64,000 nucleotides of DNA, taken from IMG/VR virus record IMGVR_UViG_3300032251_000002, positions 33,609 to 97,608 of that record; one strand, written 5' to 3'. A program made the position numbers and the translations under genes. The notes below the pieces were generated by a model that saw nothing but the letters and a program-made list of their open reading frames with translations, was not told the origin of the DNA and made no database searches. How positions within the stretch are numbered: the first letter of the stretch is position 1; every line of letters starts with the position of its first letter. Of this stretch, positions 1-64,000 are shown piece after piece. The stretch comes from a virus.

Positions 1-451
1 TAATGTTTCTTTCAAGAGTGGATTTCATTTTAACTAACTTAAGTTTTTGTTCCTTGTTACCTTCTTTTTTAGCATCTTCAAGTTCTTCATCAACTACTTT
101 AAGTTGGTCTTCAAGATTATCTTTAAGTTTCTTTCTCTGTAAGTCATTAACTTCAGTTTTAAGAAATCTAAATACTAAAAATCCAATCCAAGCTGCCCAT
201 GCACCTGTTAAAGCTGCTCCAGCAGTAACTATAGTTAATTTTGTTAGTTCAAGTATAGAACTCTTTTCTTTAAGTAATTTGTCAGCATTAGGTTCTTTCT
301 TTAATGATGATACCATATCCTTAAATTTCTTAAAGTTTGCTTTAGACGTTCTTTCAGCTTTAGCTTTACCGTCTGTTTTTTCAGCTTCACCTAACATCAT
401 AGTATTTTGACTAAGAAGGATTTGTTTAGCTGAGAATTTATCTTCTACCAT
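1..451 (-). CDS. Internal head membrane protein with capsid-targeting-like N-terminus (partial)
   Basis: The C-terminus lies outside the window; about 150 residues are visible. The N-terminus contains QILLSQNTMMLGEAEK, which resembles the starts of the proteins at 29288-29539 and 35316-35858 and ends in LGE before Ala, like a T4-type prohead-protease cut site. Then come a charged segment, one hydrophobic membrane stretch (around residues 72-95, with AALTGAWAAWIGFLVF) and a Lys/Glu-rich coiled-coil-like tail. The ATG at 451 was chosen because AAAGG lies 9 bases before it; the ATG three codons upstream touches the ribosome site. It is divergent from the prohead protease. Inference: a packaged head protein of unknown function. 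The ORF on the opposite strand is its low-complexity mirror. Confidence 0.6.
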   Translation of the reverse strand, partial: MVEDKFSAKQILLSQNTMMLGEAEKTDGKAKAERTSKANFKKFKDMVSSLKKEPNADKLLKEKSSILELTKLTIVTAGAALTGAWAAWIGFLVFRFLKTEVNDLQRKKLKDNLEDQLKVVDEELEDAKKEGNKEQKLKLVKMKSTLERNI

Positions 452-475
452 TTTATACATCCTTTCTATAAAGTA

Positions 476-513
476 TTTAATAAAATGTTAAAATAATCTA
501 ACATTTTATTAAA
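476..513. repeat. 15-bp perfect inverted repeat in a divergent promoter region
   Basis: TTTAATAAAATGTTA (476-490) is repeated as its exact reverse complement at 499-513 with an 8-base spacer. It lies between the divergent starts at 451 and 539. It could be an operator, or a pair of back-to-back phage promoters, since each arm contains TAACATTTTATTA in one orientation. No poly-T tract follows it, so a terminator is unlikely. Confidence 0.5.
500..511 (+). promoter_or_regulatory. Candidate late promoter AACA-N6-TA
   Basis: AACA (500-503), six bases, then TA (510-511) lies just upstream of the protease ribosome site. The pattern AACA-N6-TW is the reported late promoter consensus of the multisubunit-RNAP phage AR9. 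The same pattern precedes two other plus-strand virion-type genes (34092-34103 and 56708-56719). In DNA this AT-rich the match could be chance. Confidence 0.3.
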
Positions 514-538
514 TTATTAAAGTGAAAGGAAGATGACT

Positions 539-1369
539 ATGAATAAAAATAATGTAAAAGCTTACCTAATCACTGAGTCTACTGTTACAGCTAAACCAAC
601 TATCATTTCAGATAGTAAAAGTGATACGACTATTATAGAAACTATACTTCAAGAAGGTGATGTACCTAATCGAAATAAAAGAATATATCCAACGTCTGTA
701 TTGAAAGCTGCAATGGATTCTGATTATGTAAAAGAAAGACTTAAAACTAAATCATGGTATGGTGAAGCTGGTCACCCACTTAAGCCAGACCTAGATAGAC
801 AGTTGTATATAGACCAAAGTAAGATTTCTCATATAATATCGGAAATTAGCTTTGATAAGAATATACTTAAAGGTACTGTTGAATGTGCTAAGACTTCTGC
901 AGGAAAAGATATGCAAGGTTTAATTCGTCAAGGTAGTGAAGTAGCATTTAGTATGAGAGGGATGGGTCCGATTTCTGAGAAGAAAGGTGATATTCTTCGT
1001 ATTAAAGCTCCACTTCATGTATTAACTTATGACTGGGTTATACATCCATCTCATAAAATTGCATACATGCAAAATGTACTTCAAGAATCAACTATGGGTA
1101 TGTTACTTCCAGAAGGTTATGATGAAAGAGTATTAACTGAAGGTGTTATTACACCTGTACTTGAGAGTCAAATTAAAGACTATATTATGGAAGAAAGTGC
1201 TAATGTTAAGCAACTTGTAGGTCAATTTGAAATTGATAAACATGCAATAATTACTCTTGATGAAAGTAGACAAACGCTTAACATTCGTCAAAATGGTGAA
1301 ATTCTTAAAGTATATATTGAAGATTATGTTAAAAATGAAATTGATGATGTAATCCTTAGAATGTTTTAA
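539..1369 (+). CDS. Prohead core protease, T4 gp21-like (peptidase S77)
   Basis: About 276 residues. It shows the hallmark order of T4-type prohead proteases: PNRNKRIYP near residue 43, then WYGEAGHP with the likely catalytic His, then SHIISEISF, then a Ser in VAFSMRGMG about 60 residues later. Family role: it cuts scaffold and internal head proteins after LxE or IxE during capsid maturation. Its own start contains YLITE before Ser, a possible self-cleavage site. The ATG at 533 is also possible, but the one at 539 sits 9 bases from AAAGG, as in neighbouring genes. The roughly 100-residue C-terminal extension (EGVITPVLESQIKDYIMEES onward) is not recognised. It is followed by another plus-strand gene after 20 bases. 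Confidence 0.85.
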   Translation: MNKNNVKAYLITESTVTAKPTIISDSKSDTTIIETILQEGDVPNRNKRIYPTSVLKAAMDSDYVKERLKTKSWYGEAGHPLKPDLDRQLYIDQSKISHIISEISFDKNILKGTVECAKTSAGKDMQGLIRQGSEVAFSMRGMGPISEKKGDILRIKAPLHVLTYDWVIHPSHKIAYMQNVLQESTMGMLLPEGYDERVLTEGVITPVLESQIKDYIMEESANVKQLVGQFEIDKHAIITLDESRQTLNIRQNGEILKVYIEDYVKNEIDDVILRMF

Positions 1370-1389
1370 AAAAAAGGAGGTAACTAAGT

Positions 1390-2085
1390 ATGGCTTTAAA
1401 TCCATCTAAAGTACTCAAACATATAGAATTAATGCTTGGTGCTACTCATCAGATTTTAGAATTTGATGCAGATGATATAATGAATATCATATTTGAAAAG
1501 AGCTTACCTACCTTCAGTATATATTATCCTTATTTTTGTGAACATACTGTAAAGTATAAAGAATGTGAAGTTAAAAACAGAGCAGGTAGATATTATCTTA
1601 AGACTAACCTTGAAATAATAGGTGTGTCTAAGTTACTTACCAATAATGCTTATAATGTAAGTGGTAGTCACATTGCTGGTTTATTATCTGGAGACCCTGT
1701 TACAAGACAGATTGAAGCAGATATGGCATCAATGTACTATCAACCTACTACATTTGAATTCCATGCACCTAATATGATAGAAATATTTCCTAAGAGTAGT
1801 TGGTATGCAGACTTCTTTGTTGAATTGAAGTGTGTTCATCCTAATCATATGATGACTATACCTGTAGCACTTAGAGATGAATTCTTAGATTTATGTTTAT
1901 ATGATGTTAGAATGGCTCTGTATCCAATCAGACACAGATATCAAAACATAAATACAACATTTGGGAGCATAGAAATGTTTATGGAGAAATTAGATAGTGC
2001 TGAAGAAGACCGTAAAGAATTGATTTCTCGTTGGAGAGAAAATTTCTTTAAAAGTTCTAAGCGTAGAAAGATATTTGTATACTAA
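1390..2085 (+). CDS. Unknown protein downstream of prohead protease, probable virion protein
   Basis: 231 residues, ATG behind AAAGGAGG, 20 bases after the protease and co-oriented, so probably co-transcribed as a late head or neck gene. No family is recognised. It is rich in aromatic residues, soluble and without membrane segments or signal peptide. The C-terminus is basic (FKSSKRRKIF). In T4-like phages, completion or connector proteins are often encoded near the protease, but nothing in the sequence settles this. It ends at a strong terminator. Confidence 0.55.
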   Translation: MALNPSKVLKHIELMLGATHQILEFDADDIMNIIFEKSLPTFSIYYPYFCEHTVKYKECEVKNRAGRYYLKTNLEIIGVSKLLTNNAYNVSGSHIAGLLSGDPVTRQIEADMASMYYQPTTFEFHAPNMIEIFPKSSWYADFFVELKCVHPNHMMTIPVALRDEFLDLCLYDVRMALYPIRHRYQNINTTFGSIEMFMEKLDSAEEDRKELISRWRENFFKSSKRRKIFVY

Positions 2086-2090
2086 AAAAA

Positions 2091-2122
2091 AAAGAAGATA
2101 ATCTTAATTGATTATCTTCTTT
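2091..2122. terminator. Bidirectional intrinsic terminator between convergent genes
   Basis: 13-base stem AAAGAAGATAATC / GATTATCTTCTTT with loop TTAATT, flanked by an A-run on the left and T-rich DNA on the right, so it can serve both converging genes. It shares the TTAATT loop with at least seven other terminators in this window. Confidence 0.85.
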
Positions 2123-2127
2123 ATATT

Positions 2128-2676
2128 TTATTCTGCATTAAAGTTAATCAAGTTTTGAAGTTCTCTACTATATTTAATAGCACTATTATTAACTCTATCT
2201 TGTCTTTTAGTGTACTCTTTTTTAATTTCATTCTCGATAAGTATTTTTATCTTATCAAAATTATTAACAATATAAATTATTGCCTTGTTATCAAGATTTT
2301 TATAAAGGTTATCTCCATAACCTGTTTTAGTAGTTGGTGAAACATGAGCAGTTAAAGGCATATATGCTTCATAATTACTTCTTTGGGTATCATGGAAAGT
2401 TATGTGACCACCTCTTTCAACAAATGCTCTTAAGTGTATTTCATACTTCTTATCATTAAAAGAACTTGTAGGATGTGGGTCAACCCATTTTACCCATAAG
2501 AAGAAATCTTCTGTAAGTAAGGCTTGTATACTTTTAAAGTATTTGTAAATGTTTTCTTTGGCAGCTATGAGTTCTTTATCAACATTAATCTTATTAGCTT
2601 TAACTATACTTGAGAACTTGTCTTCAGTACTTGTTAGTAATTCTTTAATTTCATTAATACATTCATGATTATTCAT
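2128..2676 (-). CDS. Unknown protein
   Basis: 182 residues, ATG behind AGGAGG. The N-terminal half is helical and Lys/Glu-rich. The middle has a conserved-looking patch (FLWVKWVDPHP, then FVERGGHITFHDT) with several His and Asp residues that could bind a metal, but no known motif is recognised. No membrane segment. It sits alone between two terminators, at 2091-2122 and 2695-2724. Confidence 0.6.
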   Translation of the reverse strand: MNNHECINEIKELLTSTEDKFSSIVKANKINVDKELIAAKENIYKYFKSIQALLTEDFFLWVKWVDPHPTSSFNDKKYEIHLRAFVERGGHITFHDTQRSNYEAYMPLTAHVSPTTKTGYGDNLYKNLDNKAIIYIVNNFDKIKILIENEIKKEYTKRQDRVNNSAIKYSRELQNLINFNAE

Positions 2677-2694
2677 GATACCTCCTAAAAAGTA

Positions 2695-2724
2695 AAGACT
2701 ATACTAAATTAATAGTATAGTCTT
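2695..2724 (-). terminator. Intrinsic terminator of the lipoprotein operon
   Basis: 12-bp stem AAGACTATACTA / TAGTATAGTCTT around loop AATTAA (UUAAUU on the minus transcript), just downstream of the minus-strand gene at 2732-3094. Confidence 0.75.
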
Positions 2725-2731
2725 AGTTATA

Positions 2732-3094
2732 TTATTTTTCGTTTAATACTTCTTGATAAGTTTTAGTTTCAAACTCGTAATGATATTCAATATATTTATC
2801 CCATGTAGAAGCACTTTTAACACGAATAACTTTAGCATCTCCACCTAATGAAACAGAATCACCGTTAGCATCAGTAAATATCCATCCATCAGAACCAGAA
2901 GCAGAGTCTACAAATGTATCTTTAATTTTCCATACATCTTGAATTATACCACCAGATGAATTAATAATTACATAATCACCTTTTTTAGCAAATAAACCAC
3001 CTTGATTATCCATCTTATTTCCAAATCTTGCACAACCTGTCATAGATGATAAAGCTACAACTACAATTAACATTAATAATAATACTTTCTTCAT
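2732..3094 (-). CDS. Small lipoprotein
   Basis: 120 residues. The N-terminus is a classic lipoprotein signal: MKK, a hydrophobic core (VLLLMLIVVVALSS) and MTGC as the lipobox, with Cys near residue 21 as the probable lipidation site. The mature part has a KKGDYVIINSSGG stretch and looks like a small beta-rich domain. Infected-cell lipoproteins of phages can block superinfection or bind receptors, but there is no direct evidence for that here. ATG behind AAGGAG; last gene of a minus-strand run that starts with the RNAP beta N-half. Confidence 0.7.
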   Translation of the reverse strand: MKKVLLLMLIVVVALSSMTGCARFGNKMDNQGGLFAKKGDYVIINSSGGIIQDVWKIKDTFVDSASGSDGWIFTDANGDSVSLGGDAKVIRVKSASTWDKYIEYHYEFETKTYQEVLNEK

Positions 3095-3107
3095 AATTTT
3101 CTCTCCT

Positions 3108-3512
3108 TTAATCTAAGAACATTCCTTTTAGTTTAGTAGAATTATTATATTCTATTAATACTTCTACATCATATCTTTCAACTTTAGCTCTACTTACAAT
3201 ATCTTTCAATATTTTAATAGATTCTTTTTCACCATTTTTAGTATGATGTCTGTTTGATTCATACTCATAAACATTATTAATGCTATCAAGTACAGGTTTA
3301 TCTTCACAATACCAATAACGTCCTTCATCAATTCTATACTCTACCCAATAAGTAAAGTTAAGTTTTTCCATTTTAATAACTTCTCTAGAAAATAATCCAA
3401 AGAAGAATTTTTTAATTCTTCTAACTGGATGATATGTTGAAGTTGTTATTTGATTATGTTCATCAATCTCGCTACTTACTGTGAATTTGACCTTATACAG
3501 TATCTTTTTCAT
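3108..3512 (-). CDS. Unknown protein overlapping RNAP beta N-half
   Basis: 134 residues, ATG behind GAGGAGG. Its start overlaps the last 20 bases of the RNAP beta N-half gene, so the two are translationally coupled. The N-terminus holds a basic patch (HPVRRIKKFFFGLF) that could bind membrane or nucleic acid; the rest is mixed alpha/beta with YWVEYRIDEGRYWYCED. No family recognised. The coupling makes a role with the polymerase worth considering, as inference only. Confidence 0.6.
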   Translation of the reverse strand: MKKILYKVKFTVSSEIDEHNQITTSTYHPVRRIKKFFFGLFSREVIKMEKLNFTYWVEYRIDEGRYWYCEDKPVLDSINNVYEYESNRHHTKNGEKESIKILKDIVSRAKVERYDVEVLIEYNNSTKLKGMFLD

Positions 3513-4959
3513 TTGAATCCTCCTCAGAGTGTCCTGTGAAGTAGAACTTATCAGTTTTAATGAATGGTGTAAATGTTCCAGTCATTCCTGGGTCTCCTGA
3601 ACTTGATGTAGTTAATCCAATTCTACCCACATAACTTGGATGTAAACCCATATATCTAACACTAATAGATTTTCCTCCTTCACTCATTGATTGAGGACCA
3701 CGCTGTGAGAACTTCAATCCTGAAGTGAATAAATCAATCCCATTAACACTATTGTTATATCTCAATAGCTCATTTTGCTTAAGCTTCTTTATAACAAATC
3801 CTGGTCCAAGTGTACTGAATAATTGTTTCTTTTGATTAAATGTTACTTGTGGCTTATTCAGTAATCTATAAGTTATAGTACTGAACTTGATTAATAATGG
3901 ATGTAATAAATACTCATTAACACGAATTCTTTTGTTGGCTAAATCCATGTTATCTTTAGTAATAAGATAATCATACTCAGTCATCATCCATCTGATAATT
4001 GTATAGATACTTTCTTTGTGACTATCATCAATTCTTAAAATCTTCTTAGTACGGTCATCAAGAATTCTTTCAAATGATATGATAATCTTTTTAGCTTTGT
4101 CAATTTGAGAGTTAGGATTCTTGGTAAATATCATACCTAATTTCTTTTCCCATTGTTCTCTTACAACAATTTTAGCTACTGTACTTCTTAGATTCATCAT
4201 TTCACAAATCATCATTACAAATCTTTTACCAAATGAATCTTCCATTACTTCATCTCTAGCATAAACAGCTAAGTTTTTATTGATTTTAAAGAATATGTAA
4301 TCTTCATTATCACTATCATCAAAATCAATATCGTTTGCATCAACAATTCCAACTGAATGGTCATCATATCCAAACATTTCTACAGTTTTATCAAATCCAA
4401 ATTTTGCAAAGTAATAATGTAATACATTAATCTTATTCTTGAATAAATCAATTATAAATAGATTATCTGTATATTCATTACCATTTACATCTTCCAATGT
4501 TACTTCGTGAGTTCTAAGTACAATTGGCATTAAAAGTGTCTTCAATGTCAATGACTTAGGTGTCTTGTAAGTAGCTAAATCGATTATTTGATAAATTGGA
4601 TAACTCTTATTACCATCTAAAACATAATAAAAATCATTAATAAGTTTAGGGAACAAGATACTTCGTTCAATTAGTTCATCATTACCATCATCATCTTTGA
4701 TACTAAATCTAATAGTAATGTTATCAAGGCGAGATTCCTCTAAACTAATCCATTTTTCACCTTCCTTACCTCTTGTGTTTAATTTAGACTCATCAGTCTC
4801 TAGCTCAGCTCCAAGAAACTTAACACCATCAATTACTTCTAGTGCCTTACAAATATCCTTCATATACTCAAGAACATTGTCATTTCGTTTCATGTAGATG
4901 AACTCTTCATTAAACTTCTCTGGATTATTCTCTCCATACTGCTTAAGAAAGTTATACAT
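3493..4959 (-). CDS. Phage RNA polymerase beta subunit, N-terminal half
   Basis: 488 residues. The clearest match is near the C-terminus, where SVRYMGLHPSYVGRIG followed by a Gly/Pro-rich turn aligns with the bacterial beta motif [20 protein letters not shown]. The segment SQRGPQSMSEGGKSIS precedes it where beta has its rifampicin-region residues. The N-terminal part (NDFYYVLDGNKSYPIYQ) fits the beta1 and beta2 lobes. The chain stops just after this motif, and the rest of beta is encoded at 19808-21772, as in jumbo phages with beta on two polypeptides. It has its own AT-rich promoter element at 5003-5016 and ribosome site (TGGAGG). No beta-prime gene lies in the window. Confidence 0.75.
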   Translation of the reverse strand: MYNFLKQYGENNPEKFNEEFIYMKRNDNVLEYMKDICKALEVIDGVKFLGAELETDESKLNTRGKEGEKWISLEESRLDNITIRFSIKDDDGNDELIERSILFPKLINDFYYVLDGNKSYPIYQIIDLATYKTPKSLTLKTLLMPIVLRTHEVTLEDVNGNEYTDNLFIIDLFKNKINVLHYYFAKFGFDKTVEMFGYDDHSVGIVDANDIDFDDSDNEDYIFFKINKNLAVYARDEVMEDSFGKRFVMMICEMMNLRSTVAKIVVREQWEKKLGMIFTKNPNSQIDKAKKIIISFERILDDRTKKILRIDDSHKESIYTIIRWMMTEYDYLITKDNMDLANKRIRVNEYLLHPLLIKFSTITYRLLNKPQVTFNQKKQLFSTLGPGFVIKKLKQNELLRYNNSVNGIDLFTSGLKFSQRGPQSMSEGGKSISVRYMGLHPSYVGRIGLTTSSSGDPGMTGTFTPFIKTDKFYFTGHSEEDSNEKDTV

Positions 4960-5002
4960 GTTTTTCCTCCAATCATTTTTATATAATATAATCTTATCAT
5001 GG

Positions 5003-5016
5003 TAATAATATATGTT
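5003..5016 (-). promoter_or_regulatory. Recurring AT-rich promoter element
   Basis: Minus strand reads AACATATATTATTA, about 45 bases upstream of the RNAP beta N-half start. The same core occurs upstream of at least eight other minus-strand genes and two plus-strand RNA candidates. Confidence 0.5.
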
Positions 5017-5231
5017 TAAATATATTTTTATAGATTCAAATCACTAACAATTATATAATTCGCACTTGATACCTAAAATTCTTTCTTACAAGAATAAAAA
5101 GTTCAATTTTTGGTATAACATTTGCGAACAATATTATATATAAATTTAATATATTATATTGAGCGATTCAATAATAAAGTGTTAATTTATAATTTAAACT
5201 AAAAAAAAATAATTAAAGGAGTGTAATACTT

Positions 5232-5540
5232 ATGACTAAAACAGATGTATCTAATGCATTAGCTGTAAAGCTTGAAGTTACGAAAAAAGATGCTAAAGTA
5301 ATTCTTGATGGTGTTCTTGAAGTAATTACTGAAGGTCTTGTAAATGAGAAGGAAGTTCAACTTACAGGTTTCGGTACTTTCTTATCTAGAGAAATGAAAG
5401 GTAGAGAGGGAAGAAATCCTCGTAAACCAGATGAAGTTGTTGATATAGAAGCTAGAGAACAAGCTTTCTTTAGAGCTGGTCGTCATCTTAAAGATGCTAT
5501 CAACCCTAACTCTAAGAAAAAGAAAAAAGGTAAGAAGTAA
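5232..5540 (+). CDS. HU-family DNA-binding protein
   Basis: 102 residues. Typical HU/IHF order: an N-terminal helical dimerisation part (MTKTDVSNALAVKLEVTKKD), then LTGFGTFLSREMKGREGRNPR with the conserved GFG and RxGRNP arm, then ending AGRHLKDAIN. The usual family length is about 90; here a Lys-rich tail (KKKKKGKK) is added. Role: bends and compacts DNA, useful for replication or packaging of a large genome. It is a single plus-strand gene with AAAGGAG, in a 272-base divergent promoter region, and ends at its own terminator. Confidence 0.9.
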   Translation: MTKTDVSNALAVKLEVTKKDAKVILDGVLEVITEGLVNEKEVQLTGFGTFLSREMKGREGRNPRKPDEVVDIEAREQAFFRAGRHLKDAINPNSKKKKKGKK

Positions 5541-5553
5541 TCCTTAATAAATA

Positions 5554-5583
5554 AACGCTATAACCTAAATGGGTTATAGCGTT
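5554..5583. terminator. Bidirectional terminator after HU
   Basis: 12-bp perfect stem AACGCTATAACC / GGTTATAGCGTT with a 6-base loop, followed by CTTTT on the plus strand, between the convergent HU gene and the gene at 5592-6251. The stem core CGCTATAA recurs in the terminator at 53890-53924. Confidence 0.8.
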
Positions 5584-5591
5584 CTTTTATA

Positions 5592-6251
5592 TTAATAAGC
5601 ATTATTGAAGTATTCTGGATATACTGTATTTAATAGAGTAATCTCCTCTTCAGTACATGGTCTTCCATCTGCGATAGATACCATCTCATTAGAAAAGTAC
5701 TTATTAATAACAAAACAGTTCCATACATGTTGTCCATATTCATTTTTGTCAACACAGCATAGATAATGACCTTCTTTACCTTCTAAACAACCTAAGTCAG
5801 TGTGGTCAGCAGTATTGTCATAATGGGTAATCTCTTTTGAATCATTATCATATATAACCCAAATCTTGTAACCTTTAATAGAGTATACTTTACTACTATC
5901 ATCATTAGGGTCAGTAAATACTTCTGTAACTTTACCACCTTGGTTTTCATCAATCTTTTCGAATAACATAATGTTATCTCTAGTCATGGGAATAATATCA
6001 CCTTGGTTCTCATAAGATAAATTATTAACAACTTCTGGGTTCTTAAGATTAGATTGTAATTGACTCATTTCAGAATCAGTTAAACCAATCTTTTCTTGTA
6101 CATTTTTAATTAGTGCCTTACCACCTACATTATTACCTTTTTTCTTTGCTTTTTCATTTTGTCTTTCAGCAGCTCTTCTTTGCTTTCTGTTCAACAACTT
6201 TGGATGTGAATCTAGTCTGTCAATCTTTGCAGTTTCTCTACTTGTATCCAT
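5592..6251 (-). CDS. Unknown protein with basic N-terminal helix
   Basis: 219 residues, ATG behind AGGAGG. The first 60 residues are very basic and helical (NRKQRRAAERQNEKAKKK), likely to contact nucleic acid or membrane. A short helical spacer follows, then an acidic globular C-terminal part with two nearby Cys (HYLCCVDKNEYGQHVWNCF). No family recognised. It is followed upstream by 6266-6697 with a 14-base gap, so probably one operon. Confidence 0.6.
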   Translation of the reverse strand: MDTSRETAKIDRLDSHPKLLNRKQRRAAERQNEKAKKKGNNVGGKALIKNVQEKIGLTDSEMSQLQSNLKNPEVVNNLSYENQGDIIPMTRDNIMLFEKIDENQGGKVTEVFTDPNDDSSKVYSIKGYKIWVIYDNDSKEITHYDNTADHTDLGCLEGKEGHYLCCVDKNEYGQHVWNCFVINKYFSNEMVSIADGRPCTEEEITLLNTVYPEYFNNAY

Positions 6252-6265
6252 TTATCATATTCCTC

Positions 6266-6697
6266 CTATATAATTCCTTTTTCACTAAGGAAATCTCTAA
6301 AACCTTTAACTATTTCTTCTTCATTAGCTATAAGCTTACCATCATAATAAATGTCTGCATTATCTTTAAATTCTAGAATTATTCTACCATTTTTAGAACT
6401 AACTAATGAGAATATAGTATTTACTTCCATAGCTTTTCTTGACTTGTGTGCAGCTAACAATTGCTTATGTATATTATTTAATGCAATTAACTTAACAGCT
6501 GGCAATATTACACTTGAATCCTCTCTCTTCATACCACATGCATGACCAACTATTTCAGTACCAGTTGATTCATGTGTAGCTAAACATATTGTAGTTCTCA
6601 ATCCAATATTCATGTAAGTGACTTTAGTGATTTCAAAATCCTTACACAAAATATTCTCTACGTTTTGTAAAACGTTTTCTATTTCTTGATTATCCAT
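6266..6697 (-). CDS. Unknown small protein
   Basis: 143 residues, ATG behind TGGAGG. Alternating strands and helices (ICLATHESTGTEIVGHACGM, then a Lys-rich helix) suggest a compact alpha/beta fold, but no family is recognised. First gene of a two-gene minus unit with 5592-6251; it starts just after the terminator at 6760-6786. Confidence 0.55.
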   Translation of the reverse strand: MDNQEIENVLQNVENILCKDFEITKVTYMNIGLRTTICLATHESTGTEIVGHACGMKREDSSVILPAVKLIALNNIHKQLLAAHKSRKAMEVNTIFSLVSSKNGRIILEFKDNADIYYDGKLIANEEEIVKGFRDFLSEKGII

Positions 6698-6759
6698 TCA
6701 TACCTCCAATATTCTACATTATATTATATTGTTAGACATATAATTAAAAACAAAAAAAA

Positions 6760-6786
6760 AAGAATAACCCTTGACAGGTTATTCTT
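6760..6786 (-). terminator. Intrinsic terminator
   Basis: 10-bp stem AAGAATAACC / GGTTATTCTT with a 7-base loop; a T-run follows on the minus strand. It ends the unit 8227-6792. Confidence 0.8.
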
Positions 6787-6791
6787 AATAT

Positions 6792-7439
6792 TTATTTCAC
6801 TGTTATTGAAACACTTAAATCAATCTTAACATTTTTGTTATCTGAATTACATTTAGTATGGTGAGCATCAATAATTTGACGATTGATTTCATCAACTACA
6901 TCTTGTGTAGGAACAATAACTTTATTTGAAATCTTAATAAGTATATCCTCTGTTTTGAATAAATCATAAGATTCAAAAGGTTGTTGATAATCAGCGTTTC
7001 TATGGTCACACCCTACAGCTTCACAATCTTCACACTTAGGAGACCCATCAGGATTTCTTGGCTCGTCATCATCTTCATCAATTTCATTATATTCTGGATA
7101 ATATTTAGTTTTTAATGATTTAACAAATTCTGAAACCTTAATAATTCTTTCATGGTCTCCTTGATAATTGTTGTCAAATGCACCTAAATCTAAAGCTTTT
7201 CTTAAATCTAAATTATCAATAATTTTAAATTCAACTGTACTATAATCTATGTTTAAAGTTCTAAGAATATCATGAGACATTATAACTTTCTTAAGTTTAT
7301 GAAGTAAAGCTGCTTCAGTAACCTTAAATTTATAATGACTTGTAAATTTTAATGGAATTCCAGACTTTACCACAGTATCATCAATTAATATATCCATCAT
7401 TGTAATAAATCCTCTAACTATTTTCATTCCTTTTTTCAT
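6792..7439 (-). CDS. Unknown protein with acidic/Cys-rich insertion
   Basis: 215 residues. A central acidic linker (EIDEDDDEPRNPDGSP) is followed by CEDCEAVGCDH, a compact Cys/His cluster that may bind zinc. The flanking parts look alpha/beta. No family recognised. It follows 7444-7758 with only 4 bases between, so it is in the same operon. Confidence 0.6.
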   Translation of the reverse strand: MKKGMKIVRGFITMMDILIDDTVVKSGIPLKFTSHYKFKVTEAALLHKLKKVIMSHDILRTLNIDYSTVEFKIIDNLDLRKALDLGAFDNNYQGDHERIIKVSEFVKSLKTKYYPEYNEIDEDDDEPRNPDGSPKCEDCEAVGCDHRNADYQQPFESYDLFKTEDILIKISNKVIVPTQDVVDEINRQIIDAHHTKCNSDNKNVKIDLSVSITVK

Positions 7440-7443
7440 TTAA

Positions 7444-7758
7444 CTACCCCCAATTCGGTTTCTTTCTATTGTCTAATACTAATTGATTAGACATCATCAT
7501 TTGTCTTAAATTAACATTAATATGTTGTGTAACTCTAACATCATAATATTCTTCTACAATGTTTAAGTCCTTATCAAATATAACTGATGCTTCTCTCTCA
7601 GTTATTAATGCACAACCAGAAAACCATTTACCATCACCTTCAATTTTATAAGATACCATTTGAATATCATGAACCTTATCTAACTTTAAAGCATTAGTAA
7701 TTTGGTCTCTAATATCTTTACTCACTTCACTAGCATTTAACTCTGTTAATTTCTTCAT
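7444..7758 (-). CDS. Unknown small protein
   Basis: 104 residues, ATG behind GGAGGTAG. The central region (IEGDGKWFSGCALITERE) looks like a small beta domain; no known motif. Middle gene of a three-gene minus operon (8227 to 6792). Confidence 0.55.
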   Translation of the reverse strand: MKKLTELNASEVSKDIRDQITNALKLDKVHDIQMVSYKIEGDGKWFSGCALITEREASVIFDKDLNIVEEYYDVRVTQHINVNLRQMMMSNQLVLDNRKKPNWG

Positions 7759-7771
7759 TTAACTACCTCCA

Positions 7772-8227
7772 CTATTTTGATTCAATGTGTTCTGCAACCT
7801 TTCTAGCATCATTAATATCTACGTATTCAAATAATATTGCTGGGCAGCAAGGACAAGACCAATAAATAACGTCTTTGAATTTACGAGTTTCCATTTCTTC
7901 ACCACATAAGGAACATACACATTTAGTACTAATTCCACGAACTTTCAATTGATTCAATTTAACTATTTGATTATTAACAACATCTAGTTTATCTTGCATA
8001 TCAATTTGTTGTTTCATTAATCCTTTAGTGATTAAAGTTTGAATTCCAATGATTTTCATAGTTTGATTGTGAATAGAATTAGAATGTTCATCGTTCTCAA
8101 CCAGTATATCTAATTCTTTACACTTATCATCAAATAGAATAAATAAGTCATCAATAGATAACTCTTCAATAACTGGCTCACTCCATACTTTTTTTGTTTT
8201 ATTACACATTTTTCTTTCCTCCATCAT
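7772..8227 (-). CDS. Coiled-coil protein with C-terminal zinc ribbon
   Basis: 151 residues. The N-terminal two thirds are helical and hydrophilic. The C-terminus has a four-Cys zinc ribbon, CSLCGEEM, 15 residues, then CPCCPAI. Such small phage zinc proteins often touch nucleic acid or RNA polymerase; the role here is unknown. Two starts are possible: ATG at 8227 behind AAGGAG, or ATG at 8209 behind GGAGG. It is the first gene after the promoter element at 8262-8275. Confidence 0.6.
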   Translation of the reverse strand: MMEERKMCNKTKKVWSEPVIEELSIDDLFILFDDKCKELDILVENDEHSNSIHNQTMKIIGIQTLITKGLMKQQIDMQDKLDVVNNQIVKLNQLKVRGISTKCVCSLCGEEMETRKFKDVIYWSCPCCPAILFEYVDINDARKVAEHIESK

Positions 8228-8261
8228 TTCTCCTTAGTTTATATTATAATCTATATCAACA

Positions 8262-8275
8262 TAATAATATATGTC
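8262..8275 (-). promoter_or_regulatory. Recurring AT-rich promoter element
   Basis: Minus strand reads GACATATATTATTA, about 35 bases upstream of the operon that starts at 8227. Same core as the elements at 5003-5016 and 34076-34090. Confidence 0.45.
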
Positions 8276-8341
8276 TATATTTTATATAAGAAAACAAATA
8301 ATTATATTTGTATAATTTAATAATAGAAAGGAGTTCTTGAT

Positions 8342-9052
8342 ATGTTATTTAAATCTTTAAGTGAAGCTCAATCTGTTGCAGTTAGCTTAGTTAAAGAAGA
8401 ACTTAATAGGATTCATAAAAGATACAATTTGTATGATAAAGAACACCTTGTAATGTCACTAGAACATTCTACATTTGAAATTATGTTAAGTAATTTTAAA
8501 GAATTACAAGATATTTTTAAACATAATGTACTTGAAATAAATAATGGGTATACTTTTGAACATAGTGTTAAAGTGGCTACTATGGCTGTATTTGTTGCAA
8601 TATTTATGGGATTAACTAAAGATGAAATAGATGGTATATGCAAGGGATGTCTTTTACATGATTATGGTAAAATGTTCTTAGATTATGAAGTAATTCATAA
8701 AAATACAACATTAAATGAAAATGATATATTACATCTTAGGAAACATTGTATGATGGGTTTTAATTATTTTATAAATAATCCAGATATACCAATAGTCAGT
8801 AAGCAAATAATACTTAATCATCATGAAAATCTAGATGGTACAGGGTATCCAAGAGGACTTACAATTAAATCATTAAATTTTTCAACTCAATTATGTTCTT
8901 TATGTGATGTATATGATGCATTGGCATCTGATAGACCCTACAGAAGTGCTGTACCAAGTTCAAGTGCAGTCACTATGATGAAAAAAGAAATAGGTGTTAA
9001 GTTTGATAAGTCAATGTTCTTAATTATAATGAGAATATTATGTTTAGACTAA
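8342..9052 (+). CDS. HD-GYP cyclic dinucleotide phosphodiesterase
   Basis: 236 residues. All hallmark residues of HD-GYP enzymes are visible: His74 (TFEHS), LLHDYGK with HD at 106-107, His135 (LRKHC), HHENLDGTGYP at 160-170, and CDVYDALASDRPYR at 188-201. Family role: hydrolyses cyclic di-GMP to pGpG or GMP (some members act on cGAMP). No membrane segment or receiver domain; the first 70 residues are a helical region of unknown role. A single plus-strand gene with GAAAGGAG and a terminator of its own. With the GGDEF protein at 50058-50726 it gives the phage both arms of cyclic dinucleotide control. Confidence 0.88.
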   Translation: MLFKSLSEAQSVAVSLVKEELNRIHKRYNLYDKEHLVMSLEHSTFEIMLSNFKELQDIFKHNVLEINNGYTFEHSVKVATMAVFVAIFMGLTKDEIDGICKGCLLHDYGKMFLDYEVIHKNTTLNENDILHLRKHCMMGFNYFINNPDIPIVSKQIILNHHENLDGTGYPRGLTIKSLNFSTQLCSLCDVYDALASDRPYRSAVPSSSAVTMMKKEIGVKFDKSMFLIIMRILCLD

Positions 9053-9060
9053 ATAAAAAA

Positions 9061-9087
9061 GAGTATAATACATTATGTATTATACTC
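9061..9087. terminator. Bidirectional terminator after HD-GYP gene
   Basis: 13-bp perfect stem GAGTATAATACAT / ATGTATTATACTC with a single-base centre, preceded by an A-run and followed by T-rich DNA, between convergent genes. Confidence 0.85.
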
Positions 9088-9094
9088 ATATTTA

Positions 9095-9301
9095 TTACAT
9101 CTTAGTTAAAAAATAAAATCCATTGATTAAAAGTGCTAACAAAGTTATTGACAATGTAGCCTTAATGTATAATCTGTGAATTCGTTCATTTGTTCCTCTT
9201 CGGAATCTAATCTTTGCATCAGTTCTATACATCATTATAGCCTGTATAATCCATAAGAATATTACTATGAAGTTAAAGTACTCCATTATAAATTTTAGCA
9301 T
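9095..9301 (-). CDS. Small two-helix membrane protein
   Basis: 68 residues with two membrane segments (roughly residues 7-25 and 48-66) joined by a basic loop (RTDAKIRFRRGTNERIHR). ATG behind AAGGTGG. Small phage proteins of this form include holin-like and superinfection proteins; there is no evidence to choose. Its upstream region holds the paired palindromes at 9368-9414. Confidence 0.5.
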   Translation of the reverse strand: MLKFIMEYFNFIVIFLWIIQAIMMYRTDAKIRFRRGTNERIHRLYIKATLSITLLALLINGFYFLTKM

Positions 9302-9367
9302 AAATATACCACCTTAGTCTTTTAGAACCCCCTTGAGTTTACGCTCACAATAAATCTCCTATATATA

Positions 9368-9414
9368 ATCAATATATTGTAGACCTAGTTATGGTCTCAC
9401 ATCAATATATTGTA
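9368..9414. repeat. Paired palindromic 14-mers flanking a small inverted repeat
   Basis: ATCAATATATTGTA occurs at 9368-9381 and 9401-9414 (33 bases apart, about three helical turns). Each copy contains the perfect palindrome CAATATATTG. Between them AGACC (9381-9385) and GGTCT (9393-9397) form another small inverted repeat. The arrangement looks like a pair of operator or assembly sites on one DNA face, upstream of the gene at 9095-9301. Confidence 0.5.
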
Positions 9415-9452
9415 ATGTCAAAAAAATATCTATAATAAATAGTTCGTTAAAA

Positions 9453-9491
9453 TGATAGACTAAGATAGTATAATTCCACCTTAGTCTATCA
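9453..9491 (-). terminator. Stem-loop after the gene at 9495-10427
   Basis: TGATAGACTAAG and CTTAGTCTATCA form a 12-bp stem with a 15-base loop directly after the minus-strand stop; only a weak T-rich stretch follows (ATTTTAACG). The large loop makes it a poorer terminator than the others. Confidence 0.45.
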
Positions 9492-9494
9492 ATG

Positions 9495-10427
9495 TTATAA
9501 TACTGTTACACGCTCTAAAAAGCTATTGATATCTAATATTAAAGTATTTTTACTACCATTTAAATATTCAAAAACTATATAGTTACAAGTATTGAAATAA
9601 TGTTCTTCCTCAGCATCTCTTGCTATACATTTATCAAATTGTCTTTGGTCATCAGCGTAATTATTATTTAAATCTATAATTGATTTAACACTTATTTCAC
9701 CATGAGGTATATTGCAATTAGTTCTACCATTTTTGAAACTAGTTGGATAAATGTTAAATTCAAAATGAACTTGAACGTCTGATGCGTCATCTAATGGTCT
9801 TAACTCTGCTACACCAGCAAATAGATTTATATTCATAGCTTGATTCTCAAACTTACTGTCAATATACTCAAACTCAACATATGGAGAATTTTGATAGTAT
9901 TCTTTATCTACATCATTTTTACATGCATTAACATCAACATATCGTTCTTCCATTGCTATTACAGAGTCATTTTTTGTAGTTATAGCTTTAACTCTAACTA
10001 AACCTTTTGGTAAATCTATTGCATGATTATGCACTTTATGTGAATTAATCCAGTATATTCTCTCTTCTTGAACTATAGCATAAGTTTCGTCAATTTCATC
10101 TGGAACTTCTTCAATAGTGTTTAATTCTTCTTCTACTGCAAAATCATCATCTTCAAAATCATCTAATGGATAACCATTAAATTCATCAACAGATTCTACA
10201 ACTTCTATATCAACATACTCAGCTTTAACCTTTACATTAATACATTCATCTTTATTATGTTGATTTAAAGACAACATACAGAAAGATTCAATTTCAGTAT
10301 CATATATAAAAGCATAACCTTCTTCATATGCCTTCATTATAGTTAATCCATCTAAATCAGTAACATTCTTAATATGACTTTTTTTAACTCTATACTGTTT
10401 ACCCTCTTCGTTTAATTTAACTGCCAT
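9495..10427 (-). CDS. Unknown acidic protein with internal repeats
   Basis: 310 residues, strongly acidic in the middle (DDFEDDDFAVEEE). Two segments of about 60 residues look alike: one from HKVHNHAIDLPKGLVRVKAI ending in YVEFEYI, the other from GRTNCNIPHGEISVKSI ending in YIVFEYL. This suggests a duplicated beta-rich domain. No family recognised, no membrane segment. ATG behind AGGAGG. Confidence 0.6.
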   Translation of the reverse strand: MAVKLNEEGKQYRVKKSHIKNVTDLDGLTIMKAYEEGYAFIYDTEIESFCMLSLNQHNKDECINVKVKAEYVDIEVVESVDEFNGYPLDDFEDDDFAVEEELNTIEEVPDEIDETYAIVQEERIYWINSHKVHNHAIDLPKGLVRVKAITTKNDSVIAMEERYVDVNACKNDVDKEYYQNSPYVEFEYIDSKFENQAMNINLFAGVAELRPLDDASDVQVHFEFNIYPTSFKNGRTNCNIPHGEISVKSIIDLNNNYADDQRQFDKCIARDAEEEHYFNTCNYIVFEYLNGSKNTLILDINSFLERVTVL

Positions 10428-10456
10428 AATTAATCCTCCTTAATTACATATTAAAT

Positions 10457-10486
10457 AAGGGATATCTAAATTAATAGATATCCCTT
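10457..10486 (-). terminator. Intrinsic terminator after DNA ligase
   Basis: 12-bp stem AAGGGATATCTA / TAGATATCCCTT around AATTAA (UUAAUU on the minus transcript). Confidence 0.8.
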
Positions 10487-10490
10487 GATA

Positions 10491-12527
10491 TTATTTATTG
10501 AGTAATAAACTCTTTAAGAAACTCTCATTAATGATTGGAATTCCTAAATCTTTTGCATCTTTATTCTTACCTGTATTACTTTCGATATCATTATTAATAA
10601 GATAATTAGTATTCTTACTTACCTTACCACTAACTTTATGACCAAGTAACTCTAACTCTTTCTTAAGTTCTGTACGGTTTTTCCACTGATTTACTGAACC
10701 TGTGATTACAAACTTATACTTAGGAGTGTTGCCATTTTTAGCAATAGCTTCTTTAAATATACATAAGTTGTTTTCAACATGATTATAAACATCAATGAAA
10801 TCATCTTGGAACTTTCTCATACCTTTAATAAACTTATTAATTCTGATGTCGGAGAATCCTTCAGTGTGTAATAATGTTTCATAGAATTCTTCACCTTCAT
10901 AGAAAAATAAATCTTCATCATAATCAGCAAATAGTTCTTCAATTGTCCAAATTGTCATAAGGTCTTTTGCTTGAGACAATCCAAAGTCATCAATACCTAG
11001 TCCAGCAAGAATCTCATAATCAAATGGTTGCTTACTTTCAATAGCTTTTTTAATTCCATTAGCAGATACTTTACCCATGCCATCAAGTTTAGCAACTTCA
11101 TTATAATCTAACTCATAAAGGTCAGATATACGGTGTAGCATATCAGCATTATAAAGTTTCTTAAGAGTGCTTGAACCTACACCTTTGATATCAAGTTTTA
11201 CTAAATATCTTTCAACTCTACCTACAATTTTACCATCACATTCTTCATTATAACAATAAGCAAAGACTTCTGTATCATTTAAGAATATTGGTTTCTTACA
11301 TATAGGACATAGTTGTATAAATTCGAATGGCTCAATCAAATCATTCTCTGGAACATCAAGTTTTTCAACATATGATAAAGTATCATTACGATATTGAACT
11401 AATACTTTACTGCCAATTCCCAGACCTAATTTTTCAAATCTCTCATAGTTAGCTAGGGATACAGTTGTCTGTTCAGCACCATTAAACACAACTGGCTCAA
11501 ACACAACTTTAGGAGTAATTCTACTTGTCTTACCATAATCAAATACAAAGTCAACTACAGTTGATTCTTTTTCCATATAAGGGAACTTTAAAGCAACTGC
11601 CCACTTAGGTTTAGAGTTTGTAATTCCTAATTTACGATACTTAGGGTCAAGTAATTCAATTACCAAGCCATCAATCATAAATGGTAAATCAAATCTTTCA
11701 GTTGAAAGAGTATCATAGATGTCTTCAATTTGTGTTGTAATAGTGTCTAAGTCACCCTCAAGTATTTCAAGATTATCATTAAACTTAATAGAATTTAAAG
11801 AACCAACCTTACCACTAAATTCTCTTTCAATGAATAAATATTCATCCATTTTATCTACTTCTTCATCAATGAAACTCATACCTAATGGAACTAGAGTAAG
11901 ATATTCTACATATTCATGTGCATTATCTCTATCAAGTAATCCAGCTACTAAACTTCTTGGATTAGCATATGTAGACAATCCTGGCTCTTCTTGTATCAAA
12001 TCAAAGTTTTCATAAGTAGTCATAACTTCATATTTAATTCCTACATGAGATTCATCTAAGATAGTCATATCTTTAAATACATGGTATAAATCTTTACCTT
12101 TACCATTTCTACCTCTTGTTAATGCAGTTACGACCTTACCTTTATTGTACTCAATAACTACACTGTTACCATCATACTTATAAGATAATCCTACATCAAA
12201 CGGACCAAAGTCATTACCTGTAGTTCTATAAAACCATTCCTTAAGTTCAACAATAGTATTTACTTTAGAAAGTGACCCAACAAGGTGTCCAAAAGAATGT
12301 TTAACATTTACTGTACCTTTACCCTCTTTAGGTTCTGCTCCAATAGGTAATGGACCAACTTCACTTTCATATCTATCTCTTAATGCATCATATATGTCAT
12401 CTGACATAGATTTCTTTTCTTCATTGTAATAAGTTTTAGCTGCTTTTTCTAACATCATCTTAACTAAGGACTGCTGTTTAGCATCCCATTTAGGTAAATC
12501 TAAGTAATCTGAAGTTCTTAATCCCAC
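10491..12527 (-). CDS. ligA: NAD-dependent DNA ligase
   Basis: 678 residues, the usual LigA length. Domains in order: NMN-binding Ia domain with YYNEEKKSMSDDIYDALR (residues 33-50); adenylation domain with the lysine in SYKYDGNSVV (Lys117) and TRGRNGKGK; OB-fold part with FPYMEKESTVVDF; four-Cys zinc finger (CPICKK and CYNEECDG); helix-hairpin-helix region (LDIKGVGSSTLKKLY); C-terminal BRCT domain (KYKFVITGSV). It seals nicks using NAD. The start is GTG behind AGGAGG. All domains are present, so it should be functional. Its NAD use connects it with the phage NMN adenylyltransferase at 45849-46436. Confidence 0.95.
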   Translation of the reverse strand: MGLRTSDYLDLPKWDAKQQSLVKMMLEKAAKTYYNEEKKSMSDDIYDALRDRYESEVGPLPIGAEPKEGKGTVNVKHSFGHLVGSLSKVNTIVELKEWFYRTTGNDFGPFDVGLSYKYDGNSVVIEYNKGKVVTALTRGRNGKGKDLYHVFKDMTILDESHVGIKYEVMTTYENFDLIQEEPGLSTYANPRSLVAGLLDRDNAHEYVEYLTLVPLGMSFIDEEVDKMDEYLFIEREFSGKVGSLNSIKFNDNLEILEGDLDTITTQIEDIYDTLSTERFDLPFMIDGLVIELLDPKYRKLGITNSKPKWAVALKFPYMEKESTVVDFVFDYGKTSRITPKVVFEPVVFNGAEQTTVSLANYERFEKLGLGIGSKVLVQYRNDTLSYVEKLDVPENDLIEPFEFIQLCPICKKPIFLNDTEVFAYCYNEECDGKIVGRVERYLVKLDIKGVGSSTLKKLYNADMLHRISDLYELDYNEVAKLDGMGKVSANGIKKAIESKQPFDYEILAGLGIDDFGLSQAKDLMTIWTIEELFADYDEDLFFYEGEEFYETLLHTEGFSDIRINKFIKGMRKFQDDFIDVYNHVENNLCIFKEAIAKNGNTPKYKFVITGSVNQWKNRTELKKELELLGHKVSGKVSKNTNYLINNDIESNTGKNKDAKDLGIPIINESFLKSLLLNK

Positions 12528-12539
12528 AGTGTTTCCTCC

Positions 12540-13091
12540 TTAGTAATACTCATAATAATCTGGACTCACATAATCTACAAGCCAAACATTGTTAATAGTC
12601 TTATAAAATACTATACCATCATCATGCATTTTTTTAGCATTAATTCTAATTATCTTAGGGTCTCCTCTTCGACTGCCTACAGTTCTAGCAGTTTCTTCAT
12701 CTTTAGATAAATGTACTGCGTGTCTGGTCATTTTTCTAATACCATCATAAGATATAGTTTCCCAAGTTTTTTGAGTAGTTCCATGATATAAATATTTTGG
12801 TGGTATTTCTGGATGCATATTAAATGTAACATCTACTGTAGATATACTATGACCTTGATTAGCTCTAATCATATTACCATCTTTTGAGAATGAATACCTT
12901 GTTTTCTTATCAGTTGCAACTACTTCTTTAAGTTTTTCTAAAGACATTTTATGTTTTGGAGAAAACCTACTTATTCTATCAAGTAATTCTTCAACAAAAC
13001 AATACCCATCCAAGTCTAACTTAAGAGATAGACTTGATGGATTGTGTCTTAGAACATAACTAAGATATCTACTTAGTTTATCATTGTTCAT
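12540..13091 (-). CDS. kptA: RNA 2'-phosphotransferase (Tpt1/KptA family)
   Basis: 183 residues. N-terminal winged-helix part begins LSRYLSYVLRHNP; then TRYSFSKDGNMIRANQGHS, LYHGT, AVHLSKDEETA and NNVWLVDYV, which include the conserved Arg-His-Arg-Arg set of Tpt1 enzymes. Family role: moves a 2'-phosphate from RNA to NAD, giving ADP-ribose 1'',2''-cyclic phosphate; some members ADP-ribosylate nucleic acid ends. The ATG at 13091 was chosen because GAGGGG precedes it and the start overlaps the upstream gene by 11 bases; the longer frame has no similarity. A phage use could be repair of cleaved or 2'-phosphorylated RNA. Confidence 0.88.
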   Translation of the reverse strand: MNNDKLSRYLSYVLRHNPSSLSLKLDLDGYCFVEELLDRISRFSPKHKMSLEKLKEVVATDKKTRYSFSKDGNMIRANQGHSISTVDVTFNMHPEIPPKYLYHGTTQKTWETISYDGIRKMTRHAVHLSKDEETARTVGSRRGDPKIIRINAKKMHDDGIVFYKTINNVWLVDYVSPDYYEYY

Positions 13092-13506
13092 CTCTGTACC
13101 CCTCAAAATTCTTCTTTGCAAATTCTTTGAACTCTTCAAGTGACATGATGTCCATATACTTATGACTAACAACATGACATTTAGCTTTGTAATACTTAAT
13201 GTAATCATTGTTCTCAGTATATCCTTCTCCATCAAATACAAATATATGATGATGATATCCTAAAACACCTCTATCAAACATATGTGCCATTCTTTGAAGT
13301 TCTCTATTTGCTGCATTTTCACCTAACCAACCTATTTCAATAATCATTTGTGGTTTATTAGGGAAAGTTAATCTTAACATTTCATCTCTAGCTTCAGTAA
13401 TACCAAACTGGTCTCTGAACATAGCTTCTGATTCTGGATTCATTTTATAGCTTTTTAAGATTTCAATAACCTTATTTACTGGACTCATTACTGTTTGTTT
13501 ACTCAT
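13081..13506 (-). CDS. Unknown protein upstream of kptA
   Basis: 141 residues, coupled to kptA by overlap. The middle (QMIIEIGWLGENAANREL, then GYHHHIFVFDG) reads like a strand-helix-strand core with acidic and His residues, faintly reminiscent of nuclease folds, but no signature is complete. Position suggests a partner of the 2'-phosphotransferase, as inference. Confidence 0.55.
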   Translation of the reverse strand: MSKQTVMSPVNKVIEILKSYKMNPESEAMFRDQFGITEARDEMLRLTFPNKPQMIIEIGWLGENAANRELQRMAHMFDRGVLGYHHHIFVFDGEGYTENNDYIKYYKAKCHVVSHKYMDIMSLEEFKEFAKKNFEGYRDEQ

Positions 13507-13507
13507 A

Positions 13508-14101
13508 TTATTTACCTCTTTTCGTTATTAAGTTATTAAGACTTATAGCCTTATATAGTTTACCTAAAAATGATTGTTTCTTTTCAATAACTTTAGTTGG
13601 TTTTTCACCGACTAATAATACTTCTTTAGATTCAAAGCTTTTAAAGAATCCATCAAACACATTTTTGTTTTCAGTAAAGTATGTAATTGTTTTGTCAAGG
13701 TTTTCACTGTCAAAAATATTTCCTCTTACAAAATGAATATCACGTTTTAAGAAAGTATCCATATCTTTACTTCTAATGATTGCATAATCATGAGATACTA
13801 CATTAATATCAGTCATTGTAAAATCAAATAAATCTAAAGGATTATTCTTAACTCTATTTTTATGGAAAATTACAACTTGACTAGTATTTTCTCTAAGATA
13901 TCTTAGCATTCCTTTATGAAAAATACCTTCATCCGTAACTATAGAACCATCCCTCATTCTATTTGAAATTATTACATATGTGAAACCTTCTTCCTTCTCA
14001 GCCATATATTTTAAAGTAGTATGCCAATGTGTCAACCTTTGTTTCATAGCTCTAGCTTCAAGAATCCTACCTTCATCAATAAATGCATCATAAATTATCA
14101 T
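13508..14101 (-). CDS. Unknown protein
   Basis: 197 residues, ATG behind GGAGG, one base from the next gene, so same operon as kptA. The N-terminal part is alpha/beta (FTYVIISNRMRDGSIVTDEG) and the C-terminus basic (KAISLNNLITKRGK). No family recognised. Confidence 0.55.
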   Translation of the reverse strand: MIIYDAFIDEGRILEARAMKQRLTHWHTTLKYMAEKEEGFTYVIISNRMRDGSIVTDEGIFHKGMLRYLRENTSQVVIFHKNRVKNNPLDLFDFTMTDINVVSHDYAIIRSKDMDTFLKRDIHFVRGNIFDSENLDKTITYFTENKNVFDGFFKSFESKEVLLVGEKPTKVIEKKQSFLGKLYKAISLNNLITKRGK

Positions 14102-14125
14102 ATCTTTCCTCCCTTGTTAAAAAAT

Positions 14126-14149
14126 ATAGCCTAGAATAATCTAGGCTAT
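14126..14149 (-). terminator. Stem-loop overlapping a stop codon
   Basis: 9-bp stem ATAGCCTAG / CTAGGCTAT with a 6-base loop; a T-run follows on the minus strand. It overlaps the last codons of the gene at 14141-14719. Confidence 0.75.
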
Positions 14150-14719
14150 CTTACTTATAATCCAGAAACCACCATTAATAACTCTCATAGCTCTTATAAG
14201 AGTATCAACTGTTGCTTCTTTTCTTTCAGTAATATTTTCATAATCAATTCCTACAGGTGATAAGATTAAACAATTATTTTGTTCATCTATTCCTTCTATA
14301 AGAACTACATGTCTTGATGGTTTATGTTTAGAATTAACTAAACTGTAATCTAAACTAACAATAATATCTGCATCATTGTTAAGAATTAAATTCTTAACAT
14401 AATTTGCATCATAATCAAATGAGTCTTGAACTGCTTTCCAATCAACATAAGTTTCCTTTAATGGAATTCCTTCTGGTTTAAAGAATTGTTGGTTTAAATC
14501 ATTTACATGACAACCTTGGTCTTCAAACTTTTTAGCAATTTTAACATTAGGATACATTTCTTTATCTTTTTCAGATGTTTGAAATTTAAGAAATTTTGTT
14601 GCTAATCCTAATTGAGAGTAACCTTTATCAAGGTTATGTCTCTTTAGAATCATTAGTATACATGCTGGAACACACATATTTGGGTCTTGATTAACTATAA
14701 TTTTGTATCTTTTCTTCAA
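14141..14719 (-). CDS. C39-like cysteine peptidase domain protein
   Basis: 192 residues. The N-terminal NQDPNMCVPACILMIL matches the Gln and catalytic Cys region of C39-like papain-fold proteins. The C-terminal part PSRHVVLIEGID followed by LILSPVG fits the catalytic His and the Asp/Asn that follows. Family members cut double-Gly leader peptides or other short substrates; some are inactive. No signal peptide or transporter domain. The start is TTG behind AGGAGG. Substrate in the phage is unknown. Confidence 0.65.
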   Translation of the reverse strand: MKKRYKIIVNQDPNMCVPACILMILKRHNLDKGYSQLGLATKFLKFQTSEKDKEMYPNVKIAKKFEDQGCHVNDLNQQFFKPEGIPLKETYVDWKAVQDSFDYDANYVKNLILNNDADIIVSLDYSLVNSKHKPSRHVVLIEGIDEQNNCLILSPVGIDYENITERKEATVDTLIRAMRVINGGFWIISKIA

Positions 14720-14730
14720 ATCAAAACCTC

Positions 14731-15297
14731 CTAAATAAGTGACTTGTCAAATTTTGATTCATCTACATTTTGTACCAATGATGACATATCAATACCCATT
14801 TCAATAAACTTATCAAAAGCTTTTCTTGCTGAATTCTCATTAACTATATGAAATAATACTGCATATTGTTCCTTGATGTCATCAACTAATTCACAATTAA
14901 CTTTAGATAGATTTATTATTATTTCACTTAGTTCAGGATTACTTTCAGCTGTCACACTATAGTTTTCTGATACAAACTTAATAAAGTCAGTTTCATTGTC
15001 TCTCTTGTTATCAATATTTACACCAGTCATACCATATCTATTAAGTATACTTTTAAACTCGTAAGATTCAAGTTTGAAATATCCTTTTTTCAATAGTTTT
15101 TTAACATTTTCCATTGCATGAGTATAATGACTAAAAGCCATTTGAAGTTCTTCAAATGCTTGCACATGGTTCTTTTTAAGGTCAAGTTCAATTAAACCAG
15201 CAACTTCTTGTTGAAATCCAGTGGTTACTTCACCTATACGTTTTTTCTTCTTAGATGTTAAGAATTCTCTTAATGTTTTTTTAGTAATGTTTGCCAT
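14731..15297 (-). CDS. Unknown helical protein
   Basis: 188 residues, ATG behind GGAG, 11 bases before the C39-like gene, so same transcript. The start (KKTLREFLTSKKKKR) is basic, the rest mostly helical with no Cys/His cluster or membrane segment. It could be a substrate or partner of the neighbouring peptidase, but the sequence alone does not show this. Confidence 0.5.
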   Translation of the reverse strand: MANITKKTLREFLTSKKKKRIGEVTTGFQQEVAGLIELDLKKNHVQAFEELQMAFSHYTHAMENVKKLLKKGYFKLESYEFKSILNRYGMTGVNIDNKRDNETDFIKFVSENYSVTAESNPELSEIIINLSKVNCELVDDIKEQYAVLFHIVNENSARKAFDKFIEMGIDMSSLVQNVDESKFDKSLI

Positions 15298-15313
15298 TGG
15301 TTGTTCTCCTTAT

Positions 15314-15517
15314 CTAAAATGATGTCTTAAGTTGTGAAAACTTATTACATGGAATTAAACAATCTTTTCCAATTGTTATAACTACTTCAGATAATCTATC
15401 CTTAATCAATTCAATTACTTCATTGTTTAATGCAAGATAGTCATCTTTAAATTTACATACGCTTTCCTTATTACAATTATCACACACTCTTAATCTACTT
15501 TCTGGACTTCTAGCCAT
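15314..15517 (-). CDS. Small Cys-rich protein
   Basis: 67 residues with CDNCNKESVC near the start and CLIPC near the end, five Cys in all, so a small zinc- or cluster-binding domain is possible. ATG behind AAGGAGG. First gene after the promoter element at 15539-15553. Confidence 0.5.
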   Translation of the reverse strand: MARSPESRLRVCDNCNKESVCKFKDDYLALNNEVIELIKDRLSEVVITIGKDCLIPCNKFSQLKTSF

Positions 15518-15538
15518 TGTAATTCCTCCTTATCCTAG

Positions 15539-15553
15539 CTATAATATATACTT
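15539..15553 (-). promoter_or_regulatory. Recurring AT-rich promoter element
   Basis: Minus strand reads AAGTATATATTATAG, about 22 bases before the start of the gene at 15314-15517 and touching the stop of the gene upstream. The same 15-mer precedes the RNAP beta C-half (21811-21825). Confidence 0.55.
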
Positions 15554-16664
15554 AAAATTTATCTTTACCATAGATGAAACCACATGTAGACAATATAATA
15601 TTCAAAAGAAGTATTACAGTATAAGCTACACCAGATGGGTCTAATTGAATGTATTCAAAATCAGCCATTTCTTTTCTATCAAACTTATCTATTATATAAG
15701 CTTCAGTTTCATCTAAAATGTTATAAAACATTTCAGTAGTTCCATAATTATTAATCATGTTTCTTACTTCAATTTTTAAAGCTTCATCTTCTGCCCATGA
15801 GAATACATGAGTCCATTCAATATCAGTTCCTTTAGAACCTATTACAATAATAAAATCATTCTTATTACCATTTTCCCATTTCTCTTGAAGTGCATATGCT
15901 TCTTGAATTGGAACATTTCCAACGTTAACAACTATAACATTAATTTCTTTCCATGACTTCTTCTTACCAGTTTCTTCATCAGTTATCATGGTGTTAAGAT
16001 TAGAATTCATCTCATTTAAATTTTCCAAAGTTTTATCAAATTCTGGAAATGCACCTAGTAGTCTCATTACCATAAAATTTTTCACATCATTAGGATACTC
16101 TGGTAAATGTTTGTAATCCTTGATATCTATCTCTTCATATTTATATATTGAACTTGAGACTTTTAGATAATTATCGTACTTGTGTAAACTTGATGTTGGT
16201 TGACCTATTTCCCACCATTGATATAACTCACTAGCTTTATTAGGATAACTATCTTTAAATCTAGTTCCATCAGGTGCTTTAGTCACATATTGTTTACCAC
16301 CATCAGATGTTTTAATCCAGTTCTTAGCTGAATGATGTTTCCATTTTCCTGGGATGGTTTCTATATACGTTTCGGTTTTTGTTTTACCATTTACAGTTTT
16401 AGTTCTTGTTTTAGTTACAGTTTTAGGTGGAATCCATTCATCCCATTCCTCTTTATGACCTACTTCAGTTATTCTACCTGACCATATTTCAGTATCAGTT
16501 ATTCTTGCTTTAATATCTATCTTTATTACAATAAAGTTAATTGCAATTAAAATAAAAACTCCCAGTACTATAAAGTGTACTGGGATTTCTATATTTAATT
16601 TAACTTTAATTATAATAAATATTATAGCAAGTAAAATTGGTAATCCTACTGTTACAATATTCAT
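15552..16664 (-). CDS. Membrane protein paired with LemA
   Basis: 370 residues. Two membrane segments near the N-terminus (roughly 5-23 and 30-48), one near the C-terminus (GVAYTVILLLNIILSTCGF). Between them is a charged domain with a striking Thr/Lys stretch (PPKTVTKTRTKTVNGKTKTE) and a later alpha/beta part (INVIVVNVGNVP, DFIIVIGSKGTDIEW). No family name is certain. It sits 9 bases from a LemA-like gene; in bacteria and some large phages LemA pairs with such membrane proteins (often TPM-domain proteins), so a membrane complex is inferred. Confidence 0.6.
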   Translation of the reverse strand: MNIVTVGLPILLAIIFIIIKVKLNIEIPVHFIVLGVFILIAINFIVIKIDIKARITDTEIWSGRITEVGHKEEWDEWIPPKTVTKTRTKTVNGKTKTETYIETIPGKWKHHSAKNWIKTSDGGKQYVTKAPDGTRFKDSYPNKASELYQWWEIGQPTSSLHKYDNYLKVSSSIYKYEEIDIKDYKHLPEYPNDVKNFMVMRLLGAFPEFDKTLENLNEMNSNLNTMITDEETGKKKSWKEINVIVVNVGNVPIQEAYALQEKWENGNKNDFIIVIGSKGTDIEWTHVFSWAEDEALKIEVRNMINNYGTTEMFYNILDETEAYIIDKFDRKEMADFEYIQLDPSGVAYTVILLLNIILSTCGFIYGKDKF

Positions 16665-16673
16665 AATAACCTC

Positions 16674-17231
16674 CTAATCGTCTTTGTTATCAAATAAGTC
16701 TACTTCATCACTACCACCATCATCAAATGTTTTCTTAGTCTCATCAGATGTGATAACGAAGTCATTCATATCTAGTTCAGTTTTACCTAAGATAGCTGAC
16801 ATAATGAAATGAACTTCTACATAAGTATTGTATTCTCTAACAACATCTGTAATCTTCATTTGCATATTATTAAAGTTTGCTCTACCACTCTCAATAGCAG
16901 CTTGTAAGTTAGTATAAACTTCAGTACCTAGTTGTGGATTATCTTCTTTAATCATTTGGAATAAAGGAGCAGAGTCTTCATAACGACCACCAATTAATCC
17001 AGTATATAATTCTTTATAATGTTCAGCTTGCTGCTCTGTTACTTGTGCCATTTCTTTAAATGTTTTCCACATAGCATCATAAGATGTTTGGTTGGCAACA
17101 TACTGTGCATCAATTTGATTTTCTAATTTAATCATAGTTGTTCTTGATGATAATACTGATGCTATTGAACCTACAATTAGTAACAGTACAATACCTAAAA
17201 TTGATAATCCGATAATAGTTCCTTTTTTCAT
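16674..17231 (-). CDS. LemA-family membrane-anchored protein
   Basis: 185 residues. One N-terminal membrane helix (IIGLSILGIVLLLIVGSIAS), then a long helical domain with KLENQIDAQYVANQTSYDAM, which fits the LemA pattern of a membrane anchor followed by a helical bundle. The C-terminal tail is acidic (DDGGSDEVDLFDNKDD). Length matches LemA (about 185). Function of LemA proteins is poorly known; they act at the cytoplasmic membrane. Confidence 0.65.
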   Translation of the reverse strand: MKKGTIIGLSILGIVLLLIVGSIASVLSSRTTMIKLENQIDAQYVANQTSYDAMWKTFKEMAQVTEQQAEHYKELYTGLIGGRYEDSAPLFQMIKEDNPQLGTEVYTNLQAAIESGRANFNNMQMKITDVVREYNTYVEVHFIMSAILGKTELDMNDFVITSDETKKTFDDGGSDEVDLFDNKDD

Positions 17232-17243
17232 TTTAAATCTCCT

Positions 17244-17534
17244 TTATTGGTTGGCTTGTTGGTCTAAAAGTATAGTTAATAAATCATTTCTACACTTTGT
17301 AGCTAACTTATCTAATGATAAGTCTTTTCTTATGAGCAAGTCTCCGACAAATTGCAATGTTGAGTTAAGTTCAGTCTTTAGACTTGGGTCACTTAAACGA
17401 ATTATAAAGTAAGGACTAAAGTTGTTGTGATTAACTTCAACTCTTAATGACTCACTACCATAATCCTTCCTAAGTACTTGTTTAATTAAATCAATTTTTT
17501 CTTTTAATTGATTTGTCTTGTATTCTTCTATCAT
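17244..17534 (-). CDS. Small paralog of the 17.2-19.4 kb family
   Basis: 96 residues with the order helix, strand pair, helix: KIDLIKQVLRKDYGSESLRV, then strands, then an amphipathic C-terminal helix ending LLTILLDQQ. The order resembles the neighbours at 17531-17914, 17907-18404 and 18877-19392. The start overlaps the stop of the gene upstream by four bases. Function unknown. Confidence 0.5.
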   Translation of the reverse strand: MIEEYKTNQLKEKIDLIKQVLRKDYGSESLRVEVNHNNFSPYFIIRLSDPSLKTELNSTLQFVGDLLIRKDLSLDKLATKCRNDLLTILLDQQANQ

Positions 17535-17914
17535 TTCAAAATCACTTCCATTAATTGTACTTTGATTTCTTGACGTATTTCAGCTTTAGTTTTATTTAAA
17601 GCATCATAAATTGAAACTCTACCTACTTTAACAAATGTAGGTTCATTCTTTGTTCGTAAACCATTATTCTTTTCTTGTCTACCATCTTTCCATTCACTAC
17701 CATAAAACCATTCTTCATACTCTTGCATTTCAATAGTACCTACTTGCATACTAATAACAGTCTTCTTTGTAGAATTATCATATGAGTGTGAAGGAAAATC
17801 TGCAGCCATACCATTCTCTTTCAACATAAATCTAATTACATTGATTCTTTTATGGACTTGACGTTGGTCTAATAAATATTTCTTTTTTCTTTTATTTATT
17901 TTTTTCTTACCCAT
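17531..17914 (-). CDS. Small paralog of the 17.2-19.4 kb family
   Basis: 127 residues: very basic start (KKKINKRKKKYLL), then RINVIRFMLKENGMAADF, a strand region (KTVISMQVGTIEMQEYEEW) and an amphipathic end (KAEIRQEIKVQLMEVILK). The helix-strand-helix layout matches the other family members. Overlaps both neighbours by a few bases, so all are translated together. Function unknown. Confidence 0.5.
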   Translation of the reverse strand: MGKKKINKRKKKYLLDQRQVHKRINVIRFMLKENGMAADFPSHSYDNSTKKTVISMQVGTIEMQEYEEWFYGSEWKDGRQEKNNGLRTKNEPTFVKVGRVSIYDALNKTKAEIRQEIKVQLMEVILK

Positions 17915-18404
17915 TATCTTCTACTCCTAACTCGTTGTCTAAAATTAAGTCAAATAATTTCATTTTACATAATTGTATGATATCATCTTTCTTAGAAAAT
18001 GATGCTCTAGTTAACTTAAATTCAGTTACTTTAGTCTCATCTTTTTTAAATGAAAATGAAGAATCTGGTGGATTTAAAAATGAAGCTGGTACACCCAATG
18101 CATTTGCCATTTGTTGATTGAAATTCTGTGTAAGTTTCTTAAAAGCTTCTTTACTATACACTCTTCCATTTCTATTAGGTTGGTTAGCAGGTTGAGACAT
18201 TACAGCAATACTATCAAGTACTACCATTTCAGGCTCTTTCTTTGGTTTTGGATATGCATAAAAAGTTATAGTATCATTATTAACTCTTGTAGAAGCACTT
18301 ACTCTAATATTATTCTCATTACAAAATTGCTTAACGATTTTAATCTTTTTAGCATAACATTTCTTATTAGAATTTGGTATACGTTTATTGTCTTTAGGAA
18401 ACAT
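17907..18404 (-). CDS. MFPK-family paralog with a protease-like motif
   Basis: 165 residues beginning MFPK, like the protein at 18877-19392. Order: basic helix (KKIKIVKQFCNENNIRVSAS), strands, a central segment MSQPANQPNRNGRVYSKEAF, then a C-terminal helix (CKMKLFDLILDNE). The central PNRNGRVYSKEA resembles PNRNKRIYP in the prohead protease at 539-1369, although the rest of the protease is absent. Function unknown; ATG behind GGAGG. Confidence 0.55.
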   Translation of the reverse strand: MFPKDNKRIPNSNKKCYAKKIKIVKQFCNENNIRVSASTRVNNDTITFYAYPKPKKEPEMVVLDSIAVMSQPANQPNRNGRVYSKEAFKKLTQNFNQQMANALGVPASFLNPPDSSFSFKKDETKVTEFKLTRASFSKKDDIIQLCKMKLFDLILDNELGVEDNG

Positions 18405-18412
18405 ATAACCTC

Positions 18413-18877
18413 CTATTCTTTTATTAAACCATACTTAATTAATAAATCCAATGACAATTGAGTTGCTTCAAATATCTCCATAGATTTCATTTCATTTAAA
18501 GAGAACCATCCTATCTCATCTACTTCTCCTTCAGCTGGAATAAGGTGACTTGAATCTTTAACTTGTACTGCAAAAGCATAATCATCATACTCACCATCAA
18601 AGTAGTTTCCAAGGAATGTACAAGCATATACTATAAGACCACACTCTTCAAGTACTTCTCTTATAATAGCTGCTCTAGGTGTTTCACCTACATCACATTT
18701 ACCACCCATTAATCCCCAACTACCAGCACCCTTTCTAGGTAAACCTTTAGAGTTTATTGCACTCCTTTTACCTAATAAATACTTTCCATTTCTTCTAATT
18801 ATTGCACATGTACCTATTTTTGTTTCTCCACCTTCATAGATAATTAAATCTTTACTTACATTTAATACTTGACTCAT
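18413..18877 (-). CDS. Nudix hydrolase
   Basis: 154 residues. A complete Nudix box is visible: GGKCDVGETPRAAI then REVLEECGL, matching GX5EX7REUXEEXGU. It hydrolyses a nucleoside diphosphate linked to another group; the substrate cannot be read from the sequence. Candidates include ADP-ribose, NADH, mutagenic NTPs or capped RNA ends. It interrupts the run of MFPK paralogs and overlaps the gene upstream by one base. Confidence 0.9.
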   Translation of the reverse strand: MSQVLNVSKDLIIYEGGETKIGTCAIIRRNGKYLLGKRSAINSKGLPRKGAGSWGLMGGKCDVGETPRAAIIREVLEECGLIVYACTFLGNYFDGEYDDYAFAVQVKDSSHLIPAEGEVDEIGWFSLNEMKSMEIFEATQLSLDLLIKYGLIKE

Positions 18878-19392
18878 TATATAACTCCTTCTATAGATAA
18901 CTCCATTATTCTAGATTTAAACATACTTAATATTTTCTTACGCTTTAACTCAGAAACATTCTGTATAACTATTTTATGTAGAACTTGTGATGTACTTCTA
19001 CCAAAGTTAAAAAGTTGCACATCATCTATAAAATCTCCATCAAAATCACCACCAGACAAACTTGCCCAATTTGGATATAATTTAGATACATCTGGCATAC
19101 TGAATTCATCAATTATAATAGTACCTAATTTACGACCATTAGACTTTTTATTCTCTTTTAAATTAAGTACAGTGCTATTTTTAGAGTACTTTAAACTGTT
19201 ACCACCAGGTATGAACTTAGGTTTAGTCTCTTTCTTCTTAAGTATTTTTACAACTATAGTATCTCCATCAATATTTATACTAGTAGTTACTCTCAACCCT
19301 TGAGACTTAGCAAACCCTTTCAGAGTACTGGCTTTATTCTTATATTCTTGCTCTTTACTACTAATCCTATTGTCAGTATTCTTTGGGAACAT
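18877..19392 (-). CDS. MFPK-family paralog
   Basis: 171 residues beginning MFPKNTDNRISSKEQEYKNK; the same layout as 17907-18404: basic helix ending GLRVTTS, strands INIDGDTIVVKILKKKE, an acidic/Gly middle (SGGDFDGDFIDD), and a C-terminal amphipathic helix (ILSMFKSRIMELSIEGV). ATG behind GGAGG. Function unknown. Confidence 0.55.
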   Translation of the reverse strand: MFPKNTDNRISSKEQEYKNKASTLKGFAKSQGLRVTTSINIDGDTIVVKILKKKETKPKFIPGGNSLKYSKNSTVLNLKENKKSNGRKLGTIIIDEFSMPDVSKLYPNWASLSGGDFDGDFIDDVQLFNFGRSTSQVLHKIVIQNVSELKRKKILSMFKSRIMELSIEGVI

Positions 19393-19403
19393 ACTAAACC
19401 TCC

Positions 19404-19748
19404 TTATTTAATTTCAAGTTTATGTTTTTCTTTAAATGTTTTAAATGTACTAGCTTTTTCATTGAACTGATGAATTTTAATAAGAGCCTTCTCAATTATT
19501 TCCACCATTCTAGATTCTTCATTAACTGATGTAGATTGAATGACTGTAATTTGAACGTGGTCTTTAGTTAACAACTCATAAAGATATTCATTCTTTCCAC
19601 CTCTTAGTGTTGTTTTAAATATTACTTCTTTAAAATAATAATCATTATTTTCATGAGTAAATTTAATAATCTTATCATTATGTCTAATTACATACCCTAG
19701 AAATGTTGATGTCATTATATCTACAATTTTTTTATTTAAGTTGAACAT
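19404..19748 (-). CDS. Unknown small protein
   Basis: 114 residues, ATG behind GAAAGGAAAGG. Strand-rich middle (NDYYFKEVIFKTTLRGG) and a helical, charged C-terminus (KASTFKTFKEKHKLEIK). It may be a distant relative of the MFPK family because KASTFKTFKEK echoes KASTLKGFAKS of the next gene, here at the other end of the protein. Function unknown. Confidence 0.5.
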   Translation of the reverse strand: MFNLNKKIVDIMTSTFLGYVIRHNDKIIKFTHENNDYYFKEVIFKTTLRGGKNEYLYELLTKDHVQITVIQSTSVNEESRMVEIIEKALIKIHQFNEKASTFKTFKEKHKLEIK

Positions 19749-19775
19749 ATACCTTTCCTTTCAAATTAAAATAGA

Positions 19776-19798
19776 GAAAGACTCAAAACGAGTCTTTC
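19776..19798 (-). terminator. Intrinsic terminator after RNAP beta C-half
   Basis: 9-bp stem GAAAGACTC / GAGTCTTTC with a short loop, ten bases past the stop of the minus-strand RNAP gene; TTTTAATTTGAAA follows on the minus strand. Confidence 0.7.
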
Positions 19799-19807
19799 CC
19801 ATATTTA

Positions 19808-21772
19808 TTATTCATCTACTACTTCCATACCTATAGTTTTCATATAAATATCAAATATCATTTTAGTTCTACTTGACTCTCCTGTCTGTGGTATCTTCTC
19901 AAGGTTAAAGATATCATCAGTAAGTAAATGTTTAATTACTTCCTGTCTATCTTCTTGATTGATTGAATACTGTGACATAAGTCTTATTACATTCTTAATA
20001 TCATTAGTTAAGAATAAGTTAGTTAATTCCATCTCACCAATTCTTACAGGTGTCTTTGTATACAGAGATTGATGTAACTTAAATCTTGTAGACTTAGATG
20101 GAATGTTCTTTAAGTTAACATAACTAGAACTTCTAGCTGAGAACTTAGATTTTGGTTCATGTTTCAATTTTAAGAAGTATAAATCTCCCATGATAAGAGG
20201 TTGAATAATCTTCTTTCCTCCTACAGACATAGAATATGGTTTAAACTGTGGATACTTCTTATATAGTTCCCCTAATTGGTCAAAGGTTATATTATTGAAG
20301 AAAGGTGATTGATGTATGAATATACCATCTTCAAATATATCTTCCCAGAATTCAACAGTTTCATCTTCATCTAATTCATTATAATAATCTACCATGAAAT
20401 CATGTTGAACTTCATTTGCAGAGTTAATATAATCGAAGAACAGTTCAGTCATCTCATCAATACTTTCTTCAGTATTAATATCCCATAACTTTTTACATTC
20501 TCTCTGAATATTGTCAGATAAGAAGTTAATTTCTTGCTCATACATTTGAGAAGGATTAAGTCTGTTAATAATACCTAATGGATTAAGAACAACATCTGCT
20601 CTTTCACCAAATTCATTAACTGGCATTTCATCATCTGGTAGAATTAAAGATACACATCCTTTATTACCATATCTACCTGTTAATTTACTACCAATTACTA
20701 ATGGTTGCTCATACAATACTTTGAATTTAATAATTAAGTTATCAAAGTCAGAACCTTCATACTTCCAGTTAACATCTTCACTAATAATTTCTTTTGCTCT
20801 AGTATAGATATAACCAGCATCATCAGAGTAGTTTCCACCTTCAATAATAGGTTCTAATACTCTAACTATTTCTTCATAGTATGCTGTATTTTCTTGGTGA
20901 TACTTTAGTATCTGTGAATGATACATGTGTTTTTCTAATCTCTCATTAGTTGTATTACAGAATATATCTATATCAACTATAGTTCCTTTTGAGTAGAAAG
21001 GTGTGTCTGTAGAATAATTTACTTTCATTAAATTCTGAACTGAACCATCATAAAGTATACTATCGTAGTTAATTCTTCTTCTTGAGGAAACTATTGAATT
21101 AACAATATCTTCTCCAATATCTGGGAAACATTTGTAATTATCTTTATCTCCATACAGATTACATAACATGTCATTTGTATTTAGAGTGATAACTACGTCA
21201 TCAACTGTAAATGAAGATAAACGGTCTCTAGCAGATTCTGAAACCACTATTGCATCCTCATAAGTCATATTTTTCCAAGGAAGATATACTGATTTAAGAT
21301 TAAGACCAAAACCAAAGTTTAAATCTTTATCATAAGCAGTACTTCTAAAGATGACATCTTCATCAGCAATTCCATCACCAACTTCTTTACCTTTTAAGCC
21401 ATCATTCTCTAAAGTGTAACCATATCTTTCAGTTACTCTCTCACATGGCTTTTCATAGACTACGTCTACTAGTCCATTCTCATCTTGAAGTACAAATAGT
21501 GAATTCATTGCATTCTTATTAATCTTAGCAATAATATTCCAATCTCTATCCGACTTTCTATAAGATGAACTATATTTTCCTACCATGTTTTCAAAATTAG
21601 TAAATACTCTAGCTCGTTGAGTATCCTTTAATACTAATGATTGAACTACATGAGAGTCAAACATATTGGTTCTACTGGAATCAGTTTTATCTACATTGGG
21701 AATTAAGACTTCTTCTGCAAGAAAATCATGTTTATTATCAAACTTTCCAATGTCTACCACCTTTGTTTCCAT
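19808..21772 (-). CDS. Phage RNA polymerase beta subunit, C-terminal half
   Basis: 654 residues. It starts where the N-half stops: SSRTNMFDSHVVQSLVL (33-48) aligns with beta DDANRALMGSNMQRQAVPL. Then GFGLNLKSVYLPWKNMTYED (154-173) matches beta NVLVAFMPWRGYNFED, and the catalytic-core block GSKLTGRYGNKG (361-372) with VVLNPLGIINRLNPSQ matches beta GDKMAGRHGNKG and the DIVLNPLGVPSRMN motif. Near the end, RIGEMELTNL matches GEMEVWAL. This is a complete beta C-half with its own start, ribosome site (AAGGAGGG) and promoter element. It should pair with 3493-4959 in a phage polymerase. Confidence 0.9.
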   Translation of the reverse strand: METKVVDIGKFDNKHDFLAEEVLIPNVDKTDSSRTNMFDSHVVQSLVLKDTQRARVFTNFENMVGKYSSSYRKSDRDWNIIAKINKNAMNSLFVLQDENGLVDVVYEKPCERVTERYGYTLENDGLKGKEVGDGIADEDVIFRSTAYDKDLNFGFGLNLKSVYLPWKNMTYEDAIVVSESARDRLSSFTVDDVVITLNTNDMLCNLYGDKDNYKCFPDIGEDIVNSIVSSRRRINYDSILYDGSVQNLMKVNYSTDTPFYSKGTIVDIDIFCNTTNERLEKHMYHSQILKYHQENTAYYEEIVRVLEPIIEGGNYSDDAGYIYTRAKEIISEDVNWKYEGSDFDNLIIKFKVLYEQPLVIGSKLTGRYGNKGCVSLILPDDEMPVNEFGERADVVLNPLGIINRLNPSQMYEQEINFLSDNIQRECKKLWDINTEESIDEMTELFFDYINSANEVQHDFMVDYYNELDEDETVEFWEDIFEDGIFIHQSPFFNNITFDQLGELYKKYPQFKPYSMSVGGKKIIQPLIMGDLYFLKLKHEPKSKFSARSSSYVNLKNIPSKSTRFKLHQSLYTKTPVRIGEMELTNLFLTNDIKNVIRLMSQYSINQEDRQEVIKHLLTDDIFNLEKIPQTGESSRTKMIFDIYMKTIGMEVVDE

Positions 21773-21810
21773 ACATTGCCCTCCTTATTTTGTATAAATT
21801 TTTGTCATAG

Positions 21811-21825
21811 CTATAATATATACTT
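21811..21825 (-). promoter_or_regulatory. Recurring AT-rich promoter element
   Basis: Minus strand reads AAGTATATATTATAG, about 40 bases before the RNAP beta C-half start. Confidence 0.55.
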
Positions 21826-21838
21826 ATAAAATGAACTA

Positions 21839-21865
21839 GCTGAAAGGAGATAGTCTCCCTTCAGC
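21839..21865 (-). terminator. Intrinsic terminator after recA-like gene
   Basis: Imperfect stem GCTGAAAGGAGA / TCTCCCTTCAGC with a small loop ten bases past the RecA stop; it sits back to back with the promoter element at 21811-21825. Confidence 0.7.
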
Positions 21866-21874
21866 CAATTTAAA

Positions 21875-23149
21875 TTATTCTACTTCAACCCAATCTTCAC
21901 CATCTTTGTAAACTTGAGTGTAATCACCATCTTCTTCATACCAGAAGTCTCCATCACCATCTCTGTAAACATTGTTCTCAGAGTCAATAAGTTTTAATTC
22001 ACCATCATCACTTTCTGGTAGCTCATTAAGATACTTCTTGTATAATTCTGCAACATCTTTATCAAATGCTTTTCTAAATTCTGGTACAGTATTGTACTTC
22101 TCTACAACTAACTTTTGAGAGAACTTAACTGTAGGAAGTGAATGTAAGTAATAACTTCTACCTGCACCACCAATAAGCTTAGCATCTTTAAGATTTACAT
22201 AGTTAGTAAGAATATTATTGATACCATTCTTTTGTTCAAATACCATTTTGAAAGTAAGACCAGCAGCATTACTTCTAGACTTAACTAAGATACCTGTCAT
22301 ATAGAAACCTTTAACACCAAATTCTTTATCTTCTTCAAGTTTAGAACTTGCTTCTAACTTAACAAGTGTATTTGATAAGTAAGTAACTGCTTTACCACCA
22401 GGGATAGAGTCATCTTGCTTAAGGTAGTTTACTTGAGCTTTTGTCTTAGCGAAACCAATTTCAATCTTCTTAGTTAAATGATTAACTAACATAAGAATGA
22501 TATTACCATCTTCCATTGGAGACATAACTCTTTTAAATACGTTTGTATTAACTTTTGCAATAGCTGCAGCACCCATAGAACCCTTCATTTCTTCAGAGTC
22601 TTCAATATCCTTTGGTGCAATTAATGCAACAGAGTCTACTAAGAAAATTGTAGGTGGTAATGCATAAATGATATTACCATCTTCATCAGTAGCACCAGTG
22701 TCTACTTTTAAAGCTTCATAATTCTCTTGCTTAATCTTTGCAATTGCCTTAACACCATCAAATAGTGATTCAGCATAGATGTTTTTTGTTAAATGAATGT
22801 ACTTGTTCTTAAACTTTTCTTTACTCCATCCAGTTAAAGCCATAACTCTTTCTGGTGAAGTCGCTCTCTCAAAGTCATAATGGAAAATAGTTGATTCATC
22901 AAATTGGTCTGCAATAGCACATGCTTGTTGAATAAGTTTAGTAGTTTTACCTACACCTGATTCTGCAATTGCCATGTATGCTTTACCTGCAGGTAAACCT
23001 AGTGAAATACCACCATCAGCATCATGTTTACCATTAATGTAATCGAAGATATCAATTCCTGTTCTGTAATAAGGTGTATATTCACACTCACTACCAAAGT
23101 CTTCCTTCTTCATTGCTTCTCTAAATTGACCCATTAAAATATTAGACAT
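21875..23149 (-). CDS. RecA/UvsX-like recombinase
   Basis: About 424 residues. Walker A is AESGVGKTT (residue 63 onward), Walker B is TIFLVDSVALI, and the loop regions EMKGSMGAAAIA and ILMLVNHLTKKI follow as in RecA/UvsX proteins; IPGGKAVTYLSNTLVKLE is also typical. Family role: strand exchange and recombination-dependent replication or repair. The C-terminal tail is very acidic (DGDGDFWYEEDGDYTQ), as in many RecA proteins, where it tunes DNA binding. The ATG at 23149 is preferred over the upstream in-frame ATG because AAGGAGG lies 8 bases before it. Confidence 0.88.
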   Translation of the reverse strand: MSNILMGQFREAMKKEDFGSECEYTPYYRTGIDIFDYINGKHDADGGISLGLPAGKAYMAIAESGVGKTTKLIQQACAIADQFDESTIFHYDFERATSPERVMALTGWSKEKFKNKYIHLTKNIYAESLFDGVKAIAKIKQENYEALKVDTGATDEDGNIIYALPPTIFLVDSVALIAPKDIEDSEEMKGSMGAAAIAKVNTNVFKRVMSPMEDGNIILMLVNHLTKKIEIGFAKTKAQVNYLKQDDSIPGGKAVTYLSNTLVKLEASSKLEEDKEFGVKGFYMTGILVKSRSNAAGLTFKMVFEQKNGINNILTNYVNLKDAKLIGGAGRSYYLHSLPTVKFSQKLVVEKYNTVPEFRKAFDKDVAELYKKYLNELPESDDGELKLIDSENNVYRDGDGDFWYEEDGDYTQVYKDGEDWVEVE

Positions 23150-23366
23150 ATTATAATTCCTCCTTAGTTTATATGCTTTCATCTAATTACATGTTACATT
23201 AAAATTTAAAATAAAAAAAAATCTTATTCCATCAACGTAAAAGTAAAAATTAAAGAATTGTTTAATCGTATTTTAAACAATTAAATAGTGGTTGGTACTT
23301 TTAGCTTTTTTTATCTTATTGGCAATTAGTATGTCTTAAGTGTTACCTCCGTTTTATATAATAATG

Positions 23367-23398
23367 CACCCTAATTCCTTGTTGGCGGAATTAGGGTG
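23367..23398 (-). terminator. Strong stem-loop after a 39-codon gene
   Basis: 12-bp perfect stem CACCCTAATTCC / GGAATTAGGGTG with an 8-base loop. It follows the stop of the small gene at 23415-23534 on the minus strand. The T-tract is weak on both strands, so an RNA-stability role is also possible. Confidence 0.6.
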
Positions 23399-23414
23399 TG
23401 TTATTTCGTTCTTG

Positions 23415-23534
23415 TTATTTTGCACCAAAGGCAGCCATAGTACCATCTTCAGTCATCATACTTTTTTCTAACTCTTCACGAGTAGGCTTTTTAACCTCTT
23501 CTTTTTTAACTTCTTTAACATTATCTTTCTTCAT
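23415..23534 (-). CDS. Very small Lys/Glu-rich protein
   Basis: 39 residues, too short for a usual ORF cutoff. It has ATG with GGAGAAT upstream, a charged repeat-like start (KEVKKEEVKKPTREELEK) and the end MAAFGAK. It sits 13 bases after the gene at 23548-23862 and directly before a strong stem-loop. Function unknown. Confidence 0.5.
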   Translation of the reverse strand: MKKDNVKEVKKEEVKKPTREELEKSMMTEDGTMAAFGAK

Positions 23535-23547
23535 AAGATTCTCCTTC

Positions 23548-23862
23548 CTATTTTGTTTTAAGATATGCACAATCTCTCATTAATCTACTAAAATATAGTG
23601 GGTCTTCATTTTCTAATTCAGTTATGGTAGATATTTTATCATCCACAACTCCCTCAACAATTCCAGTAATGTCATAATAAATACCCTCATATCTAACCAT
23701 AAAATGATTATCTATGTTATCATGAACTATTTCAGTAAATCTAAATATATTATGCAAGATTATTGCAAAGTGATAACAGTTGCCTTGAGTAAATAGTTTC
23801 TCAGTTTCTTCAACATTAAATCCTTTTTTAAAATTATTAACGAATATTATTATATCCTTCAT
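23548..23862 (-). CDS. Papain-fold-like small protein
   Basis: 104 residues. QGNCYHFAIILHNIF followed by DNHFMVRYEGIYYDITG has the Cys-helix, His and Asp spacing of NlpC/P60- or transglutaminase-like folds, so a small cysteine hydrolase is possible. No signal peptide. Overlaps the gene upstream by one base. A virion or lysis role is conceivable because the surrounding genes look like tail genes. Confidence 0.5.
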   Translation of the reverse strand: MKDIIIFVNNFKKGFNVEETEKLFTQGNCYHFAIILHNIFRFTEIVHDNIDNHFMVRYEGIYYDITGIVEGVVDDKISTITELENEDPLYFSRLMRDCAYLKTK

Positions 23863-24224
23863 TATAATTCCCTCAATCCAACTTTATTACCACTTACAAA
23901 CATTTGAAATGAAACTCCACTATACTCATCTACCATAACATTCTTAGTAGCATCAACATTATCAATTTGAGTTTGAAGATTACTAGTTGTTGATTGTAAA
24001 GTATCTATCGATGTTTGCTGATTTCCTTGAACTAGTAAAAGATTATTAATACTGGTCTGGAAACTACTTTGTGTAGATTTAAGAACATCTATATCTAATT
24101 GTTGAGCATCTTGAATTGATTTATTAGTGTTAATTAGAGCTCTGTTATCAATTGAGAAATCTACAGTTGTATTAAGGTCTAATTCAAGTTTGAGCAGACC
24201 CTTAACTTGTGACTTTTCTAACAT
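23862..24224 (-). CDS. Coiled-coil protein, probable virion component
   Basis: 120 residues. Most of it is a Ser/Thr/Gln/Asn-rich heptad-like region (QTSINNLLLVQGNQQTSID, then LQSTTSNLQTQIDNVD), typical of fibrous phage tail proteins, ending in a short globular segment (SGVSFQMFVSGNKVGLREL). ATG behind AGGAAGGGTG. Likely a tail fibre or whisker piece; exact role unknown. Confidence 0.55.
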   Translation of the reverse strand: MLEKSQVKGLLKLELDLNTTVDFSIDNRALINTNKSIQDAQQLDIDVLKSTQSSFQTSINNLLLVQGNQQTSIDTLQSTTSNLQTQIDNVDATKNVMVDEYSGVSFQMFVSGNKVGLREL

Positions 24225-24751
24225 TAAATCACCCTTCCTATTTTACGTTCATACTCCTTTCCAAATATTAAACATTTGTAAACTTGTACAAATCGTAATG
24301 GTTTTTCTTCATTGAACCAATCCCATCTAAATAGATTACCTAAATAAATAATTAATGGTGCAAAGATTATTGTCCATAACAGAATAAACGGTAATGAAAT
24401 TTGTCCCATTACATGCATTGGAATACTTAAATCACCTAGATTTAGGTACATTCCAGAATAATCCCATACATCTAACTTGAGCATTAAATTCACCACAATG
24501 CCTACAAAGAACTCTAGAACAGTAATTGTTATTGAAATTATGACTACTTCAGTTCTAACGGATAATTTAAATCCTTTAAACTCATCTAATAAATCACCTA
24601 TAACAAAACATATACCACCAGTTACAGCCATTGTCCAATGACTATCTCCATCATAAAGTATCTCCATTGCATAGTAAACGATACCACCTACTATGAATAA
24701 CATTAATGCTTTTAATAATTCTCTTATTAATTTATTCTTTACTTGTTTCAT
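24224..24751 (-). CDS. Multi-pass membrane protein, CmpB-like (PF06541-like)
   Basis: About 175 residues with four to five membrane segments. VLEFFVGIVVN, then LDVWDYSGMYLN, then MGQISLPFILLWTI resembles the WDYS and GQI...W motifs of the putative ABC-transporter type IV membrane family common in Bacillota. No ATPase partner is nearby. Placement among tail genes would allow a holin-like role, which is only a guess. The ATG at 24751 was chosen; the GTG four codons earlier touches the ribosome site GAAAGG. Confidence 0.55.
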   Translation of the reverse strand: MKQVKNKLIRELLKALMLFIVGGIVYYAMEILYDGDSHWTMAVTGGICFVIGDLLDEFKGFKLSVRTEVVIISITITVLEFFVGIVVNLMLKLDVWDYSGMYLNLGDLSIPMHVMGQISLPFILLWTIIFAPLIIYLGNLFRWDWFNEEKPLRFVQVYKCLIFGKEYERKIGRVI

Positions 24752-24774
24752 GTGTTGAACCACCTTTCAAAATT

Positions 24775-25353
24775 CTACAACCCCTGTGTTATTTCTAGAC
24801 CTTGCATTTCTGCTAAAAGACCCATATTGAAAGCTGTTTCTTCGTCAGTTAAAGGAAGTCCATAATAAATTGCATTAACTTCTTCTTTACTGACACATTT
24901 CATAACTCTTCCTTGTAAACTTTCACAATACAATCTACATGATAAAAAGAAACCTTTTAACTCTGTAAAGAATAAACTAAATTCTTCATAAGTCCAAATA
25001 TCATGTTGAGTTGAATTGTTATCATGCCATAGTGCTTTTACAATATCTGTTGGTCCAAGAGGAACACCAGCTAATGTCTTTTGTCTTCCAGATTCTAATG
25101 CAACCATCTGTTCTGAAGCATCTGAAATTGTATCTTGCATTTCATTATTAAATATAGAGTATCTTCTAGGTTCTCCATACTTAACACTACTTTCAAATCC
25201 AGCTTCTAACTGTGCTAGCTTTGAATAAGCTAACTCATTATACTTCTGCATTCTTAATTGGTCTAAAGTTAAATCTATAAGCTCATTATCAAGAATAGTT
25301 ATCTTTGTAACGTTCTTACCATCAACTTCAATTATTTCGGTATTAGTATACAT
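24775..25353 (-). CDS. Probable virion protein
   Basis: 192 residues. N-terminal strands (TEIIEVDGKNVTKITILDN), a helical middle and a C-terminal helical domain with YCESLQGRVMKC. The layout recalls tail-fibre-associated proteins, but no family is clear. Part of a tight minus-strand run from 26925 to 23548. Confidence 0.5.
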   Translation of the reverse strand: MYTNTEIIEVDGKNVTKITILDNELIDLTLDQLRMQKYNELAYSKLAQLEAGFESSVKYGEPRRYSIFNNEMQDTISDASEQMVALESGRQKTLAGVPLGPTDIVKALWHDNNSTQHDIWTYEEFSLFFTELKGFFLSCRLYCESLQGRVMKCVSKEEVNAIYYGLPLTDEETAFNMGLLAEMQGLEITQGL

Positions 25354-25367
25354 AGTAACTCTCCTTT

Positions 25368-25772
25368 CTAAATAACTTCAAATTCTATTGAGTTTGATGT
25401 AAGATTAACATCAGGTGACGTTACTTCTACAACAAATATGCCAGTTTTTTGAGATACCATATTAATACAGAATGAATTGTCTTCTGGTGCTAATGCAACA
25501 GGTATTAACTGTAAATCTTCACTATCATCTTCTAGTATTTCTCTAATAATAACATTTAAAGAATCTAATGACGTTGAATTTTGAGTTGCAATTGATACTC
25601 CGTCATCAACTAATATTTTTTTCTTAACGTTAACATCTATATCAATTATGTCTCCTTTAGATATAGTAATTAAATCATTAACATTTAATAATTCAACAGA
25701 GTAACCAGTAGTATAAAAAACTTCTGAAGCTCCAGTTTTAACGTATATATCTCCATCTATTCTTACAAACAT
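25368..25772 (-). CDS. Beta-rich protein, probable virion component
   Basis: 134 residues, mostly predicted strands (DIYVKTGASEVFYTTGYSVE; FVVEVTSPDVNLTSNSIEFE), compatible with an immunoglobulin- or fibre-like fold. ATG behind GAAAGGGGG, only 4 bases after the gene upstream. No named family. Confidence 0.5.
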   Translation of the reverse strand: MFVRIDGDIYVKTGASEVFYTTGYSVELLNVNDLITISKGDIIDIDVNVKKKILVDDGVSIATQNSTSLDSLNVIIREILEDDSEDLQLIPVALAPEDNSFCINMVSQKTGIFVVEVTSPDVNLTSNSIEFEVI

Positions 25773-25776
25773 TCAA

Positions 25777-26367
25777 TTACCCCCTTTCATTATATAATAC
25801 AGAAATATTAGAGTTAAAAGGTTTACCTTTTTTTCCCCAAGCTTCAATCTTTAAACTCTCATTAAACTCAACAGGTGAGTTTATTAAGTAAAGTTCTGGG
25901 AAAGGACTAACTGTTGGTAGAAATTTACCATTTATCTTACTAAATGATGAGTATGTAACATACTTACTTATACTTCTATAATATCCACCAACAATACTTT
26001 TATTATAATTATATGTACCTTGAGGAACTAATCCAATTAAACCACTATTGTTTCTAGAGTCAAATCTTAATTCAACTCCATCAATAGTTATAATAACATT
26101 TGAATCTGATGTTCCTTCTGCCATAAAGTATGCAGAATTTATAACACCTTTAGCATTGGTTAGATTAACTAGTGTAGTCATATATGAACCAAAACCAATT
26201 CTACTTTGCAATGATAATTCATTGATAAATTTCTTTGTATTTACTACAACTTCATTTTCAATATTATCATGCATATTACTAACAGCTTGCTTAATCTCAT
26301 CAGCAACTATTTTAGTTTGGTCTAGGGTTTCCTTATCAGCTATAAATATTATATCTCCCTTTGCCAT
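25777..26367 (-). CDS. Probable tail or receptor-side virion protein
   Basis: 196 residues. Helical start (KETLDQTKIVADEIKQAVS) that could trimerise, then a long strand-rich, Gly/Ser/Asn/Tyr-rich region (GTYNYNKSIVGGYYRSISKY) as in fibre and baseplate-edge proteins. ATG behind AAGGAGG. Family unknown. Confidence 0.5.
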   Translation of the reverse strand: MAKGDIIFIADKETLDQTKIVADEIKQAVSNMHDNIENEVVVNTKKFINELSLQSRIGFGSYMTTLVNLTNAKGVINSAYFMAEGTSDSNVIITIDGVELRFDSRNNSGLIGLVPQGTYNYNKSIVGGYYRSISKYVTYSSFSKINGKFLPTVSPFPELYLINSPVEFNESLKIEAWGKKGKPFNSNISVLYNERG

Positions 26368-26381
26368 TTAAATACACCTCC

Positions 26382-26537
26382 TTATAATAAGTCAGCTAAC
26401 TTATCAAAATCTTCCATTAAAGAATTCTCACTAAGAATTCCATCTTTTATTTCTTTTTTAACTTTTTTCTTACTTTTCATAGAGGTACTGTCAATCTTAT
26501 TAGTATTGTCTACTATCTCTTTATCATTAGATTTCAC
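26382..26537 (-). CDS. Small GTG-start protein with head-peptide-like motif
   Basis: 51 residues, start GTG behind GGAGGG, overlapping the upstream gene by 11 bases. It contains a Lys-rich middle (MKSKKKVKKEIKDG) and ILSENSLMEDFD, which echoes the ENSLFLSE and NSLMLSE motifs of the probable head proteins at 29288 and 35316. Function unknown. Confidence 0.5.
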   Translation of the reverse strand: MKSNDKEIVDNTNKIDSTSMKSKKKVKKEIKDGILSENSLMEDFDKLADLL

Positions 26538-26925
26538 TAGTTCCCTCCACTTCTCTGTCAACTCTTTTATCAGTTCTAATTCTTAGAACCTTTAAACAAT
26601 CTTCCAGATGCTTAATAGCTTGTTCATTCTCATCACATTTGTAAGGAGATTCTTGAAAACATTGAAGACGTTTAACTACCATACTTATTAAGTCTTCGTT
26701 AGCAACACCATTTACACCATTTTCTTTAATTGGACCTTTTTGGAATTTAACTACAGAAACAGGTGGTATAATTTCTACATTTTCAAACTGTTCAGAATTC
26801 TGTATATGTTTAAGTGAAGGCTCTACAATAAATAAATGTGGTGCATTAAATTCAAACTTATCTGTATCTTCATGACTTATTGTAGTGTAGTTATCTGTTA
26901 AAAATTCATTAATTAATTTCTCCAT
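26527..26925 (-). CDS. Unknown protein
   Basis: 132 residues. Acidic start (FLTDNYTTISHEDTDKFEF), then strands (LFIVEPSLKHI, VVKFQKG) and a helical C-terminus. No family recognised. First gene of the run of likely virion genes. Confidence 0.5.
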   Translation of the reverse strand: MEKLINEFLTDNYTTISHEDTDKFEFNAPHLFIVEPSLKHIQNSEQFENVEIIPPVSVVKFQKGPIKENGVNGVANEDLISMVVKRLQCFQESPYKCDENEQAIKHLEDCLKVLRIRTDKRVDREVEGTSEI

Positions 26926-26934
26926 AATATCCCC

Positions 26935-27063
26935 CTAGTTATATTTTTTCTTTGATTGCTTTGTTTCTTTAATTTCAATTGCAATATATGCATCAGGCAT
27001 TACTGCATTAGTTGTACATAAAATTAAAGATATTAATAGTAATATTACTAAAACTCTTCTCAT
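26935..27063 (-). CDS. Small exported protein
   Basis: 42 residues: MRRVLVILLLISLILCTTNA is a textbook signal peptide or single membrane anchor, followed by about 22 mostly charged residues (AIEIKETKQSKKKYN). ATG behind GGGGTGG. The Cys before TTNA could be a weak lipobox. Function unknown; could be an envelope-acting phage peptide. Confidence 0.5.
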   Translation of the reverse strand: MRRVLVILLLISLILCTTNAVMPDAYIAIEIKETKQSKKKYN

Positions 27064-27111
27064 CTTTCCACCCCATATCTTTTTAATTTATAGTTAAAAA
27101 TCAACTTTTAT

Positions 27112-27312
27112 TTAAAAATTATCTTCTCCATCATGGACATATTCAGATATTTCATTTTCTTTCATAAACTTAGTAACCTTCTTTTTCAATTCAGTACCAA
27201 CTTCCCTATTACCTTTCTGAATTCTTTGTATGTTCCCTTGAGGAGTCGAAGAGTAACTTATGCCAGCTACAAGATGTTCCCTTAAAAATAAAGCTTTTTT
27301 TCTAACAGACAT
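27112..27312 (-). CDS. Small basic protein
   Basis: About 66 residues, ATG behind AGGAGG (a TTG two codons earlier is too close to the ribosome site). Basic start (SVRKKALFLREHL), then Gln/Gly/Arg-rich, ending acidic (EYVHDGEDNF). No family. Follows the thermonuclease gene in the same run. Confidence 0.5.
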   Translation of the reverse strand: MSVRKKALFLREHLVAGISYSSTPQGNIQRIQKGNREVGTELKKKVTKFMKENEISEYVHDGEDNF

Positions 27313-27323
27313 AAACAATCCTC

Positions 27324-27764
27324 CTAATCTTTATTAAGTACATCACCTATCATTAATTTAACAGTATCTATCATCTCATTAAGCATTCCATAGTTCCAAG
27401 GATTTCTCTTACCACCAGTGTATTCTCTAGCTAATCCCATTCTAAGTAATTTAGCATTAATAGATTCTGTAGATTCTCTATGTTCATAGATAGTACCTAA
27501 TAATCTACCATATTTGCCTGTATTACCATCTAACTTAGTTGTAATATATACATACTTACCTTCAATCTTTTGTTGAAGGTACGCTTTAACTGACAGACCA
27601 GCGTCTTTTTCTAAAAGATTCTTAGTTCTACATTCTGGTGTATCAATACCTAGAACTCTAACTCGTTCCTTATAGGTGATATCAAAACCTAAATCAAATT
27701 CAACATCAATAGTATCTCCATCTACTACTCTTAAACACATGGCTTTGAAATTATATAATTCCAT
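27324..27764 (-). CDS. Staphylococcal-nuclease-like thermonuclease
   Basis: 146 residues. RVVDGDTIDVEFD, RVRVLGIDTPECRT and GKYGRLLGTI match the SNase core, including the Asp residues that bind calcium and the catalytic Arg in the R-x-x-GIDTPE block. Family role: cleaves DNA and RNA. No signal peptide, so it acts inside the cell or within the virion. ATG 8 bases from AGGAGG; it follows the HD/RNAP fusion gene. Confidence 0.9.
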   Translation of the reverse strand: MELYNFKAMCLRVVDGDTIDVEFDLGFDITYKERVRVLGIDTPECRTKNLLEKDAGLSVKAYLQQKIEGKYVYITTKLDGNTGKYGRLLGTIYEHRESTESINAKLLRMGLAREYTGGKRNPWNYGMLNEMIDTVKLMIGDVLNKD

Positions 27765-27772
27765 AAGTCCTC

Positions 27773-29275
27773 CTATTTCTTCTCATACTTCTCTCTAGAT
27801 AAATCTTTCTTATTTTTATTCTTAAGAGTTCTATCTAATGCTAATCCACCTGTAACTAAATCTGTCATTATTCCAGCACCCATAAAGTATACATCAACTG
27901 TATTTAATGTTTGCTTATCACCTAAATCTGATTTAAGGTCTTTTAACTGTAAGTATCCTTGTTGTGATATTTGTTTATACATCTGCATTTTCTTTTTACT
28001 ATCATCAGCTCTTGGTCCAAAGAATTCTTTTAAAGCTTCCTCACTACCATAAGTCATTAAAGCATAGTTCTCTGCATCTGTAATTCTTGCAATCTTATCG
28101 TTACCAGTAACTTGATTAGTCTTCATATTTCTAGACTTAATGTCAAGTGAATAACTATTCTTTTTACTAAGTATCTGTTGTAATCTTCTAAGGTGAAGAT
28201 ATCCCACAGGTACTTTAGTTTTACTTCTAATTGGCTCGTCTTTATTACCATCATGTTTGTAGTAAACATACTCTTCAAGTGGAACGTTTAAGAAATTAGC
28301 AGCTTTCTTGATAGTCTTAAGGTCAGGTTCATTCTCATATGGAATAATCTCTAAATAAAAATGTTCATTTTCATCTTTCATAAACTTTTTAATCCATGTA
28401 GTAAATTGTGTATTACTCATTGACTTAAAGAAACCTTTATACTTTTCACCATTCTTTCCAGTTTTGTCAAGAAGATTCATAGTCTTTAATACCATGTCTT
28501 CAATCTTTTTTCTTTTAGAAGTAGTTATAGTTTGAGCTGCTTCATTAAGAAACTCATTACCATCCATAACATCATAGAATCCTTCTAAGTGAGCCTGTTG
28601 ACTCTCGGTAAGAATAAAATCTGAACTCTCAGTAATAAAACCTTCATCTTTTAACTGTAAGAAATACTTATACGATTTATCTCTACTGTCTAACATGGTG
28701 TATATTTTATTAAGTTCTAACTTTCTAACTTCTTCAGTCTCTTTAAGATGATATTTAACATAACCTTTTCTACCATATTTTTCAGATAGATGTTCATAAA
28801 CTCTTTCAAAATGTTCTTCTTCAGATAATTCTGGATTGTTATGCTTGCCAAAGTTATATGCTCTTTTAAACATAGTATCTAAATTATCACTTCTATCTGC
28901 ATCAGATACAACCTTACCATATAAACTTCTAGGTGGATGTTTAGAACTAGCTCTGTGGTCTTCACAAGCTTGTGCTATAAGTTCTATAGTATCTTTATCA
29001 AATATAGTTCTTAAGAATGTATCTTTTCTAACTATCTTACCAGATTCTATATGATGTACGTCTCTGTTCTTAGATAATCCTGTATCATGAAATGCTGCAA
29101 TAGTATACACTATATTCATATCAACATCATCTTTTAAAATCTCAGCAATCTTAAGTGAATCGTTTATAACACTTGTTACATGATTTACATCATGACCTTT
29201 ATCAAATTTTTTATACATCGGAATTATCTTATCATTGATGTATTTGATTAAACTTTCATTTAATTCGTTTAACAT
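27773..29275 (-). CDS. HD-domain / RNAP beta C-terminal-like fusion with LxE sites
   Basis: 500 residues. Residues 1-200 form an HD phosphohydrolase-type domain: KGHDVNHV (27-33), AAFHDTG (60-66), ACEDHRASSKHPP (103-115) and VVSDADRSDN (122-131). Residues 355-470 resemble the end of RNAP beta: PVGYLHLRRLQQIL, then ITDAENYALMTYGSEEALKE and KMQMYKQI match the beta segments VGYMYMLKL, GEMEVWALEAYGAAYTLQE and KMYKNI. Between them lie FITES (213-217), ILTES (221-225) and FLNEA (242-246), three LxE/IxE sites like those cut by T4-type prohead proteases. Reading: a precursor packaged in the head and split into an HD part and an RNAP part. Beta C-termini do not normally carry an HD domain. Confidence 0.65.
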   Translation of the reverse strand: MLNELNESLIKYINDKIIPMYKKFDKGHDVNHVTSVINDSLKIAEILKDDVDMNIVYTIAAFHDTGLSKNRDVHHIESGKIVRKDTFLRTIFDKDTIELIAQACEDHRASSKHPPRSLYGKVVSDADRSDNLDTMFKRAYNFGKHNNPELSEEEHFERVYEHLSEKYGRKGYVKYHLKETEEVRKLELNKIYTMLDSRDKSYKYFLQLKDEGFITESSDFILTESQQAHLEGFYDVMDGNEFLNEAAQTITTSKRKKIEDMVLKTMNLLDKTGKNGEKYKGFFKSMSNTQFTTWIKKFMKDENEHFYLEIIPYENEPDLKTIKKAANFLNVPLEEYVYYKHDGNKDEPIRSKTKVPVGYLHLRRLQQILSKKNSYSLDIKSRNMKTNQVTGNDKIARITDAENYALMTYGSEEALKEFFGPRADDSKKKMQMYKQISQQGYLQLKDLKSDLGDKQTLNTVDVYFMGAGIMTDLVTGGLALDRTLKNKNKKDLSREKYEKK

Positions 29276-29287
29276 AATTAATCCTCC

Positions 29288-29539
29288 CTAACTAGTACTA
29301 CTAATAAACTTCACTTTATCTTTAGGAAGTTTTTGTATGCTGTCAAAGAAACCACTTCTAGCTCTATGAGTATATGCAAAGAATTGACCTTTATCAGTTT
29401 TACCTATTGAACATTGAATAGTTCCAAACCTCTCTTTTATCTCATCTCTTTCAGCAAGTGTTAATGATACTTTATTTATTTTACCTTCAGATAAAAACAA
29501 TGAATTTTCTTTTAAAAACATCTGTTTTTCATTAAGCAT
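29288..29539 (-). CDS. Small head protein with capsid-targeting-like peptide
   Basis: 83 residues. The start MLNEKQMFLKENSLFLSEGK closely resembles that of 35316-35858 and the partial gene at 1-451; FLSE before Gly fits a prohead-protease cut. The remaining 60 residues look like a small alpha/beta domain. It sits directly upstream of the HD/RNAP fusion, 12 bases apart, so both may be packaged together. ATG behind AGGAGG. Confidence 0.6.
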   Translation of the reverse strand: MLNEKQMFLKENSLFLSEGKINKVSLTLAERDEIKERFGTIQCSIGKTDKGQFFAYTHRARSGFFDSIQKLPKDKVKFISSTS

Positions 29540-29599
29540 ATGAATCCTCCTTTATTGATTAAATAATGTATTGTTATAAAGCGTAATTATAAATCCATC

Positions 29600-29619
29600 A
29601 AACATATATTATAATAATG
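29600..29619 (+). promoter_or_regulatory. Plus-strand AT-rich promoter element
   Basis: AACATATATTATAATAATG, the same core as the minus-strand elements but facing right, at the head of an intergenic transcript candidate. Confidence 0.5.
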
Positions 29620-29621
29620 AA

Positions 29622-29828
29622 CTTACTAATCCTAATTATATAATATTCTAAAGTAATGAAAGAAACCACAACCCTTTTGTTATGTTTAGTTAGCATTAGT
29701 AAGATTACCCCTATAGAGGTTTGATATAAAATGAAATGCTATTAAGCCCAGCATTGAAAGTTGTGTCTTACCTTTATTTAGATTTGAAACCATCCTAACC
29801 TTCTCAGTTAGGATGGTTCTTTTTTTTT
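29622..29828 (+). ncRNA. Candidate structured non-coding RNA
   Basis: The 287-base gap 29540-29826 lies between minus-strand genes but has a plus-facing promoter element (29600-29619) and a strong plus-only terminator (29788-29828). Inside, CACAAC (29667-29672) pairs with GTTGTG (29760-29765). AGCATT occurs at 29692-29697 and 29750-29755, and the single AATGCT at 29735-29740 can pair with either but not both, a switch-like arrangement. A small hairpin lies at 29707-29720. A 22-codon frame (29656-29724) has no ribosome site. It does not look like a tRNA or tmRNA. The start is estimated from the promoter. Confidence 0.45.
29788..29818 (+). terminator. Strong plus-strand terminator
   Basis: 12-bp perfect stem AACCATCCTAAC / GTTAGGATGGTT followed by C and ten T on the plus strand; on the minus strand no T-run follows the stem. 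Hence it ends a plus-strand transcript, although both flanking genes are on the minus strand. Confidence 0.85.
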
Positions 29829-30972
29829 AGTAATTACTAAACAACGCTTCTAAGTCAATGTCTTCAGACTTAACTTCAGAATCATCATTACCACCAAAAA
29901 TAGATGGTTTAGTTTTCTTAACTTCTTTACGTTCTTCTTTAAACCAATCAATATTGACATCTTCATCATTAAATAAAGAAATCTTCTCTCTCTTCTTAAA
30001 CTTACCCTTAGCAGACTCAACACTATCCATAACTAATTTAAGTCTATCTTCTGGGAAACTTAAACCTGTAAGAATAGATACAATATAATTCTTATTGTCA
30101 TCTGCAGAATAATATCCTTCAAATGTTTCAATTGGTTGACCAATATTTTTATGGAAAATATCATAATCGATAAACTTAGTTGCTTCTTCTTGAAGTTCGA
30201 AGATATATCCACTTCTTTTAATTACTTTATCATACTGTAAAGAAGCAAATATACTTGAATTCCAAGATGAGTCTAATGCTTCTGCAATAGTTTCTGAATC
30301 ATTAATTTGATTCATAACAGTTACAGTTATTGACATACAGCCTGGAGTAAACATTAATTTAGATAAATCTTTACTATCCATATTACCATACTTACTTGAT
30401 TTTCTCTCTCTGTTATAAACAACATCTAATGATGCAATTACATGACTATTAACACCATTGTATAAATCAGCCTTAGACATTTTTGATTTATGTTCTTTGA
30501 ATTTCTCATTGTCTACAATTAGTGTAGGCACATCAATTGATGATAATTCTTCAAGACATTCATAAGTATTAAATTGAGCTACAGGAGTCTCACTTAATGC
30601 TGGAATTACTGCAATAGCTGCAAACTTCTTGTCTGGAATCATTTTAGTAAGCATGTCAATAATAATTGGAGACATACCTGACCCTGTTCCACCACCTGAA
30701 GAGAATGTAATGTAAATTATATCACAATCGTAAAACTTTGTTTTAACAAACTGAATGATGCTCTTGTAATGTGATTTAACTTCAGACTTACCAATAGCTC
30801 TGTCTTTACCACAACCACCTTGTTCACCTAATAATAACTTATTCTTAACTAAACTAATTGAATCTAAATCTTCTTGACTTGTATTCATTATTGCAGTAGT
30901 GTAACCTTTCTTGTCACCTAACTCAGCAATATTCGAACCACAAGCACCAATACCAAATATACCTACTTTCAT
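29827..30972 (-). CDS. Phage tubulin/FtsZ-like GTPase
   Basis: 381 residues. GIGACGSNIAELG at the start and the tubulin signature GGGTGSG (93-99) are clear; the T7-loop region NSHVIASLDVVYN follows. The acidic C-terminal tail (VKSEDIDLEALFSNY) is like the tails of TubZ/PhuZ-type proteins. Family role: GTP-dependent filaments that position replicating phage DNA or segregate plasmids. No TubR-like partner or clear centromere array was seen nearby; a winged-helix gene lies three genes upstream (31979-32272). ATG behind AAAGGAGG. Confidence 0.88.
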   Translation of the reverse strand: MKVGIFGIGACGSNIAELGDKKGYTTAIMNTSQEDLDSISLVKNKLLLGEQGGCGKDRAIGKSEVKSHYKSIIQFVKTKFYDCDIIYITFSSGGGTGSGMSPIIIDMLTKMIPDKKFAAIAVIPALSETPVAQFNTYECLEELSSIDVPTLIVDNEKFKEHKSKMSKADLYNGVNSHVIASLDVVYNRERKSSKYGNMDSKDLSKLMFTPGCMSITVTVMNQINDSETIAEALDSSWNSSIFASLQYDKVIKRSGYIFELQEEATKFIDYDIFHKNIGQPIETFEGYYSADDNKNYIVSILTGLSFPEDRLKLVMDSVESAKGKFKKREKISLFNDEDVNIDWFKEERKEVKKTKPSIFGGNDDSEVKSEDIDLEALFSNY

Positions 30973-30986
30973 TACTACTTCCTCCT

Positions 30987-31454
30987 TTATACTATTCCTT
31001 TTAATATTCCTTCTCTCATCTTAATTAAACGGCTACAATATTCATCTTGAGTTAATACAGTTTTCTTTGGATTAGTGCCACCAATAGTATGTACTATCTC
31101 ATGACCGACTGTATCAAGTAATGCATTTCTAACTCTTTCATTCTGAATTAACATTTCATAAAATGCTTGATTAAGTAAGTCTTGATATTCCTTTGAATCT
31201 CTTTGGTAAGCCTTACCTTTCCACCATAACTCTTGTTTTCTCCACCACTCAACACTTCTGCCAGCAGTTTTAGCCTTAGCACCGTTTAAAGAACATATAT
31301 GTCTTTGCATATTTTCATCTTCAAATTTAAGTGATTGAATGAATCCTTCCATACTTCCACAGTCAATACCGTCTATAGTAAAGAAATTTTTGTGTAAATT
31401 AGATAATAACTTGTATGGGTACTCTATAGTTATATTAATATCAAGAATACTCAT
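30987..31454 (-). CDS. NADAR (YbiA-like) family protein
   Basis: 155 residues. GSMEGFIQSLKF (33-43, with the key Glu36) is the typical NADAR Glu-x-x-x-Gln-x-x-Lys block. The later segments NQAFYEMLIQNERVRNALLD and the final TQDEYCSRLIKMREGIL also fit. Known biochemistry of relatives: removing ADP-ribose from guanine in nucleic acid or acting on NAD-like nucleotides, some as antitoxins to DarT-type toxins. Here it could protect phage DNA from ADP-ribosylation. It overlaps the DUF5662 gene by 14 bases. Confidence 0.75.
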   Translation of the reverse strand: MSILDINITIEYPYKLLSNLHKNFFTIDGIDCGSMEGFIQSLKFEDENMQRHICSLNGAKAKTAGRSVEWWRKQELWWKGKAYQRDSKEYQDLLNQAFYEMLIQNERVRNALLDTVGHEIVHTIGGTNPKKTVLTQDEYCSRLIKMREGILKGIV

Positions 31455-31977
31455 TTAATAATTCCTCTACAATCTTTCTAGTATTTTCATGCATTTGCAT
31501 TTTATCCTTATTACTTTCATACCATGATTTAGTATCATCATCTTTACCATTTATAGCACGTCCAGCACCTAACCAATCAGCAACCATTTCTTTTACGTAT
31601 TTATAAGGTATTTCCATAAGTGTAGTACCACCAGAATCATGACGTAAAATCCAATATTGCCAGTGATGTTTATTTTTATGTTGATGACCCAACCATGAAT
31701 AATTCATTCTTCCTTCAACAACACTTTCTCTATGACTATCAATTGCATGTTTGATGTTGATACTTGATTCTTGTCCTGCTATGTATTTATCATCTGGTAT
31801 TTTATCTCCATAAAAATAATTAGCATAACTACTAAATTCTTCACTTCTAAATTTACTTATATCATGCAATAAACCTCTAAGTGGTATACCCATTTTACAA
31901 CACTCTACAAATACAAACCATTTATGTCGTAATACATAACTTAAGTACTTCTTAAAAACTGTTTTAGTCATTCTCAT
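31441..31977 (-). CDS. DUF5662-family protein
   Basis: 178 residues. The pattern YLSYVLRHKWFVFVECC, LRGLLHDISKFRSEEF, then NKHHWQYWIL and EMVADWLGAGR fits the DUF5662 family found in Bacillota and their phages. LLHD, HH and the acidic residues suggest a metal-dependent HD-like site, although the enzyme activity is not known. Shares a transcript with the NADAR gene. Confidence 0.7.
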   Translation of the reverse strand: MRMTKTVFKKYLSYVLRHKWFVFVECCKMGIPLRGLLHDISKFRSEEFSSYANYFYGDKIPDDKYIAGQESSINIKHAIDSHRESVVEGRMNYSWLGHQHKNKHHWQYWILRHDSGGTTLMEIPYKYVKEMVADWLGAGRAINGKDDDTKSWYESNKDKMQMHENTRKIVEELLNEYS

Positions 31978-31978
31978 A

Positions 31979-32272
31979 TTACACCAACCCTGCTATAGAT
32001 TCTTTATATAAATCTAGGAATCTTCTTCCATCCTTAGTTATATAAAACTTATTCTGTCTCTTATCTCTATTTCTATTTAATAGTCCAGCAATTTCAAGTC
32101 TTCCAGCACAGGCATTAAATATAAATGGAGTAATCTTAACATCTGCCATTATCTTAATGTTATCTATAGCAGCTAATTTATTAAAAGTCTTATGTTTATA
32201 TAATACATTTAATATAAGAATTTCTTCTGTTTTCAATCGGTCCAATAATTCCATTAAACATTCATCACACAT
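31979..32272 (-). CDS. Winged-helix DNA-binding protein
   Basis: About 97 residues. Helices EEILILNVLYKHKTFNKLAA and ITPFIFNACAGRLEIAGLL followed by the wing NKFYITKDGRRFLDLYKE fit a MarR/PadR-type winged helix. A pair of Cys at the start (CDEC) is unusual. The ATG at 32272 lies 9 bases from AAGGAG; the ATG at 32281 touches it. First gene of a minus operon ending at NADAR or tubulin, so a possible local regulator. Confidence 0.65.
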   Translation of the reverse strand: MCDECLMELLDRLKTEEILILNVLYKHKTFNKLAAIDNIKIMADVKITPFIFNACAGRLEIAGLLNRNRDKRQNKFYITKDGRRFLDLYKESIAGLV

Positions 32273-32359
32273 TTTCTTCATCTCCTTTTTATTTTTAAGT
32301 GGTTACAATTTTATGTTAGCAATTTATATTTTTATATAAAACGTAAATAAAAATTCTTC

Positions 32360-32379
32360 AAGCATATATTATAATAGTG
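32360..32379 (+). promoter_or_regulatory. Plus-strand AT-rich promoter element
   Basis: AAGCATATATTATAATAGTG, nearly identical in core to 29600-29619, facing right into an intergenic region of 380 bases. Confidence 0.5.
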
Positions 32380-32411
32380 ATACAAGACAAAGAGAGAAAG
32401 GAAGTGGCTTT

Positions 32412-32477
32412 ATGCTACATCGCTCAATTTTATGTTTCGTTATCATTTTTAGGTTATTTGTTCCTAACATTATTTAG
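32412..32477 (+). CDS. Possible small hydrophobic peptide
   Basis: 21 codons, ATG with AAAGGAAGTG eight bases upstream. After MLHR the peptide is almost wholly hydrophobic (SILCFVIIFRLFVPNII), long enough to span a membrane. The last codons are part of the long RNA helix at 32451-32470 / 32563-32582. It could be a toxin-like or leader peptide, or an accidental frame. Confidence 0.3.
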   Translation: MLHRSILCFVIIFRLFVPNII

Positions 32478-32623
32478 TTAGGTATAATTATTAATATGAA
32501 TTCTTCTTAGGTAGAAATTTAGTTTAAATTAATTATTATTATCAAATGACCTACTTTGAATGATGTTAGGAACAAGTAACTTAGTTATACTAAATTAGTT
32601 TAGTTAAACCAATCAAAAAAAAA

Positions 32624-32650
32624 ATAGAGAGAATTAAGCCCTCCCTCTAT
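32624..32650. terminator. Bidirectional terminator
   Basis: ATAGAG (32624-32629) pairs with CTCTAT (32645-32650), extended by further pairs after one mismatch, with an A-run to the left and a T-run to the right, so it can end both the plus-strand RNA and the minus-strand gene 32662-34041. Confidence 0.75.
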
Positions 32651-32661
32651 TTTTTTTTGTA

Positions 32662-34041
32662 CTAGGACTTATTTGTTAACATAAGTTCCATATTCAAAGT
32701 TCTCAGTTTAACATACTCATCTGGCACATCCCCCAACATGTCAATATTAAATATGTTATCTGTAACGTTAAAATCATATCTCTTTCTTACCTTAGCATAA
32801 CTTTTTATAAATGTACTATAAGTTTTAGAGTTACATTTATTAGCAGCTTTAAATAGACTTTTAACTAAATCATCTCTGTAATGTTTATCAGTCATCTGGA
32901 ACATAGAATGTTTTGATACTTTACTCTTAATTCTTCTATTTAATCCTAATGTCATAACTTGGTCAAAATTCTTATTAAATGTACTACTAACAAACTCATC
33001 CATTACACCTTCATTAACAATTATACTGTATTCTTTTGGATGCAATCTATCTAAATAGAATAAGAAATTAGTCCATCTAGATGTTATCTCATCAACATAT
33101 CCTGACTTAAGTATAAAAGAATCTACATATAAATCTCTACCATTAGTACTTAATCTTTTATAGATGTCTTTATTGACAAATATTTTCTTACATAATCTTT
33201 TAACCATTTCATCATCATAAGTGCAATTTGAAATGTATCCTCTTATACCAACTTCAGATGTTATTTTTTTAACTAAATACACATCAAAGTCTATTTTACT
33301 TTTAACTTCTTTTAAGAAATATGCCATGAATTTCTGTGGTATATTATCTAAAATCTTTTCCCGAAAGTCGGGTCTATTTCTAAATAACCTTACAGCATCA
33401 TTAAAATACCCTTTAGAATCAAACCTTTTTAAACATGATAATATTATATCTTGACAACCTGGTAAGTCTATAAGAAGTCTATAGTTATATAGTAAATCAT
33501 AAACTCCATCTTTATTTTTTAACATTAAATTTCTAAAATGTTCAGGGTCTTCTTCAAATACTTCAACTATACATTGAGATATATTTATATCATATAAGTT
33601 TATATCTATTTGGTCTCTTAAATCAGGTCTAAAAGCATATAGATATTGATATGCAGTTTCTCCTAAAAACTCTCTATCAGACTCAGTTATTTCATCTTCT
33701 ACAAAATTAGCATAAGCTAATGAATCAAAATATGTTGCCATAGTAATTTCTCTAAATTTTCTATATGAATGAATATCATCAATTTCAAAGAATATCCTTG
33801 GATAATCTTGTCTAGTTGAAATATGGTAATAATATACATACATATCCTCTTCAAAATCAAGAGCTTTACCAACTACAGTATTTAACATATGAGTACTATA
33901 TGTGCATATATAAGCATCATCTATATTTCCAGGAAGAACACTACTTCTACTTTTTTTAGTAGTTAAATTTTCCTTTAGCAATGGTACACTTGATAGTATA
34001 ATATTATTATATTCCTTTATTTCTATAATACGTTTAAACAT
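32662..34041 (-). CDS. Unknown large protein
   Basis: 459 residues, helical, rich in Asp, Tyr, Phe and Lys with no membrane segment. Short similar phrases (FRNLMLKNKDGVYD, FRNRPDFREKILDN) suggest helical repeats in the middle. ITES and LGET around residues 118-130 resemble prohead-protease sites but may be chance. It has its own promoter element (34076-34090) and terminator, so it is a single-gene unit. Family unknown. Confidence 0.55.
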   Translation of the reverse strand: MFKRIIEIKEYNNIILSSVPLLKENLTTKKSRSSVLPGNIDDAYICTYSTHMLNTVVGKALDFEEDMYVYYYHISTRQDYPRIFFEIDDIHSYRKFREITMATYFDSLAYANFVEDEITESDREFLGETAYQYLYAFRPDLRDQIDINLYDINISQCIVEVFEEDPEHFRNLMLKNKDGVYDLLYNYRLLIDLPGCQDIILSCLKRFDSKGYFNDAVRLFRNRPDFREKILDNIPQKFMAYFLKEVKSKIDFDVYLVKKITSEVGIRGYISNCTYDDEMVKRLCKKIFVNKDIYKRLSTNGRDLYVDSFILKSGYVDEITSRWTNFLFYLDRLHPKEYSIIVNEGVMDEFVSSTFNKNFDQVMTLGLNRRIKSKVSKHSMFQMTDKHYRDDLVKSLFKAANKCNSKTYSTFIKSYAKVRKRYDFNVTDNIFNIDMLGDVPDEYVKLRTLNMELMLTNKS

Positions 34042-34075
34042 CTTAAACTCTCCTTTATTTTTATTAATATCAAAG

Positions 34076-34090
34076 AAATAATATATGTTT
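34076..34090 (-). promoter_or_regulatory. Recurring AT-rich promoter element in divergent region
   Basis: Minus strand reads AAACATATATTATTT before the gene at 32662-34041. The adjacent sequence TGTTTAAACA is palindromic, and on the plus strand AACA-N6-TA (34092-34103) precedes the gene at 34119, so both promoter classes may meet here. Confidence 0.45.
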
Positions 34091-34118
34091 AAACATATTA
34101 TTAAAAAGGAGGTATTCT

Positions 34119-35291
34119 ATGGCAAACAAATATAATACGTTTGTATTTAAAGAAGAACAATATCCAATTGTTAATCAACACTTAGCACAGAAGAAAAATA
34201 GTGATAAGTTTCAAAGATATATCAAATCTTATGTAGATAAGAATAGTGAAGTTCTATTTGAGAACTCTCCTATACACCGTTTATATTTTAAAGATAATGA
34301 CTTTAAAATTGTTTATGATGTAACTGGTTTAGAGTCTAAAGATATAGAAAGTCTTGTAAAGAAGAACAAACTAACTGAATCATCTTGGAGATTATTTAAT
34401 AATCCTTTCAATTGGGCAATGATGGTAGTATTGTCTTATTACCATAAAAAGAAAATGAAAAAAGAATTTGAAGCTTCTTTAATGTATCTAACATTATCGT
34501 TATATGCCTCATTACATTTTAAGTATTTTAAGTATGTCCCTAATGAGAACATTATGAGATATACTATAAATAATCTTAGTGGTAAATACTACATTAAGAA
34601 ATATGGTATTTTATTCAAAGCTTTATTTGAAACAGCAATGAACTCTCATGAAACTTATTCTAAATATTTAGATGAGATGTCTGATAGACAACTTATTGAG
34701 TACATCATGAACCTTAGAACTAGACTAAATAGTTTTGTTCAAAACGTTGCTAAAGAATACTATAAAAATAGTGAAGAAGGTAATTACATTAACTTTGAAG
34801 CTGACAGTAGTGATGAAGACAATTATTTTGAAACCGATAATATATCATTTTTGATTGATAGATTATCTTCTACAGTTATGAATGATGTCTTAACTAATGG
34901 TATAAACTTAAAGATAGCTAATCTTTCTGCAGAAATGTGTGGAGTAAGTAGAACAGCCATTAGAGTAGCATTAGATAATATTCTTGAAAAAGAGAATGAA
35001 AGAATCAAAGAACTAATAGTTCTTATATTGCAACAGTATTTAGTTGAAGAAGGTAATAGTGCTGATATTATTGGTACTAAGTATTTCATTAATGATTGCT
35101 TAAAATTATATTCTAAAAGTAATACTGTTGATGAGAATGTATTAAGAATTAAAGAAATTCTTGATGAATGGTTAACTGAGAACAGTGATAAATATATTAA
35201 AACTGAACGTGTTGCTACTAAGTCTAGCTTTAGAAGAGCTATATTTATGTACTTTGTATTCTGCATTCAACAAACATATACTAATCACTAA
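34119..35291 (+). CDS. Unknown protein, probable late virion gene
   Basis: 390 residues, ATG behind AAAAAGGAGG. Mostly helical; residues 100-170 are hydrophobic and aromatic (MVVLSYYHKKKMKKEFEASL, LTLSLYASLHFKYFKYV) without a clear membrane span. A central acidic segment (EADSSDEDNYFETDN) links to a helical C-terminus. No family recognised. On the same strand and 24 bases before a probable head membrane protein, and preceded by a candidate late promoter. Confidence 0.5.
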   Translation: MANKYNTFVFKEEQYPIVNQHLAQKKNSDKFQRYIKSYVDKNSEVLFENSPIHRLYFKDNDFKIVYDVTGLESKDIESLVKKNKLTESSWRLFNNPFNWAMMVVLSYYHKKKMKKEFEASLMYLTLSLYASLHFKYFKYVPNENIMRYTINNLSGKYYIKKYGILFKALFETAMNSHETYSKYLDEMSDRQLIEYIMNLRTRLNSFVQNVAKEYYKNSEEGNYINFEADSSDEDNYFETDNISFLIDRLSSTVMNDVLTNGINLKIANLSAEMCGVSRTAIRVALDNILEKENERIKELIVLILQQYLVEEGNSADIIGTKYFINDCLKLYSKSNTVDENVLRIKEILDEWLTENSDKYIKTERVATKSSFRRAIFMYFVFCIQQTYTNH

Positions 35292-35315
35292 TATTAAAAA
35301 GAAAGGAAAAATAAA

Positions 35316-35858
35316 ATGTTTTTAAATGAAAATCAAGTATTGATGAATAGTAATTCATTAATGTTATCTGAAGCTAGTAGAAGTATGACTGAACTTAACT
35401 TTATTCAAAAGTTAATTGGTAATGCTAAAACTGAAGATGACTTAAAGAAAATAAGTAAAAGTAAAATCTTTAAGAAGAAACATAAAGATTTTAAAATTAG
35501 TGACATATATGCATTTGGTCAAAGTAGAGGTTTAACTGCTAACCAGATAGATGGTAAAGTTGAAGAAGTTAAAGCTGAAATAGAACCTCACGTTCAATTA
35601 GCTGGTATTGCTATTGGTTTCTTTATGCCATTCTTATTACTTTTAGCTGTATTCTTACTTCTAAAAATCTTGGATGAGAAGAAATTTATGGAATATGTTA
35701 GAGTTGGTATGGAATTCCAAGGTACAGTTTTAATAATTGTTGGATTCCTAGCTATTCTATTATCACCAATGTATTATTATGCTGCTGGTTATGTAATGAC
35801 TATTGGTGTTATTGATATTATTATGGGTGTACTTTGGATATCACTTTCTAAAACCTAA
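35316..35858 (+). CDS. Head membrane protein with capsid-targeting-like peptide
   Basis: 180 residues. The start NENQVLMNSNSLMLSEASRS matches the N-terminal motif of 29288-29539 and 1-451; LSE before Ala fits a prohead-protease cut near residue 20. Then a charged helical part (KKISKSKIFKKKHKDFKI) and three membrane segments (about residues 95-117, 130-150 and 155-175). A membrane protein packaged in the head could be delivered with the DNA at infection. ATG behind GAAAGG. Confidence 0.65.
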   Translation: MFLNENQVLMNSNSLMLSEASRSMTELNFIQKLIGNAKTEDDLKKISKSKIFKKKHKDFKISDIYAFGQSRGLTANQIDGKVEEVKAEIEPHVQLAGIAIGFFMPFLLLLAVFLLLKILDEKKFMEYVRVGMEFQGTVLIIVGFLAILLSPMYYYAAGYVMTIGVIDIIMGVLWISLSKT

Positions 35859-35865
35859 AAAAAAT

Positions 35866-35895
35866 AAAGCTAAGAGATTAATTTCTCTTAGCTTT
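35866..35895. terminator. Bidirectional terminator
   Basis: 12-bp stem AAAGCTAAGAGA / TCTCTTAGCTTT around TTAATT, with A-run left and T-rich right, between convergent genes. Confidence 0.85.
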
Positions 35896-35917
35896 TTCTT
35901 TCTTGGAACATAGAAAA

Positions 35918-37309
35918 TTATCTTCTAGAAGAGTTTTTGAAATTTAATTCTTTAACTTGACCATAAGGTTTTTCTTTAACTGATAAGTCTGATGCTTTAG
36001 TAGTTAATACCCATAATAATTTATATCCTTTTGGAGCTGGGTCAAGTATACGTTCACCACCACCATCTGTAAAGTAAATTGCAATATCAGTTTTAGGAAG
36101 GTTTTCATTGATATATTCAATAGCTGGACTAAATGCAGTACCACCTCTTCCCTTAACATTAAGTTTAATATCTTTCTCACTTTTAGCAGTGTAAACTCTA
36201 ACTACATCCATATCACAGTCAATGATATGTAATTGGAATTTAACATGACGAATAATTCCAAATATTTCACGGAAAATCCATTTTATTTCTTCATCACTAA
36301 CAGAACCAGAGGTATCTATTATAACTGTAATAATTACAGTTCTATCAGAAATACGACCTCTAATATCATATCTATTAGGTTGTCTTCTATCTCTACGTAA
36401 GATAGTTTTTCTATAAGGAATCTTAACACTTCCTAAGTAAAGTTTAAGAACTTTTTGCCAAGAGATTACTGGCTTTTCATTAAGTTTCTTTATAAGTGAT
36501 TCTATATGTCCTGGAACTTTACCACGAGATTTTTCAGCAGCTTCATTAGCGATATCTCTAACCATATCTTTCATGTCATCAATATTACCAACCTTGTCAG
36601 ACTCTCTCCAAACATCATGATTGTTAGTTGGTCCACTACTTAATTCATCACCCATTTCACCACTAGATTGACCATCATCTCCACTATCACTATTACCTTT
36701 AATACTACCTGAATCACTTTTATGATTGTTGTTACCTCTCATTTTGTTCAAGTTATTTTGAGCTTTAGGATTCTTGTGACATGCGTTGTTAATCAAGTCT
36801 ATATAGTACTCAGATTCTCTCTTAGCTTCAACGCTATTTATAAAGAAATCTTTCTCTAATGAATCTAAAGTTATGAATCCACTTCCAGTTTTTCCTAATG
36901 TTGGTAGATATTGATTTATTGACGCATCCATACCTATGTTACATGTAGTTCTATCATACTTAGTTACATACATTTTCTCTCTTAGTAAATGTAAATTAAG
37001 AATATGAAGACATTCATGTCTTAGAATATCTTTACTAATTTGTACTGAATACACTATGAAACGTGGCATGTTTAACCATAAATCAAAGTAAGTTCTATTC
37101 ATAGATACTCCAGCAGGTGCAGGAAATCTTAAATCATATCTTCTATTTAGTAATATTATTACATTTGCATAGAATGGGTCTTCCTTAAGTAAAGAGAATA
37201 TCAATAACTCAATATACTCTTTAAAGTTTTTATGTGCTTTCTTTATTTCACCAGCTTCTATCATTTTAATAATATTTTCTCTCATTTGGTGAATATTATC
37301 TTTAGCCAT
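35918..37309 (-). CDS. VWA-like metallopeptidase-domain protein (DUF2201-type)
   Basis: 463 residues. N-terminal domain with RHECLHILNLH (HECLH at 98-102) and CNIGMDASIN (Asp128), the zinc-peptidase-like pattern of this family. A low-complexity Ser/Gly/Asp/Asn linker follows (residues 190-240), then a von Willebrand A-like domain with the metal site IDTSGSVSDEE (331-341) and GRGGTAFSPAI. Such proteins work with MoxR AAA ATPases, and one is encoded upstream at 39400-40530. Substrate unknown; may remodel or inactivate a host complex. Confidence 0.75.
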   Translation of the reverse strand: MAKDNIHQMRENIIKMIEAGEIKKAHKNFKEYIELLIFSLLKEDPFYANVIILLNRRYDLRFPAPAGVSMNRTYFDLWLNMPRFIVYSVQISKDILRHECLHILNLHLLREKMYVTKYDRTTCNIGMDASINQYLPTLGKTGSGFITLDSLEKDFFINSVEAKRESEYYIDLINNACHKNPKAQNNLNKMRGNNNHKSDSGSIKGNSDSGDDGQSSGEMGDELSSGPTNNHDVWRESDKVGNIDDMKDMVRDIANEAAEKSRGKVPGHIESLIKKLNEKPVISWQKVLKLYLGSVKIPYRKTILRRDRRQPNRYDIRGRISDRTVIITVIIDTSGSVSDEEIKWIFREIFGIIRHVKFQLHIIDCDMDVVRVYTAKSEKDIKLNVKGRGGTAFSPAIEYINENLPKTDIAIYFTDGGGERILDPAPKGYKLLWVLTTKASDLSVKEKPYGQVKELNFKNSSRR

Positions 37310-37319
37310 TTAATTCCTC

Positions 37320-38249
37320 CTATAATTCTACATCTATTGTCATTAGTACGTCAAACATTTCTTTTTTAAGTCTTTTATCTCCATGCTCTGAAACTGAACC
37401 TTCTAGATTAAATGTTTCTCTAATATCTTTAGATGAAACTAATGTTTTCAGTATCCTTCTAAGTTTAGACATTGGCATGGTATTCCAACATTGAACTAAG
37501 TTGTCCGAAATTAAAATACGAGTTTCTTTTTTAATATAATAATTTACATGTTTTATTACATCATCTTTTAATAATATTTTATTTACAAATATGGAAGTAC
37601 ATACTATATCTAATAGTAAATCAAAACAAATATTGTCAGCAACTTCCATACCCCATAATTCTATAGAACCCTCCACAAAATCAATAACAGTTACAAATAG
37701 TTCAGTTAATTCAGATATTGCAGTGTTTGAATTTTTAGAACCATCACTTCCTGTTAAACTTGTTAATCTTGATTTATATTGTATAGTGTAGCTTTTAAGT
37801 ATCTCAAAGTAATTACAATTTGGTACAGCCTTATATGTAACTGGTACTAGATTAACTCTAAACATATTATGATATCTTCCAATTAACATTCGGTCTATAG
37901 AACCTCTTAAGTGTGATTCAAAAGAATAATGACTATCTTTACTCTTTAAATAAGTATTTTTAAGAGTATTCTTTATGAATGAATAGTAATAATTTAATAC
38001 TTTTTTATTAGTTACAATTTGCTCTAATTTACCACTTATACTCCACTCACGTTCAGCTCGTTGCATATAACCTGTGTTCAATCTTGAATCAAGAAAATGT
38101 GTTAGTTCGTTACTCTTAAGTAATTCTTCAATCTCATCATCACTAAAAGTGCATACCAATCCTAAAACTCTTATTATAAATTCATCTTTATCAAAGTTAT
38201 TATCTTTAAATATAACATCTATATTTTGTATCATTGCTACAGCGTTCAT
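37320..38249 (-). CDS. Unknown protein of the MoxR/VWA operon
   Basis: About 309 residues. Helical, Leu/Ile/Asn-rich, no motif or membrane segment recognised. The ATG at 38249 follows AAAGGTGGTG; the GTG twelve bases earlier touches the ribosome site. It lies 10 bases before the VWA gene, so probably a third component of that complex. Confidence 0.5.
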   Translation of the reverse strand: MNAVAMIQNIDVIFKDNNFDKDEFIIRVLGLVCTFSDDEIEELLKSNELTHFLDSRLNTGYMQRAEREWSISGKLEQIVTNKKVLNYYYSFIKNTLKNTYLKSKDSHYSFESHLRGSIDRMLIGRYHNMFRVNLVPVTYKAVPNCNYFEILKSYTIQYKSRLTSLTGSDGSKNSNTAISELTELFVTVIDFVEGSIELWGMEVADNICFDLLLDIVCTSIFVNKILLKDDVIKHVNYYIKKETRILISDNLVQCWNTMPMSKLRRILKTLVSSKDIRETFNLEGSVSEHGDKRLKKEMFDVLMTIDVEL

Positions 38250-38266
38250 TATTAACACCACCTTTC

Positions 38267-38761
38267 TTATTGTAGCATTTTCTCTAAATAAGATAATCTT
38301 ATATTTGGAAAGTTTTCATTATCCGTAAAATCATCAAAATTAAAGAAGTTGTTAAAAGCTTCAACTTGTCTAGAATAATAATTACTAGTATATTCTGAAT
38401 TATCATTTATGAAATCTCTAACTCTAAAATATTTTTTCAGTATAGAATTTCTAGAGATAGCTTTCATATTTTCTAATGAAGTTGCAAAACATAAAGCAAA
38501 GTCTTCTTTTAAAATATCTGATAAAGCATTAAAAGATTCCATTAATTCTTTATTTGGAGTAAAGAATGCTTGAGCTTGGGTTTTAGTTCTAATTTTTTCA
38601 ATAACGTTAAATAACAAATCTTCATCTACAATGAACTGACATTCTTCTTCATTTAATAAACTTAATAACTTAAAAATTGCCATCAATGTATATTGTAATG
38701 GTTGACCTTTTAAATCATCTTCAATATAAAGTACTCTGGGAAGTAATTCTTTAATATCCAT
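38267..38761 (-). CDS. Unknown protein of the MoxR/VWA operon
   Basis: 164 residues, helical, with a hydrophobic middle (LQYTLMAIFKLLSLLNEEEC). No family recognised. Three bases from the gene upstream, eighteen from the gene downstream. Confidence 0.5.
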   Translation of the reverse strand: MDIKELLPRVLYIEDDLKGQPLQYTLMAIFKLLSLLNEEECQFIVDEDLLFNVIEKIRTKTQAQAFFTPNKELMESFNALSDILKEDFALCFATSLENMKAISRNSILKKYFRVRDFINDNSEYTSNYYSRQVEAFNNFFNFDDFTDNENFPNIRLSYLEKMLQ

Positions 38762-38764
38762 TAT

Positions 38765-39082
38765 TTATTTTCTCCTAACTTCGTCTAGTAATTTAAAAAT
38801 ATTATTAGTATGAGCATCACCATTTATTACATAATTATCATGATTCTCAATATATTCTAATACTTCTTCTAAACTACAATGTTGTGGAAACTTCTTTTGG
38901 AAATGATAGTTATCCATATCCAATTTGTTATAGTGATGCAATATTGGTTTACCACGATTAGGTAAACTCACTCTCCATTTATCATATCTAGAGATTATAA
39001 TAATTACATTATTATGGTCAAAGTAATTATAAGTGAACTTAAACTTATTACATAATGTCTTAACTTTTCTTTCAGAAATCAT
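38765..39082 (-). CDS. Unknown small protein
   Basis: About 105 residues. ISERKVKTLCNKFKF then KWRVSLPNRGKP and an acidic, His-containing end (ENHDNYVINGDAHTNN). Compact alpha/beta, no family. The ATG at 39082 lies 5 bases from AAAGGAG; the apparent TTG start upstream overlaps the ribosome site itself. Confidence 0.5.
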   Translation of the reverse strand: MISERKVKTLCNKFKFTYNYFDHNNVIIIISRYDKWRVSLPNRGKPILHHYNKLDMDNYHFQKKFPQHCSLEEVLEYIENHDNYVINGDAHTNNIFKLLDEVRRK

Positions 39083-39093
39083 TACATCTCCTT

Positions 39094-39345
39094 TCAAAAT
39101 AAATCATCAAACAGATAATCATCTACTTCTTCTTCGTCATAACTGTCAACTACCTCTTGTGCGTTGCTAACAGCTTCTTCCATATTTACATTTCCATATA
39201 TTGCCATAGCACATGCATCACAATATACTGGATTGATTGGATAACCCATACATCCACACATATGTCCACTACAACAATATTCTAAGTGATAATCATCTGG
39301 AACACATATATTCTTACCACATTTTGCACAGTCCCAGTCTTTCAT
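39094..39345 (-). CDS. Small Cys-rich zinc-binding-like protein
   Basis: 83 residues. CAKCGKNIC, CCSGHMCGCMG and YCDACAM give eight or more Cys plus a His in the first 50 residues, typical of one or two zinc sites; the tail is very acidic (DSYDEEEVDDYLFDDLF). Small acidic zinc proteins in phages can act on host RNA polymerase, but no such activity can be read here. Confidence 0.55.
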   Translation of the reverse strand: MKDWDCAKCGKNICVPDDYHLEYCCSGHMCGCMGYPINPVYCDACAMAIYGNVNMEEAVSNAQEVVDSYDEEEVDDYLFDDLF

Positions 39346-39364
39346 ATCTTCTCCTTTAAAAAAA

Positions 39365-39393
39365 TTACTTAGGGATAGTTAGTCCCTAAGTAA
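39365..39393 (-). terminator. Intrinsic terminator after the MoxR gene
   Basis: 11-bp stem TTACTTAGGGA / TCCCTAAGTAA with a 7-base loop, directly after the AAA ATPase gene, followed by TTTT on the minus strand. It may limit read-through into the downstream VWA group. Confidence 0.8.
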
Positions 39394-39399
39394 ATATTA

Positions 39400-40530
39400 T
39401 TACACACTTCTAAGTCTTTTATTAGTATCATAGAATAAATCTAAGTACTCTGTTACTGCTGATAATTTCTTGTGAAGATTTTTATGGTTATGCATAATAT
39501 TTGCAATTACTGAAACCATTGTATCTTTAGGAATATTATCACAGAAAGTAATAAAGTTCTCAATATCAACTTTGTCATTCTTTTTAGAGCCATCATCAAG
39601 ATAGTTAATTAACTTCTTAACTGTTACTGTAAGTCTAGGAATAGACTCACCTGAGATACGGTGAACCATATTATCACTTAATCTTGAACCACAGAAGATT
39701 TCATCAACTCTAATTAGAGGATTGGTCTTAGTTTCCAAATGTCTCATAAATGCTGTTGCTGGAATACGACCAATATCTGAACGAACAAGTTCACTTAATA
39801 TACCATCATCAAAATTAAATTCTTCAATGAATGTAGTATATTTTTTAGAAACTGATTCCCAAGAACGTGGTGTTGGTTTAATCTTTTCAGTAGATGCTGG
39901 AATATGCAACATATCAATGTTAGATGATATGAACTCAACTATATCATTATGAATACCATTATCCATTGCCCAAGCTAACCAATCTTCTACATCTACAGTT
40001 AAATTATAGAAGGAGAATCTATCTATAAGAGCTGCATTCATAGTATTAACTTGATAGTCATTGTCATCATCAGCTTCTGGATTTCCAGCAGCTATAATAG
40101 AACAATCACCAATAGGTAATTCAGCAGTGTTAATAACTTTATCAAGAATAAGTTGCATTAATTCCTGCTGTACTGCTAACTCTGAACGATTAAGTTCATC
40201 AATGAATAAAATTACATGATAACCTTCTGCTACTAAATCTTGAATCTGCTTAATCTTCCAATACAATGTATATGTATTAATATGGTTTCCTTCATTGTCC
40301 TCTACAGGAATTGGGATACCACCAAGTTCACCTTCTTTAAGAACTGAACCAAATATTGTTACATGTGTAAATTTCATACCATCTTTAGCATATCTTTCAT
40401 TTAACTTTTTACACATCATTTTTGGAAAGTTTGATTTACCAATACCAGCATGTCCTTCAATATAGGCAATCTTTGCTGACTCAGAATTAATGTGTACGTC
40501 TACAACATTTTCTAACATAGTATACTTCAT
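39400..40530 (-). CDS. MoxR-type AAA+ ATPase
   Basis: 376 residues. Walker A GHAGIGKS (26-33), Walker B VILFIDELNR (near 104-113), sensor region IIAAGNPEADDD and arginine-finger region AALIDRFSFYNL follow the order of MoxR ATPases. Family role: an ATP-driven remodelling partner of VWA-domain proteins; here the likely partner is at 35918-37309. It has its own promoter element (40581-40594) and terminator. ATG behind GAGGAGG. Confidence 0.85.
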   Translation of the reverse strand: MKYTMLENVVDVHINSESAKIAYIEGHAGIGKSNFPKMMCKKLNERYAKDGMKFTHVTIFGSVLKEGELGGIPIPVEDNEGNHINTYTLYWKIKQIQDLVAEGYHVILFIDELNRSELAVQQELMQLILDKVINTAELPIGDCSIIAAGNPEADDDNDYQVNTMNAALIDRFSFYNLTVDVEDWLAWAMDNGIHNDIVEFISSNIDMLHIPASTEKIKPTPRSWESVSKKYTTFIEEFNFDDGILSELVRSDIGRIPATAFMRHLETKTNPLIRVDEIFCGSRLSDNMVHRISGESIPRLTVTVKKLINYLDDGSKKNDKVDIENFITFCDNIPKDTMVSVIANIMHNHKNLHKKLSAVTEYLDLFYDTNKRLRSV

Positions 40531-40580
40531 TGTGTTTCCTCCTCTTAGGTTTATATAATATTATATTTTTATGTCAATAG

Positions 40581-40594
40581 TATAATATATATTT
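40581..40594 (-). promoter_or_regulatory. Recurring AT-rich promoter element
   Basis: Minus strand reads AAATATATATTATA, about 50 bases before the MoxR gene start. Confidence 0.5.
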
Positions 40595-40598
40595 ATAA

Positions 40599-41159
40599 TT
40601 AGTTTAGTAACTTATAATTATTTAAAAAGTATTTATACTTTTCAGATGCAACTGATATGTTCAAAGTCATTCTAGCTGCAGAAATATCTTTAGGTTCTAA
40701 AACCCATATATGATGTTTATCATTATCCTTACTAAGACCTATTAAAATTAATACATCAACTTTACCTAAGTCTTTTCTCTCTCGTTTAATGACATTATAA
40801 TCATTTCTATATTTTCTTGATAACGAGAAGCAATATCTATTACTACTAATATTTGCAACCTTAACCATTACCTTCTTTTTATTTATAATTAGATTATAAG
40901 GTTGCTTATCAGCTATAGTGTATACATCATTAAATTTAATATTTCTATTAAATAATACACTTTTAATATGCATGAATCCTTTCTTAAAAGTATCTAAATC
41001 TTTATGTTTAGATTCAATATTATATCCATGTCTTCTTTTTCTAATTGTAGTTATGCAACATTTGTACATTTCAGAAATCTCTCTATCAGATTTACCTTCA
41101 TCAATGTAGAGTTGTCTTAACTTTATTTCATCAATATCAACCACGTACTTCTTACCCAA
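40599..41159 (-). CDS. Helix-turn-helix protein with possible nuclease-like domain
   Basis: 186 residues. LRQLYIDEGKSDREISEMYKC followed by TTIRKRRHGY is a clear helix-turn-helix. The C-terminal part (PYNLIINKKKVMVKVANI, then KVDVLILIGL) has a strand pattern reminiscent of the group-I-intron type PD-(D/E)xK endonucleases, though the acidic catalytic residues are not convincing. It could be a homing-type nuclease or a regulator. The start is TTG behind GAGGG. Confidence 0.5.
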   Translation of the reverse strand: MGKKYVVDIDEIKLRQLYIDEGKSDREISEMYKCCITTIRKRRHGYNIESKHKDLDTFKKGFMHIKSVLFNRNIKFNDVYTIADKQPYNLIINKKKVMVKVANISSNRYCFSLSRKYRNDYNVIKRERKDLGKVDVLILIGLSKDNDKHHIWVLEPKDISAARMTLNISVASEKYKYFLNNYKLLN

Positions 41160-41176
41160 TATAATTCACCCTCTTT

Positions 41177-41614
41177 CTAGTCTGATATAAGTACACCTTT
41201 TAAATGGTCATATTCATGTAAAAATCTTCTTGCATCCATATCTAGTAACTTTGCAATAGTTGGCTTTCCATTCTCATTATAATATCTTACAGATATCTTT
41301 CTAGAACGAGCAACTGGGAACTTTTGGTCTGGGATACTTAGACATCCTTCATTTTTTGTTTCTTTAGTCTTACCTTCTTTAAGGATAATTGGATTGATGA
41401 TAATTTTAGTATTATTCTTACCAAATCTAACTACAAACATAGCCTTTGATAATCCTATTTGTGGTGCAGCAATACCAGCAATTGCAGGATTATCATCTAA
41501 CATTTGTTTCATGTTCATAAAAATTTCTTTATGCATTTCAAAATCTTTAATTTCAACTACATCTTTCCTTAACACATTAGTCTCATCGTTTTCTATAGTT
41601 ATAATTTCGTACAT
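41177..41614 (-). CDS. def: Peptide deformylase
   Basis: 145 residues. All three deformylase motifs are present: GIAAPQIGL, EGCLSIPD and HEYDHLKG (metal-binding Cys and two His). It removes the formyl group from nascent proteins. Phage-encoded deformylases are known and are thought to keep translation products mature during heavy late synthesis. The ATG at 41614 lies 7 bases from AAAGGAG; the longer frame adds twelve unsupported residues. Confidence 0.92.
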   Translation of the reverse strand: MYEIITIENDETNVLRKDVVEIKDFEMHKEIFMNMKQMLDDNPAIAGIAAPQIGLSKAMFVVRFGKNNTKIIINPIILKEGKTKETKNEGCLSIPDQKFPVARSRKISVRYYNENGKPTIAKLLDMDARRFLHEYDHLKGVLISD

Positions 41615-41638
41615 ATTATTTCTCCTTTCAAATAAATA

Positions 41639-41666
41639 ATCCCTATACAAATTAATGTATAGGGAT
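41639..41666 (-). terminator. Intrinsic terminator
   Basis: 11-bp stem ATCCCTATACA / TGTATAGGGAT around AATTAA, after the minus gene 41674-41901. Confidence 0.8.
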
Positions 41667-41673
41667 ATTTTGT

Positions 41674-41901
41674 TTAGTTATTAAACATTATAGCAAAGAT
41701 AGTTACATAGTCATGGTACTCAGTAACAGTTTTACCATCACTGTTATTCTTTTTTGCTGTAAGCTCTAATAGTTCATCAGTATCATTAAAAACAATACTA
41801 GAGTATACATCTGGATAAACCATTGTACCATCCAACTTTATTAAACAAATATTATCTTGACCGTTATTGTCAACTAATTTTCTAACTACTTCAGTTTTCA
41901 T
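41674..41901 (-). CDS. Unknown small protein
   Basis: 75 residues. ICLIKLDGTMVYPDVYSSIV is strand-rich; the remainder is acidic and polar. No family recognised. ATG behind GGAGGAAG. Confidence 0.5.
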   Translation of the reverse strand: MKTEVVRKLVDNNGQDNICLIKLDGTMVYPDVYSSIVFNDTDELLELTAKKNNSDGKTVTEYHDYVTIFAIMFNN

Positions 41902-41931
41902 TTATCTTCCTCCTTCTAGGTAATTGATTAA

Positions 41932-42687
41932 TCAATTGTTAGAATTCAGATTATCCCTTATAATATAAAAATCATCTTCAGGAATTCTACCATTCATCAA
42001 TCCCTCAATAGGGTCTATATCTTCAACAACTATATTTTGATTGGCTATAAAATTCATAAATTCTTCCTCTAAATCTTCAGGATTAAATACTTGTTTTAAG
42101 AAAATGTAACACATTTCTTTAAATTTATCTTCAGTTATTATAAGGTTATCATATTCTTTAAAAGGTAACCTTATTGGAACGTAGAAATTTTTATTATTTA
42201 AACTAAATCTATACGATAAAGAATATGCTTTTTGATTTGAATTAATATAATTATATTTGTTATCATGTATTGGTTTTCGTATAATTCCCACTGTATCCTT
42301 AAAATCTTGAAAGTCTACTAGTTTATCAAATAGCACTCTATATACGTTGGCTTCGGTTAATATTAACTTTTCATCATTTATTAATAAAGATTGAATGCCT
42401 TTTAAATCAATCGTACCATCATGTAAGTCAGTTTTTTTTCCCAACATAAATTCACGTTCATATAAAGCTGCGTTTGTTAGGATTTCATCATAGTCTTTCT
42501 GATTTAAAATTTTTTTATTTGCTGCACCAAACCTATTTTTAAGAATTATATAAAAGAATTGTTCATTAGCAAAGAATTTTGTAACTATTAAGTAAGCATT
42601 ATATTGTTTCATTTTATCAGCATGTTGTAAAGATTTACCATTTTGTCTGGGCATTGAATAGAACTTTTGTGGTGGAACATATGACAT
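41932..42687 (-). CDS. Unknown protein downstream of gyrA
   Basis: 251 residues from the ATG at 42687, which follows AAGGAGG; the longer frame starts upstream of that site. Mixed alpha/beta, rich in Tyr, Phe and Asn, with no motif recognised. It lies just past the gyrA terminator, so it is transcribed independently or by read-through. Confidence 0.55.
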   Translation of the reverse strand: MSYVPPQKFYSMPRQNGKSLQHADKMKQYNAYLIVTKFFANEQFFYIILKNRFGAANKKILNQKDYDEILTNAALYEREFMLGKKTDLHDGTIDLKGIQSLLINDEKLILTEANVYRVLFDKLVDFQDFKDTVGIIRKPIHDNKYNYINSNQKAYSLSYRFSLNNKNFYVPIRLPFKEYDNLIITEDKFKEMCYIFLKQVFNPEDLEEEFMNFIANQNIVVEDIDPIEGLMNGRIPEDDFYIIRDNLNSNN

Positions 42688-42710
42688 TAAGTATACCTCC
42701 TTAAAAATAA

Positions 42711-42740
42711 TAGTGGTAGAGAAATTAATCTCTACCACTA
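42711..42740 (-). terminator. Intrinsic terminator after gyrA-like gene
   Basis: 12-bp stem TAGTGGTAGAGA / TCTCTACCACTA around AATTAA; minus strand continues TTATTTTTAA. Confidence 0.85.
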
Positions 42741-42746
42741 ATTTTA

Positions 42747-45296
42747 CTATTTTGGTGCTACAGCTACGTCAATAACAAAGTTATCTTCATCAACATTTAC
42801 CAACTTCATTCCATAAGTCGGTCTCTTAATAGGTTTGAATTCATCTAGACAAACTCTAATAATATTTGAAGATGTTGTAACAGCTATATCATCATCTTGT
42901 TTCACAATCATAGATTTTACAAGATAATTATCTTCTTTTAACTTAATCATTAATCTACCTGTACTTTTACTTGTTCTTTTCTGTCTGGGAAATCCATCAT
43001 TAATTTGAGTTTTATTTCCAGACTTTGGGTCATTCTTTTCTACCATGTCAGTAATCTTAGTAACTTTACCTAGTCCATTACTTGTTACTCCAAGAACTAA
43101 CGTATTTTCATCATCAATGATGTCCATACTAGCTACTTCATCACCATCTTCAGTTAGATTAATTGCAGACATACCAAAACTATCTCTCTTAGATGCTCTC
43201 ACTTCAGTATGTTCATATCTGATTGCTTGACCACCTAATGTGCTTACAAATATATCTTGCATTTCTTTACCACTATCAATATACTTTACAGAAGTTAATT
43301 CATCATCTTTTCTTAACATCATAGCAATGATACCTGATGTTCTGATGTTTGAGAACTCTTCCATCTTAGTCTTCTTGATTTGTGCATTCTTAGTACAGAA
43401 TAATAAGAATGATTCATCATCATTAAACTGGTCATTACTAATACATAGTACATTGGTAATTTCCTCACCATCTTTAAGACCTTTAACATAAGCAGTAATT
43501 TTGCTACCTAGTGATGTAGATTTAGTCTCTTTAATTTCCCACACTTTAATATCAAATACTCTACCAAAGTTAGTGAAACATAATAGGTGGTCTTTAGTAG
43601 ATGCAAAGAAGTTTTGTGTTACAAAGTCATCTTCCTTAATCTTACCAAAGTTGATACCTTTTCCAGCTCTCTTTTGAGTTTTTAAATCTCTTTTCATTCT
43701 CTTTACAAAGCCTTCATTTGTAATTGTAACCATCATCTGCTCATCTGTAATTGTATCTTCTACAGTGATATCAGTGTTAATTTCAATTAATTGAGTCTTT
43801 CTTGGGAAACCATAATTCTTGATGATTTCTTTTTGCTCGTCAATAATAATCTTATCAATCTTAGAAGTATCTTTAATGAATGACAAGTTATGTAGAACTT
43901 TACCTTCAAGTTCTTTCTTCTCATCTTTAAGCTTTTGTTTCTCTAAACCTGTAAGTCTAGATAACTTCATATCAACGATTGATTGAGCTTGAATCTTAGT
44001 TAAATCATAATTTGTAACTAGTTTACCTTTTGCAACACTTACATCACTAGATGACTTAATTATTTTAATTACATCATCAATATTACTAAGTGCAATTAAT
44101 AAACCTTCTAAGATATGAATTCTTCTTTTCCATCTTTTAATGTCATATAAGAATACTCTCTTAATAGTAATTCTTCTGAACTCAATCCATTCTTCAAAGA
44201 TTTCTTTAATGTTATACTCTTTAAAGTAATCACCATTTACACATACAAGAATAATCTTTACAGTGTTTTCAAGTGGAGTATGTTTGTATAATAGATTCTC
44301 AACAGTTGCAGCATCAGCATCTTTCTTAACAAGAATTTCAATTCTAATACCTTTCTTATTTGAGTAATCTTTTAAATCTGCAATACCTTCAATCTTCTTT
44401 TCTCTTACAGCATTTGCAATACTTGTAACAATACCTGTCTCACCACCAATGGTTTTACCATATGGTATTTCAGTGATAACTAAATATTCACGATTCTTTC
44501 TTTCTTCAATTTCAATATTAGCACGTACTTTTACAGTACCTCTACCTGTCTCATATGCATTTACAATACTGTTCTTTGAACATAGACTAGCACCTGTTGG
44601 GAAGTCTGGCATCAATTCAGTCGCTACCTCTCTTAAAGAAGTTTCTGGTTTCTTAATAAGTTTAATAACCATGTTAGCAATATCTTTTGGATTATGAGGT
44701 GGAACTTCTTGAACGTAACCTGCAGCAATACCTGAAGACCCATTGATTAATAAGTTTACAGTCTTTGCTGGAAGTACAGTAGGTTCAGTTAAAGACTCAT
44801 CAAAGTTAGCTCTAGTATCTACAGCATTTTTATTTAAATCAGCTAGTAAATAATCAGTTGTGTATTTGTGTAATCTTATTTCAGTATATCTCATTGCAGC
44901 TGCACCATCTCCAGAGATGTTACCAAAGTTACCATGTCCGTCAACTACTGGAATGTTTTGTACGAATGGTTGTGACAATCTAACAATAGCATTATACACT
45001 GATGAATCACCATGTGGATGGTACTTACCTAATACATCACCAACAACACGTACAGCTTTCTTATGAGGTTTACTGTTAACTAATCCCAATTCATTCATAG
45101 CAAAAGCACTACGTCTATGAACAGGTTTAAAACCATCACGAATATCTGCAACAGCTCTTGAATACATAAGTGATAACATGTACTTTAACATATTACTTTT
45201 TTGTACGTCTGTTAGGTTTCTCTCAATAACCCCTTGGATTATCTTTTTCTCTTCTTTCTTTACTGCATCTGAAACTTTTCCAAGCTTTTTAGCCAT
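42747..45296 (-). CDS. DNA gyrase / topoisomerase IV subunit A
   Basis: 849 residues. YSRAVADIRDGFKPVHRRS and GKYHPHGDSSVYNAIVRLSQ are the winged-helix and breakage regions, with the catalytic Tyr in AAMRYTE; IAAGYVQEVPPHNP and AQSIVDMKLSRLTGLEKQKL follow as in GyrA. QKRAGKG sits where gyrase has its GyrA box (QRRGGKG), followed by KEDDF, so this is nearer to gyrase than to topo IV, with one Gly changed to Ala. Role: with the B subunit at 46943-49399 it relieves or introduces supercoils in phage DNA. Own promoter element at 45321-45334. Confidence 0.93.
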   Translation of the reverse strand: MAKKLGKVSDAVKKEEKKIIQGVIERNLTDVQKSNMLKYMLSLMYSRAVADIRDGFKPVHRRSAFAMNELGLVNSKPHKKAVRVVGDVLGKYHPHGDSSVYNAIVRLSQPFVQNIPVVDGHGNFGNISGDGAAAMRYTEIRLHKYTTDYLLADLNKNAVDTRANFDESLTEPTVLPAKTVNLLINGSSGIAAGYVQEVPPHNPKDIANMVIKLIKKPETSLREVATELMPDFPTGASLCSKNSIVNAYETGRGTVKVRANIEIEERKNREYLVITEIPYGKTIGGETGIVTSIANAVREKKIEGIADLKDYSNKKGIRIEILVKKDADAATVENLLYKHTPLENTVKIILVCVNGDYFKEYNIKEIFEEWIEFRRITIKRVFLYDIKRWKRRIHILEGLLIALSNIDDVIKIIKSSSDVSVAKGKLVTNYDLTKIQAQSIVDMKLSRLTGLEKQKLKDEKKELEGKVLHNLSFIKDTSKIDKIIIDEQKEIIKNYGFPRKTQLIEINTDITVEDTITDEQMMVTITNEGFVKRMKRDLKTQKRAGKGINFGKIKEDDFVTQNFFASTKDHLLCFTNFGRVFDIKVWEIKETKSTSLGSKITAYVKGLKDGEEITNVLCISNDQFNDDESFLLFCTKNAQIKKTKMEEFSNIRTSGIIAMMLRKDDELTSVKYIDSGKEMQDIFVSTLGGQAIRYEHTEVRASKRDSFGMSAINLTEDGDEVASMDIIDDENTLVLGVTSNGLGKVTKITDMVEKNDPKSGNKTQINDGFPRQKRTSKSTGRLMIKLKEDNYLVKSMIVKQDDDIAVTTSSNIIRVCLDEFKPIKRPTYGMKLVNVDEDNFVIDVAVAPK

Positions 45297-45320
45297 TAAT
45301 TATTTCCTCCATTTCAATGA

Positions 45321-45334
45321 TATAATATATACTT
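45321..45334 (-). promoter_or_regulatory. Recurring AT-rich promoter element before gyrA
   Basis: Minus strand reads AAGTATATATTATA, about 25 bases before the gyrA start and touching the stop of the gene upstream. Confidence 0.5.
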
Positions 45335-45638
45335 ATTTTACGTGGTACTCTTTTTCCTCATCAAAATTGTCTGGCATAAATACTCCATTAGCAATAGCTT
45401 GAAGAATAGACTGTGAGTACTGTTCTTGTAAGAAAGCACCTATACCAATAAGGATTGTAATCATTGCAACTCTAGGATTTTCATATTGAGACTTGTCAGT
45501 TGTGAACTTGTCAAACTTGTAAAGTTCTGGTAAATCTGTTAAGTTTCCTTCAAGTCTATAATAAACTAATTGCTTATTGAAAATGAAATTATGTTGTATC
45601 CACTCTTCTACTTCTTTAATATTATTAGCTTCGAACAT
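45333..45638 (-). CDS. Unknown small protein
   Basis: 101 residues from the ATG at 45638, which follows AGGAGG. N-terminal helix (NNIKEVEEWIQHNF), then a hydrophobic stretch (VAMITILIGIGAFL) that could be a buried helix or a membrane anchor, ending acidic. No family recognised. Last gene of the gyrB-nadM operon. Confidence 0.5.
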   Translation of the reverse strand: MFEANNIKEVEEWIQHNFIFNKQLVYYRLEGNLTDLPELYKFDKFTTDKSQYENPRVAMITILIGIGAFLQEQYSQSILQAIANGVFMPDNFDEEKEYHVK

Positions 45639-45648
45639 TTGTTTCCTC

Positions 45649-45849
45649 CTATATTCCACGTTTTATTCTAACATCTTGATAGTGTTTATTTATAAATTTA
45701 TAAGCATCATCTGAATCATTACCAGTAAAATCTATACCTAAATAATATTTGATTTGACCTATCAGATACTTTTGTTTATGTGTTGGTGGGTTAACTTCAG
45801 TAATACTTGGTTCTGGGTCTCCAACTAGACCTGTTTTTACATCTAGCAT
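45649..45849 (-). CDS. Unknown small protein
   Basis: 66 residues. The ATG overlaps the stop of the NMN adenylyltransferase (TAATG), so translation is coupled. Short Pro-rich start, then QKYLIGQIKYYLGIDF and a basic end. The phrase KYLIGQIKYYLGI resembles a small helical domain seen in other phage proteins, but no name can be given. Confidence 0.5.
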   Translation of the reverse strand: MLDVKTGLVGDPEPSITEVNPPTHKQKYLIGQIKYYLGIDFTGNDSDDAYKFINKHYQDVRIKRGI

Positions 45850-46436
45850 TACTTACTCCCTTCTGCAAAGAACTTATAATAGTTCACTTGCATTAGTTCT
45901 CCACGTAACTCATCAAAGAATGGATGTAATTCTTTAGGAACTTTTTCACACCACTCATCTCGCTTATCTAATGCCATTAATTCTCTAGTTTCAGTAGCAG
46001 CTACAGGAATTCTTGCTCTTGGTAAAATAATTTCTGAAGTCTCTGGAATATCATTTGTATCAAACCATCTACTTCTAGATTCATCATTACCATATATCAT
46101 TACACAAGGATGTGTCTTTACTACTAGTTTATTTTTACCTAGAACATATCTACCCCATTCAGGTGTAATGTCACCCTCATGTGTCATATCTGGTACATCT
46201 CTTAGGATTATATTACATCCATTATAGTTACTACCATATTTCTCTCTGAACATTCTTGCTCTTGTTTCATAACAGAATGGATTTCTTTCAGTTCCATACT
46301 CTTGAGTTGAACCAATCATAATAACTAAGTTCTTACAAAGCTTAGTAGCTAGTTCAATAAGTGAATGATGTCCTATATGAGGACCAGGTACTTGAAATCT
46401 ACCAAAGATTAAACCATTCATAAATTGCTTTTCCAT
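45849..46436 (-). CDS. Nicotinamide mononucleotide adenylyltransferase (NadM/NadR-like)
   Basis: 195 residues. GLIFGRFQVPGPHIGHHSLIE (residues 8-28) carries the nucleotidyltransferase H-x-G-H motif; IGSTQEYGTERNPFCYETRA and VAATETRELM fit the NMN-binding and ISxTxxR regions. It makes NAD from NMN and ATP. Supplying NAD would support the phage ligase and KptA, and could refill NAD drained by host defences. It lies in an operon downstream of gyrB. No NMN-synthesising partner (Nampt) was found in the window. Confidence 0.85.
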   Translation of the reverse strand: MEKQFMNGLIFGRFQVPGPHIGHHSLIELATKLCKNLVIMIGSTQEYGTERNPFCYETRARMFREKYGSNYNGCNIILRDVPDMTHEGDITPEWGRYVLGKNKLVVKTHPCVMIYGNDESRSRWFDTNDIPETSEIILPRARIPVAATETRELMALDKRDEWCEKVPKELHPFFDELRGELMQVNYYKFFAEGSK

Positions 46437-46439
46437 ATG

Positions 46440-46628
46440 TTAATCCTCCGTTTCTAGTGCAAGTGTATATCCTCTAGTTGTACTAACTCTTTTATGAATA
46501 CCTTCTTCTTTATCAAGAGTATTAGAACCAGATGGATTATTTAAACTAACTTTTAAATCACCTTCAGGAGTTATAACATATTCAATAATTATATTTTTAC
46601 TAATATTATTCTCTATAGTAACTTTCAT
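46440..46628 (-). CDS. Unknown small protein
   Basis: 62 residues, strand-rich (KVTIENNISKNIIIEYVITP), polar; ends GYTLALETED. Directly abuts the next small gene and is three bases from the NMN adenylyltransferase. No family recognised. Confidence 0.45.
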   Translation of the reverse strand: MKVTIENNISKNIIIEYVITPEGDLKVSLNNPSGSNTLDKEEGIHKRVSTTRGYTLALETED

Positions 46629-46787
46629 TTAACCCTCCATGTGTTTTGATTTACTTAATTTTTCTCCACCAGTAAGATACATGTATACTTCATCATCATG
46701 ATTTTCATCATCTGCATCATATCCAAGTTTCTCTCTAGTAGCTTCCACTATATATAGTGCATAGTATTGTAAACCTTCATGTGACAT
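46629..46787 (-). CDS. Small acidic protein
   Basis: 52 residues, ATG behind AAAGGAGG, too short for the usual ORF cutoff. Start MSHEGLQYYALYIVEATREK, middle DADDENHDDEVYMYL, end SKSKHMEG. Its stop touches the next start. Function unknown. Confidence 0.55.
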   Translation of the reverse strand: MSHEGLQYYALYIVEATREKLGYDADDENHDDEVYMYLTGGEKLSKSKHMEG

Positions 46788-46950
46788 GTTTACCTCCTTT
46801 GCAACCTCTTAACATTGAAAGAGGTATTTTCTTAAGTTGATGTACGTCCAAGTATAATTCTTCTTTACACTTGGAGCATACAAAAACTGGTGATTTAAAT
46901 ACATGATTAGTTTCTAAATGACTAAATCTGAAGTCATGAAGTCTAAACAT
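46777..46950 (-). CDS. Small zinc-ribbon-like protein
   Basis: 57 residues. FVCSKCKEELYL and RGCKGGKHV give C-x2-C and C-x3-H, a half-size zinc finger pattern. Its ATG overlaps the gyrB stop (8 bases) and its stop overlaps the next start, so it is translated with gyrB. A regulator or topoisomerase-associated protein is possible. Confidence 0.55.
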   Translation of the reverse strand: MFRLHDFRFSHLETNHVFKSPVFVCSKCKEELYLDVHQLKKIPLSMLRGCKGGKHVT

Positions 46951-49399
46951 CTAAATCCTCACCTTTAACCATTGCTTGGTTTTTCAATAAGAATACCTTA
47001 CGTTTGTCAGCAAACTTAGATAATTTATTCATAAGATTATGCATTGTTTCATCAGCACTTTCTTCATCATCAACAACAACTTTAATTAATGTTCTATTAA
47101 CTGGATTCATTGTTGTATCCCATAAATCATCTGCATCCATCTCACCTAGACCTTTAAGTCTTTGTCTTGATGAAGGAGTAGCTTTCTTATAAAGCAAATC
47201 TATTAATGCTCCAAGGAAGATATCTTCATACTCATCTCCACCTTTTTCAGCATAGTATAAATCTGTAGAGTTTGCACCTTTAGATATCATATCAACTAAA
47301 GGTTGAATACTTTCTACAAAATCGTCATTAATAAAGAAGTTATGATACTCATCTCCATGCATTCCATCAACAATAAATGAGTCATCATCATCATTATATA
47401 ATGCAGTTAATTCATCATAATTTTCATTTATAAAATCATCAACATCACCTATGTCACCATCAATTAAGAAGTTGATGATTCCTTCAGCTACTTCTTTATG
47501 AATACCATCTTCTGTAATGAAAGTATTTAATTCAGTATTATAAGTTCTACCAAATTTAAGTAACTTAGTTAATTTAACTTTAGTTAATGACTGTAATTCA
47601 TCTTCAACGTCAATTGCAATATCAAATGATTTAATAATTCTTTCAACGATAAATGCTTCATACTCATCTTCATCAATAATAAATCTTTTAGTCTTTCCTT
47701 CTTTAACAGAATACAATGGTGGTAATGCAATGTATACATATCCTCCAAAGATTAACTCTGGTAAATGTCTGAATATGAAAGTAAGAATTAATGATTGGAT
47801 GTGATAACCATCTACGTCGGCATCTGCCATTATTATAATTTTATGATACTTAAGATGTGCAATTAAATCAAAATCATCTTCAATTATAGCAGTTTTCTTA
47901 CCTGTCAGAATGTAAATTAAATCAGCAAGTTCTTTATTATCAAGAACCTTAATAGCTGAATCATTGTTAGTATTCTTAGGTTTACCTTTTAATGAATAGA
48001 TTGCTTGGAACTCTTTATCTCTACCCATCTTTGCTGTACCACCAGCTGAATCACCCTCTACCAAGCATATTTCACTCTTTGTAGGGTCAGTACTCATACA
48101 GTCAGCTAATTTAGCTAAGTCTGACATTATTGAAAGACCTGACTCACCTTTTTTAGTAGTATTTTCTTTAGCTTTTCTAGCAGCCTCAGCAGCTTTTGCA
48201 GCTAATATAATTTTCTTAGCAACCATTTTAGCATCTTTATCATTCTCAGATATCCATGTATCCAATTCATCTTTAACAAGTTTTTGAACTACACCTTGTA
48301 TGTCAGAGTTACTAAGTTTTTGCTTAGTTTGACCAGCATATAACGGTTCATTGTGTTTAACAGATACTACTGCAATCAATCCATCTCTTACATTATCACC
48401 AGTAATTTTAAGGTCTCCATCTTTCTTAGTGATAAGGTTAGATTTCTTAATGTAAGTGTTAAATGATTGTGTGATAGCCATTCTAAAACCTTGTTCATGA
48501 GTACCACCTTCAGTTGTAAGAATTGAGTTACAGAAAGAAGTTAGTTCTTCTTTACCACGCTTTTTATAAGCAATTGCTACTTCTACAGACATTTTAACTA
48601 TCTTAGTGTCAGTTACACCAGACTCTTCGTCTAGTACTATTTCATGTTCATATGAACTTTCACCTTCAAAATAAATTGGCTTGATGATTGGTGATTCATT
48701 GTTGTCGTTAATAAACTCTACAATACCATCTTCATGATAATATTCAATAGTTTCTTTTGCATCAACATCAACTAGAATTAATCTTAAACCTTTGTTTAAA
48801 TATGATTGCATCTCTAAATCTAACTTAATATTTTCTAAGTCAAATGTAGTAGCACCCATTATAGATTTATCTGGTTTAAAGAATGTAACAGTTCCAGTCT
48901 TATCTTTCTTAGTTAATTTCTTACCTTTAATTAACTTTGTTGTTGGCTTACCTTTAGCAAACTCTTGTCTCCAATGGAAACCATCTTTTTTTACATCAAT
49001 AGTCATTTCAGTAGATAATGCATTAACACATGATGCACCTACACCGTTAAGACCACCAGATACTTGATAAGAACCATCATCAAATTTACCAGATGCATGA
49101 AGTGTACATACAGCTCTCTCTAATGCTCCATTGTCTACTGGCATACCACGACCTTCATCCGTAACTCTTGACCATCCTTCTTTATTAGATATTTCAAGTT
49201 TAATAGTATTACCATGACCATTTAAATGCTCATCAATAGAATTATCCCTTGTTTCTCTAAGTAAATGGTCATTACCAGCAATACCAATTGCACCAATATA
49301 CATTGTTGGTCTTTTTCTAACGTTTGCAGGGAATTCTAATACTTTAATATCCTTACCTGAATACGTTGGCTTCGTGCTTGTTTTCTTAGCTTTTGCCAT
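46943..49399 (-). CDS. DNA gyrase / topoisomerase IV subunit B
   Basis: 818 residues. GHKL ATPase motifs RETRDNSIDEH, DEGRGMPVD and SGGLNGVGASCVNALS; TOPRIM motifs VEGDSAGGTAKMGRD and IIIMADADVDGYHIQSLIL; C-terminal QRLKGLGEMDADDLWDTTMN. Between LPPLYSVKEG and the KGLGEM block lies an acidic insertion of about 170-190 residues (ending NDDDDSFIVDGMHGDEYHN), at the position where Gram-negative GyrB has its insertion. Role: the ATPase subunit partnering the A subunit at 42747-45296. Own promoter element at 49475-49489. Confidence 0.93.
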   Translation of the reverse strand: MAKAKKTSTKPTYSGKDIKVLEFPANVRKRPTMYIGAIGIAGNDHLLRETRDNSIDEHLNGHGNTIKLEISNKEGWSRVTDEGRGMPVDNGALERAVCTLHASGKFDDGSYQVSGGLNGVGASCVNALSTEMTIDVKKDGFHWRQEFAKGKPTTKLIKGKKLTKKDKTGTVTFFKPDKSIMGATTFDLENIKLDLEMQSYLNKGLRLILVDVDAKETIEYYHEDGIVEFINDNNESPIIKPIYFEGESSYEHEIVLDEESGVTDTKIVKMSVEVAIAYKKRGKEELTSFCNSILTTEGGTHEQGFRMAITQSFNTYIKKSNLITKKDGDLKITGDNVRDGLIAVVSVKHNEPLYAGQTKQKLSNSDIQGVVQKLVKDELDTWISENDKDAKMVAKKIILAAKAAEAARKAKENTTKKGESGLSIMSDLAKLADCMSTDPTKSEICLVEGDSAGGTAKMGRDKEFQAIYSLKGKPKNTNNDSAIKVLDNKELADLIYILTGKKTAIIEDDFDLIAHLKYHKIIIMADADVDGYHIQSLILTFIFRHLPELIFGGYVYIALPPLYSVKEGKTKRFIIDEDEYEAFIVERIIKSFDIAIDVEDELQSLTKVKLTKLLKFGRTYNTELNTFITEDGIHKEVAEGIINFLIDGDIGDVDDFINENYDELTALYNDDDDSFIVDGMHGDEYHNFFINDDFVESIQPLVDMISKGANSTDLYYAEKGGDEYEDIFLGALIDLLYKKATPSSRQRLKGLGEMDADDLWDTTMNPVNRTLIKVVVDDEESADETMHNLMNKLSKFADKRKVFLLKNQAMVKGEDLDV

Positions 49400-49474
49400 T
49401 AAATCTTTCCTCCTTAGTTGAGTGAATTAACTCCATGTCATTTCCTCCAATATAATATAATTTTATTGTCATCA

Positions 49475-49489
49475 CTATAATATATATTT
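49475..49489 (-). promoter_or_regulatory. Recurring AT-rich promoter element before gyrB
   Basis: Minus strand reads AAATATATATTATAG, about 75 bases before the gyrB start. Confidence 0.5.
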
Positions 49490-49566
49490 GAAAATAATCT
49501 TAACTATACATATAATTGTTTAGTTTCATATTAAAATAAAAAAAAAGTATGAAATTTCGAAAATAT

Positions 49567-49596
49567 AAGGGAATTAGCCATTAGACTAATTCCCTT
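49567..49596 (-). terminator. Intrinsic terminator after the DUF1653/GGDEF pair
   Basis: 11-bp stem AAGGGAATTAG / CTAATTCCCTT with an 8-base loop, ten bases past the stop of the minus gene 49607-50053. Confidence 0.8.
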
Positions 49597-49606
49597 GTTA
49601 ATATTA

Positions 49607-50053
49607 CTAAGTGTTTTCTAAATCTTCTCTTCTTTGGAATCTATCTCTTCTAAGAGTTCCAAATTCTAATATTTCGTTAAACATAAATATTGGTCTTGAA
49701 TAAGTGTTACTGGCATTAGGTGTATCTCCATAAGGAACATATGAAACTATCATCTTACCACTTTCAGTATATAATGATATACCTACTATTGTATAAATAT
49801 TTCCTTTAAAATGTTCATATATTTGACCTACATGTAAATTTCTATTAAGAGTACCTACAACTTTATAAGTTTGCTTTAAAAATGACTCTCTAACATATTC
49901 ACGAACATACAGTAATAATGTAATAATAATTACTGTAAGTAGTGTAGATATTAAGTCAATATCAGTTAACCCACAAATCATTAACATTATTTTCACTATA
50001 GCATATATAACTAATGCATATATGACATCATGTTTACTACTAGCTTTCTTCAT
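49607..50053 (-). CDS. Membrane-anchored DUF1653-like protein
   Basis: 148 residues. Two membrane helices near the start (about residues 9-27 and 33-50), then a soluble domain: VGQIYEHFKGNIYTIVGISL, MIVSYVPYGD, SRPIFMFNEIL and RDRFQRR, which follow the DUF1653 pattern (G-x-Y-x-H-F/Y-K-G-N ... RP ... MF ... RF). The gene starts four bases after the GGDEF gene, so both are made together. The DUF1653 domain may be the reader or regulator of the cyclase; this is inference. Confidence 0.65.
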   Translation of the reverse strand: MKKASSKHDVIYALVIYAIVKIMLMICGLTDIDLISTLLTVIIITLLLYVREYVRESFLKQTYKVVGTLNRNLHVGQIYEHFKGNIYTIVGISLYTESGKMIVSYVPYGDTPNASNTYSRPIFMFNEILEFGTLRRDRFQRREDLENT

Positions 50054-50057
50054 CTTT

Positions 50058-50726
50058 TTATTTCAGTCCTTTCTTCACCTTTTCTTTTTTAATGTGGTAC
50101 ATTCTTTTGTCTGCCACACTAATTAAGTCATCTAAATTATCACCATCTACTGAAAATACACTTCTACCTAGTGAGAAGCTTATATCAAATTCAGTACTAT
50201 CAGACAACATATTTAAATTATTAATGAGTCTATTTTGCATAGGACAAACTTCTGCTGTTTCTTCAACATCATATATAAACAGTACAAATTCATCCCCACC
50301 CCATCTTATAACACTATCAGTTTCTCTAACAGACATCTTAATAGTATTTGCTAAGAATTTTAAAATTTCATCACCTTTTAAATGTCCATATGTATCATTG
50401 ACTTTTTTAAAGTTATCTATATCAATTAACATTATACATATATGTTCATTCTTATGTTTTGCTCTTTTAAAAATTTTACTTGAGTACTTTGTTATATAAT
50501 TTCTATTATATACTTGAGTTAGTGAATCAATCAAATGATTTCTAACTGCTTTATCATAACGTTTACCTAGCAACCAAAATACAAGTGTTATGAAACTAAT
50601 AACTGCAACCTGAATTAACGTTGTATCCATTACCCCAATATCTCTCACATATTCAAGCATTTTTATAAATAATATACTTACTATAAAAAAACTGAGACCA
50701 ACTATTCTTCCTTTGTATTGCGACAT
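50058..50726 (-). CDS. Membrane-bound GGDEF diguanylate cyclase
   Basis: 222 residues. Two membrane helices (about residues 9-23 and 36-54), short basic linker, then a GGDEF domain: DSLTQVYNRN, the metal-binding MLIDIDNFKKVNDTYGH, RETD (134-137) and RWGGDEF (141-147). The active-site GGDEF is intact, and RETD sits five residues before it, the position of the product-inhibition I-site in PleD. So it should make cyclic di-GMP from two GTP and sense its product. No periplasmic sensor domain. It may also be a close relative that makes cGAMP. ATG behind GGGAGG. Confidence 0.88.
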   Translation of the reverse strand: MSQYKGRIVGLSFFIVSILFIKMLEYVRDIGVMDTTLIQVAVISFITLVFWLLGKRYDKAVRNHLIDSLTQVYNRNYITKYSSKIFKRAKHKNEHICIMLIDIDNFKKVNDTYGHLKGDEILKFLANTIKMSVRETDSVIRWGGDEFVLFIYDVEETAEVCPMQNRLINNLNMLSDSTEFDISFSLGRSVFSVDGDNLDDLISVADKRMYHIKKEKVKKGLK

Positions 50727-50765
50727 TACATAATACCTCCCTTTATCATTTTTTTTTGTATAAAA

Positions 50766-50798
50766 ATTCCCATGTCCTTTATAAAGAACATGGGAATA
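50766..50798 (-). terminator. Intrinsic terminator after the redoxin gene
   Basis: ATTCCCATGT (50766-50775) pairs with ACATGGGAAT (50789-50798), with a further self-complementary core CTTTATAAAG; T-rich DNA follows on the minus strand. It separates the reductase cluster from the GGDEF gene. Confidence 0.8.
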
Positions 50799-50803
50799 TG
50801 AGA

Positions 50804-51049
50804 TTATAACTTCATGATAGAGTCTTTGTTAACTACCTTGAACTCAATATCATCACCTAGTATAACTAATGAGGGTGCTGACATAATATTGTATTTGGCT
50901 GCCAATTCTCTATTCTTAGTTGCATCTTCTATTGTTACATTGTCAAATTTACTTAAATGGTCTTTAGCTGCTGGACAATAACTACACGTTGGTGTAGTAA
51001 ATAGTATAGCTTCTAATTCTCCATTTACAAATCTTTCTTCCAAATTCAT
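50804..51049 (-). CDS. Glutaredoxin/NrdH-like redoxin
   Basis: 81 residues. TTPTCSYCPAAKDHL has the CxxC redox pair and IMSAPSLVILGD the cis-Pro loop of thioredoxin-fold proteins. The length suits a NrdH-type or glutaredoxin-like protein. It follows nrdG and nrdD, so it probably supplies electrons to nucleotide reduction, although class III enzymes often use formate. Confidence 0.85.
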   Translation of the reverse strand: MNLEERFVNGELEAILFTTPTCSYCPAAKDHLSKFDNVTIEDATKNRELAAKYNIMSAPSLVILGDDIEFKVVNKDSIMKL

Positions 51050-51081
51050 TAAAGAATCCTCCTTGAGTGTTATGTGTGTGT

Positions 51082-51582
51082 TTAAGAATTATGTAAAGCA
51101 TCCTTTAACGATTTAAAATATTGATTACCAGTTGATAGTTTAACCCCACCTAAATCATCAAATCTAGGTTTATTTATAGGATTAAATCTTCCGAACTTGA
51201 ACATTATATCTTCATGATGTTCTAGCTCAACTAACTTATCCATAATTTCATTAGGATAATAACCAGTAAATAAGACAATTTCCATGTCCGTTATTTTTCT
51301 AAAATCATTAATAAACTGTTTAGTCTCAACCCAATTATCTATAGGGTCTAATCCCGAAAGGATTATGCATTCTGCAAAAGGATTAATCGATAAATGTTTT
51401 TCAACAACATCTTGTGCCGACATATCAGAAACGTAGTCTAAACCACCGTTATGACAAGTTACTTCAACACCTTTTTCCTTTGCTTCTTTTACACATTTAA
51501 AATTACAGAAAGGAGTGGCTATATATAAGCCAACCTTCTTATAATCATTAAAAACAGTTTTTGGATTACCTGCTACCTTCAT
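51082..51582 (-). CDS. Class III reductase activating enzyme (NrdG-like)
   Basis: 166 residues. GLYIATPFCNFKCVKE is the radical-SAM start and NPFAECIILSGLDPID the next conserved block. The third cluster Cys is unusual: after CNFKC, twelve residues intervene before CHNGGLDY, while textbook NrdG has CxxxCxxC. Some anaerobe relatives have long Cys spacing, so activity is likely but not assured. It should use S-adenosylmethionine to install the glycyl radical on NrdD. Lies between nrdD and the redoxin, transcribed together. Confidence 0.75.
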   Translation of the reverse strand: MKVAGNPKTVFNDYKKVGLYIATPFCNFKCVKEAKEKGVEVTCHNGGLDYVSDMSAQDVVEKHLSINPFAECIILSGLDPIDNWVETKQFINDFRKITDMEIVLFTGYYPNEIMDKLVELEHHEDIMFKFGRFNPINKPRFDDLGGVKLSTGNQYFKSLKDALHNS

Positions 51583-51597
51583 ACACTACACTCTCCT

Positions 51598-53739
51598 TTA
51601 CATTTTCTCAATTGTCTCTGTCTTGTGCCATGTTCTACGACTATGTTCGTCTTTACGGTTCTTACCAAAATCAAAGATAGTTGATTTAAAGTAACCAATA
51701 CTTCTAGAAACAGCATTTATGATGTCACCACCACATAATTTACACTGTCCTTCTTCATGGTCTGGATAGTTATGATGGTTAACACATGTGTATATAGTAC
51801 TATTAAACGCATAGTGTTCAATATTAGGATACATTTTCCATAATTGTCTATGTAGTTTAATGTTTTGCTCTGGTGTTAATGGAGCATCAATATTGATATG
51901 ACAAATACCTGATGGTGGTGTAATTTCAGAAAGAACTTCCTCCCACTTAAGTCTTTGAGCAATATCAAAGTTTAATGTTAATGGTGTAAACTGATTAGAT
52001 AACTCTGGGTAATTTACAGCATCTTCACCAAATAATATTCTTTCTCTTTCAGCAAATCTAAATGCTGCTGACTCTCCAGGAATACAAAGCTCCATATTAA
52101 TAGGGAAACCTAGTTCTTCTGTTTTGTTTATACAAATATCATTAAATAATGCAACAATATCATTTGCAAAAGCTAATTCTTCATCAGTGTACTCAGTACC
52201 CCATTCAGCATCAAATACTAATTTAACTGCTTCATAAAGACCTAATCCACCTAATGTAGATGCTAATTTAGTAAAGTCAACCCATCCTGCTTCAGATAAC
52301 TTGTAGAAATTCTGTGAATCTCTCTCCATAATAATTTCTCTTTGTGCTTCAAGAATTCTTACAGATATATCTAATTTAGTAGTAAGGTTGTAAAGATATG
52401 CATCTTTTCTACTTTGTAATGGAATTGCTTGTACAGAAGATACATCTTTGTACATATCTAATGCAATTGCTGGAAGACTAGTAGTAACTACTCTTAAACT
52501 ACCAACAGCATTATTACCATCATGTTCAGTAGTAACACCTAATGAGTTAACTGCAACAGCTACTTTAGGCTTATCAACTGTAATTCTACAACACATTGCT
52601 AATTTAAGTCCTCTGTAAACATTTATGTTATTGTAAGTTGCGAACTTACCTAAGATGTAATCTACAAACTCATCATCAGCTTCTTGTAATTCTTCAGCAC
52701 CAACATCATCTTTAGGCTTCATAAGAGTAACAACTGGCATAGCAACAATCTTAGTTAGACCATTGTGACCTTTGATACCTTGACTAAAGAAGTCAGCAAA
52801 TATTTTTTGTAAGATAATAATTTCATCAATGTAACCATCAATATTTTCTCCACTTGGATATCTATAATACTCAAAGTTATCCTTAAGAATTCTAGGTGAG
52901 AATAAGTTTAAATTAGTGAATAACGATTGATATCCATTTCTAAACTTGTTTCCAGCTAAATGAACCCAATGTTGAAGTGAGTTAGTTAATTTATGGTTAT
53001 ATACATAATCACAGGCTTCTTCTACAGTTGTAGAGTTTTCTTTAATCTTCTCAACAGCTTCATCAAAACCTCTTCTAGATGTAACTAAGTTAGAAGCTAA
53101 TGCGTTAGCAGCCATATCAAAACTCATTCCTCTATGAGCTAACTTCATTGCTTCACGTTCTTGTCTTGAATAGAAAGCACCACCGATATTTATATCAAAT
53201 ACTACAGTTGCTCCCATAAACTCAGAACATGCATCAAACATACTTTCAGCTACAACACTAATGTAACTTCTAAATGTCGTAGGTGCAATGTTAGGAACAT
53301 CACTCCAAGGTCTTCCACCTCTTTCATCTTCTCTCATTAAGAATGAAGATGAGAATGCTACACAATAAGGTAAATCAATATTCTCTGAATCATTAATTAA
53401 TCCAGTTCCAGCAATAACTTCTAGTAACGCTTCATCAGCAACTTCTTTACTATACTTTTCTGTCATTTTACTGTGAAGTAAATCATAAGAACTCATCTTC
53501 TCCATACCTTCATAAACTTTCTTACGTCTATGATTAGGATGAGTTGATTTTCCTACGTTGGCATTTTCTTCACCAGTCATATTTTCATTATTAACACTGT
53601 GGTAAGCTGCTTTTCTAGCAGGAATGTTTAAACTCTCTGGGTCAATTGCTTCTATCTTTAAGATATCATTAGATAATCCTTGGATTAGTTCAGTAAAATC
53701 ACCTGAGAATGCCTGTCGTACTCCTATTTTGTCTGTCAT
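51598..53739 (-). CDS. nrdD: Anaerobic (class III) ribonucleotide reductase
   Basis: 713 residues. NVGKSTHPNHRR, then the substrate-site region and the C-terminal zinc block (YTCVNHHNYPD, CKLCGGD) followed by SRSIGYFKS, where Gly is the probable radical-bearing residue (class III enzymes have RVxGY-like). No N-terminal ATP cone. Role: reduces ribonucleotides to deoxyribonucleotides without oxygen, pointing to anaerobic infection. NrdG and a redoxin are downstream in the same operon. Confidence 0.88.
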   Translation of the reverse strand: MTDKIGVRQAFSGDFTELIQGLSNDILKIEAIDPESLNIPARKAAYHSVNNENMTGEENANVGKSTHPNHRRKKVYEGMEKMSSYDLLHSKMTEKYSKEVADEALLEVIAGTGLINDSENIDLPYCVAFSSSFLMREDERGGRPWSDVPNIAPTTFRSYISVVAESMFDACSEFMGATVVFDINIGGAFYSRQEREAMKLAHRGMSFDMAANALASNLVTSRRGFDEAVEKIKENSTTVEEACDYVYNHKLTNSLQHWVHLAGNKFRNGYQSLFTNLNLFSPRILKDNFEYYRYPSGENIDGYIDEIIILQKIFADFFSQGIKGHNGLTKIVAMPVVTLMKPKDDVGAEELQEADDEFVDYILGKFATYNNINVYRGLKLAMCCRITVDKPKVAVAVNSLGVTTEHDGNNAVGSLRVVTTSLPAIALDMYKDVSSVQAIPLQSRKDAYLYNLTTKLDISVRILEAQREIIMERDSQNFYKLSEAGWVDFTKLASTLGGLGLYEAVKLVFDAEWGTEYTDEELAFANDIVALFNDICINKTEELGFPINMELCIPGESAAFRFAERERILFGEDAVNYPELSNQFTPLTLNFDIAQRLKWEEVLSEITPPSGICHINIDAPLTPEQNIKLHRQLWKMYPNIEHYAFNSTIYTCVNHHNYPDHEEGQCKLCGGDIINAVSRSIGYFKSTIFDFGKNRKDEHSRRTWHKTETIEKM

Positions 53740-53889
53740 ATTATGTTTACACTCCTTTTTAATATAATATTATAATCCCTAAAATGATAAGGATGATTAT
53801 AACTTTTTCACATTCGATAATTATTTGTTGCATAAACTTTCTTTTATTTTTGAAAGGACAATAAAAAATAAAGTTTCTAATAAAGAAAA

Positions 53890-53924
53890 TCGCTATAAGG
53901 TTTTATGTATAGACCTTATAGCGA
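53890..53924 (-). terminator. Intrinsic terminator
   Basis: 12-bp stem TCGCTATAAGGT / ACCTTATAGCGA with an 11-base loop, five bases past the minus gene 53930-54262; its core CGCTATAA also occurs in the HU terminator. Confidence 0.75.
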
Positions 53925-53929
53925 CACTA

Positions 53930-54262
53930 TTATTTACGTTTTCTATTGTTCTGTCTTGATTTTTTGGCAATTTTTGTCTTTTTCTTGTTACGTTTTACAG
54001 ATTTAGCTTTTCTATTTTGTCTAAATTCCTTCAATATTTTTTGCTCTGGAGTAAGAAATGCTTCTCGTATATCATACACATCTTCATTAAAGTCTATAAC
54101 ATCCATAGATTTAGTTGGAATTAATGCGTCATCCTCAACATCATGGTCATCCTTAATAACTGGATTTAGAACTGTTCCACTGTTAATGTGAGGGTTTCTT
54201 AAAATACTAGCAATTGCTGTACCCATGCCACCACTACCGATTATACCTACTTTATCAGCCAT
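53930..54262 (-). CDS. Small protein with Rossmann-like start and basic tail
   Basis: 110 residues. VGIIGSGGMGTAIASILR has the GxGxxG look of a dinucleotide-binding loop but the rest of such a fold is missing. An acidic middle (KDDHDVEDDAL) precedes a very basic C-terminus (KAKSVKRNKKKTKIAKKSRQ) that should bind nucleic acid. No family recognised. Follows the helicase gene by nine bases. Confidence 0.5.
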   Translation of the reverse strand: MADKVGIIGSGGMGTAIASILRNPHINSGTVLNPVIKDDHDVEDDALIPTKSMDVIDFNEDVYDIREAFLTPEQKILKEFRQNRKAKSVKRNKKKTKIAKKSRQNNRKRK

Positions 54263-54271
54263 AATTTCCTC

Positions 54272-55495
54272 CTATATAGCTAGTATTAATTTATCTGCAG
54301 CACGAGTTATAGCAGTATATGACCACTTCTCATGTTGCTTATAAATGTGTTCATAATATACAAATACTTTATTCCACTGACTACCTTGAGCTTTGTGAGT
54401 GGTTATAGCATATCCGAAATCAAACTTATTAATCTTTTCATCTCTTTCAATCATTTCCCTTGTTTTATGATTTACAGGGGTTGGATAGTCCAATTTAAAA
54501 TCTTCAGAATCTGCTAAGATATCAGGGAAGTATGAGTATTCAGTTGCACCATCTGGTTGGAAACCTAATCTGTGAGTTCTACTATGCTTATCAAATTTAT
54601 AAGGTTCATCTATTACTTGACCTGTCATTCCATTGATAAGGTTCATAGTAACTCCCTCAACTTTAATTTCTTTATCCCAGTTGTTTTTAATACATATTAT
54701 CTTTTCACCTACTTGAGGGAATGTACCAGAGAAACCTAATTCATCCCTTATTTCTTGATTTAATAATTTTCTTGTATCATTCTTACCACATAAAACTTGG
54801 TCGGCTCGTAACATGTATCCAGCTTCAATATCATCTTTTGGTATTATGGCGACTTTATTTCCAAGCATACCATATGTTAAATGACCATTTAGTACTGCTT
54901 TTCGATTAACCCAATCCCATTTTACCAACTTATCAAGTCTAGCTAATTCAGATAAATATATAATTGGATTATCTGCAGCTTGTCTATGAATTTCAGTAAG
55001 TAATACATCTGGATTTTCAAAGTAACCATTATCCTCACCAATAGGTTTTAACTGTCCATTATCACCTAATAGAAGAATTTTAATTCCATATGACATTAAA
55101 TCTTTGATTAAATGTTTAGCCACCATATAAGCTTCATCAATTACAATGAGTCTTAAAAGTGAACTTAATTGTGTCTTTTTAGTATTGATTGCAACCTTAC
55201 GATAAATACCATCTTTATCTTTAATATTTTGAACTTGAGTATCATATATTAATTTATGAATGGTTGTAGCTCTATTACCTTTTTGATTCAATACTAACGC
55301 TGCTTTACCTGTAAACGTACAGAATGCAACTTGGAATTGTTGGAGTCCAAGTTCATCAATTATGGCACTAACTATAGTAGATTTACCAGAACCAGCTACA
55401 CCCGATATGGTAAATACTTGTTCACTACTTATTTCATACCACATTATAGTTTTCTTTTTAGCATTATTTTGCATTGGCGAAAGTATTATTCCCAT
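54272..55495 (-). CDS. SF1B helicase, Dda/RecD-like
   Basis: 407 residues. Motif I GVAGSGKST, motif II VIDEAYMV, motif III LLGDNGQLKPIG, motif IV region LTEIHRQA, motif V AITTHKAQGSQW and motif VI AITRAADKL follow the SF1B order; length matches phage T4 Dda (about 440). Role: 5'-3' unwinding in replication start, recombination or removal of proteins from DNA. ATG behind AAGGAGG. Confidence 0.9.
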   Translation of the reverse strand: MGIILSPMQNNAKKKTIMWYEISSEQVFTISGVAGSGKSTIVSAIIDELGLQQFQVAFCTFTGKAALVLNQKGNRATTIHKLIYDTQVQNIKDKDGIYRKVAINTKKTQLSSLLRLIVIDEAYMVAKHLIKDLMSYGIKILLLGDNGQLKPIGEDNGYFENPDVLLTEIHRQAADNPIIYLSELARLDKLVKWDWVNRKAVLNGHLTYGMLGNKVAIIPKDDIEAGYMLRADQVLCGKNDTRKLLNQEIRDELGFSGTFPQVGEKIICIKNNWDKEIKVEGVTMNLINGMTGQVIDEPYKFDKHSRTHRLGFQPDGATEYSYFPDILADSEDFKLDYPTPVNHKTREMIERDEKINKFDFGYAITTHKAQGSQWNKVFVYYEHIYKQHEKWSYTAITRAADKLILAI

Positions 55496-55504
55496 ATTTC
55501 CTCC

Positions 55505-55942
55505 TTAACTTATTTCTTTACCATAATATTTAAGAATTAACTGGAATATAGATTCCTCTTCAGAATTAGAGAATTCATGTTCAAGCATAACCTCATTAGT
55601 TCCATCATGGATTAATTTTGAATAGTAACCATCTTCGGACTTATATGTTTTAATAGCATCCACTTCACATATATCTTCACTAAGCATATAATCAATAAGT
55701 AATTGCAGGTGATTTTCATTTGTCATTGGCATGAATAATTCTACTGAGTTCTTTCCTAACTTCTTTCTTAATTTAATACCCTTTTCATTAAATGGTACAA
55801 TTTTATTACCATCAACTGTTACAGGTAGAAATGGTGTAGAATCAGTATGACTCCAGAAGTAACCACTTCTTACTTCCCATTCCATTAAATTTGATGCAAT
55901 TTCACTTACTTTTTCACATAGTTCTTTATTAAATTCTGCCAC
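55505..55942 (-). CDS. Unknown protein
   Basis: 145 residues from the GTG at 55942, seven bases after AGGAGG; a TTG two codons upstream touches it. Mixed alpha/beta with FLPVTVDGNKIVPFNEKGIK and an acidic C-terminus. No family recognised. Upstream neighbour of the helicase gene in the same run. Confidence 0.5.
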   Translation of the reverse strand: MAEFNKELCEKVSEIASNLMEWEVRSGYFWSHTDSTPFLPVTVDGNKIVPFNEKGIKLRKKLGKNSVELFMPMTNENHLQLLIDYMLSEDICEVDAIKTYKSEDGYYSKLIHDGTNEVMLEHEFSNSEEESIFQLILKYYGKEIS

Positions 55943-55964
55943 TGTCAATCCTCCTAGAATGTCA

Positions 55965-56327
55965 TTACTTAACTTTAACTTGTTTTCTAATTACTGCTTT
56001 AATGTAACCTTCGTTATAATCTACATATAAATTTGTATAATAACTAGGTAAAGTATCACTATGTATTGCTTTAAAATCTACCCAATAGCTAGCTACTTCA
56101 GCTAAAGAATTTGCTCTCATTACTACTAAATTTTCTATTGAAAACTTAATAGCTGCTGGTTCTGTTGGTGAAGTCATGTCCATAGATAAATTTGAAATAG
56201 ATAAATCTATATTCTTCACTAAAGCATCAGCTTTTCTAAACATATCCATTGTTTCTTTATCAATTAAATACTTCTTTAGAACTTCTTCAACTTCTACCAT
56301 TTTTTTCTTCTTCTTTTTAAAAAACAT
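55965..56327 (-). CDS. Unknown small protein
   Basis: 120 residues, very basic start (FFKKKKKKMVEVEE), then a compact alpha/beta region with no known motif. First gene of the run after the promoter element at 56355-56369; ATG behind AAGGAGG. Confidence 0.5.
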   Translation of the reverse strand: MFFKKKKKKMVEVEEVLKKYLIDKETMDMFRKADALVKNIDLSISNLSMDMTSPTEPAAIKFSIENLVVMRANSLAEVASYWVDFKAIHSDTLPSYYTNLYVDYNEGYIKAVIRKQVKVK

Positions 56328-56354
56328 TTTTACTCCTCCTTAATTTTGTCACAG

Positions 56355-56369
56355 TTATAATATATACTT
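56355..56369 (-). promoter_or_regulatory. Recurring AT-rich promoter element
   Basis: Minus strand reads AAGTATATATTATAA, about 28 bases before the start at 56327. Confidence 0.5.
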
Positions 56370-56390
56370 ATAAACCTCATGAAAAAAAGA

Positions 56391-56414
56391 AGATAACTAA
56401 ATTAATAGTTATCT
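56391..56414 (-). terminator. Intrinsic terminator overlapping a stop codon
   Basis: 9-bp stem AGATAACTA / TAGTTATCT around AATTAA; a T-run follows on the minus strand. It overlaps the end of the gene 56409-56633. Confidence 0.75.
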
Positions 56415-56633
56415 CTTAATTTGATTTAATATTGCTAATACATGTAGTTTTTCATCAATAGAACTGAAAAACTTATCATTGAATGAGTTGTGTAAAGGTC
56501 TTTCATTCTCTATGAAATGTTCATTCATGGCATTAAGTTTTCTATTCTTTATACCTTTAACTTTTCTAAATTCTTCTCTTTCCAAATCAGTATCATTTGA
56601 AACTTTATTTATTAATTGTGTATAATTAATCAT
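56409..56633 (-). CDS. Unknown small charged protein
   Basis: 74 residues, Asn/Glu/Lys-rich, helical (LEREEFRKVKGIKNRKLNAM), no membrane segment. ATG behind GAAAGGAG, divergent from the baseplate genes. Function unknown. Confidence 0.5.
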   Translation of the reverse strand: MINYTQLINKVSNDTDLEREEFRKVKGIKNRKLNAMNEHFIENERPLHNSFNDKFFSSIDEKLHVLAILNQIKR

Positions 56634-56707
56634 TATAATTCTCCTTTCAATTAAATATTTAATGTAATGTTACTAAATAATTATTTTTTTAGTTTACATA
56701 ACATTTT

Positions 56708-56719
56708 AACATTTAATTA
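56708..56719 (+). promoter_or_regulatory. Candidate late promoter AACA-N6-TA
   Basis: AACATTTAATTA lies about 20 bases before the ribosome site of the first baseplate gene, in a 113-base divergent region that resembles the one before the prohead protease. Confidence 0.3.
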
Positions 56720-56746
56720 AATAAATATAAAGAAGAGGTGATTTAA

Positions 56747-57367
56747 GTGAAAGAAAATCTTAGTCCTGCAGATTTTAGTGGATTAATGGTAGCATATGTT
56801 ATGGCACATGGAAGTGATGGTTCAATTGCTGTAACTATACCTAAAGTTATGGGAAACTTTACAAATAGTGTAACTCCTGTATCGGGGTTGATAGAAATAA
56901 ATAATGGTATGGTAAATAATGAAAATGTTGAAGAGTACAAGAAATTAATAACAGGAGTTAATTTCTTTTGGGTTGAACCTTTAAAACCTGTAAATTATTT
57001 GCCTGTAGTATGTGATATAACACAATTACCATATACTGAAACTTTAGAAGTAACTGACTTTAATCTTGAATCTGCTGAAATTTCTGGCACTGATGACTTA
57101 GGTGGTAGATGGGTTGGTGTTGATATGTCAGGTGGCGAAAATAGTCATAATCATATGGCACAAATTAATTCAAGTCAAACTCATAGTTTAGAAGATGCTA
57201 TTATTAAATCAGTTAGTGGTGGTTTAACTGTTAATCATCCTAAGTTGAATAGACAAATAACTCTAAATAAACATACTGTAATGATTCCAAAAGTTAAAGA
57301 GAAAATACTAGTATTCTTTGTAGATGGTGACCCTCAAAAGGGATATTATATACCATTCACAATTTAA
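56747..57367 (+). CDS. Baseplate protein with gp5-like OB fold
   Basis: 206 residues. Start GTG behind AGAAGAGGTG. The N-terminal half reads like an OB fold (SIAVTIPKVMG), a His/Asn-rich turn follows (SGGENSHNHMAQINSSQTHS), and the end IPKVKEKILVFFVDGDPQKG then YYIPF matches the close of T4 gp5-type baseplate spike or hub OB domains (GDPxxPYY). No lysozyme domain. First of four co-directed baseplate-region genes. Confidence 0.65.
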   Translation: MKENLSPADFSGLMVAYVMAHGSDGSIAVTIPKVMGNFTNSVTPVSGLIEINNGMVNNENVEEYKKLITGVNFFWVEPLKPVNYLPVVCDITQLPYTETLEVTDFNLESAEISGTDDLGGRWVGVDMSGGENSHNHMAQINSSQTHSLEDAIIKSVSGGLTVNHPKLNRQITLNKHTVMIPKVKEKILVFFVDGDPQKGYYIPFTI

Positions 57368-57378
57368 AGGAGAAAGAT

Positions 57379-57957
57379 ATGTATAAGATTTTTAAGAGTA
57401 GAGAAAAAAGAATAAAAACTAAACATATAATAATATCTCATGCTAGAAATACGTTCCAAAAAGGGTCTTATATACTTCCAGATGTTTTAGAAGGTGGAAC
57501 TTATAGATATACTTGGGGAAACTGGCAAAAGTATTATTACGAGGAGTTAAGAAAAGAAAGATTAGCATGTCATTACTTTATTGAATTACTTGATAAGGAT
57601 TATGTTGTATTTAATGGTCTTCCTAAAACTAGACCTAGTTATTTCTTACAAGATTTAGCTAAAGCTGGAGTTATTGAGTGGAAGTATAGAGATGCAATAC
57701 TTATACTAATTGGTGAAGATTTTTCTGTGTTCCCAATAGAAGATAGATTGAATACTCATATGTGTGATAAAATTCTAACTCCACTATTATATGAACATCA
57801 TTTAGACTATGAAGCAGTTAGTTATATAGATGATTTATTACAACCAGGGTGGAAGAAGTTATTGAAGGATAACAATTTAAAGTATGAAATAGTTCTTCAA
57901 AAGTATTATGATAGTAATAATGTATTCTTTAAGATGAAGGAGTATAGTAAAAAATGA
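57379..57957 (+). CDS. Unknown baseplate-region protein
   Basis: 192 residues, ATG behind AAAGGAG, eleven bases after the OB-fold protein. Basic start (KIFKSREKRIKTKHI), then aromatic-rich segments (GTYRYTWGNWQKYYYEELRK) and a helical C-terminus. No family recognised; position suggests a tail or baseplate part. Confidence 0.5.
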   Translation: MYKIFKSREKRIKTKHIIISHARNTFQKGSYILPDVLEGGTYRYTWGNWQKYYYEELRKERLACHYFIELLDKDYVVFNGLPKTRPSYFLQDLAKAGVIEWKYRDAILILIGEDFSVFPIEDRLNTHMCDKILTPLLYEHHLDYEAVSYIDDLLQPGWKKLLKDNNLKYEIVLQKYYDSNNVFFKMKEYSKK

Positions 57958-58115
57958 TAATTAAGACAAAAGACGATAAGACATATTTTTCTGTATGGGT
58001 CAGTGAGTGTAATCATACAGAATTAACTATACTCTGTAAAAAAGGAAATCAACTGAGTTTAGAGACAATTAAAAGAGATAATATCGTTACTCCACCAGAG
58101 TTTAAAAAACAATAA
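57954..58115 (+). CDS. Small baseplate-region protein
   Basis: 53 residues; the ATG overlaps the stop of the gene before it (ATGA), so translation is coupled. IKTKDDKTYFSVWVSECNHT looks like a small beta domain. It fills the gap before the gp53-like gene. Function unknown. Confidence 0.6.
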   Translation: MIIKTKDDKTYFSVWVSECNHTELTILCKKGNQLSLETIKRDNIVTPPEFKKQ

Positions 58116-58129
58116 AGGAGGATTAAACA

Positions 58130-58606
58130 TTGGCAATAGATGATAATAAACTTAATGAAAATGAATATGATAGTTCAATTTACACGGACTTAAAAGATTC
58201 AATTTTAGATTCAAAAGATAATAAATTTGTATATACAAATATAAATACTAAGATTAATTTCAAAGGAGAATTAATTATTATAGATGAGAGTATTCTTAAT
58301 AAATATTCAACTATAATAATGGACAACACTATTCAAATTGAAATTGATGAAAAATACTTCTTACAACCTGAACTATTATCTAAAAAAATATATGGTACAG
58401 TTGACTTATGGTATTTAATATTATGGGTTAATAAACTAAGTTCAATGTATGAATTTAAGAAAAAATATATTAGAATATTCAATCCATCTGAAATTAATGT
58501 TTTAAATGACTTGATTGAATTGGAAAGAGAATACATTCAAAATACTCAAACTAATCCAGTAATGATAGAGGATTTAACTATTATGAAAGTTCCAATAAGT
58601 GAGTAA
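58130..58606 (+). CDS. Baseplate wedge protein, T4 gp53-like
   Basis: 158 residues, start TTG behind AAAGGAGG. LLSKKIYGTVDLWYLILWVN then IRIFNPSEINVL fits the gp53 family pattern (YG-x-x-D-x-W-x-x-I-L-x-x-N ... IP), found in myovirus baseplate wedges. N-terminal part is acidic and polar. Last gene of the plus-strand baseplate group; ends at a strong terminator. Confidence 0.7.
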   Translation: MAIDDNKLNENEYDSSIYTDLKDSILDSKDNKFVYTNINTKINFKGELIIIDESILNKYSTIIMDNTIQIEIDEKYFLQPELLSKKIYGTVDLWYLILWVNKLSSMYEFKKKYIRIFNPSEINVLNDLIELEREYIQNTQTNPVMIEDLTIMKVPISE

Positions 58607-58610
58607 AAAA

Positions 58611-58644
58611 AAAGAGACTATATCTTAATTGATATAGTCTCTTT
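58611..58644. terminator. Bidirectional terminator
   Basis: 14-bp perfect stem AAAGAGACTATATC / GATATAGTCTCTTT around TTAATT, preceded by an A-run and followed by ATTAAT, between convergent genes. Confidence 0.9.
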
Positions 58645-58645
58645 A

Positions 58646-60289
58646 TTAATCTTCATCCTCATCAAAATCTGCTAGGACTGTTTTCTTGCCAGCTTTCTTA
58701 CGTTTCTTACCAGTTGTTAAAGGTTTACTACCACCATTAGTTGTATCATATTCAGCTAATCCATCACCTAAATCTAATAATGATAAAGATTTTGCTAAAT
58801 TATAATCTGGTTTAAGTTTCATACCATTTTCAAATGGATGTGCAAAGTAATGTAAATCTTGTTTCTTTGCTCTAGATTTTACTAATTTATAAGTTAAGAA
58901 ATCTACATCAGTTGTTGTTTGTTTTTCTTTATTGATAATGATTACATAATCTGAGTTATCAATCAATCTTACAGACTCACCTACATGAGAAATACCTAAC
59001 TGTTTAACTATGTTGTTTTTCCCTTTTTCAAGAGCAGCTTCAATTACTTGGAATGCAGTTCTATTCAACTGCGAAGCTGAAACAACAGGAATGTCTCTGT
59101 CTTTTGCTATAACTGTGAAGTCATCACATACAGCACCCAACTCTAAATACATCTCAGCATGTTTTTCAGAACTATTAATACGCTTTAAATAATCATGCAG
59201 TAACATTACTACTTCATAACCATCTAGAGCCATATCATCAATCATTCCATCAACATCTGCAGTACTTATTGACTTATTAGGTCTGTATTTAATTTCTAAT
59301 GGAACTCCCTCATTGAATCCATTTTCACATAACATTTTCATTACAGTTGCAGCATCATTTTGTATGAAAGGAATATCTTCACCAATATAATGAGACCATA
59401 ATCTATTAAGTGTTTCATCTTGAGAGTTCTCTTGAGATACATACAGAATACAGGGTTTCTTAGTTGGGTCTTTTGTAACCCATTCAGTATTACAATGTTT
59501 AGCATCCAAAGCTGCTTGAATAAGCTGACCAGATTTCCATCCACCTGGAGCTCCCAAGTAAAGATAGAATCTTTGACATTCATAACCACCATTTAACATC
59601 TTGTTTAAGTTCTTAACTGATGTCTGGACTTTGTTATTAGGTCTACTAAAGTTTTTATGTGCTATATTGATTGCATCTTCAAGTCTACTATCATTTGAGT
59701 TAAAATCTCTGGCAGTATACTTATTAGGTGCTTTAGCTTTTTGTAACTTCTTATGAAGTGATTTAACTACTGTTGAATACTCTTCGGCAAATTCACCAAG
59801 ACTTTCGTAATCACCAGATTTAAATCTCATTGCAAGATTATCTAGTTCAACTTGTTCTTTATATAAAAACGAGAACTTCATCTTATCACTAATGTATTCT
59901 TCAATATAACCTACTGTTTCGTTGTCAATATCATCATCATAAGTTTCAGATATATATTCAACTAAATCATCAATCTCATCTTCATACTTACCCCCACCTT
60001 TTGTAAAGGATACAATTCTTTCATGGTCATTCATTCTTTTCTTAACCATTGCAGTTAAAGACTTCTTTAAGAAGTGAAAGCGTACTTCCATTTCTCTATC
60101 AGTTTCATATGAAGATGAATCTATCATTTCAAGTAATTCTAACAACTTTAACTTTGAACGTCTTGTTATGATAATGTTTTCACTATAAGTGTATATAATT
60201 AAGTCATCTAGCTCGTTGATACTTATTTCTATTGGTACTTTATCGTTTTCAGCGTAAGCATGTCTACCTGATTTTTTTGTTATTGCCAA
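58646..60289 (-). CDS. DnaB-like replicative helicase
   Basis: 547 residues. The P-loop region reads FYLYLGAPGGWKSGQL (242-256), then CILYVSQENSQDET, VVMLLHDYLKRINS, VVSASQLNRTAF and LGISHVGESVRLIDNSDYVI, the order of the DnaB / T4 gp41 RecA-like core. The residue before the P-loop Lys is Trp instead of the usual Gly. The N-terminal 230 residues are helical and acidic, the C-terminus basic (GKKRKKAGKKT) then acidic. Role: hexameric unwinding at the replication fork. Start TTG with AAGGAGGG nine bases upstream. No primase was seen in the window. Confidence 0.88.
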   Translation of the reverse strand: MAITKKSGRHAYAENDKVPIEISINELDDLIIYTYSENIIITRRSKLKLLELLEMIDSSSYETDREMEVRFHFLKKSLTAMVKKRMNDHERIVSFTKGGGKYEDEIDDLVEYISETYDDDIDNETVGYIEEYISDKMKFSFLYKEQVELDNLAMRFKSGDYESLGEFAEEYSTVVKSLHKKLQKAKAPNKYTARDFNSNDSRLEDAINIAHKNFSRPNNKVQTSVKNLNKMLNGGYECQRFYLYLGAPGGWKSGQLIQAALDAKHCNTEWVTKDPTKKPCILYVSQENSQDETLNRLWSHYIGEDIPFIQNDAATVMKMLCENGFNEGVPLEIKYRPNKSISTADVDGMIDDMALDGYEVVMLLHDYLKRINSSEKHAEMYLELGAVCDDFTVIAKDRDIPVVSASQLNRTAFQVIEAALEKGKNNIVKQLGISHVGESVRLIDNSDYVIIINKEKQTTTDVDFLTYKLVKSRAKKQDLHYFAHPFENGMKLKPDYNLAKSLSLLDLGDGLAEYDTTNGGSKPLTTGKKRKKAGKKTVLADFDEDED

Positions 60290-60337
60290 TATTCATAGCC
60301 CTCCTTACTTATTACTATCTCTTATTATGATGTTATC

Positions 60338-60511
60338 TTATGCGTTTTGATTGTAAAAAGTGCTTATTTCATAGTCTAAATTAACTAATACATCTAATAC
60401 TTCATCATAAGTAGAACAACCTACTTTACTTGGATAATCCAATCCATCTTCATATTTCATTCTTTCCTTGTATAAATCTGACAAGGAAAATAATTTTGCA
60501 TCAGTTTCCAT
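60338..60511 (-). CDS. Small protein between helicase and upstream gene
   Basis: 57 residues, ATG behind GGAGGG. Start METDAKLFSLSDLYKERM, middle DGLDYPSKVGCSTYDE, helical end. Lies in the gap 60290-60527 and shares a transcript with the helicase. Function unknown; could be a helicase loader-like partner by position only. Confidence 0.6.
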   Translation of the reverse strand: METDAKLFSLSDLYKERMKYEDGLDYPSKVGCSTYDEVLDVLVNLDYEISTFYNQNA

Positions 60512-60527
60512 TAATATCCCTCCAATA

Positions 60528-61082
60528 TCATTTCAATGATAGTTCCATAAGTACTTTTTGTAACTTAGTACTTCCATACTTATGAACATGAAACTCTAAA
60601 CTACTAAACCATACAGATAAATTGTTATTTGGAGTACCATATGGTTTAAAGTGGTTGAAAAATCTCTTCTGAACATTAAGAGAATATTCATGTATATTGT
60701 CACAGAAGTTTTTAATTAAAGCATTCATAACACAATCAACAACTTGAGGTTCAAAATAAGTCATTAATATTCCAGAGTCTAGATTATTACCAGAGAATAC
60801 TTTAGGTATTAAGTATTCTATAACTAAAGGATGAAACATCTCTTCAGTCTCATTAACTCGTTTAACTTCTTTTATACCTGCATAAGTTAAATAATCTAAT
60901 AAAGCAGTTATAAAACTCTTAGGAGATACAGAACCCTTACCAGATTGAGTATCTAGAAAATATGCAGTTTTAACTACTGCCATAAATGGTGTAAATTCAT
61001 TATCTTTGTTTCTAAAAGTGTGTAAGTGACTTAATTTAGTTTTCTTTGAGTAATCATTCTCAGCATCAATTCTTGCAGCCAT
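60528..61082 (-). CDS. Unknown protein
   Basis: 184 residues, ATG behind AGGAG. Mostly helical with His, Phe and Tyr (LSHLHTFRNKDNEFTPF, then VQKRFFNHFKPYG). No motif or family recognised. Upstream of the small gene at 60338-60511 and the helicase. Confidence 0.5.
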   Translation of the reverse strand: MAARIDAENDYSKKTKLSHLHTFRNKDNEFTPFMAVVKTAYFLDTQSGKGSVSPKSFITALLDYLTYAGIKEVKRVNETEEMFHPLVIEYLIPKVFSGNNLDSGILMTYFEPQVVDCVMNALIKNFCDNIHEYSLNVQKRFFNHFKPYGTPNNNLSVWFSSLEFHVHKYGSTKLQKVLMELSLK

Positions 61083-61092
61083 GTTTATTCTC

Positions 61093-61569
61093 CTATTCTA
61101 TTCTTAATATATTTTCCATCCATATTCTTCGGATGTTTGAATACTCTTTAACTTTAGTTAATCTATCTTCAAAATAGTCTTTAAACAATTTATATTGTTT
61201 ATCCTTATAAGTTAAAGAATTGTATAATGTTCTTAAATTACATTCCATATCATTCTCATTATTTTTAAGAAGTCTATGCAGTGTTCCTTTAACATATATA
61301 CCTGTGACATTACTCATTGTATGGTAATTATAACATTCTGAATTCACAGAAGTAAAACCATCTATAAAACTCCTTGTAGTGCCGAAGTCTATCTCATTAA
61401 TCATTTCTTCATGAGAAACTTTCAATAATGTTGAACATGGTAATTCTGATAACATACTTGTGAAGATATCAAATTTTGTAACGTACGTTACACCAAACGT
61501 ATCTTCTTGATTTTTCTCTATTAGTTTACTAGCACTATACATTGATTTAAATTCTTCCAAGCTTATCAA
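61093..61569 (-). CDS. Unknown protein
   Basis: 158 residues, start TTG behind GAAAGGAG. Helical with a polar middle (FTSVNSECYNYHTMSNVTG). Overlaps the gene upstream by 23 bases, so the pair is translated together. No family recognised. Confidence 0.5.
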   Translation of the reverse strand: MISLEEFKSMYSASKLIEKNQEDTFGVTYVTKFDIFTSMLSELPCSTLLKVSHEEMINEIDFGTTRSFIDGFTSVNSECYNYHTMSNVTGIYVKGTLHRLLKNNENDMECNLRTLYNSLTYKDKQYKLFKDYFEDRLTKVKEYSNIRRIWMENILRIE

Positions 61570-62089
61570 AATCTACGTCTCCTTTCAATAATATCTCCAT
61601 TACAGTTTTATCTATAATTTGTGTGTAGTCAGCTCTATGTTTCTTTAGATATTTTTGTATAGAATCAATTATTGGTAGATTACCTACTCTAATAATATCA
61701 TCAAAACATTTAATTGCTTTAAGGTCTTTTCTAAACTCATTTCTAAGAGTATGATGTACGTTTTTCCCTTCAGCAATAGACTTTAAAGGTTTTATTAAAT
61801 TTAAAACGCATCCCTCAATTAGATAATCAAACAACTCTCTCTTATCATTAATAAGTTCATCTATATCATAAATATGATAAAATCTTTTATCTACTCCACC
61901 TTGAATTAACTCATGTAAATGTAGAAATGGAAATACATATTCATCTAATAATACTTTCCCATCAAAAGGTTCATCCAAGTTAATCATAAATTCAACCAAT
62001 CTTTCAGTTACAGTAAATTCAGATGATTCTTCACTAAAAGTATTTTCTATCATATTCAACATTGCATACATTTGGTCGCTAGTCATCAT
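61547..62089 (-). CDS. Unknown protein
   Basis: 180 residues, helical, with IYDIDELINDKRELFDYLIE and LRNEFRKDLKAIKCFDD. No motif recognised. Its start overlaps the gene upstream by four bases. Confidence 0.5.
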   Translation of the reverse strand: MMTSDQMYAMLNMIENTFSEESSEFTVTERLVEFMINLDEPFDGKVLLDEYVFPFLHLHELIQGGVDKRFYHIYDIDELINDKRELFDYLIEGCVLNLIKPLKSIAEGKNVHHTLRNEFRKDLKAIKCFDDIIRVGNLPIIDSIQKYLKKHRADYTQIIDKTVMEILLKGDVDFDKLGRI

Positions 62090-62427
62090 TGTATACCACC
62101 ACCTAACGAATAATTCATAAGTGCTTTTTTAAAGTTATTAGTAAGTGTAAGTAAATCTAAATGATGACCAAAGTTATTATACATATATTCAGAAATTTTA
62201 TCATAACTATCATTGTCTGAGACCAAAAAGTAATACTTAGGAGTTATATTTACTGTAATATTGTGCAATGGTTTAATACCAAAACTTCTTTTATGTTTTT
62301 CCCAAGTTACTAATTCAAACCCTAATTTTCGACATATATCGTGTAGTATATTTATTTGATTATTTAAATCTACATGACTTTGTTCTCTAAAATCACGTCC
62401 TATTTTTCTTACATCCATATATTTCAT
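62086..62427 (-). CDS. Unknown small protein
   Basis: 113 residues. KRSFGIKPLHNITVNITPKY suggests a compact strand-rich domain; ends GGGIQ. Overlaps neighbours on both sides by one to four bases. No family recognised. Confidence 0.5.
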   Translation of the reverse strand: MKYMDVRKIGRDFREQSHVDLNNQINILHDICRKLGFELVTWEKHKRSFGIKPLHNITVNITPKYYFLVSDNDSYDKISEYMYNNFGHHLDLLTLTNNFKKALMNYSLGGGIQ

Positions 62428-62750
62428 TAATTCCCCAACTCACTTTCCATATAATCAAGAAATATTATTTCTTTTAATTTATCTCTTTCATATTCATTAT
62501 AAGATATAATGCCTGATTTCATAAATGAGTACTTACTTATACGTAAACCATATAAAGTGTAATCATTTGGACCACATCCAATAGTATATCCATTGTCAAG
62601 TTTAATAGTTATACATTTACCCGATTTTTGAGATTTCAAAGAACTTCTATCAAACCTTTCTAAAAGTATATCATACATATACTCATATTTTTCTTGAACT
62701 ATATCATCTACAGGAAAAGTAAATTTGTTGTACTTCAGTAATTCACTCAT
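62427..62750 (-). CDS. Unknown small protein
   Basis: 107 residues, ATG behind AAGGAGG. ITIKLDNGYTIGCGPNDYTL is strand-rich; similar in character to the next two small genes, perhaps a related group with 62086-62427 and 62760-63032. No family recognised. Confidence 0.5.
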   Translation of the reverse strand: MSELLKYNKFTFPVDDIVQEKYEYMYDILLERFDRSSLKSQKSGKCITIKLDNGYTIGCGPNDYTLYGLRISKYSFMKSGIISYNEYERDKLKEIIFLDYMESELGN

Positions 62751-62759
62751 ATTTCCTCC

Positions 62760-63032
62760 TTAAATTAAAACATGGAGTAACTTTTCTCTAAGCCATCCAA
62801 CTAATATACTATCTTTAGTATCAAAATTATAATATCCATTATTATGAAATAAGTTTGTTGAACCATTATAAATATACAATACATATCTATCAGTGTTAGT
62901 GCATTTAATATACGCAATTTTACCTATGTATATTGTATACGGGTCAGCAAGGAATCCATTTTTAAGAGATACACTTTCAATATATCTATCAATTAAGTCA
63001 ACTATTTTTTGTTGAGCTACCTGTATAGTCAT
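62760..63032 (-). CDS. Unknown small protein
   Basis: 90 residues. VAQQKIVDLIDRYIES helix, then strands (YTIYIGKIAYIKCTNTDRYV) and a helical end (GWLREKLLHVL). No motif recognised. First gene after the terminator at 63055-63081. Confidence 0.5.
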   Translation of the reverse strand: MTIQVAQQKIVDLIDRYIESVSLKNGFLADPYTIYIGKIAYIKCTNTDRYVLYIYNGSTNLFHNNGYYNFDTKDSILVGWLREKLLHVLI

Positions 63033-63054
63033 AATCTTCTCCTTAATAAAATAA

Positions 63055-63081
63055 AGAGGAATAGCAATATGCTATTCCTCT
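63055..63081 (-). terminator. Intrinsic terminator overlapping the end of the Mre11-like gene
   Basis: 11-bp perfect stem AGAGGAATAGC / GCTATTCCTCT with a 5-base loop; the stop codon of the minus gene lies inside the right arm, and TTTATTTTATT follows on the minus strand. Confidence 0.85.
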
Positions 63082-64000
63082 GGTTTTAACAGTAATTCAT
63101 TTAACTTATCTTTACTTATCTTTACACCTTCTTCGTTCTCAGTGTACATTAAGATAACATCCTTAGTGTCATATTCTCCACTAGTTACATAATCATATTC
63201 ATTCTTTTCTTCTTCTTCATTTTGCTGTTTAATCTTATCAGATACATCAATTCTTACATCATTATCAGATGAGAAAGTTTCCTTCATAATAGCTATAGCT
63301 GCTTTTTCATCAACTAATTCTAAGTCAACTTTAACTCTAACATTGTCTAAAGATAATCTTAATTCATCAATTTTAGCAACTTTTTCATCAACTGTAGAGT
63401 CTGCATCAATATACTCTGATAATTTAACTGTTGTATAATCTAGAGCATGAATATTCTTTATAAATTTAACTTTATATTCTGTAGACTCTACATCATAAGT
63501 TAAATCTAAGAAACCTTTAGGTTTTTCTTCACCATAACACCATCTAGAATAGCTTCCTGTATAATATATCTTTTCTTTATAAACATTGTGTGTATGAATA
63601 TGTCCAAATATAATTGGACCATAGACTTTATCCTCCCACTGCTTAATTCTAAATACAGGTGAACCTTTAATATTACGTTCTGATTCTTGAACTTGACATG
63701 TAAATGCTTCATGTTCCCAAGTACCATGTCCAAATATCATATCATATTTAGCTCCATCACTACAAGCATCTAAAAATTCTTTATAATACTCATCTTGGTC
63801 ATGCATGTATTCTTCTGGTATCCATAATATACTTACTTCAGGGAACATTTCTTCTTCAGTTACAGTAGTAATAATTCTGAAATCAACATCTGTATATAAC
63901 TGATAATGTTTAAAATTATCTAATTGATTGAAGTCATGAGTCTTAGTACCTCTTATCCAACGTAACTTAATGTTAAATTCTCTACATAAACCTAATAGGT
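63072..64000 (-). CDS. Mre11/SbcD/gp47-like nuclease subunit (partial)
   Basis: The N-terminus lies beyond the window; 309 codons are visible. WIRGTKTHDFNQL matches the metallophosphoesterase RGxxxxD block of SbcD/gp47, IFGHGTWEHEAF a further His motif, and IIFGHIHTHNVYKEKIYYTG with EEKPKGFLDL the GHxH and closing region. C-terminal 120 residues are acidic and helical, ending KLNELLLKPEE. Role: with an SbcC/gp46-like ATPase (not in the window) it processes DNA ends and hairpins for recombination. Confidence 0.82.
   Translation of the reverse strand, partial: LLGLCREFNIKLRWIRGTKTHDFNQLDNFKHYQLYTDVDFRIITTVTEEEMFPEVSILWIPEEYMHDQDEYYKEFLDACSDGAKYDMIFGHGTWEHEAFTCQVQESERNIKGSPVFRIKQWEDKVYGPIIFGHIHTHNVYKEKIYYTGSYSRWCYGEEKPKGFLDLTYDVESTEYKVKFIKNIHALDYTTVKLSEYIDADSTVDEKVAKIDELRLSLDNVRVKVDLELVDEKAAIAIMKETFSSDNDVRIDVSDKIKQQNEEEEKNEYDYVTSGEYDTKDVILMYTENEEGVKISKDKLNELLLKPEE

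What the first reader, a model, noticed from the sequence alone, without database searches (positions are those of the whole stretch)
50058..50726. Phage-encoded membrane diguanylate cyclase with intact active site and I-site
The protein has GGDEF, the metal-binding IDIDNFKKVND block and RETD exactly five residues before GGDEF, the product-inhibition site of PleD-type enzymes. Two membrane helices anchor it without an outer sensor domain. Complete diguanylate cyclases are uncommon in phages; with the HD-GYP enzyme the phage could set cyclic di-GMP levels during infection.
Basis: partly seen in the sequence, partly recalled or inferred. Interest (0 to 1): 0.7.

Follow-up and report, generated by a model that had tools for sequence, protein, structure and literature searches.

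The report
Membrane diguanylate cyclase of jumbo phage
A large bacterial virus related to the Bacillus phages AR9 and PBS1 carries an intact-looking gene for a small membrane enzyme that should make the bacterial signal cyclic di-GMP; this is a real and uncommon gene, but the same kind of enzyme is already known from several other phages.

Summary
The ORF at 50058-50726 (minus strand, 222 aa) is a full GGDEF domain (PF00990, 142 bits) behind two N-terminal membrane helices. All tested GTP/metal residues but one and the I-site (R134, D137, probably R166) are present. The AlphaFold2 model (pLDDT 92.7) matches the Thermotoga diguanylate cyclase (TM 0.86-0.89). The window is part of a 97.6-kb fragment of an AR9/PBS1-like jumbo phage, judged by terminase, RNA polymerase ORFs, sheath, capsid and AR9-type promoters. 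The HD-GYP partner at 8342-9052 also looks intact.

The novelty is smaller than claimed. Phage diguanylate cyclases are already annotated in Bacillus phages SP-15 and G, Bordetella phage LK3, Yuavirus and Mu-like viruses. HD-GYP enzymes in jumbo phages are described too. RxxD sits at the I-site position in 66 of 80 ORFs from my scan, so it is ordinary. Another viral record (G043) also carries both domains.

Somewhat new: of 39 terminase relatives, none has HD-GYP and only one has even a partial GGDEF match. The cyclase sits with a small membrane DUF1653 protein between two terminators. Promoter motifs suggest late expression. Best reading: an active c-di-GMP synthase acting late in infection; its purpose is unproven.

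The parts
50058..50726 (-). Membrane diguanylate cyclase gene (222 aa)
   Evidence: PF00990 142 bits; AF2 pLDDT 92.7; Foldseek to 4urs/4urg TMt 0.86-0.89
50649..50705 (-). First membrane helix, residues 8-26
   Evidence: Kyte-Doolittle window; helix 2-29 in the model
50565..50621 (-). Second membrane helix, residues 36-54, running on into the helix that enters the GGDEF domain
   Evidence: helix 35-65 in the model
50079..50531 (-). GGDEF catalytic domain, residues 66-216
   Evidence: Pfam match
50316..50327 (-). Primary I-site motif RETD, residues 134-137 (PleD R359-D362)
   Evidence: Alignment with PleD and T. maritima DGC
50286..50300 (-). A-site GGDEF, residues 143-147
   Evidence: Sequence; alignment with PleD 368-372
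49607..50053 (-). 148-aa protein with an N-terminal membrane segment and a DUF1653 domain, four bases downstream of the cyclase: probable co-transcribed partner of unknown role
   Evidence: PF07866 40 bits; no relative in the phage collection or in the peptide-pattern scan of viral contigs
50766..50797 (-). Terminator-like hairpin (14 pairs, then T-run) upstream of the cyclase
49567..49596 (-). Terminator-like hairpin (13 pairs) downstream of the DUF1653 gene
53818..53829 (-). AR9-type late promoter-like AACAAATAATTA ahead of the unit nrdD, radical-SAM activase-like ORF, glutaredoxin, (terminator), cyclase, DUF1653
   Evidence: AR9 late consensus AACA-6N-TA/G from PMC5312081
8342..9052 (+). 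HD-GYP phosphodiesterase-like gene (236 aa)
   Evidence: PF13487 63 bits; HDYGK, HHENLDGTGYP, DVYDAL-SDRPY; aligned with 5z7c and 4mcw
8293..8304 (+). AR9-type late promoter-like AACAAATAATTA about 37 nt before the HD-GYP start codon

Best explanation
The gene encodes a small inner-membrane diguanylate cyclase. Two helices form a hairpin with both ends in the cytoplasm (inferred from the positive residues at both inner ends). The helix leaving the membrane enters the GGDEF domain, and two such chains pair to condense two GTP into c-di-GMP. The RxxD I-site would let the product inhibit the enzyme and cap the level (inferred from homology). Having no sensor, it would be constitutively active once made, controlled by expression and by product inhibition. 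In an AR9/PBS1-like phage it would be made during the phage's own transcription programme, probably late, and raise c-di-GMP in the infected cell. The most likely benefit is a change of the infected cell's surface state: less flagellar motility and more adhesion. Because PBS1 and AR9 enter through flagella, this could also limit re-adsorption to cells already infected. That last step is hypothesis only. The stated confidence refers to the enzyme being an active c-di-GMP synthase; I would give the motility/surface role about 0.3.
For: Full-length PF00990 match. Relative to PleD: D102=D327, F106=F331, K107=K332, N110=N335, D111=D336, H115=H340, D119=D344, R134/D137=R359/D362, GGDEF=368-372, K213=K442. 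R166 aligns with the Arg of 'ER' in the T. maritima enzyme. AF2 pLDDT 92.7, and fold matches to DGCs solved with c-di-GMP or GTP. Jumbo-phage context: TerL 44% identical to Goe21, a PBS1/AR9 relative, a beta-type and an Rpb2-type RNA polymerase ORF, sheath and capsid, AR9-type promoters. Flagellotropism of PBS1/AR9: PMC9266447. Lysogens of Bordetella phage LK3, which carries a DGC, overproduced biofilm (PMC8471281).
Against: No activity data. PleD R446 aligns with V217, so the C-terminal GRN motif is missing; the T. maritima enzyme has a similar ending. No c-di-GMP riboswitch, PilZ or EAL in the record, though the record is a fragment. The host is unknown. No recognisable phage promoter lies directly ahead of the gene after the terminator, so expression may be low. 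The relatives Goe21, BpSp and S6 lack it, so it is not needed by this phage type.
Confidence: 0.72

Rival explanations
1. The GGDEF domain is catalytically weak or silent and serves as a c-di-GMP or GTP sensor (I-site receptor) or as a membrane scaffold, for example for the DUF1653 neighbour.
For: Some GGDEF proteins act as receptors (established knowledge); R446 of PleD is not conserved here; the gene pairs with a membrane DUF1653 protein.
Against: Receptor-type domains usually have a decayed A-site, whereas here the A-site residues are kept; the T. maritima diguanylate cyclase also lacks the GRN ending.
Confidence: 0.12
2. Signal interference: the cyclase and the HD-GYP enzyme are both counter-defence factors. 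The HD-GYP destroys host defence cyclic nucleotides (CBASS or type III CRISPR signals), and the cyclase floods or competes with them.
For: Jumbo-phage HD-GYPs are proposed as counter-CBASS/CRISPR enzymes (PMC7824862); the HD-GYP here is closest to V-cGAP3 and PmGH; the phage also carries NAD/RNA-related genes (KptA; an NMN adenylyltransferase-like ORF).
Against: Neither gene has an AR9-type early promoter directly ahead and the HD-GYP has late-type sites, late for counter-defence; the cyclase carries Asp at the position that sets c-di-GMP specificity.
Confidence: 0.12
3. A neutral passenger gene recently picked up from a bacterium, with no lasting role for the phage.
For: Patchy distribution: only one partial GGDEF match among 39 terminase relatives.
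Against: Reading frame and active site are intact, identity to listed phage homologues is about 36% at most, and it is compactly placed with a ribosome-binding site and flanking terminators, which argues for retention.
Confidence: 0.15

Closest known systems
Bacillus phage SP-15 gp150 (SP15_150, AMM44948.1) diguanylate cyclase
   Same: Phage-encoded small GGDEF protein with an N-terminal membrane segment, GGEEF, I-site REED; 36% identical; second-best viral fold match; noted in PMC5977210
   Different: One membrane helix instead of two; lies in a carbohydrate/teichoic-acid gene cluster; different phage genus (Thornevirus)
Bacillus phage G gp350 (GGDEF motif diguanylate cyclase)
   Same: Jumbo phage of Bacillus, 254 aa, two predicted helices before GGDEF, I-site REED; best viral fold match
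   Different: 30% identical, unrelated genome; no HD_5 match in phage G
Thermotoga maritima DGC GGDEF domain (4urs, 4urg)
   Same: Closest solved structure by sequence and by fold; same GGDEF box, RxxD I-site and a C-terminus without GRN
   Different: Bacterial enzyme, solved as the isolated domain
PleD (Caulobacter), the reference for the I-site
   Same: A-site and RxxD positions conserved
   Different: No receiver domains here; membrane anchored; R446 not conserved
Bordetella phage LK3 / Vojvodinavirus and Pseudomonas Yuavirus GGDEF proteins; Mu-like DGC viruses
   Same: Phage-borne diguanylate cyclases with a proposed biofilm role (PMC8471281; PMC7785012)
   Different: LK3 is a temperate siphovirus and the Cariaco viruses are Mu-like; none is an AR9-type jumbo phage

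Membership tests
GGDEF diguanylate cyclase (PF00990) | Full-length domain above the curated cut-off | tested here: met
   141.9 bits against 23.8; profile 3-158 of 161
GGDEF diguanylate cyclase (PF00990) | A-site GG[DE]EF plus metal and base-contact residues (PleD D327, N335, D344, K442) | tested here: met
   D102, N110, D119, GGDEF 143-147, K213; R446 is replaced (V217)
GGDEF diguanylate cyclase (PF00990) | GGDEF fold | tested here: met
   AF2 pLDDT 92.7; Foldseek top 4urs E 2.3e-16
GGDEF diguanylate cyclase (PF00990) | Makes c-di-GMP as a dimer | not testable with these tools
   Needs an enzyme assay
I-site (product-inhibited) DGC | RxxD five residues before GGDEF, plus the Arg equivalent to PleD R390 | tested here: met
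   R134/D137 certain; R166 by alignment with 4urs, with a nearby gap against PleD
Hypr (cGAMP-making) GGDEF | Ser in place of Asp at GacA position 347 (PleD D344) | tested here: not met
   D119 present; that GacA 347 sets selectivity is from PMC6456294, and its equivalence with PleD 344 is established knowledge
HD-GYP phosphodiesterase (8342-9052) | HDxGK, HHExxDGxGYP and the metal-binding H/D residues | tested here: met
   All but the third-metal Glu (PmGH E185, Tyr here, as in V-cGAP3); substrate not testable
AR9/PBS1-like jumbo phage | Related terminase, phage multisubunit RNA polymerase, AR9-type early and late promoter motifs | tested here: met
   TerL 44%; RNAP ORFs; early motif 10 against 2.8 expected; late motif 35 sense against 16 antisense in intergenic leaders
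AR9/PBS1-like jumbo phage | Complete genome over 200 kb | not testable with these tools
   The record is a 97.6-kb linear fragment

The most novel reading that the evidence does not exclude
A flagellum-dependent jumbo phage carries its own c-di-GMP synthase and a phosphodiesterase to set the signal late in infection, shutting down motility and flagellar display so that infected cells stop capturing progeny or competing phages: superinfection exclusion through a second messenger.
Probability: 0.08. Interest if true: 0.75.

Novelty: new member of a known kind. Interest (0 to 1): 0.3.

Why it matters
Phages that make c-di-GMP could reprogramme motility, adhesion or defence signalling of infected cells. 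Several such genes are annotated, but in the papers read here only correlative lysogen data (LK3) were found. A sensorless, two-helix enzyme of this size is a convenient test case, and the presence of an HD-GYP in the same genome makes the question of whether phages tune the signal both ways testable.

Tried and rejected
Bacterial genomes gave only distant GGDEF relatives (34% or less over the full domain), so no donor or host could be named. Searches for c-di-GMP riboswitches, PilZ, EAL and tRNA were negative. cGAMP synthesis was rejected from D119. I dropped the count of Asp at position 344 among viral homologues, because the scan pattern itself selects for it. The Microcystis phage MaAM05 record, which has both domains, was not leaned on: it carries cyanobacterial-type housekeeping genes and has no terminase match, though that test also missed SP-15.

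Full report
Observation. The ORF at 50058-50726 on the minus strand encodes 222 aa with ATG start and a GGGAGG ribosome-binding site nine bases upstream. Pfam finds only GGDEF, PF00990, residues 66-216, E 2e-41. Two membrane segments, residues 8-26 and 36-54, precede it.

Active site. I aligned the protein with PleD (a typed fragment whose identity with the PDB PleD chains, one residue aside, was checked) and with the solved T. maritima domain. D102, F106, K107, N110, D111, H115, D119, the GGDEF box and K213 match the PleD metal, phosphate and guanine residues. The I-site pair R134/D137 is present, and R166 most likely stands for R390. PleD R446 is not kept (V217), but the T. maritima enzyme has a similar ending, so I do not count this as damage. 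Asp at 119 speaks for GTP and against the Ser-type cGAMP-making (Hypr) enzymes; position 347 of GacA as a selectivity position is from PMC6456294. AlphaFold2 gave pLDDT 92.7 and pTM 0.80. The best PDB fold matches are 4urs/4urg, TM-score by target 0.86-0.89, with PleD-c-di-GMP among the matches.

How unusual is it? RxxD at the I-site position occurs in 66 of 80 GGDEF ORFs from the scan, almost all from IMG/VR contigs and two from bacterial genomes (some rows are near-duplicates), so the I-site is the usual state. In INPHARED 130 of 50,697 records match the protein at E 1e-5, none above 60% identity; 72 of them are named only 'Bacteriophage sp.'. So complete diguanylate cyclases are uncommon in phages, but they are known: SP-15 gp150, phage G gp350, Bordetella phages LK3 and CN1 and Pseudomonas Yuavirus, Mu-like viruses of the Cariaco Basin and sargassum-associated viruses.

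The genome. The window is 33609-97608 of a 97.6-kb linear virus record. Its terminase is 44% identical to that of Bacillus phage Goe21 (Takahashivirus; BpSp, PBS1 and AR9 are the next hits). It has a phage RNA polymerase beta-type ORF and an Rpb2-domain ORF, sheath and major head protein, a gyrase subunit B-like gene, NrdD and a Dda-like helicase and a tubulin-like protein. A motif found ahead of gyrB, the RNA polymerase gene and others, ATATATTATA, is the AR9 early consensus AAATATATATTAT-6N-G (PMC5312081): 10 hits at one mismatch or less against 2.8 expected. The AR9 late consensus AACA-6N-TA/G is enriched in intergenic leaders in the sense direction, 35 against 16 antisense, including ahead of terminase, sheath and capsid genes.

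Local anatomy. The cyclase lies between two terminator-like hairpins, 50766-50797 and 49567-49596, together with a 148-aa membrane protein with a DUF1653 domain that starts four bases after it. No AR9-type early promoter lies directly upstream. The nearest clear upstream site on its strand is a late-type AACAAATAATTA at 53818-53829 ahead of nrdD, after another hairpin; another late-like AACACACACATA precedes the glutaredoxin gene. The HD-GYP gene has the same AACAAATAATTA about 37 bases before its start codon. Both genes are therefore predicted, by motif only, to be late, and the cyclase would need read-through of a hairpin or a promoter I did not recognise.

HD-GYP partner. The protein at 8342-9052 (+) has HDYGK, HHENLDGTGYP and DVYDALASDRPY and aligns with V-cGAP3 (5z7c) and PmGH (4mcw); the third-metal Glu is absent, as in V-cGAP3. 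Sequence does not settle its substrate. HD-GYP enzymes in jumbo phages were already described and read as counter-defence (PMC7824862). The two genes are about 41 kb apart on opposite strands, so a joint module is not shown.

Distribution. Of 39 terminase relatives (36 IMG/VR records plus Goe21, BpSp and S6), one (G016) has a partial GGDEF match and none has HD_5; many are fragments. Among 13 other records fetched as possible or known carriers of a phage cyclase, G043 and the doubtful MaAM05 record also have HD_5; G043 has a terminase. The cyclase is therefore a sporadic acquisition in this phage group, and the pairing is rare but not unique.

Function. I think the enzyme makes c-di-GMP at the membrane of infected cells, with product inhibition as the brake (enzyme: sequence and predicted fold; activity: inferred). 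For the benefit to the phage, the best idea is a change of surface behaviour. PBS1 and AR9 infect through flagella (PMC9266447), so lowering motility could reduce re-adsorption to infected cells. This is untested, and the host of this phage is unknown.

Verdict. Real, correctly read at the sequence level, ordinary in its details, and a new member of a known kind. Interest 0.3.

Noticed in passing
window 49477-49489, 40582-40594, 21813-21825, 15541-15553, 56357-56369 and others: AR9-type early (virion RNA polymerase) promoter motif AAATATATATTAT ahead of gyrB, a RNA polymerase subunit gene and others; 10 hits at one mismatch or less against 2.8 expected.
   Followed up: partly
L003 (terminase, sheath, capsid leaders) and window intergenic leaders: AR9-type late promoter consensus AACA-6N-TA/G enriched in the sense direction ahead of structural genes, so the AR9 promoter grammar seems conserved in this distant relative.
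   Followed up: partly
window 29827-30972 (-): Tubulin/FtsZ-like GTPase (PF00091, TubZ C-terminal domain), possibly a PhuZ-type spindle protein.
   Followed up: no
window 12540-13241 (-) and 45849-46436 (-): RNA 2'-phosphotransferase KptA (165 bits) and an NMN adenylyltransferase-like cytidylyltransferase: NAD/RNA-related genes of the kind discussed as jumbo-phage counter-defence.
   Followed up: no
window 35918-37309 (-) and 39400-40530 (-): A VWA/metallopeptidase-like protein (DUF2201) near an AAA ATPase, resembling a MoxR-VWA pair.
   Followed up: no
window 41177-41650 (-): Phage-encoded peptide deformylase (127 bits).
   Followed up: no
L006 (MW495066.1, Microcystis phage MaAM05): Record labelled phage but with pgi, hemW, cysteine desulfurase and ferredoxin genes and no match to the terminase family; it may be a cyanobacterial contig.
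   Followed up: partly
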